Source of the DNA: a virus
Direction: 5' to 3' (one strand)
IMG/VR virus record: IMGVR_UViG_3300043499_000015
Span: 1 to 23,516 of that record
Length of the DNA: 23,516 nt
Below are positions 1 through 23,516 of this stretch, one piece after another. The notes beneath the pieces were generated by a model. It saw only the letters and a program-made list of their open reading frames with translations, did not search any database and was not told where the DNA came from. Within the stretch, counting starts at the first letter, position 1; each line of letters begins with the position of its first letter. A program made the position numbers and the translations under genes.

Positions 1-868
1 GCTGCGCGCCGCCGGTGAAGCCGCCGCCCCACCCGCCCCACCCGGAAGCCGATTGGCTAAGCCCCTCGGTAATCGCTGCCTTATCGGAGTCGGTGAGAAC
101 ACCGAAGTGATCCCCCCACCCCGGTGCCCCCGGCACATCGGCATCAGGCGAAATAGCAGGCGCGGCAGGCGCAGTGACGGCCATGGAGCGGTCCCCGGCT
201 ACATTGAAATCAGGCGCAAAAGCCGCCGCCGCAGGCGTAGCCGTGTAGCCGCCGAAAGCACCGGGCACGCCGATGGCGCCGCTGCCGGCCGCAGGCGCCC
301 CGAAACCAGTAAAGCCGCCGCCGGGCGCTGCTGAGCGATCTGCCGCGCTACCCCAGCCGTTTGAGGCGGGCGCAGCGTCCGCTTCAAGAGGACCGACGTA
401 GTCATTGGCCGATCGACCCATGGCGGCCGCTGCCATCGCTGCGGCCTGCGATGCCTGACTGGCCTGCGATGCCGCGCTCGTGTCGTCGCCTGAGCGGCCA
501 AATCCAGATACGACTTCAGCCTTCCCGCCTCCCATGCTGTCTTCACCTACCATCGACGCATTCGCCGTCGTCAGGGCGCCAGTCTCACTCAACGCTCCCG
601 GCACTCCCTGCGTGCTGCCCGGGCTCGGGCCCGGCGCGCCGCTGCCGAAGGCGCCGTTGGAATTGCCACCGAAGCCGTCGTGGTTGCCGGTGACTGATGC
701 GCCTGTCGTCGCTCCAATTCCGCTCAGCCCGGTCACGCCATCGGCGCCGCTTCCGGGGTTCACGCCTTGGGCGTCCTGCGACTGCATCATCTGCATCGTC
801 ATGAGGCGTGCGATGTCGTCGCGCGAGACGGGCGCTGTCGGTGACGTTTCCGGATAGAGCAAGGCCAT
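1..868 (-). CDS. Gly/Ala-rich probable virion protein, N-terminal part (runs off window)
   Basis: This reading frame starts at the ATG at 868 and stays open to the window edge, giving 289 codons without a stop. It begins 9 bases after the tail nozzle gene, behind an AGGGG ribosome-binding site. The first 30 residues (MALLYPETSPTAPVSRDDIA, then a Met/Gln-rich run) look like a short ordered head. The rest is low complexity and very rich in Gly, Ala, Ser and Pro, with SQASQASQAAAMAAAAM near residues 130-150 and repeated GFG, GAP and GGY pieces. I do not recognise a family. Lying last behind adaptor and nozzle, it could be an internal or ejected virion protein, a tail needle or a further fibre protein; this rests on position only. 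The C-terminus, which might carry its ordered domain, is not visible. Confidence 0.75.
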   Translation of the reverse strand, partial: MALLYPETSPTAPVSRDDIARLMTMQMMQSQDAQGVNPGSGADGVTGLSGIGATTGASVTGNHDGFGGNSNGAFGSGAPGPSPGSTQGVPGALSETGALTTANASMVGEDSMGGGKAEVVSGFGRSGDDTSAASQASQASQAAAMAAAAMGRSANDYVGPLEADAAPASNGWGSAADRSAAPGGGFTGFGAPAAGSGAIGVPGAFGGYTATPAAAAFAPDFNVAGDRSMAVTAPAAPAISPDADVPGAPGWGDHFGVLTDSDKAAITEGLSQSASGWGGWGGGFTGGAQ

Positions 869-877
869 GTCGAACCC

Positions 878-2833
878 CTAGACTGCAACGCCTGCCTTCT
901 CGGCTAGCATGCTGATACCGAGCAGCTCGACATCAGGCCTCACGTCCTGAAACACCGACACCATGACGGTAGGGGCGTGCGACCACCCCGTCTCGCCGAT
1001 CGACACCCATTCCGTAGTGCGCGCGGGCGGCACCGAAAGACCGGGCTGGTCCCAGCGCGCGCGACCCGGCTCGTTCGGCTCGGAGGTGGGCGGCACTGGT
1101 GGCGGGGTCACGCCGCCGCCCCACAGGCCTTCGTCCCATACTTCCGCAGGGCGGATGCCGGCACCAGCTGGTGGAGGCGGGGGAATGTAAATCTGGTAGT
1201 TGACCGAGCAGGCCATGTACAGGATGAACTCTTCGCTCGCTCGCGTGCTGAAAGAGCAGCGCGCCTGTCGCAGTGTGAACTGGTTTGGTGGGGATCCAAA
1301 GACCTCCCATCCGTTGACGTAGACGCCGGTGTAGGTGCGCTTCGGGTAGGCCCCGTCGCCCTCCACGGATATGGCTGTCCAAAAGGTTGGGCTTGCCGCC
1401 CGGGCGGCAGCAAACGTGCCTGTTGCCGGGCTGGTGTGACTGACGGCCACCTTCCAGACCGAGCCGTCGACGGTGTCACGGACCCTTGCCCCCAGAACGT
1501 TGTACAAATGCGAAAGCTGCCACGCCGGATCACTGGCGCTTGGGGGCATGTCAGGAGGTCGCGTCAGGCTGTAGTCCTTGCCAAGCACGTCCGCCTGCAC
1601 GACGCGGCCGTCCTGCGTGCCGAAGTACATGTTGCTGGAGAGGGTGCAGAATTGCAGCGCGTCCCATCCCGTGAACCTGCTCCAAGCTCCAGTCACCGTG
1701 TTGGCAACGAAGCAGCGCCAGTCACCGGCCAAGCCACCGGGCAACGTGACGAACAAGGCGCCGTATTCGTCCCATTTGCACATGCTCCACGGGCGGTCGT
1801 TCTTGTCGAGGATCTCCGCGTCCCACGCCGGGTGAATGCTGCGGGTGAGTGCCGAGAATTCGAGCGCCGTTATGTCCTTGGTGAGCGTTTGACTGAGTGG
1901 CACCAAGCCGTCCGCCGTGATGATCAGGACGTCGCCGCCAATGTTGAGCCACGAGTTTTTCCCCATTGTCGGCGACATCTGGTAGCGGCCCTGCTGCTTC
2001 CAGTTCTGCGCGTCTCCGGGATTTGTCCCTGTGAAGACAGCGATCTCGCCTTCCGTCGTGACGAAGATGCACTTGTCGTCGATGCCGTCGCCGGCTGAAA
2101 CCGACCACGCGCAGCCAAACAGCAGGGAGCCACCCTTGGTGAAGGCTCCCGACAGCGGGATCTGCTTCAAGGCTCCGCCAACGGCATCGATGTCCAGATA
2201 CCACGCATCCATGGTGCTGCCTTGGATGAAGAACAGGCGGCGCCGATACTTCCAGACCTGCGTCAGACTGAGCTTGGTCGTTTGCGTGCCCGCGGGATCC
2301 CCCGGAGGATGCGCCGTAATCTTACCGGGCATGCCGGCGGCTGGAACGTAGGTGTCGGTCAGTTGCACCCAATTGACGCCGTCAAAGCGCAGCACGTAGT
2401 TGCCGCTGTCGTTGCAGGCGATCAGCCAGTACCCCCCGGCGTTGGCCATCTGCGCAGTCGAAAAGTTACCGTCCGTGATGGTGATGCCGGTGACGTTCAC
2501 GGCGGTCGCGCCGGTCACGTCGTAGAGCTTGTTGGCGTTGGACGCGAACAGCTTGCGCACGGTGCCGGTCACGTAGTTGAACAGCGATCGCACCGGCACC
2601 GCCTCGGGCAGCGAGCACCACGTCTGCGTGCCGCCGCGCAGCTTGATGGTGTTCTCCGTCACGAACCAGTTGTCGAGCACCAGCGCGGCAGCGGGCTGCA
2701 TGAAGGCAGGGTTCTCGTTCAGGATCAGCCCGCGCGTCGGCGCCGGCACTGTCTTGGGGAGAAGCTGCTGCGCAACCTGAGACGGCGCCGCGAAGCGCCG
2801 AAATTCTCGGTAGTGCGGCAGGGACCGGGTCAT
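878..2833 (-). CDS. Podovirus tail nozzle / DNA stabilisation-like protein
   Basis: This 651-aa protein is probably the tail nozzle or plug that closes the portal vertex beneath the adaptor. The N-terminus has the pattern usual in this group (NENPAFMQPAAALVLDNWFV followed by LRGGTQTWCSLP), then beta-rich repeats suggesting a propeller. The C-terminus has ARTTEWVSIGETGWSHAPTV and RPDVELLGI, also typical. Around residues 435-490 there is an insert (W..SHLYNVLGARVRD...HTSPATGTF...W) resembling small carbohydrate-binding modules; a Pro-rich linker follows. The open frame extends to 2878, but I chose the ATG at 2833 because it forms an exact ATGA overlap with the stop of the adaptor gene and the extra 15 residues look like shadow sequence. 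T7 gp12-like nozzle and P22 gp10-like plug cannot be told apart here. Confidence 0.8.
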   Translation of the reverse strand: MTRSLPHYREFRRFAAPSQVAQQLLPKTVPAPTRGLILNENPAFMQPAAALVLDNWFVTENTIKLRGGTQTWCSLPEAVPVRSLFNYVTGTVRKLFASNANKLYDVTGATAVNVTGITITDGNFSTAQMANAGGYWLIACNDSGNYVLRFDGVNWVQLTDTYVPAAGMPGKITAHPPGDPAGTQTTKLSLTQVWKYRRRLFFIQGSTMDAWYLDIDAVGGALKQIPLSGAFTKGGSLLFGCAWSVSAGDGIDDKCIFVTTEGEIAVFTGTNPGDAQNWKQQGRYQMSPTMGKNSWLNIGGDVLIITADGLVPLSQTLTKDITALEFSALTRSIHPAWDAEILDKNDRPWSMCKWDEYGALFVTLPGGLAGDWRCFVANTVTGAWSRFTGWDALQFCTLSSNMYFGTQDGRVVQADVLGKDYSLTRPPDMPPSASDPAWQLSHLYNVLGARVRDTVDGSVWKVAVSHTSPATGTFAAARAASPTFWTAISVEGDGAYPKRTYTGVYVNGWEVFGSPPNQFTLRQARCSFSTRASEEFILYMACSVNYQIYIPPPPPAGAGIRPAEVWDEGLWGGGVTPPPVPPTSEPNEPGRARWDQPGLSVPPARTTEWVSIGETGWSHAPTVMVSVFQDVRPDVELLGISMLAEKAGVAV

Positions 2834-3567
2834 AGTCCGGGACCAACGAAGGTGCCGCCCGCAGGCGTCGGCCCCCAATAGGCGACATTGGCGTCAGACG
2901 AGATCGGCTGGCTCCCGATCATGATAGGCGAGGGCTTGTCTGCACCAGCAACCCGGTGCAGTGCATCCTCGTAGTTGGCGAGATCCTCGGCGTAGGTCGC
3001 GCCCTTGTTGCACTTCCATTGCCAGATCATCGCAAGCTTGAGCAGGCGCTCAGGCAGCGCGAAGGTGTCTGCGTCGTTCACGAATTCCTTGCCGAAGCCT
3101 CCAGAGTAGAGCCGCACCGGCGTGTTGCGCGTGTAGTAGAACTTTGCCTTTTCATCCACACCCAGCTCGGGACGAAAATGCATTTCGTCATTCATGATCG
3201 TCCACTCGCCCATCGGGCTGATGGACGTGTTCTGCATCTCTTTTCGCAGCCACTCGTCTGGATCGGAAACGAAGGTAACTGGTGCGCTGGTGTTCGATGA
3301 CTTCCACACCTGTGCCGTCAACAACATGCGCTGGTAGTCTGCCGGCAAGGCAAATGACTTCCGCAGGCCGTCCCCGGTGAATTCACACAGCTTGCGCAAA
3401 GCCGTCCAGTCGCGCGCGTCGTAGGCGATGCGTTGCGCTATTTCGTTCGCGAGCTGGACGAATTCCCAAGCCGTCCGGTCAACGAAGGGAGAGAGGAACA
3501 CGCTGCCTTGCGGCGAGCGCACCCCGACGAAAGAACAGACCTCCCGGATGACCGACTGGACTGTCAT
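2830..3567 (-). CDS. Head-tail adaptor protein (podovirus)
   Basis: This 245-aa protein probably forms the adaptor ring between portal and nozzle. Its size is close to T7 gp11 (tail tubular A) and P22 gp4-like adaptors, and it has features common in them: a helical N-terminus (VIREVCSFVGV, then WEFVQLANEIAQRIAYDARDW), a central LPADYQRML motif near residue 75, a beta-rich middle and a late helical segment (LPERLLKLAMIWQWKCNKGATYAEDL). An AGGAG ribosome-binding site lies 8 bases before the start. The start overlaps the preceding stop as ATGA, and its own stop overlaps the next start the same way, so translation is probably coupled through 267-aa protein, adaptor and nozzle. The position between capsid and nozzle genes supports the role. 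Confidence 0.78.
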   Translation of the reverse strand: MTVQSVIREVCSFVGVRSPQGSVFLSPFVDRTAWEFVQLANEIAQRIAYDARDWTALRKLCEFTGDGLRKSFALPADYQRMLLTAQVWKSSNTSAPVTFVSDPDEWLRKEMQNTSISPMGEWTIMNDEMHFRPELGVDEKAKFYYTRNTPVRLYSGGFGKEFVNDADTFALPERLLKLAMIWQWKCNKGATYAEDLANYEDALHRVAGADKPSPIMIGSQPISSDANVAYWGPTPAGGTFVGPGL

Positions 3568-4367
3568 CTGCCAAGCTCCTGTGCGATCCGCACCAGATTG
3601 CGCGTCGAAGGGTTGCCGACCGGGCGCTTCCCGGTCTTCTCCGCGATGAAGGCCTTGATCTCGTCGCGCGTCATGCCGATCAGCTCGGCTGGAGTATCAC
3701 GGCTAGCCGCAACGACACGCTCGTCGTCGCCTTCGCCGTCGTCTTCTGCCTCCTCTGGCGTCTCGCCTTCAGGCTCCGGAGGCGTCGGGACGGCTTCGGT
3801 CATTGCCACAATGCCGGTAGTGAGCAGCTTGCGGTCCTCCTGCAGGAGCTGGACCTGACTGATCAGGGCCTCGATCTGCTGCTGCTGGCGCATGATCGTA
3901 GCGTCGTGAGAGGAGCTGGCCAGATACTCTATGGCCTTGTTCTTCAAGTCGCGGCCGCCGATCCCGAGGTTCTTCAGGTTCTGGCCATCAAGCTCCGCCA
4001 AGGCCTCGATCGTGTAGATGTTGTAGGCGCGCAGCTCCATGCGCTTGGCGTCCGACAGGAATGGGACGTAATCGAGCGGCGTACCCGACTTGGTCTGGTG
4101 CTGCTTTTCCTTGAACTGCGCATACTGGCGCGGCCAGCGCTCCGCATAGGTCAGGTGGACCTGCTCGCCGGTTTCCTCGTCTACTTCCCAGTGCGAGTAG
4201 GTGTGGCTGCGATAGACGCCGCAGTCCTTCGATCCGGCGAAGCGGATCTCGCACACCTCGACGTCCACGAAAATCGGCCTGCCGGCCTCGATGCTCTTGC
4301 GCTCGTCCTTGAATGGCAACGTCTTGAAAAACGGCGTGATACCTGCCGCCCGGGCTCCTAGGGCCAT
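3564..4367 (-). CDS. Modular protein after the capsid gene, with HhH-like and HeH-like segments
   Basis: This 267-aa protein follows the major capsid gene. Residues 30-100 form a beta-rich region (PIFVDVEVCEIRFAGSKDCG). Residues 114-149 (YNIYTIEALAELDGQNLKNL, then GIGGRDLKNKAIEYL) resemble a helix-hairpin-helix or SAM-like motif. Residues 156-182 are a Gln-rich coiled coil, 191-217 an acidic Pro/Glu/Asp linker, and 225-267 (MTRDEIKAFIAEKTGKRPVG..STRNLVRIAQEL) look like an HeH/LEM or SAP-like fold. Such segments often bind DNA or proteins, so it may be a minor head or vertex protein; that is inference. GGAG lies 8 bases before the start, and its stop overlaps the adaptor start as ATGA. Confidence 0.75.
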   Translation of the reverse strand: MALGARAAGITPFFKTLPFKDERKSIEAGRPIFVDVEVCEIRFAGSKDCGVYRSHTYSHWEVDEETGEQVHLTYAERWPRQYAQFKEKQHQTKSGTPLDYVPFLSDAKRMELRAYNIYTIEALAELDGQNLKNLGIGGRDLKNKAIEYLASSSHDATIMRQQQQIEALISQVQLLQEDRKLLTTGIVAMTEAVPTPPEPEGETPEEAEDDGEGDDERVVAASRDTPAELIGMTRDEIKAFIAEKTGKRPVGNPSTRNLVRIAQELGR

Positions 4368-4386
4368 GCGTCTTCTCCGTTAAAGA

Positions 4387-4416
4387 GCCGGCAGCACCGG
4401 GATGGGAGCTGCCGGC
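4387..4416 (-). terminator. Hairpin after the major capsid gene (terminator or attenuator)
   Basis: A perfect 9-bp inverted repeat (arms 4387-4395 and 4408-4416, GCCGGCAGC / GCTGCCGGC) with a 12-base loop lies in the 75-base gap between the capsid stop and the next start. Read on the minus strand it is followed by TCTTTAA, a short T-containing tract. Hairpins after capsid genes commonly attenuate read-through or protect the capsid mRNA 3' end. The T tract is weak, so partial termination or RNA stabilisation is more likely than full termination. Confidence 0.6.
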
Positions 4417-4442
4417 AAGGTTCGACTGCTTTGTTCGGTGCC

Positions 4443-5507
4443 TTAAGCAGCCGGGTTGCTGTCTTCGAAGCGCCAGTTGAACATCGGGTTCGTCATCGTG
4501 AGTTCGCCCATCCAGCCGATGAATTGAGCGATCGCGTCTTTGTCGATCGGCATCTGGCCTTGCCCCTTGAACAGGTTATCGAAGTTACGGTTGGGGTTGT
4601 AGCGGATGCGGAGCGTATCCGTGTTGAGGCCGAAGGTGGTGTTCGCCGGCATGTTGCTGCCGATGCCGCCGTCAAGAACGATCTCGGCCCGCTTTCCACC
4701 GCCGATATACTCGATCGACGTGAAGCCAAGCTTGCCGAGACTTGTCTCGTTGTTGATGCGCTGGATGGCAACTGTAGCAGCGTCATAGGCGGCGTAGTGT
4801 TCCGGGGACATGATCAGCAGGTCCGCATACTGCTTGCCGCGGCTTTGCTTGGTCATGATGTAGTTCAGGTGAGGTCGGATCGTGGTCGAGTTGACCTGCG
4901 TGCTTCCGGTGAAGACCGGGAGGCCCGGGGTTGTGGTGCCGGCAAGCGCGCTGGCGTCCCACGTTGTCGTGCGCCAGATGGCGTTGTTGGCTTGGGTGCG
5001 GTCGATGCCGGCATATGTGCCAGTGGCGACCAGTTCTGGAATAGCCGCAGCCAAGCCCGTAAGCTGCTTACCACCAAAGGCTGCGCCATTGCTGTAGATC
5101 GCGGCGTCCATGGTGTCTTCCAGCGAGCGCTCCGCTGCATCCATGTAGGCTTCCAAGGTGTCGATGATCTGCGCGTCACCTTCGTTGTTGAGGATCTCCT
5201 GCATCGACAGAATGACCGGCACGACGACCATCTTGGGAGAATAGAAGACGTCGTTGAACAGATCCAACGCTGGGTTGAGGAGCTGATCATAGCCGCTGTA
5301 CCATTGTGCGTCTTGCTTGTTGATCTGCAACGTCTGGCGGATCCGGGGACCGGAATAGGTGCGCCACAGGCCTTTGCGGCGGAGGACCGCCAGCATCGCG
5401 TTGTTGTTGGATACGAGATCCTCGTAGGAGCTGGAACGATCTTCCAGCGCCATCGAGAGAATCTGATGATAGTGGACGTCGGCTTGAAGGTTGGCGAGGA
5501 CTGCCAT
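4443..5507 (-). CDS. Major capsid protein
   Basis: This 354-aa protein is the likely major head protein. It has the pattern of a group of podovirus and prophage coat proteins that I associate with the HK97 fold: an N-terminal helical region with LVSNNNAMLAVLRRKG, then SGPRIRQTL, WYSGYDQLLNPALD, VVPVILSMQEILNNEGDAQI, a helix AYMDAAERSLEDTMDAAIYS followed by KQLTGLAAAIPE, and late MSPEHYAAYDAA and IEYIGGG segments. Length and position straight after the scaffold gene fit. AGGGG lies 9 bases before the start and the stop is followed by a strong hairpin. No prohead protease is visible beside it, so assembly probably relies on the separate scaffold. The exact fold assignment is from family resemblance, not an alignment. 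Confidence 0.88.
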   Translation of the reverse strand: MAVLANLQADVHYHQILSMALEDRSSSYEDLVSNNNAMLAVLRRKGLWRTYSGPRIRQTLQINKQDAQWYSGYDQLLNPALDLFNDVFYSPKMVVVPVILSMQEILNNEGDAQIIDTLEAYMDAAERSLEDTMDAAIYSNGAAFGGKQLTGLAAAIPELVATGTYAGIDRTQANNAIWRTTTWDASALAGTTTPGLPVFTGSTQVNSTTIRPHLNYIMTKQSRGKQYADLLIMSPEHYAAYDAATVAIQRINNETSLGKLGFTSIEYIGGGKRAEIVLDGGIGSNMPANTTFGLNTDTLRIRYNPNRNFDNLFKGQGQMPIDKDAIAQFIGWMGELTMTNPMFNWRFEDSNPAA

Positions 5508-5510
5508 GGT

Positions 5511-6731
5511 CTAAACCCCTGTTCGTGCCCTGCGAAGGGCGTTTGCAAGAGCCTCGCGATTGGATCCTGATTTTTTCGGTGTCCGATACGAGGCGGCCGC
5601 CCCGTTAGTCGGGGCACCTGAAATGGAGCGATCTATCTCGTCTCGGGTCTGAGCCGACGTGGTGCGGGTCTGAGCCGCGTGTGTCCCGTTGCCGGGTCGT
5701 AGCTTCATCGCACGTTCATACGCCACGTTCAGTGGGTATCCGTGTTCCAGCTCCTGCTTGATGAGATCGCTCCTCTCATCAAAGCCCGGATGGCTGTCAG
5801 CGAACTGGTCGATAGCCGACCGCGTCTGCGTGAAGTTCTGCTGATATTGCATCTGGTGAATGTTGTTGGCAATGCGCTGCTGCTCCTGCCTGAGTTGCTG
5901 CAGCTGCGCGGCTTGTGCCTGTACGTAGTTACCTTGCTGCGCCATGCGCCGCTGCTCTGGCGACTGCTGGACGTAGGCGGCGCAGACGTCGTAGGCCGTC
6001 ACCCTGCGACCGTCCGGGTGATGCATGTTCAGATTGTGAACGATCAGGTCGAGGCCGGAGAACAGGTCGCCGCGCAGCTTCTGTTCCATGCCGACATAGT
6101 TGTCGAGCACAGTGCGCAGATTAGTGCCGTCCTGCCGGGCCTGCTGGTAGTAGTCCTGCACCTCGCCGAAGGCCTGAGCGGCGGCACGGTACTGCTGGAT
6201 GCCCTGCTCGTATTGCTGGAACGCCTGCGTGGTCGCTGCCCGCACGCTGTCGGGGGCGCCATGCCAATCGGCCTTGGCGGCCTCGGAGAAACGCGGCGGA
6301 GGATCCCTATAGGGTGCAGTCTCGGGAAGCTCGCTGCGGGGTGGCGGAGTTGAAATGGCCTCTTTCGGATCCGCCGCTTCAGGTTGCGCCGGGGCGAACC
6401 TGCCGAAGTCTCCCCGCGGCCGGGGCTTGACCGGCTCAGGCTTGCTGGCCTCCGGGGCCGCCTGTTTCCCCCGCTCCTCGCTGGGGGCCTTCACCAGCTC
6501 CTTGCCGCTCTCCTTGGCGCGGGTTTCGGCCGCCGCGCGCCCCTTCGCAAAGGCCTTTTCCACAGCCTCGCGGCGTGCAATGGCGCGCTCGGACGCAATC
6601 TGGTCCGGTGACTTGTCCGGTGCCTGCTTGCCGACTTCGCCGTTGCCGCCGCCTGAACCCTGTTCAGGTATCGTCACTTCTAACGGGGGAAGCGGCGCGT
6701 CGGCTACCGTCACGGTGGAAGTGTCGCTCAT
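5511..6731 (-). CDS. Scaffolding protein
   Basis: This 406-aa protein ends 3 bases before the capsid start, the usual place for a scaffold. It is mostly charged and helical: a disordered Glu/Lys/Pro-rich N-terminus (1-145), the segment RFSEAAKADWHGAPDSVRAA at 147-166 that I recognise from similar phage head-assembly proteins, then long Gln/Ala-rich helices (168-205 and 255-310) likely to form coiled coils, and a basic C-terminus (NREALANALRRARTGV) of the kind that contacts coat protein in other phages. Its first 68 bases overlap the end of the preceding gene in another frame; no later Met in a sensible place removes the overlap, and AGGA lies 4 bases before the ATG. Function is inferred from position and composition. 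Confidence 0.75.
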   Translation of the reverse strand: MSDTSTVTVADAPLPPLEVTIPEQGSGGGNGEVGKQAPDKSPDQIASERAIARREAVEKAFAKGRAAAETRAKESGKELVKAPSEERGKQAAPEASKPEPVKPRPRGDFGRFAPAQPEAADPKEAISTPPPRSELPETAPYRDPPPRFSEAAKADWHGAPDSVRAATTQAFQQYEQGIQQYRAAAQAFGEVQDYYQQARQDGTNLRTVLDNYVGMEQKLRGDLFSGLDLIVHNLNMHHPDGRRVTAYDVCAAYVQQSPEQRRMAQQGNYVQAQAAQLQQLRQEQQRIANNIHQMQYQQNFTQTRSAIDQFADSHPGFDERSDLIKQELEHGYPLNVAYERAMKLRPGNGTHAAQTRTTSAQTRDEIDRSISGAPTNGAAASYRTPKKSGSNREALANALRRARTGV

Positions 6732-7035
6732 AATGTCCTGCCCGCACTTTCTCGACGGCGGTCTTGAGATCCTGCTTGCGCTTGCGGCGCACGGCAGGAT
6801 CCGCAGTTGCCCGCGTCTTGGGTTTCAGTTTCTCGTTCCCGACCTCGGTCAGGCCGTGCGCGCGTGTCACGGCCCGGAAGGCGGCCTTGCTCTCGTAGAA
6901 CCTGCCGTCGACGTGCTCGGCGGCAGGCATGGTGTCACTGATCACGTAGGGCAGCGGCAGGTCGGAGCGCGCCACCGGCGTGCTCTCTCGCACGAAGCGC
7001 CATCTGTTGGGCGCGATCTCGACAAGCTTGGTCAT
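6664..7035 (-). CDS. Small basic conserved-type phage protein, function unknown
   Basis: This 123-aa protein sits between the beta-helix spike and the scaffold. The N-terminal half (KLVEIAPNRWRFVRE, ISDTMPAAEHVDGRFYESKA, FRAVTRAHGLTEVGNEKLKP) has the look of a small conserved phage protein found near head genes, with the run GRFYESKAAFRAVTRAHG. The C-terminal half is strongly basic (DPAVRRKRKQDLKTAVEKVR) and may bind nucleic acid. Its start overlaps the spike stop as ATGA, and its last 68 bases overlap the scaffold gene. I cannot assign a function. A head completion or minor virion role is possible from position alone. Confidence 0.62.
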   Translation of the reverse strand: MTKLVEIAPNRWRFVRESTPVARSDLPLPYVISDTMPAAEHVDGRFYESKAAFRAVTRAHGLTEVGNEKLKPKTRATADPAVRRKRKQDLKTAVEKVRAGHYERHFHRDGSRRAASPVRSDDT

Positions 7036-8339
7036 GTCAGCACGATCATCGGGTCGACGTAAAAAGTGCTCGCCGGCTTACCGACCTTCACCTTGCCGGT
7101 GACCCACCCCGCCCTCTGCGGAGTGAACGTCACGCCTAGTTTGAACTTGGTGGTCGACCCTCCCCACGTGGCAGAGCTTGACGCCTGATTGGCCGCGGCC
7201 ACCAAGACATGCGATCTAGCGTCGTTGACGGTGCGCCCCTGATTTTGCGTCGTGCTGCCGATGTACTCGACCTCCAGCCAGATCTCGGCGTCGGTCGGCA
7301 GCGATCCGCCGCCCCATACACCTTCGACCGTTGCGGTGACAACCGAGCCGACCACCGTATTCCAAACCGCGATCGGAGGGCTTTCGAACGGAACGAGGAA
7401 GCTGTTGTTGACGGCACTCGTAGTGATCTTCCACGCGATCCCGACCGTCCCGTCACTGGCGCCGCCAGTGCGGATGATAGTCGTCTCCTCATCCAGCGCA
7501 CCCATCGCATTGACCGTGCTGAGCGTGTAATTGTTGCCAGACGAATGCGACCTCATAAATGTCGCGCCGCCTGCCCCAATGTTGTTGGGCACCGTCATCT
7601 TCGTGACGGCCGTATCGATCTTGCAATCGATGAACCTGAAATCCGTCATCGACCCCAGATTGGTCGGGTCGCACAAAGTCTTGCCGGATCCGATGTTGCT
7701 CAGGTCCAGTCCGTGAAGCGTAAAGACGCCAGCTCCGCCCGAAACGAACATTTTGGTCGGCACCACGCTCCCCACAAGGAACGGCGTCACGGTGTTGCGT
7801 ATCCTGACCGTGCCGTTAGGCACCACCTGTTGGTTCACGTCGCCGAATTGGACGGTGCAATTGTTGACTTCGGTCCACCCACCGTTTCCGCCGAACGCAA
7901 CCCGCGACGAAGCGTTCGTGTTGTTGATGTTGATGGTGCAGTTGTCTATCCGCACGGCCGATCCACTCGTTCTGATCCCTGCTGCCGTGGATCCAGACCC
8001 CGCAATAAAAACGAACCCGTCCCAGAACTGATACCCACTGGCGAGGAAGATATCGCCGCTTGGCGTCGTAATTTGCGCGGTGGCGCGCCGATCCGCGTAC
8101 ACGGGCGGAACCGATCCCGCCCTGTTGACGCAAAGCACACTGGTCGGAACAGCAATCGTGCCGTCGACCTGCAACAGCTTGGTGCCCGTCCCCGTAGTCT
8201 CGGCGTGGTCATGCGCAACGTAGATCGTGTCTCCGGCAACGTCCGTCGCAAACATCGTCACCAAGGAGGTGACGGCGTTCGCCCAATCCGCGCCGCTGCC
8301 AGACCCCGTCGCGCCTGACCAGACATAGTAGGTTGCCAT
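7032..8339 (-). CDS. Beta-helix tail spike-like or virion decoration protein
   Basis: This 435-aa protein starts with a pattern common to right-handed beta-helix proteins (TYYVWSGATGSGSGADWANA, then AGDTIYVAHDHAETT), followed by Asn/Thr/Gly/Val-rich short strands (IDNCTININN, VNNCTVQFGDV, FRFIDCKI) that repeat about every 20-25 residues as helix rungs. The C-terminal 120 residues are beta-rich and may form a trimerisation or capping domain (ATVEGVWGGGSLPTDAEIWL). It probably binds or degrades surface polysaccharide; no catalytic pair can be assigned from sequence. GAGGG lies 5 bases before the start, and the gene follows the large fibre gene by 7 bases. Being placed just ahead of the head-assembly genes is unusual for a spike, so a decoration role remains possible. 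Confidence 0.72.
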   Translation of the reverse strand: MATYYVWSGATGSGSGADWANAVTSLVTMFATDVAGDTIYVAHDHAETTGTGTKLLQVDGTIAVPTSVLCVNRAGSVPPVYADRRATAQITTPSGDIFLASGYQFWDGFVFIAGSGSTAAGIRTSGSAVRIDNCTININNTNASSRVAFGGNGGWTEVNNCTVQFGDVNQQVVPNGTVRIRNTVTPFLVGSVVPTKMFVSGGAGVFTLHGLDLSNIGSGKTLCDPTNLGSMTDFRFIDCKIDTAVTKMTVPNNIGAGGATFMRSHSSGNNYTLSTVNAMGALDEETTIIRTGGASDGTVGIAWKITTSAVNNSFLVPFESPPIAVWNTVVGSVVTATVEGVWGGGSLPTDAEIWLEVEYIGSTTQNQGRTVNDARSHVLVAAANQASSSATWGGSTTKFKLGVTFTPQRAGWVTGKVKVGKPASTFYVDPMIVLT

Positions 8340-8346
8340 TTCGCCC

Positions 8347-11300
8347 TCAGATGTTTGCCATCAGGCCATTGATGAAAGCTTGGCGCGAAGGACCAGCGGT
8401 CATTGCGGTGCCGTTCGGCAGCATGCGGCTTTGCCAAGTCACGACAGGCGGCGCCACGTAGTAGTTCTGGTCGGTGAGAACCTCGATCGTGAACAGGGGC
8501 CACAAGCCCGGCGCCTCCAGATGAATGTCCTGCTCGGTGCTCACCGAAATGAGGCCGCCGCTCCACATCTGCGTCGTCATGCCCGGAGACGGCAGAACGT
8601 CCAGCCCGCCGCCACCGACCACGCCGTTGAACTTCCAGAAGGCTGGGAAGACGCCAGAGGTCAGGTCAAGCTCGCGCACGCCGACCGTCTTGAGGTCGAT
8701 CCTGAACTGGAGACTGGTCTGACTGCCGTCGCCACCGATCGCGATCCCCCATCCGGGGAAGACCATCACGTAACAAGTCGGCAGAACCCCAGTGTAGGGG
8801 GTCGTGACGTTGACCTTGATTTTCTTGTAGTGCCCATTCGCCACAGAGTTTTGCGCGGCGCCGATGAACGAGGCGTCATACGTGCGCTTGGTGTACTCGT
8901 GCAGGCGCGTGCCGGCTGGCGCGGCAGACAGCTCCAGCACCTCGGCGCAGCCGGTGGTGTTGCTCACCGTGCAGATCGCGGCGTCGTGTGGCCGCAGCCA
9001 CAAGCCGTCTGGCGTGTACGTGCGCGTGGGGAAGTGACCTGACGGCCAGTCGGTGTGGACGCGAATGTCGCCAAGCGGCGCCGCCTCCGTCAGGGCGGTG
9101 ACGGTGAACATCCCCACAGACCCAACGGCGCCGTCGATGAAGAATATTTTTGCCCCGGGGATAGCCCACGTGGCAACGCCCAAGCCCCTGATCGCTGCCG
9201 GCACGGTGATGACGCCGCCCGACATCGTGCTGTCCGGTATGATGCCGGTGCCTGCGCCGCCGTCCATGGACTGGATGAACCGACCGGGCGTCCTGAAGCT
9301 GTCCACAATGCAGTCCGCCATGATCAGCTCGCTCGGCACGCCGTAGGCATTGCCGAACTGCCAGTCGTGAATTCTGCAGCCGTTCTTAAGCTCGAATTTA
9401 TAGGGCGTGCCGATGATCAGATCGATTTCGCTGTTGTCGAAAACAACGTCCTTGATGCTGTCCGCACTCTGGAACGCAACCAGCAGCCATCTGCATCCGG
9501 TCATGGTGAAGCGGTCGACAAGCTTGTCGACCTCCATGGTCCCTTGAGGAGCCGTGCAGTTGTTGAACGCCACCGACAACGCTATGGACGGGAACGGGCC
9601 ATACAGCCCTTTCCAGTGACAGTTGTTGAACGTATGGCGACCCGCCGACACGCCAGTCTGGCCATGGACCGCGATCGTCAGGTCGTTGACCACCTCGGTG
9701 TAGTCGAAGTGCGGATGCTGCGCATACAGCGTAGCCGGTCCGCCCATGCTTTGGTTCTCGCCCGGGCCCGGCGGCACCTCTGGCGAGTAGAGCGGCCACG
9801 TGTCGAGATATCCGTTGGACAGCGGCGCGTCGAACGACACGCGACCATAGTTCGGGCTTCCGGTGTCGCTGTCGATCGCAGTGATCCGGCGATAGTCAAA
9901 CCGCGCGAAGTTGGTCGGGAACCCGTAGTGCTGCAGGTCAAGACCGGACATCATCGCGTAGTCGCCGACGACGAACTTCGACACGTTGGCCGGCGTTTTC
10001 AATTTGACGAACGAGGCGCCGGCAGCAACCGTGTCGGTGTAGCCGGAATGGCCGGAGAACTGATACTGGCAAAACGACAAGAACCGGAACTGGCCAGCAA
10101 GCGTAGAGCCGTGGCCGTTGACGGTGATGCTCTTGACCCCGTCGAAGATCTCGACGTGCGGACAGATCAGATACGTGCCGGTCGGGATCTCCAGCACGAT
10201 GTCCAAGCCCTGATGATCGGCAGTGAAGTTGGCGAACATGGGGGCGCTGTTAGTGCCCCACGACACCAGCACGCCGGGCTCAGCCGACAGTGGCGTGATG
10301 CAATTGTGAGCCAGCATTAGCTGCGTTCCGCCGGCACCCCATCCGGTGATGGTCGAGGTCAACGCACCGCCACCTTGCGGCCCGGCTTCGCCTGCCTGAC
10401 CAACGCAGATTGTTTTTCCGATGTAGTTGGCGGCAACGCCCGGCCAGATCGGAGTCGAGGACGTCAGCACGTTCGTCGAGATACTCAACGTCGCCTGCGC
10501 CCACTGCGCGTCAGGGACGGCGAAGTAGTCCGTGACGATGTTCTTGGCTGTGATGCCGTTCCACGGCAAGTATCCGGCGGGGGCGCCAACGGAGGCCGAA
10601 AGATCGGTCGTCAGCGAACCTATGCCGGTGCCGTCATCCGACACCGTGACGGCCGCAAACAACGGAGCCCCGGTAGAAACAGTCGAAATGTCATACCCAC
10701 CAATGTTCGCGACGGGGTCAGCTGACGCGCTGTTGTTCCAAAGACCGTTATTGAGACGGAAGAATATCCGATCGGTATCCAAGTCGACTGCCGTATCGAT
10801 TACGTCTCCGGCAACCGAATATGAAAGCGCAATATTAGCTAGAACGGTGCCGCCGTTATATAAAACAATGCCGCCGGCATAAGGGGCAATGTAGCCAACG
10901 GACGGAGTGTCGCCGCCGACATACTGCGCGTTAAGGCCGGTCGCGCCGCCACAAATCCCAACGCTCGCGCCAGAGCTGGATAGATTAGTCGTAATTACCG
11001 TCCTGAAAAACCATTTTCCAGCCGTCCGCGACACCACACTGCGCACCGTGGAGTGGCCGGAGCCGGGGGCAGTAAGAGCCACCGTCCTGTTGAAATTGCT
11101 GAGAGAAATGCGTGTAGCCTTGTCGAGCGGGTTCCACGCCCCGACCGGCTCCACCACGTTGACCACGGTGATCGTAAAATTCTTGTTGGGTGCGGGCGGC
11201 GTGACCCCGCTGACGCCGATCGTGATCGCGTGGCTGGACGCTGTCTCATAGTCTAGAGCGCCGGCCACCGTGACGTTGCTGCCGGTGATGGCGAACTTGC

Positions 11301-12147
11301 CGCCTGCGCTGTCCACCAGCGTATAGGTCGGGGTGCCGGTGAATGCGTTCGCGAGCGACAGCGCGCCCACCACCGTGCCGGGGCTGACTTCCTCGTTGAC
11401 GGACGTGCTGGAGAGCAGGATCACGGGCTCAAGCACGTCCACAACTGTGATGGCGAACGTCTTGTTCGGCGCTGCCGGCGTTATCCCGGAGACGCCAACC
11501 GTGATGTTGAACGTCGGTGTGGTTTCATAGTCGATGACGCCGCCCACGTTGAGCAGGGCGCCCGAGAGCGCCACCTTGCCTCCGGCGTCGTCCACCAGCG
11601 TGTAGACCGGCGTGCCGGTGTAGGTGTTGGCGAGCGACATCGTGCCGATGTTGACGCCGACGGTCGTGGCCTCGTTCACCGTCGATCCGGTGAGCACAAT
11701 CACTGGCTCCAGCACGTCGATCACGAGGATGGTGATCACGCGACTGGCCGTAGCCGGCGTCGTCCCGGAGACGGCCACGGTCACGTTGTGATAAGTCGCC
11801 GTCTCGTAGTCGAGTAGAGCGTTGGTGCGCAGGAAAGAACCGCTGATATTGAACTTACCGCCAGCGTCATCGCTCAACGTGAACACCGGCGTGCCGGTGA
11901 ACGCTCCGGTCACCGATAGCAGGCCCACCGTTGTATTGACCGCGGCCGTCTCCAGCACCGACGCCGCGGTGATGCCGATGACAGGTCCGAAGGCAAAGCC
12001 AGTCACCGCCAGCCCGCCGCCGGCAGGGGCCTCCGTGACGGCGACCCCGTATCCGGGAGGGGCCTCCGTGCATGGAAGCCCGTACCCGCTGGCGGAAATC
12101 GTCACGGGCAAGCCGCCTGCCGCAACCTTGTTAATCGGCATGCCCAT
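8347..12147 (-). CDS. Large tail fibre/spike with cadherin-like repeats, SPRY-like and beta-helix domains
   Basis: This 1266-aa protein is probably the main host-binding fibre or spike. Residues 11-53 hold four 10-11-residue Gly/Tyr units (such as GYGLPCTEAPP and GYGVAVTEAPA). Residues 57-335 are three 93-residue repeats of cadherin-like type, each with TGTPxxTL, DxAGGK, DYET and ending (L/V)EPV. Residues about 340-530 resemble an SPRY or concanavalin-like domain (GKWFFRTVI, GYIAPYAGGIVLYNGG, IFFRLNNGLWNN, YLPWNG). From about 600 to 1000 is a beta-helix-like region (IVLEIPTGTYLICPHVEI, FNNCHWKG, VFDNSEIDLI, IMADCIVDSF), followed by a beta-rich C-terminus (1050-1266). Adhesion repeats up front and a beta-helix behind suggest a virion-anchored stalk with a receptor-binding or depolymerase region. 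GGAG lies 9 bases before the start; Met3 is an alternative start. Confidence 0.82.
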   Translation of the reverse strand: MGMPINKVAAGGLPVTISASGYGLPCTEAPPGYGVAVTEAPAGGGLAVTGFAFGPVIGITAASVLETAAVNTTVGLLSVTGAFTGTPVFTLSDDAGGKFNISGSFLRTNALLDYETATYHNVTVAVSGTTPATASRVITILVIDVLEPVIVLTGSTVNEATTVGVNIGTMSLANTYTGTPVYTLVDDAGGKVALSGALLNVGGVIDYETTPTFNITVGVSGITPAAPNKTFAITVVDVLEPVILLSSTSVNEEVSPGTVVGALSLANAFTGTPTYTLVDSAGGKFAITGSNVTVAGALDYETASSHAITIGVSGVTPPAPNKNFTITVVNVVEPVGAWNPLDKATRISLSNFNRTVALTAPGSGHSTVRSVVSRTAGKWFFRTVITTNLSSSGASVGICGGATGLNAQYVGGDTPSVGYIAPYAGGIVLYNGGTVLANIALSYSVAGDVIDTAVDLDTDRIFFRLNNGLWNNSASADPVANIGGYDISTVSTGAPLFAAVTVSDDGTGIGSLTTDLSASVGAPAGYLPWNGITAKNIVTDYFAVPDAQWAQATLSISTNVLTSSTPIWPGVAANYIGKTICVGQAGEAGPQGGGALTSTITGWGAGGTQLMLAHNCITPLSAEPGVLVSWGTNSAPMFANFTADHQGLDIVLEIPTGTYLICPHVEIFDGVKSITVNGHGSTLAGQFRFLSFCQYQFSGHSGYTDTVAAGASFVKLKTPANVSKFVVGDYAMMSGLDLQHYGFPTNFARFDYRRITAIDSDTGSPNYGRVSFDAPLSNGYLDTWPLYSPEVPPGPGENQSMGGPATLYAQHPHFDYTEVVNDLTIAVHGQTGVSAGRHTFNNCHWKGLYGPFPSIALSVAFNNCTAPQGTMEVDKLVDRFTMTGCRWLLVAFQSADSIKDVVFDNSEIDLIIGTPYKFELKNGCRIHDWQFGNAYGVPSELIMADCIVDSFRTPGRFIQSMDGGAGTGIIPDSTMSGGVITVPAAIRGLGVATWAIPGAKIFFIDGAVGSVGMFTVTALTEAAPLGDIRVHTDWPSGHFPTRTYTPDGLWLRPHDAAICTVSNTTGCAEVLELSAAPAGTRLHEYTKRTYDASFIGAAQNSVANGHYKKIKVNVTTPYTGVLPTCYVMVFPGWGIAIGGDGSQTSLQFRIDLKTVGVRELDLTSGVFPAFWKFNGVVGGGGLDVLPSPGMTTQMWSGGLISVSTEQDIHLEAPGLWPLFTIEVLTDQNYYVAPPVVTWQSRMLPNGTAMTAGPSRQAFINGLMANI
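11143..11979 (-). repeat. Three tandem 279-bp (93-codon) repeats in the fibre gene
   Basis: The fibre gene carries three in-frame tandem units of 93 codons each (11979-11701, 11700-11422 and 11421-11143). The DYET motif falls at residues 113, 206 and 299 and the closing (L/V)EPV at 146, 239 and 332, so the period is exact. Long stretches are nearly identical, for example the codons for AFTGTP, YTLVDDAGGK and NKTFAITVV. Such arrays can expand or contract by recombination and would change fibre length. Confidence 0.85.
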
Positions 12148-12152
12148 GACGT

Positions 12153-12653
12153 TCAGCTCCCGTAGCTGGGATGGCTAGCGTTCGGCGTCTCGCTGTAGGC
12201 CGGCGCTACCACGCCGCGCTGGCTCAAGCGCCCGTGCGCCGCGTCGACCTTGGACGTCAACCCGGAGAACTCCGCCTTGCCGGCCAGCTCGGCCGCAGGC
12301 GTCGTCACCGGCAGTGTCGGGATCCGGACGGCGGACTGCGCCACCGCGCCGTTGAGCGGATCGGCGAACGCGATGATGCCAGTAGGCGTGACGTCAGCCG
12401 CAGGAGCCGCAGCCGGCGTGAGCCCGGTCTGCGTGGGCGGTGTGCCCTGATAGACCACCGGCACGTTGGTCGGCGGCGTCGGGTTGGCCTGCAGGATGGT
12501 GGTGGTGCGCAGCAGGTTGCTCGCGGGAACGGCCTGCGGGTCGATGACCTCGTCCTGATCCTCCTCGACCTCCTCCAGCCACTGCTCCTCGATCTCGTCC
12601 GGGTCGTCGTAGTTGCTCTTGGCTTTCGCCTTCGCCTTCGCCTTCTTGACCAT
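12153..12653 (-). CDS. Small fibre-associated protein, paralog of the adjacent 230-aa protein
   Basis: This 166-aa protein has a Lys/Ala repeat (VKKAKAKAKAK) and an acidic segment (DPDEIEEQWLEEVEEDQDE) up to residue 38, then a block (41-163) that matches the neighbouring 230-aa protein: AVPASNLLR, ANPTPP, YQGTPPT, ADPLNGA and a closing NASHPSY. Over the first 34 residues of the block 23 are identical without gaps. The KAKAKAK run comes from a 6-bp tandem repeat at 12625-12642. AGGAGG lies 6 bases before the start. Position between the paralog and the fibre suggests an adaptor or decoration protein of the adsorption apparatus; the function is unknown. Confidence 0.7.
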   Translation of the reverse strand: MVKKAKAKAKAKSNYDDPDEIEEQWLEEVEEDQDEVIDPQAVPASNLLRTTTILQANPTPPTNVPVVYQGTPPTQTGLTPAAAPAADVTPTGIIAFADPLNGAVAQSAVRIPTLPVTTPAAELAGKAEFSGLTSKVDAAHGRLSQRGVVAPAYSETPNASHPSYGS

Positions 12654-12669
12654 GCTGGCCTCCTCTGGG

Positions 12670-13362
12670 TTAGAGCTTGCGCATTACCCTGAAATTATCG
12701 AGCAGACAGGCGCTCAGGTTCGTGGCGAGCAAGCCAACTGTCTGCGCGCTTGCTGTCGTCGTCATGATCCCGCCGAAGTGCCCCGCAACGTTAGACTGCG
12801 GCACGGGGAAGGTCGTCCCGCCAATGATGACGGAGACAACGCCGACGCCATCGGTCGTAACGACATCGAAAGCATAGACGTAGTCGCCCGCCGTGATGGC
12901 TGCTGCAGCCGGGCGGATGACTTGGCCGGCGCCGGATCCGCTCATGTTGACGTTGCCGCGGTTGATGTTGGCCCCGCCGGTCAGTGTCCACCCCGTGCCG
13001 TTCAAGAAGTCGCCATTAGTCACCAGATCGGCGCCCGTCGTGAGGTAGCTCGGGTGCATGCCGTTCGGGCTCTCGACATAGGCGCCGCTGACGCTGTGAC
13101 CCGTGACGCGACCGTCCGGGGTCGATGTCGTCACTTCCGTGCCGTCGGACTCGGACCGGCCAGACAATTCCGGAGCCGCGGCGCCATTCAGCGGATTGGC
13201 AAACAGCGCCGGGTCTTGCAAGGTCGACGTCTGCACCGTCCCGCCAAGCGCATACGGCGTCGGCGGCGTGCCTTGGTAAAGCGCCGCAACGTTGCTGGGC
13301 GGCGTTGGATTGGCCGTCGTCACGGTGCGAACGCGATCGAGGTTGTTTGCTGGTACGGCCAT
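12670..13362 (-). CDS. Small fibre-associated protein with C-terminal jelly-roll-like domain
   Basis: This 230-aa protein begins with the block shared with the 166-aa neighbour (VPANNLDR, ANPTPP, YQGTPPT, ANPLNGA, NGMHPSY at residues 3-106). Residues 111-230 form an extra beta-rich domain opening with LVTNGDFLNGTGWTLTGG, a pattern known from carbohydrate-binding (galactose-binding-like) jelly-roll modules, and ending LLDNFRVMRKL. I chose the ATG at 13362 rather than the longer frame up to 13461, because it forms a TGATG junction with the upstream stop, has GAGG 7 bases before it, and the extra residues are shadow sequence. A sugar-binding role in adsorption is inference. Confidence 0.75.
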   Translation of the reverse strand: MAVPANNLDRVRTVTTANPTPPSNVAALYQGTPPTPYALGGTVQTSTLQDPALFANPLNGAAAPELSGRSESDGTEVTTSTPDGRVTGHSVSGAYVESPNGMHPSYLTTGADLVTNGDFLNGTGWTLTGGANINRGNVNMSGSGAGQVIRPAAAAITAGDYVYAFDVVTTDGVGVVSVIIGGTTFPVPQSNVAGHFGGIMTTTASAQTVGLLATNLSACLLDNFRVMRKL

Positions 13363-16300
13363 CAGTATGCCTCGTATCTGCTGGGGTCGACGAGGGAGCC
13401 CATGCCGCCGGCACCAGCTGTGCCTGCCACCGCGAGCCCGCCCGGATGCTTGCGCATCCATTCCTGCAGCCGGTCCTTCATCTCGTTGGTCACCGGCTCT
13501 GTCTTGGTGGCATGCGTCCCGCCGCCGGGGAAGTAAAGATGCGGTGCGGCCTCGTAATACTGCGGCTTCTTCAACGTCGCCATGCGACTGGCGTGCATGG
13601 TCGGGGCGATGATCTGGTGCGGGACCTGCATGCCGAGTGTGGCGACGTCGGTGCCGCCGACCGCAGTGTCGTAGGCCGGATGGTGCGACTTGACCGTGCC
13701 GATCGACGGGTCGACGCGCGACATGGTCAGGCCGGCGGAGCCGGGTGGCGCCGTGATCATGCGCGGATCCGTGTTCCAGACGCGCAGCTCACCGATGTTG
13801 GGGAAGCCGAGGTCGCGCGCGGTCTTGGTGTCCATGGCCTTGACCAGCTTGGCGCGCTGCGGCTGCGGCGAAGCCTCGATCCACGCCCTGAGCGCAACCT
13901 CGTCCTTCAATCCGGTTTCCGGGAACGGCAGCTTGGAATTGGCGGCCGTGTTCCAGTCGGAATGCATCACCTTGACGAGGTGCTCGTTCGCCGTGGTCGA
14001 GACGCCCTTGCTCTTGGCCGCCTGCAGGGCCGTGTCGACCATCTGCATCGAGCTGTCGAGGTACTGCTTGCCGCCGGTCATGTAGGTCAGCCATGGCACC
14101 TTCCCGCGGCTTTCGACGTCCCGCGCGATGTTGAGGATCTCGCCCATCGGACCCTTCATGCTGGCCCACACCGGGCTGGCGCCCGGATGGCCCTCGATCG
14201 GCTTGCCCAGCATGTTGCTGGCGTAGCCCGGGCCGCCGTGGCGCCCGACCGGCTCTTCGAAGGGCAAATTCTTACTGCCGTGCAGCTTGCCGCCGGCCCC
14301 GGTGGCGTCACCGGCGCCGAAGATCAGCTCGGCGTTGGCGAGGTCTTTTTCGATATCGATGGTGCGCGGGTTGATGATCTTGGAGCCCTTGATGATCGGG
14401 CTGTCCATAGTGCTGATCGGCGTGCCGCCGACGTTGGAGAACGGATGCGTCGTGGTGTTCAGCTTGGGCTCGCGCTCCACGCCGCGCCACGCCTCGTCTG
14501 CGGCCTTGCCGCGCAACAGAGGAGCGGACATCTGAACTTCGGGATCGACCTTCGGCTTGACCGGGTGCCATTGATTATCGGCGCCCAAATACTCCAGCTT
14601 TTCGGCCAGCACCGGCTTGGTAGAATACAGATCACCCGTGCCCTTTTCGGCCATGGTCGAGTGCGCGTCACGCTTCATGCGCAACAACACAGGGGTGCCT
14701 TCTTCCGGCGCGAACTGCCACGTGTTGTCTGCGGTCGAGGTGAAATAGTTGCGCTTTTCCGCTCCACCGTCAGGCCAGACCCGCTGATCGGTGAACTCGT
14801 GCGGCTTGTGCGTTCTCAGCTTGCCACCTTCGGCAATGTCCCAAACGTTCTCGCGACTAGTGGCGTGATAGACATAGTTGGGATCGGACGGCTCAGGCCC
14901 GCGCACCTTCTTGAATTCAGGCAATGATGTCTGCGCCTGCGACGGTCCGGACAGCTTGTTGAACTCGACCGTCTGCTTGTGCATCGGCACGTTCATTTGA
15001 GTGCCGGGGTAGACTGCTGCGGCTTGCTGCGGCGTGTAGTCCGTGCGCTCCATCACGACATTGGCGGGGTTCTCGCCAGCCGAACGATTGTAGTTCTCTT
15101 GCCCCGCTTGGCGCATCGACTGCTTTTCATATTCAATCTGGCTCTTCTGGGCAGACTGTTGATATTTCATGTAATCTTCGGGGGTCTTGTTAACTCCCTT
15201 CGCGGCATAGATGTCCTTGTATTGCTGCCAGTTCAGCACTGCCGGCCCGGTTGCGTTTATCTTCTTGTAGATCTCATAGCCCGGCTCGCCCGGCCGAAAG
15301 GTCACGTTCGGACTGGTCCCGCGCGGAAAACCCTCGATTTGCTGGATGCCGTGCTGGATCTCGTGCAGCAGCGTTTTGAACGTGTCGCCGCGCGCCGTCT
15401 CTTCCTCCGCGCGATAGGCGATCCCCGCCGGGTTGTTCGGGCCGCGCGGCGTGTAGGACCCCTGCGCCCACATCGTCATGTCTTTCGACACCGGCATCTG
15501 GCGCAGCTCGGGGTAGGCCTTGAACAGCTCGGGGTGGTTGATCACGTCAGGCAAAAAGAGCTTCTCTCCCTGAGACAGCTTGAGCTGCGTCTTGAAGCTG
15601 TTGCCAATGTAGCTGGCGTTCAGGTCCGAGATCTCGTTCATCCACTTGCCGTCAGCACCACGCATCCAGCCCGTCTCGCGCCAGACCCGGTTCGGCGGCA
15701 GGCCGTTGCCCTCCATGGCCTCAGCCAGCTGGCGCTTGGGCAGGTCGGCTGACTTGGACAAGCTGCCGCCGAAGATGCCGGCGGAAGCTCCCGGGCGCGC
15801 TGCGGCGAAGGTCGTGCCGATGCCGGCGAGGTTGGCCGTCAGGCCTATGCTCTTCCGCGCCTCCTGCTGGCGGGCCTCGTCCACCTGCTGCGGCGTGGCG
15901 CCGGGGTCGCTGATGACGCGGCCGGCCTCGACGGCGCCGCCCACGTAGTCGTTCAGTTCGTTCACGCCCCAGTTCAGCCCGCGCACCGGCGCTGGCTGGT
16001 TCTCCATAGTGGGGGTGGGGGATCCATACCCGCCCCGCCACATCTGGCGCGGACCGGCCGTCGCATCGCGGGGCGCTGCTGGCGCTGTAGATGCTGTAGA
16101 TGCCGTAGATGCTGTAGATGCTGCCGGCGCCGTGAACCAGTCCCTGACGCCCTTCACCAGCCCGCCAAGTGCGCCGCTGCCGCCCTGCTGGTCGACGTAG
16201 GGCAGGCCGAGACGCTCGCCGTAGGTCGGCTGTCGGGCCTCACTCTGGTCTGGCTCAAACAGCCGGCTGGAAGGCCTTCCTTCTGCGCCAGTCGGCGATC

Positions 16301-16433
16301 CCCACCCGACATCCGTGATCGGCGGCGCCTCTACGCCGCGCGGCCGCACCGTCAGCCGTAGCGGCTCAGGCGGCAGCATGCCGGGTTCGTTGCCGAGGAT
16401 GGGGTCGACCAGCTCGTCGCGCGGGTCAGCCAT
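13362..16433 (-). CDS. Large polyvalent-type protein with HEIQH metallopeptidase motif and ART-like segment
   Basis: This 1023-aa protein resembles the large polyvalent proteins that phages carry in the virion and eject. The N-terminus (1-240) is Pro/Ala-rich with an AST repeat at 106-117. Residues 248-270 (NRVWRETGWMRGADGKWMNE) open a domain that continues to TFKTLLHEIQHGIQQIEGFP, with HEIQH at 357-361 matching the HExxH zinc-peptidase motif. Residues 520-590 (YVYHATSRENVWDIAEGGKL, then RNYFTSTADN and VLLRMKRD) resemble an ADP-ribosyltransferase-like fold. A later region (AGDATGAGGKL, GGPGYASNMLGK, VWASMKGP) recalls another polyvalent-associated domain. The C-terminal sequence MGSLVDPSRYEAY is echoed at the end of the lysozyme. 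It starts inside the lysozyme gene (8-base overlap). Activities are inferred from motifs only. Confidence 0.75.
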   Translation of the reverse strand: MADPRDELVDPILGNEPGMLPPEPLRLTVRPRGVEAPPITDVGWGSPTGAEGRPSSRLFEPDQSEARQPTYGERLGLPYVDQQGGSGALGGLVKGVRDWFTAPAASTASTASTASTAPAAPRDATAGPRQMWRGGYGSPTPTMENQPAPVRGLNWGVNELNDYVGGAVEAGRVISDPGATPQQVDEARQQEARKSIGLTANLAGIGTTFAAARPGASAGIFGGSLSKSADLPKRQLAEAMEGNGLPPNRVWRETGWMRGADGKWMNEISDLNASYIGNSFKTQLKLSQGEKLFLPDVINHPELFKAYPELRQMPVSKDMTMWAQGSYTPRGPNNPAGIAYRAEEETARGDTFKTLLHEIQHGIQQIEGFPRGTSPNVTFRPGEPGYEIYKKINATGPAVLNWQQYKDIYAAKGVNKTPEDYMKYQQSAQKSQIEYEKQSMRQAGQENYNRSAGENPANVVMERTDYTPQQAAAVYPGTQMNVPMHKQTVEFNKLSGPSQAQTSLPEFKKVRGPEPSDPNYVYHATSRENVWDIAEGGKLRTHKPHEFTDQRVWPDGGAEKRNYFTSTADNTWQFAPEEGTPVLLRMKRDAHSTMAEKGTGDLYSTKPVLAEKLEYLGADNQWHPVKPKVDPEVQMSAPLLRGKAADEAWRGVEREPKLNTTTHPFSNVGGTPISTMDSPIIKGSKIINPRTIDIEKDLANAELIFGAGDATGAGGKLHGSKNLPFEEPVGRHGGPGYASNMLGKPIEGHPGASPVWASMKGPMGEILNIARDVESRGKVPWLTYMTGGKQYLDSSMQMVDTALQAAKSKGVSTTANEHLVKVMHSDWNTAANSKLPFPETGLKDEVALRAWIEASPQPQRAKLVKAMDTKTARDLGFPNIGELRVWNTDPRMITAPPGSAGLTMSRVDPSIGTVKSHHPAYDTAVGGTDVATLGMQVPHQIIAPTMHASRMATLKKPQYYEAAPHLYFPGGGTHATKTEPVTNEMKDRLQEWMRKHPGGLAVAGTAGAGGMGSLVDPSRYEAY
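16084..16119 (-). repeat. Four 9-bp tandem units in the polyvalent gene
   Basis: Four adjacent copies of GCTGTAGAT (plus strand, third copy GCCGTAGAT) encode the Ala-Ser-Thr repeats at residues 106-117 of the polyvalent protein. The unit keeps the reading frame, so slippage would lengthen or shorten a flexible linker without breaking the gene. Confidence 0.9.
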
Positions 16434-17325
16434 AGTCGTACCTCATAGGGTCGACCAAGGCGCCCATCTCGGCGACGGGCTGCTGCGGCAGGAGCCTGTC
16501 GTCCCGGTACGGCGCCTCCAGTGGCCGCGCGCGGGGCTGCGGCACGCCTCCGGGAAAGACCGGAGGCGCCGGAGCGCCGGGTGGCGTTTGCGCGACGGGA
16601 GGAGCCCCCACCACAGCTGACGTTACGGCAGCGCGCGGGTCAGGTTCGCCGCCGCTAACTACCGGCGGTTGCCCGCCTAAGCCGCCGCTGGGTGCTTGAG
16701 GTTGTCTGCTCTTTGAGATGTATGCGGCCCCGACATCCCCTAGGGATGCGATGCCGCCACGAAGGCCCCTTTGTGGGCGGGTGCCCCACATCTCACGCAG
16801 TTGGTCATCGGTGGGCCGCGTTCCACGTGAAACAGCAGGCTGGCCGGCTTGGGGAAGAGGTAAGGAAGCCGGCGCAGCCCCCGTTTGCGGTTGCGAGGGG
16901 TCGCCGCCGAAAACGTTACGGGCGAAGGTGGCGCGTGCGGGGCCACTGTCGTCCCCGTAGCGAATGACAGGATGAAGTGCGGCGGATGCTTCGTCAATCG
17001 TGCGCGCGCCCCGAAACGCAGCGGAGTTGCCTTTTTCCGTGGTGTTCATCTCATGTGAGATAAAATCAGCCTGAACGCCGGGATCCGTCCACGGCAGGCC
17101 AGCCTTGGCGGCGAACTGCTGCAGCGCCTCAAAGCGCGGGCCGCGCCACTGCATCAGGCCGTAGGCGCCCTCGTCCTTGTTCATGGCGTTGGAGGCGAGC
17201 CCGCTCTCGGCCTGCAAGTTGCCGACAACGGCCGCGGCCTGCATGCGGGACATGCCGCCCTTCATCAGGCGGTCCATGATGAACTTGGGATCCGTCGTCT
17301 GCGCGGTGCCGCCGTAGAATGGCAT
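16426..17325 (-). CDS. Virion-associated lysozyme (phage tail lysozyme family)
   Basis: This 299-aa protein probably cuts peptidoglycan during DNA ejection. Residues 13-140 match the phage tail lysozyme pattern: FIMDRLMKGG, then AAAVVGNLQAESGL with candidate catalytic Glu40, NKDEGAYGLMQW, a helix FEALQQFAAKAGL, ADFISHEM, and HPVIRYGDDSGPARATFARN. Residues 140-290 are Pro/Gly-rich linker, and the C-terminus is MGALVDPMRYDYG, echoing the polyvalent protein. The frame is open to 17505, but I chose the ATG at 17325, because it lies one base past the upstream stop (TGACATG) and the 60 extra residues are an Arg/Ser/Pro shadow of the 109-aa gene. No signal peptide is present, which fits a virion enzyme rather than the lysis endolysin. 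Confidence 0.82.
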   Translation of the reverse strand: MPFYGGTAQTTDPKFIMDRLMKGGMSRMQAAAVVGNLQAESGLASNAMNKDEGAYGLMQWRGPRFEALQQFAAKAGLPWTDPGVQADFISHEMNTTEKGNSAAFRGARTIDEASAALHPVIRYGDDSGPARATFARNVFGGDPSQPQTGAAPASLPLPQAGQPAVSRGTRPTDDQLREMWGTRPQRGLRGGIASLGDVGAAYISKSRQPQAPSGGLGGQPPVVSGGEPDPRAAVTSAVVGAPPVAQTPPGAPAPPVFPGGVPQPRARPLEAPYRDDRLLPQQPVAEMGALVDPMRYDYG

Positions 17326-17326
17326 G

Positions 17327-17656
17327 TCAGGGTGCCTTGGAATTGCCAGTCGCGAGGGTGTGCGCGCGCTTCTTGCCGGCCTGCGTTCGCCGTACCTGCT
17401 GGTACTTGATGAAGGCAGGGCTGTTCTGGAACAACTCCGTCTCGGCGTTGGTGACGGCCGCGGCGCAGGCGTCGTAGATGGCGAAGTGCCGCTTGTTCTC
17501 CTCAAAGATCTCCTGCTCGCGCTTGAGCGCGCGCTCCCGGTCCTGCCGGTAGTGCCTCGCCAGCTCGTCCGCCTCGCGCTTTTTCTCAGCCGCGACCTCG
17601 GCCAGCACCTGAGCGCGGATCTTGGCGATGAACTTCAGGCGTTCCTTGCGCCTCAT
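17327..17656 (-). CDS. Coiled-coil protein between portal and lysozyme, function unknown
   Basis: This 109-aa protein is nearly all helical and highly charged (KIRAQVLAEVAAEKKREADE, then RQDRERALKREQEIFEENKR), with no Gly or Pro from residue 8 to 60, so it probably forms a long coiled coil. The C-terminus is basic (VRRTQAGKKRAHTLATG). An excellent GGAGG site lies 6 bases before the start, and the start overlaps the portal stop as ATGA. A role in portal assembly, scaffolding of the core or ejection is possible from position; I do not recognise a family. Confidence 0.72.
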   Translation of the reverse strand: MRRKERLKFIAKIRAQVLAEVAAEKKREADELARHYRQDRERALKREQEIFEENKRHFAIYDACAAAVTNAETELFQNSPAFIKYQQVRRTQAGKKRAHTLATGNSKAP

Positions 17657-20052
17657 CTTCCACCTCCGGGAAATTTAGGCATCATCTTGGCCTTCTGGGC
17701 CTGATCGAACTGGCTGATCTTCATGCTGCGGTTCAGGACGTTGTCCTGCTGCTTCTGCGCCATCTGCTCGCGCTGCATGCTGTTCTTCTCCTGCATGCCC
17801 TGCGCCATGATGTTCTGCTTCTGCGCGTCCAGCTGGCCCTTCATCCGGGAGGTCTGCTGGTCGATCGCGCCCTTCTGCGCGTCACGCTGGATCTGGGCGT
17901 TGATCTGCATGATCTTGGCCTGACGCTCTTTCTCGTTGCCCTCGTATTCCAGCTGCGCGATCTGCTGCTCGTTCTGGATCTTCTGCGTTTCCATCTGGCC
18001 CTTCATCTGCAGCTCCGCGATCTTGATCTGGCGCTCCTTTTCGTTCTCCTGCGTCTGCCAAGTCATCTTCTCGCGCTCGACCTGCGCCTTGGTGGCTTCG
18101 GCAGCAGCCGTGTCCTTGGCGTTCTTGGCATCCGGTCCGCCCTGACCAGCCTGACCGGCAGACGCCATCATGGTCTGCACGGCGTCGTCGATCGCGTTGT
18201 CGAGCTGGCGCCCGACACGGTAGGGCGCGACACCGAACTTGAGCAGCTCGCCGGCGAAGTTGGCCAAGGCCGGCAAGGCCGTCACCATGGTGCCGATCTG
18301 CTGGATCATCGGGGACAGTACCTGCAGGAATTCAGCGCGGGACTGCTTCTCTTTCTGCTCGTCGAACTGGATGGTGCTGTCGGTTTCGATGTCGAGGACG
18401 AAGTTGCGCGCGCGATTGTCGCGCAGGAACGTCATCACGTCCTCGTAGGTCGGCTTGCTGGCGAAGCTCTGCAGCTCCGACTGCGCCTGCTGCAGCGCCT
18501 GCTGGATCTCGGCCGCGGGATCGGCTCCCCCCGGCGCCTGCGGGCCGGGAGGAGGTCCGCCTTGGCCCATCGCAGGAGGGCCTGCCGGCGGAGGAGCCTG
18601 CAGCTGCTGCATGCGCTGCTGCGCCTGCTGCTGCTGCATGGCGAGCTGCTGCTGCTTCTGCATGACCTGCATCATGTGCTCGGCCTTGCGCGGCAGCTGC
18701 GTCTGGCTCATCGCCATGATGGTTTCGTCGTCGAACTTCTCCGTGATGATCTCGGTCGTGATCAGCACGCACTCCCGCGACACCCGGGCCATCTCGGCCT
18801 GCTTGTCCTTGATGCGCACCGAGCCGCTTTGCATCTTGAGCTGCTGTGCCCCGAGCGTCTCGTTGGGATCCGACGAGCCGCGCATGATGTCGCTCAGGCC
18901 CATGACTTGGTAGATGTCATCGATGATCTGCTTTCGCAGCGTGACCAGCACGTTGATCGTGTTGGCGACCATGTCGATCGGCATCCAGATGATGACTTCC
19001 TTGCTGCCGCCGAAAGCGGCCCAGTCCGGGATCGGCACCAGCACGCGACTGTCCGAGGTCGTGGCGAGCGCCTTCTCGATCGCGTCGGCCATGCTGTTGC
19101 CGCCGCTCGGATAGAAGCCCTTCACCTCGATGCTGCGCGACAGCGCGTGAATGCGCCCGGTGAGCTGGTTCAACTCGTCGAGCTGGTCGCGGTAGTAGAG
19201 GATCTCCGGCACCGGAACGAGACTGCCGGGCTGCGTGGTGCCGTAGGCCGGCCGAGGACATGGGAAGTAGCCCTGCAGCTCCAGATGCGGCTTGGCGTCG
19301 TCGAGCAGCACGTCGACGCCCTCACTGACCCAAACCACGTTGCCGAGGCCCTTGTGCCAGATCTCCCAGACCTTGGTGCGCTCGCGCTCGTCCGCGGCGC
19401 CGATGTCGCGCTTTTCGCGGTCGATCTTGTATTCGGCTTGGTCGTATGCGTCCCCGGAATACTTACTGAAGCGCTTTTTCATCTCCTCCCGGGTCAGGTA
19501 GCTCGCGGCCGCGACCCACTGCACCTCGTACCAGTTGCGCGCGGGATCATGCAGGAAGTCGTGGCGGTCCTTGTGCTCGATGCAGACCTTCTCGGGTTGA
19601 CTGCCCTTGGCTTTCTCATGGCGCAGCCACAGCGCGCCGCGGCCGTGCAGCACCATGTCGTCGCGCACCAGCATCAGGGCAGCGTGGATGTAGGTCAGGT
19701 CGAACGCCACGATCGCGGCGCGCTCCGCCACCTCTGACGCGGCTTGGAAGACCGGGCGCCGGTCCTTGAATTTTGGTACTACCACCGGCGTCGGAGGGCG
19801 CGCGTACACGCTCGGCTTCAGCACTTCCATGTTGGCCCAGAACATCTGGAATTCCCGCGGCCGGGCCGGGTCGCGCAGGCGCTCCAGATTGGCGTACATC
19901 TTGTCGATGTTGTCGCAATGGTCCTGCCATTCTTCGAAGACCTTTTCGGCCTCCGTCAGCATGTCAAACCACACCTGAGCGTTCTTCGGCTCGGTGAAGA
20001 CGTTGACTTCGTCGCGCCCCAATGGCTGGGGATCGGCAACCCTGTCGGCCAT
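17653..20052 (-). CDS. Portal protein with extended Gln-rich C-terminus
   Basis: This 799-aa protein probably forms the twelve-fold DNA channel at the head vertex. Typical podovirus portal features are an N-terminal ENLERLRDPARPREFQ-like helix region, AERAAIVAFDLTYIHAALML, GRGALWLRHE, the QGYFPCPRPAYGTT segment (about 260-274), the helix DQLDELNQLTGRIHALSRSI, and MGLSDIMRGSSDPNETLGAQ followed by QLKMQSGSVR (about 385-413). Residues 463-515 are Gln then Pro/Gly-rich low complexity, and 650-790 are a long Gln/Lys/Glu coiled coil, perhaps equivalent to the barrel of P22-type portals. I chose the ATG at 20052 because it follows the upstream stop as TGACATG with AGGGG 5 bases before the ATG; the frame itself is open to 20115. 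Confidence 0.87.
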   Translation of the reverse strand: MADRVADPQPLGRDEVNVFTEPKNAQVWFDMLTEAEKVFEEWQDHCDNIDKMYANLERLRDPARPREFQMFWANMEVLKPSVYARPPTPVVVPKFKDRRPVFQAASEVAERAAIVAFDLTYIHAALMLVRDDMVLHGRGALWLRHEKAKGSQPEKVCIEHKDRHDFLHDPARNWYEVQWVAAASYLTREEMKKRFSKYSGDAYDQAEYKIDREKRDIGAADERERTKVWEIWHKGLGNVVWVSEGVDVLLDDAKPHLELQGYFPCPRPAYGTTQPGSLVPVPEILYYRDQLDELNQLTGRIHALSRSIEVKGFYPSGGNSMADAIEKALATTSDSRVLVPIPDWAAFGGSKEVIIWMPIDMVANTINVLVTLRKQIIDDIYQVMGLSDIMRGSSDPNETLGAQQLKMQSGSVRIKDKQAEMARVSRECVLITTEIITEKFDDETIMAMSQTQLPRKAEHMMQVMQKQQQLAMQQQQAQQRMQQLQAPPPAGPPAMGQGGPPPGPQAPGGADPAAEIQQALQQAQSELQSFASKPTYEDVMTFLRDNRARNFVLDIETDSTIQFDEQKEKQSRAEFLQVLSPMIQQIGTMVTALPALANFAGELLKFGVAPYRVGRQLDNAIDDAVQTMMASAGQAGQGGPDAKNAKDTAAAEATKAQVEREKMTWQTQENEKERQIKIAELQMKGQMETQKIQNEQQIAQLEYEGNEKERQAKIMQINAQIQRDAQKGAIDQQTSRMKGQLDAQKQNIMAQGMQEKNSMQREQMAQKQQDNVLNRSMKISQFDQAQKAKMMPKFPGGGR

Positions 20053-20053
20053 G

Positions 20054-20257
20054 TCAGCCCCTGAGCCCGGGAAGGTGAAGCCCGCCGCCTCCGGCGAACT
20101 GGAGCAGGATGCCAATCAGGATGATCACCCCGATCGCAACCAGAACGATAGTGGCGATCTGCATCAGCGGAGGAGGCAGCGGGATCTGCTGCAGCAGCCA
20201 CCACAGGAAGATGACAGCTATGACCAGAATGACGAGGTAGACCAGCATGCTGATCAT
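20054..20257 (-). CDS. 67-aa two-helix membrane protein (possible holin or membrane pore)
   Basis: This protein is dominated by two hydrophobic stretches, residues 1-20 (MISMLVYLVILVIAVIFLWW) and 33-54 (QIATIVLVAIGVIILIGILL), joined by a short Pro-rich turn (QQIPLPPPLM). The C-terminus is Gly-rich and short. A perfect AGGAGG sits 5 bases before the ATG, the strongest ribosome-binding site in the window. Size and topology suit a small holin or a membrane component used at ejection, but there is no positive-charge tail and no endolysin beside it, so the role is open. It lies between an 82-aa hypothetical protein and the portal gene. Confidence 0.72.
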   Translation of the reverse strand: MISMLVYLVILVIAVIFLWWLLQQIPLPPPLMQIATIVLVAIGVIILIGILLQFAGGGGLHLPGLRG

Positions 20258-20266
20258 AGCCGCCTC

Positions 20267-20515
20267 CTATGCGTGACCCTCGACGCTGGTGTCAGGACGC
20301 TCTTGCTGCGCGAGTGACATTTCGATCAGGTGCTGGCCGATCTGCTCGATCTGGCGGTGGTCCGTGATCTCCGTGATGGTGTTGACGGTGACGTCGGCCC
20401 CGCCTCGCTGCATCACGGTGACCAGCAGGAACTGGACGTTGCGGCCGATGTACATCCCCTCCAGCGCCATCTTGATGCCGGCTGCTAGTGTGCGGATGTC
20501 CTCGTGTTCGTTCAT
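20267..20515 (-). CDS. 82-aa hypothetical protein between terminase and portal
   Basis: This short protein (start MNEHEDIRTLAAGIKMALEG, middle GRNVQFLLVTVMQRGGADVT, then EQIGQHLIEMSLAQQ) appears compact and alpha/beta, with no recognised motif. I chose the ATG at 20515, which overlaps the stop of the 41-aa zinc-ribbon gene as ATGA and has a GGAAGG site 7 bases before it. The longer frame up to 20674 runs over that gene and the terminase end and is a shadow. Function unknown. Confidence 0.65.
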   Translation of the reverse strand: MNEHEDIRTLAAGIKMALEGMYIGRNVQFLLVTVMQRGGADVTVNTITEITDHRQIEQIGQHLIEMSLAQQERPDTSVEGHA

Positions 20516-20637
20516 CGAACGACCTTCCCGCAGGCGGCGCACATCCAATACACAGTGCCGTCGTGCTCGATCGTGCCGCCGCAACACTCCAGCTTGCACT
20601 TCAGGCCCCACCAATTCCGCCAGCTTCTGAGTTTCAC
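20512..20637 (-). CDS. 41-aa zinc-ribbon-like protein with GTG start
   Basis: The frame from GTG at 20637 to TGA at 20514-20512 encodes MKLRSWRNWWGLKCKLECCG, then GTIEHDGTVYWMCAACGKVVR. Cys18 or Cys19 with Cys14, and Cys33-x-x-Cys36, form a plausible zinc-ribbon knuckle pair, and the N-terminus is basic and Trp-rich. The start overlaps the large terminase stop as GTGA and the stop overlaps the next start as ATGA, exactly the junction style of the other genes in the window. Both overlaps and the Cys pattern argue that it is real despite its size. A nucleic-acid or terminase-related role is possible. Confidence 0.65.
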   Translation of the reverse strand: MKLRSWRNWWGLKCKLECCGGTIEHDGTVYWMCAACGKVVR

Positions 20638-22016
20638 AGGCGCATATCCCCATAGCGGCGGATGATCGGACCATCTGGAGGAGGCGGGATGACCCAGCCG
20701 GTTCGCTTCGGCTCAGGCGGTCTTATCACAGGCAGCGCCTGCCACGCCAACGCCATGTAGCGGAAGGCATCCGCGTAGTGGCTCGTCCAGTCATGCTCTG
20801 CGTCCTTGCCGAAGGCCTTCGCCTCCTCGTCCCATTCGCGGTGGTACTGCTCCAGCGACGACAGGCCGATTTCCTCACAGCGCGGGTGGAAGACGCACAG
20901 CGGGATGGTGCGCCGCGCGGCCTCGATGCCGTCGCCCTTCGATGCGGCGCGCACCAGCTGCGGGTAGAGGTCGAACATCTTCATGCTCTCGACGCGCGTG
21001 CGATTGATGCCCCATTCCTTCACCTTGGCGTCCTGCGGCACCCAGTCGATGCCGTCGATCCAGCCGTGCTGCTTGCGGCGCTCCGCGATGATGTTGCTGT
21101 AATGCTCGACGCCGACGTTGGCTGCGCCATACACGTCGAGGATGAACAGCTGCCCGCCGACCTGCTGAAACCACCAGATGGCCGTGTCGTCGCGCACGCC
21201 GATGTCCCACGCGCGATGCACCGGGCGCTTCAGGTCGGCCTCGATCGGCAGCACGCGACCCTCGCGCCGCACGTCCATCATCTCTAGGGCGTAGAACGCG
21301 CCTAGGACGCTGGCGTTGAAGTCCACCATGTATTCTTGCTGGAATTGGCTGGCGCCGACGTCGCGGCCGAATAGCGCAGTGTATTCCCGCAGGCTGTCGT
21401 CGAGCTGGTCTTGCGTGAGCGAGTTGGTGTCGATCGCGGTGAGGCGCTGGGCGAACCACGCCGGGTTCTGGCACGCCATGTCGTACATGGTCTTGGCGTG
21501 GTTGCGGCCGCGCGGTGTCGTGATGAACGCGGCCCAGCCGCCGTTCTCCTCTAGGATCGGACGGTGGTAGGCCCAAGCGCCGGGATGCGCGAGCGCCCAC
21601 TCGCTGTAGGCGATGCCCACGACTGACGCGCCCATCTGCGCGTTGTAGTTGTCCGAGCCGATCAGCTGCCACGTGCTCTGGTTCTTGAAGCGGATCAGCA
21701 TCTGGCTTTCGTTGACGCTCTCCCGGATCTCATCCGGAAAGGCCTCGTCAATGCGGCGCTGGCCAGTATGCGGGTTGATGGCGTTCCAGATGGCGCGCCG
21801 GCACTGCTCGTATTCCGGCATGCAGTGCCAGTAGCCGCCGACGCGCTCGGAGGCGGCGCATGCGGTGTGGTGGAGGATGACGTCGTCCTTGCCGGCACGG
21901 CGATGCCAGATGGCGATCGCGCGCTTGCCGCCGTCGGCAAGGTAATTCCACAGCGCCTCTTGGTAGGGACGCGGCCGCCATTTATTCGGCAGTCGGATCC
22001 TTGTGTCCGTTTCCAT
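20634..22016 (-). CDS. terL: Terminase large subunit
   Basis: This 460-aa protein is the packaging motor ATPase and headful nuclease. Residues 37-44 (WHRRAGKD) are the Walker A-type motif, 132-140 (VVGIAYSEW) the Walker B region ending in a Ser-Glu pair, and 165-170 (ITTPRG) the coupling motif. The nuclease domain has AWDIGVRDDTAIWW (Asp271), LFILDVYG (Asp294) and the late HYADAFRYMA (Asp416), matching the three-acid RNase H-like site. Length fits the family. The start at 22016 overlaps the small subunit gene by 35 bases and has no good ribosome-binding site, so the start is less certain than the rest. Its stop overlaps the 41-aa gene as GTGA. Confidence 0.93.
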   Translation of the reverse strand: METDTRIRLPNKWRPRPYQEALWNYLADGGKRAIAIWHRRAGKDDVILHHTACAASERVGGYWHCMPEYEQCRRAIWNAINPHTGQRRIDEAFPDEIRESVNESQMLIRFKNQSTWQLIGSDNYNAQMGASVVGIAYSEWALAHPGAWAYHRPILEENGGWAAFITTPRGRNHAKTMYDMACQNPAWFAQRLTAIDTNSLTQDQLDDSLREYTALFGRDVGASQFQQEYMVDFNASVLGAFYALEMMDVRREGRVLPIEADLKRPVHRAWDIGVRDDTAIWWFQQVGGQLFILDVYGAANVGVEHYSNIIAERRKQHGWIDGIDWVPQDAKVKEWGINRTRVESMKMFDLYPQLVRAASKGDGIEAARRTIPLCVFHPRCEEIGLSSLEQYHREWDEEAKAFGKDAEHDWTSHYADAFRYMALAWQALPVIRPPEPKRTGWVIPPPPDGPIIRRYGDMRL

Positions 22017-22341
22017 TGGCGCGCCCGTTGATCAGCTTGGCGCCGCTGCCGGGCTCGTCGCCGAAGCGCTTGATGATCTCGATGGTGACATGGCCCGAGC
22101 CCCGCGCCTCGATCTGCAGCGGTAGCACGCGCGACAGGCCCGACAGGAACGCCGCGGGGTGCGTTGCGGCCTTCTCGGCGAGATAGTTGACCAAGCCATC
22201 CGGACCGCCGCCGCCGGCCTTCTGTGCGGCCAGCAGGTATGCGTCACGCAGGATGAGGGTTGGCATGGTCGGCCCGGGAGGTCGCCCCTTCGGGTTGGGC
22301 GAGGGCATGCCGGCCTTGTAGCTGGTGGAGGACCGGGCCAT
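21982..22341 (-). CDS. Probable small terminase subunit
   Basis: This 119-aa protein has the N-terminal pattern SPNPKGRPPGPT (14-25), seen in proteins encoded directly before large terminases, then helical segments (LILRDAYLLAAQKAGG, DGLVNYLAEKAATHPAAFLS, RVLPLQIEARGSG) and a Gly/Asn-rich tail. The basic Pro/Gly motif likely contacts DNA. I chose the ATG at 22341, which overlaps the upstream stop as TGATG; the open frame to 22584 is a shadow of the Cys-rich gene. The small subunit would recognise the packaging start site and pass DNA to the large subunit. Assigned by position and motif, since small terminases vary widely. Confidence 0.72.
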   Translation of the reverse strand: MARSSTSYKAGMPSPNPKGRPPGPTMPTLILRDAYLLAAQKAGGGGPDGLVNYLAEKAATHPAAFLSGLSRVLPLQIEARGSGHVTIEIIKRFGDEPGSGAKLINGRANGNGHKDPTAE

Positions 22342-22589
22342 CAGAGCTGGCCTGCGCGCAAGTGCGCCATGCCGCAGCATCCGAGGCGGGACGGTGTCGT
22401 GACCTCGGCGTTGACCCAGATCCACGCCATGCACGCCGTCCCGAGGCAGCGGCAGTTTTCTGGATTGGTGTTGACGTCGCCGACTGCCATGAGCCATCGG
22501 TTGCCCGCGCCGCTGTTGACCTTGTCGAAATATTGCGTGCGCGAGAACGGGCACCAGCGCGTCAAGGCTTCCTGCTCGGTGCAAATCAT
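22341..22589 (-). CDS. 82-aa Cys-rich conserved-type phage protein
   Basis: The sequence has seven cysteines arranged as EALTRWCPFSRTQYFD, then NCRCLGTACMAWIWV, and GCCGMAH. I recall similar small proteins (WCPFxRV, CxGxxCMAWRW, GYCGLAG) in phages and prophages, so this is probably a conserved family of unknown function; the Cys spacing suggests zinc binding. It starts at ATG 22589 after the 161-bp leader region and its stop overlaps the small terminase start as TGATG, so it heads the packaging operon. Function unknown. Confidence 0.72.
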   Translation of the reverse strand: MICTEQEALTRWCPFSRTQYFDKVNSGAGNRWLMAVGDVNTNPENCRCLGTACMAWIWVNAEVTTPSRLGCCGMAHLRAGQL

Positions 22590-22643
22590 TTGGGAGCCTG
22601 CACGTCCCTGCTCTGAACCGCGTTCATTTCGCGTTCTAAGCCT

Positions 22644-22707
22644 CGCTGGTGCGTTTGTCCAGTTTGAGCATGCACCCTAGCGGGCAGCTCTTTTTAACGC
22701 ACCAGCG
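22644..22707. repeat. Perfect 12-bp inverted repeat with 40-bp spacer in leader
   Basis: CGCTGGTGCGTT at 22644-22655 is matched exactly by its reverse complement AACGCACCAGCG at 22696-22707. It lies in the 161-bp gap between the SprT-like gene and the Cys-rich gene. Arms 40 bases apart suit two operator half-sites or a long RNA stem. I see no convincing promoter boxes inside the gap. Confidence 0.7.
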
Positions 22708-22712
22708 GTCAC

Positions 22713-22743
22713 GGCTGTAGGCTGGCGAGGTTAGCCTACAGCC
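22713..22743 (-). terminator. 11-bp perfect hairpin after the SprT-like gene
   Basis: GGCTGTAGGCT (22713-22723) and AGCCTACAGCC (22733-22743) form a perfect 11-bp stem with a 9-base loop, starting 7 bases after the stop of the SprT-like gene. It lacks a T tract on either strand, so it may be an RNA-processing or 3'-protection hairpin rather than a classical terminator. Confidence 0.5.
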
Positions 22744-22750
22744 ATGCGGG

Positions 22751-23368
22751 TTACTCTCCCCTCTCCTGTGGCGTCGTCAGCTCCCGCCCGTGGACGGGGC
22801 ACTTCAGCCTTCCCCAAGCCATTTGCTCAACTTTTACCTTGGCGACGAAGCCGCAGGCACCGCAGCTGACGTTGGTCATCTTGGGCGTCTTCTGCACCCG
22901 GTAGTCGACAGCCCATCCGGCCTTGAACCTCGCTGCTGGAAGGGGTCCCAGTCGCGCAAGGACGTCCGCCCATAGCGTGCGGAACAGCGCACCCTCCGTT
23001 GTCGCCCTCATGGGCCCTTCCAGCCCCAGCGACGTCGCCAGCGCCTTGAACGGCTTTCCGTGCTTCACGGAATGCGGCAGCGCGGCGTGGCACAGCTCGT
23101 GAACCAAGATGCCGCCGACCCGCACGGGATCCGTCTCCGCGGCCGTGATCCAGATCTCCCGGCCATTGTCCTCCGTCACGGCGTCGGACCAGCATAGGCC
23201 GATATACTTCTGCTTCGCCCTGTGCGGCGGGCAGATCGCGGCCCGGATCCTAGGAGGCAAAGGCTTCCCTGCAAGCACGAACTTACCTCTAGCCAATTCG
23301 ATGAATTGACTACACCACGCATCCCGCGTGAGGGCAGGGAGAGGCTGGCCAGCGAGCGCATTGATCAT
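22751..23368 (-). CDS. SprT-like zinc metallopeptidase with C-terminal zinc ribbon
   Basis: This 205-aa protein has the HExxH zinc-peptidase motif in VHELCHAALPHSVKHGKPFK (HELCH at 90-94), with further His99 and His103 available as the third ligand, and the following KALATSLGLEGPM typical of phage SprT-like proteins. A C-terminal zinc ribbon follows, with Cys169-x-x-Cys172 and Cys190-x-x-His193. The family relates to SprT/Spartan peptidases, which act on DNA-bound proteins. GGAG lies 9 bases before the start. It stands outside the packed structural operon, separated by a leader with two inverted repeats, so it may belong to an earlier-expressed set. The substrate is unknown. Confidence 0.82.
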   Translation of the reverse strand: MINALAGQPLPALTRDAWCSQFIELARGKFVLAGKPLPPRIRAAICPPHRAKQKYIGLCWSDAVTEDNGREIWITAAETDPVRVGGILVHELCHAALPHSVKHGKPFKALATSLGLEGPMRATTEGALFRTLWADVLARLGPLPAARFKAGWAVDYRVQKTPKMTNVSCGACGFVAKVKVEQMAWGRLKCPVHGRELTTPQERGE

Positions 23369-23371
23369 AAA

Positions 23372-23421
23372 AGGTACTCCGGTGAGTTATGAGCAGAGTT
23401 AAGAGGTATTCAGGTGAGTTA
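23372..23421 (-). repeat. Two 18-bp direct repeats upstream of the SprT-like gene
   Basis: AGGTACTCCGGTGAGTTA (23372-23389) and AGGTATTCAGGTGAGTTA (23404-23421) agree at 16 of 18 positions, 32 bases apart. On the minus strand they read TAACTCACC..., with a third partial TTAACTC between them. The first copy contains the ribosome-binding site of the SprT-like gene. They could be operator half-sites or paired translation-control sites. Confidence 0.6.
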
Positions 23422-23463
23422 AGGAGAAAACCCGGAATTTTATCGGGATTTTTGTCCATCCCA

Positions 23464-23491
23464 GCCGGGAGGGGCATAACCCCCTCCCGGC
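23464..23491. terminator. GC-rich 11-bp hairpin, possible terminator of an upstream gene
   Basis: GCCGGGAGGGG (23464-23474) pairs perfectly with CCCCTCCCGGC (23481-23491) around a 6-base loop. No T tract follows directly. A second, weak stem nearby (CCCG 23431-23434 / CGGG 23444-23447) is flanked by A and T runs on both sides, so the pair together may end transcription arriving from beyond the window. Confidence 0.5.
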
Positions 23492-23516
23492 CGGCGGGGG
23501 TTCTCACCCCAAGAAC

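What the first reader, a model, noticed from the sequence alone, without database searches (positions are those of the whole stretch)
13362..16433. Ejected-type polyvalent protein combining a HEIQH zinc-peptidase motif and a possible ADP-ribosyltransferase segment
The sequence shows a HEIQH motif (residues 357-361) inside a domain opened by RETGWMRGADGKWMNE, and about 160 residues later a YHATS...GGKL...RNYF...VLLR segment reminiscent of ADP-ribosyltransferase folds. Large polyvalent proteins of phages are known to combine peptidase and ADP-ribosyltransferase-like domains. That this one enters the cell with the DNA and acts on host targets is inference, supported by its place next to the virion lysozyme and portal.
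Basis: partly seen in the sequence, partly recalled or inferred. Interest (0 to 1): 0.7.

Follow-up and report, generated by a model that had tools for sequence, protein, structure and literature searches.

The report
Phage effector with swappable middle
A bacterial virus carries a large multi-domain protein, with a zinc-protease-like part and an ADP-ribose-attaching-like part, whose middle is swapped between related viruses while its end matches that of the neighbouring cell-wall enzyme, which suggests a shared address label for packing both into the virus particle.

Summary
The ORF (minus strand, 1023 aa) has HEIQH at 357-361 behind an LPD23 domain, and a YHAT...RNYF...VLLR domain at about 511-629. 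Both interpretations hold at fold level. A confident AlphaFold2 model (pLDDT 89) matches ADP-ribosyltransferases (ARTs; KptA/Tpt1 Z 8.8, then DarT, Arr and others) over 517-629. It matches zincins (IrrE, PprI, lethal factor) only weakly (Z 4.5-5.4) over 247-466, but with conserved HEXXH and a conserved Glu454. A third domain (640-1000) was missed. It matches nothing in Pfam, PHROGs or PDB, but recurs in dozens of viral polyvalent proteins. The class (phage polyvalent proteins) is known. Less expected: in this podovirus-like lineage the gene after the lysozyme is a slot. Its N-terminal block and its last ~13 residues (MGSLVDPSRYEAY) are constant, while the middle is exchanged between phages (zincin, this ART, ART-PolyVal, the 640-1000 domain) or deleted. 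The same C-terminal tail ends the neighbouring virion lysozyme, and in five near-genome-length records the GSLVDP-coding pattern occurs only at this locus. I read the tail as a candidate C-terminal virion address, analogous to T4 and P1 capsid-targeting sequences. Packaging, injection and enzyme activity are untested.

The parts
13362..16433 (-). polyvalent protein gene, 1023 aa
16224..16433 (-). constant N-terminal block (aa 1-70; MADPRDEL ... RLTVRPRGVEAPP ... RLFEPD)
   Evidence: shared by the lineage's polyvalent proteins whatever their middle; not seen in other ORFs of the fetched loci
14940..15821 (-). LPD23 plus zincin-like metallopeptidase domain (aa 205-498)
   Evidence: Pfam LPD23; alignment; model pLDDT 89 with zincin matches
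15351..15365 (-). HEIQH motif (aa 357-361)
   Evidence: conserved in relatives
15072..15074 (-). Glu454 of AGE, candidate third zinc ligand
   Evidence: the GE pair is invariant and kept in almost all rows; numbering
14547..14903 (-). ADP-ribosyltransferase-like domain (aa 511-629); His523, Tyr563 and Glu596/Asp601 conserved
   Evidence: phrog_3147; 14-sequence alignment; ART-fold matches
13434..14516 (-). C-terminal domain without a library match (aa 640-1000); Asp709, Trp756, Asp793, Arg884, His918 invariant
   Evidence: 36 viral loci; alignment; no Pfam or PHROGs family; no PDB fold match
13365..13403 (-). C-terminal tail MGSLVDPSRYEAY (aa 1011-1023)
   Evidence: shared with the lysozyme
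16426..17328 (-). virion lysozyme with disordered-looking linker and the same tail (MGALVDPMRYDYG)
   Evidence: PF18013 E 3e-24; tail; start inferred from relatives
17653..20115 (-). portal protein
   Evidence: phrog_12082 E 2.4e-182

Best explanation
This is a late-gene polyvalent effector that is packed into the head of a podovirus-like phage and delivered with the DNA. It is built as constant N-terminal block, LPD23-zincin, ART, a domain of unknown function, Gly/Ala-rich segment, and a C-terminal tail shared with the adjacent virion lysozyme. The tail (probably with the N-terminal block) docks both proteins to a common assembly partner. After delivery the zincin cleaves the protein or host proteins and the ART ADP-ribosylates host macromolecules. 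The middle is an exchangeable cargo slot. Shown by computation: domains, conserved residues, module exchange, the shared tail and its specificity. Inferred: packaging, delivery, catalysis, targets.
For: LPD23. HEXXH plus conserved Glu. Confident model with ART matches (KptA Z 8.8, rmsd 2.6, 86 residues aligned) and weak zincin matches (Z 4.5-5.4). Adjacent portal and lysozyme. The tail regex hits 54 of 6559 ORFs in all loci, 53 of them this lineage's lysozyme or the ORF after it, with contigs seen through several loci counted repeatedly. In five 44-kb records the GSLVDP-coding pattern occurs only at the lysozyme-polyvalent locus, with zero control hits. Codon changes between the two tails are mostly synonymous: 28 synonymous, 19 identical, 18 nonsynonymous. 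Module exchange: L159 and L160 are 66% identical over about 570 residues, share nothing detectable after that, and are 86% identical over the last 22; L163 and L165 are 76% identical over about 576 residues with no further match; L004 shares only the N-terminus and the ART (76%) with the window. Precedents: T4 internal proteins are diverse with only a conserved CTS (PMC3012670); the first 30 residues of P1 DarB suffice for capsid targeting (PMC9024508).
Against: There is no isolate and no virion proteomics. The tail-bearing phages are related (two clades), so they are not independent. In the second clade the tail match alone is weak (L160, L161 rank 3). The last codons of each tail overlap the Shine-Dalgarno and start of the next gene, so the RY...YG part may be constrained at the nucleic-acid level. 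Zincin fold scores are low (Z 4.5-5.4). No curated Pfam ART family matches.
Confidence: 0.6

Rival explanations
1. The shared tail is not a protein signal. It marks a gene-junction element (translation coupling, or a recombination anchor that lets cargo genes be swapped) which happens to be translated.
For: The tail's last codons carry a Shine-Dalgarno-like GAGG and overlap the next start codon. A lineage (L151-L154) has lost the whole effector gene, leaving only its first codons and an out-of-frame tail copy.
Against: Codons differ mostly synonymously while the peptide is kept. The conserved MGSLVDP core lies upstream of the ribosome-binding stretch. The tail is found only on these two proteins, not at other junctions.
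Confidence: 0.25
2. The protein is made late in infection and acts inside the producing cell or in assembly (for example as a maturation protease); it is not ejected.
For: Late-gene location. P1 DdrB is proteolytically processed before packaging (discussed in PMC5512222). No virion data.
Against: ART and zincin domains next to virion genes are typical of packaged polyvalent effectors (PMC5512222, PMC9503650). The gene is dispensable in L151-L154, which argues against an essential assembly role.
Confidence: 0.25
3. One or both enzyme-like domains are catalytically dead and serve as binding modules.
For: The third ART catalytic residue is unclear. The EAR part of the usual GEvEAR zincin motif is replaced in the window (GENPAN).
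Against: His523, Tyr563 and the E...TGD acids are kept in all 14 ART relatives. The HEXXH and the GE pair are kept in almost all zincin relatives.
Confidence: 0.2

Closest known systems
Phage polyvalent proteins (Iyer et al. 2017, PMC5512222)
   Same: One polypeptide joins MPTase, ART and LPD domains, encoded next to virion genes, predicted to be injected
   Different: Constant N-terminal block and a C-terminal tail shared with a separate lysozyme; the 640-1000 domain has no Pfam or PHROGs entry
T4 internal proteins and Alt with the capsid targeting sequence; P1 DarB N-terminal targeting signal (PMC3012670, PMC9024508)
   Same: Diverse delivered proteins united by a short conserved address
   Different: Those signals are experimentally shown, N-terminal for DarB; the candidate here is C-terminal, untested and shared with a lysozyme
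Bxz1-type mycobacteriophage proteins (ET08 gp72)
   Same: Same ART-like domain, 37% identity
   Different: Other domains upstream (records annotate ParB-like), no LPD23-zincin, different phage type
KptA/Tpt1, DUF952 (CC0527), DarT, Arr
   Same: ART fold by structure comparison (Z 8.8 to about 5)
   Different: No sequence-level match; different substrates

Membership tests
LPD23 (PF18838) | profile match above gathering score | tested here: met
   53.3 bits against cut-off 27
zincin-like metallopeptidase of polyvalent proteins | HEXXH helix | tested here: met
   HEIQH 357-361, conserved in relatives
zincin-like metallopeptidase of polyvalent proteins | downstream Glu as third ligand | tested here: met
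   Glu454 in AGE: the GE pair is invariant and kept in almost all rows; its geometry was not measured
zincin-like metallopeptidase of polyvalent proteins | zincin fold | tested here: inconclusive
   IrrE Z 5.4, PprI 5.2, lethal factor 4.8, 6mdw 4.5: consistent but low; a relative (L017) has a sub-threshold DUF6782 putative metallopeptidase match, E 1.3e-4
ADP-ribosyltransferase superfamily | ART fold | tested here: met
   model 313-425 (aa 517-629): rows covering it are mostly ART families, top Z 8.8, rmsd 2.6, 86 aligned; Foldseek top hits CC0527 and KptA, E 7e-3 to 0.05
ADP-ribosyltransferase superfamily | H-Y-[E/Q/D] type catalytic set | tested here: inconclusive
   His523 and Tyr563 invariant; Glu596 and Asp601 both conserved, assignment unsettled
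ADP-ribosyltransferase superfamily | NAD-dependent transfer | not testable with these tools
   needs assay
phage polyvalent proteins | two or more unrelated effector domains in one polypeptide in a late-gene or virion context | tested here: met
phage polyvalent proteins | delivered into the host with the DNA | not testable with these tools
   no virion proteomics
capsid-targeting sequence (T4/P1 type) | short conserved peptide shared by otherwise unrelated proteins of one virion locus | tested here: met
   tail on lysozyme and polymorphic effector only
capsid-targeting sequence (T4/P1 type) | necessary and sufficient for encapsidation | not testable with these tools
   needs genetics

The most novel reading that the evidence does not exclude
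The lineage has a polymorphic effector slot with a C-terminal virion address shared by the lysozyme and every cargo, a C-terminal counterpart of the T4/P1 capsid-targeting sequences. The 640-1000 domain is a further enzyme type of polyvalent proteins not yet described.
Probability: 0.4. Interest if true: 0.72.

Novelty: new variant of a known kind. Interest (0 to 1): 0.56.

Why it matters
How phages choose which effectors to load beside their DNA is known for few systems. For P1 the authors suspected a common signal among the Dar proteins but found no consensus at their N-termini (PMC9024508). A short tail shared by a lysozyme and a set of interchangeable effectors would give a simple rule to predict delivered proteins in uncultured phages and a testable tag for loading cargo. 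The 640-1000 domain adds a recurrent, unnamed part to the polyvalent repertoire.

Tried and rejected
Sequence profiles of the ART, zincin and C-terminal domains against PDB sequences gave only chance hits such as designed beta-barrels and flagellin, so the fold evidence rests on structure comparison alone. The C-terminal model is of modest quality (pLDDT 66) and found no PDB relative (best Z 3.9); only viral proteins of unknown function matched. Mixed zincin/ART alignments A6 and A8 were misaligned and discarded in favour of A11. The ART domain was not found in the bacterial genome collection with one pattern, so hosts cannot be read from prophages. KptA and DUF952 families are absent from the window by sequence. 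Mapping of the third ART catalytic residue by recalled Arr and KptA sequences was ambiguous and left open. Two paper searches found no description of a C-terminal shared tail; the library is incomplete.

Full report
Observation. The ORF is real and on the minus strand (16433 to 13362; 1023 aa). Pfam finds only LPD23 at 220-273. PHROGs finds families of unknown function at 216-374 and 511-625. The start overlaps the end of the lysozyme gene and the stop overlaps the next start, so the gene sits tightly in a late operon: terminase, portal, lysozyme, this gene, small structural proteins, tailspike-like protein, scaffold, capsid.

Zincin. In aligned relatives the HEXXH and a downstream GE pair are kept: invariant and in almost all rows. 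In the window the usual GEvEAR motif reads GENPAN, keeping Glu454. The model of aa 205-640 from 30 sequences is confident (mean pLDDT 89.4). VIA-align lists IrrE, PprI, lethal factor and a DPC-repair protease at Z 4.5-5.4 over 247-466. The scores are low, but these metallopeptidases agree with the motif.

ART. Fourteen relatives share His523, Tyr563, a WPD motif (553-555), Arg585 and an E...TGD stretch (596-601) (numbering). The fold comparison for aa 517-629 is filled mostly with ART families: KptA/Tpt1 Z 8.8-7.7, CC0527 7.7, then cholera A1, DarT, pertussis S1 and Arr. Foldseek alone gave E 7e-3 for CC0527 and about 0.05 for KptA. No Pfam ART family reached its cut-off. The domain is therefore an ART by fold and motif, of a family not named in Pfam. 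The third catalytic residue may be Glu596 or Asp601.

Third domain. Residues 640-1000 match nothing in Pfam or PHROGs. A profile still found 36 viral loci, nearly all at 23-29% identity, joined to InPase, ART-PolyVal or LPD23-zincin in other proteins. Polar residues Asp709, Asp793, Arg884 and His918 are invariant in 21 sequences. The model is modest (pLDDT 66); PDB gives no match and viral models of unknown function do.

The slot. A scan with the lysozyme found the lineage in further contigs. In the members with a complete downstream gene, the ORF after the lysozyme begins with the same block (MADPxDEL ... R[IL]TVRP ... GRLFEPD; L148 keeps only its first part), which I found in no other protein of the loci. 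It ends in a Gly/Ala-rich segment plus [MLI]G[SAG][LI][VA][DKA]. Between these ends the content changes. The window has zincin, ART and the third domain. L159 has zincin, ART-PolyVal and the third domain. L004 has the ART and an ART-PolyVal-like domain. L148 shows an ART-PolyVal-like sequence by eye and aligns with the second half of L004. L064, L067, L150, L160, L163 and L165 have zincin and other sequence. Pairs show sharp changes: L159 and L160 are 66% identical for about 570 residues, unrelated afterwards, then 86% over the last 22. L163 and L165 are 76% identical for about 576 residues with no further match. The window and L004 share 76% in the ART but only the N-terminal block elsewhere. 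Of nine lineage records searched, only L161/L004's holds this ART. In L151-L154 the gene is gone, leaving its first codons and an out-of-frame tail copy, while the lysozyme keeps its tail. So the effector is dispensable and the lysozyme tail does not depend on it.

The shared tail. The lysozyme ends ...AEMGALVDPMRYDYG and the effector ...GGMGSLVDPSRYEAY. The regex hit 54 of 6559 ORFs in all fetched loci; 53 are this lineage's lysozyme or the ORF after it, with the same contigs counted through several loci. In five near-44-kb records the GSLVDP-coding pattern occurs only at this locus, including the deletion scar, with zero hits of the reversed control. Among all gene tails of one phage, the lysozyme-effector pair scores first in 8 of 10 phages (tied for first in L157) and third in two. 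Codon pairs in the core are 28 synonymous, 19 identical and 18 nonsynonymous, so the likeness is kept at peptide level. The V/A difference after the leucine agrees between lysozyme and effector within each of two clades (with one Gly in L163's lysozyme), which fits co-change but is confounded by descent. The last codons carry the next gene's ribosome site and start, so the final RY...YG may be constrained otherwise.

Mechanism. Short shared peptides that load diverse proteins are known: T4 internal proteins keep only the CTS in common (PMC3012670), and the first 30 residues of P1 DarB direct a reporter to the capsid (PMC9024508). Polyvalent proteins and ARTs beside head genes have been proposed to be injected (PMC5512222, PMC9503650). 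By analogy I infer that the tail, perhaps with the N-terminal block, docks lysozyme and effector to one virion partner, that both are ejected, and that zincin and ART then act in the host. None of these steps is shown. Nearest named phages by portal are Rhizobium phage RHph_I3_18, Microcystis phage Mwe-JY13, Bradyrhizobium phage ppBjS10J-1 and Mx8. RHph_I3_18 is also nearest by capsid (57%) and, with ppBjS10J-1 (57%), by terminase (59%), which suggests a Rhizobiales host.

Verdict. The added value is the unnamed third domain, the cargo slot and the shared C-terminal tail, a testable candidate virion address.

Noticed in passing
12153-12653 and 12670-13362 (-): Two adjacent small proteins share the same N-terminal pattern (NPTPP.NV...YQGTPPT ... 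PLNGA ... HPSY); they look like a duplicated structural protein conserved across the lineage.
   Followed up: partly
22751-23368 (-): Short protein with a HELCH motif and a Cys-rich end, resembling SprT-like metalloproteases; a second HEXXH protein in the window.
   Followed up: no
8347-12147 (-): 1266-aa tailspike-like protein with several cadherin/Ig-like repeats at its N-terminus (Pfam Cadherin E 1.8e-7).
   Followed up: no
L151-L154, just after the lysozyme: Deletion scar: the effector gene is reduced to its first codons joined to an out-of-frame copy of the tail.
   Followed up: yes
L006:2819-4504 (mycobacteriophage ET08 gp72): Besides the C-terminal ART-like domain, the N-terminus (YRGISV ... 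GRHWTTD) also looks ART-like, so this ParB-like protein may carry more than one ART.
   Followed up: no
L143:12351-14330 (Rhizobium phage RHph_I3_18): The related lysozyme domain sits inside a 659-aa protein annotated as a putative tail protein at the far end of the structural module, without the tail motif, so the gene order differs in this relative.
   Followed up: partly
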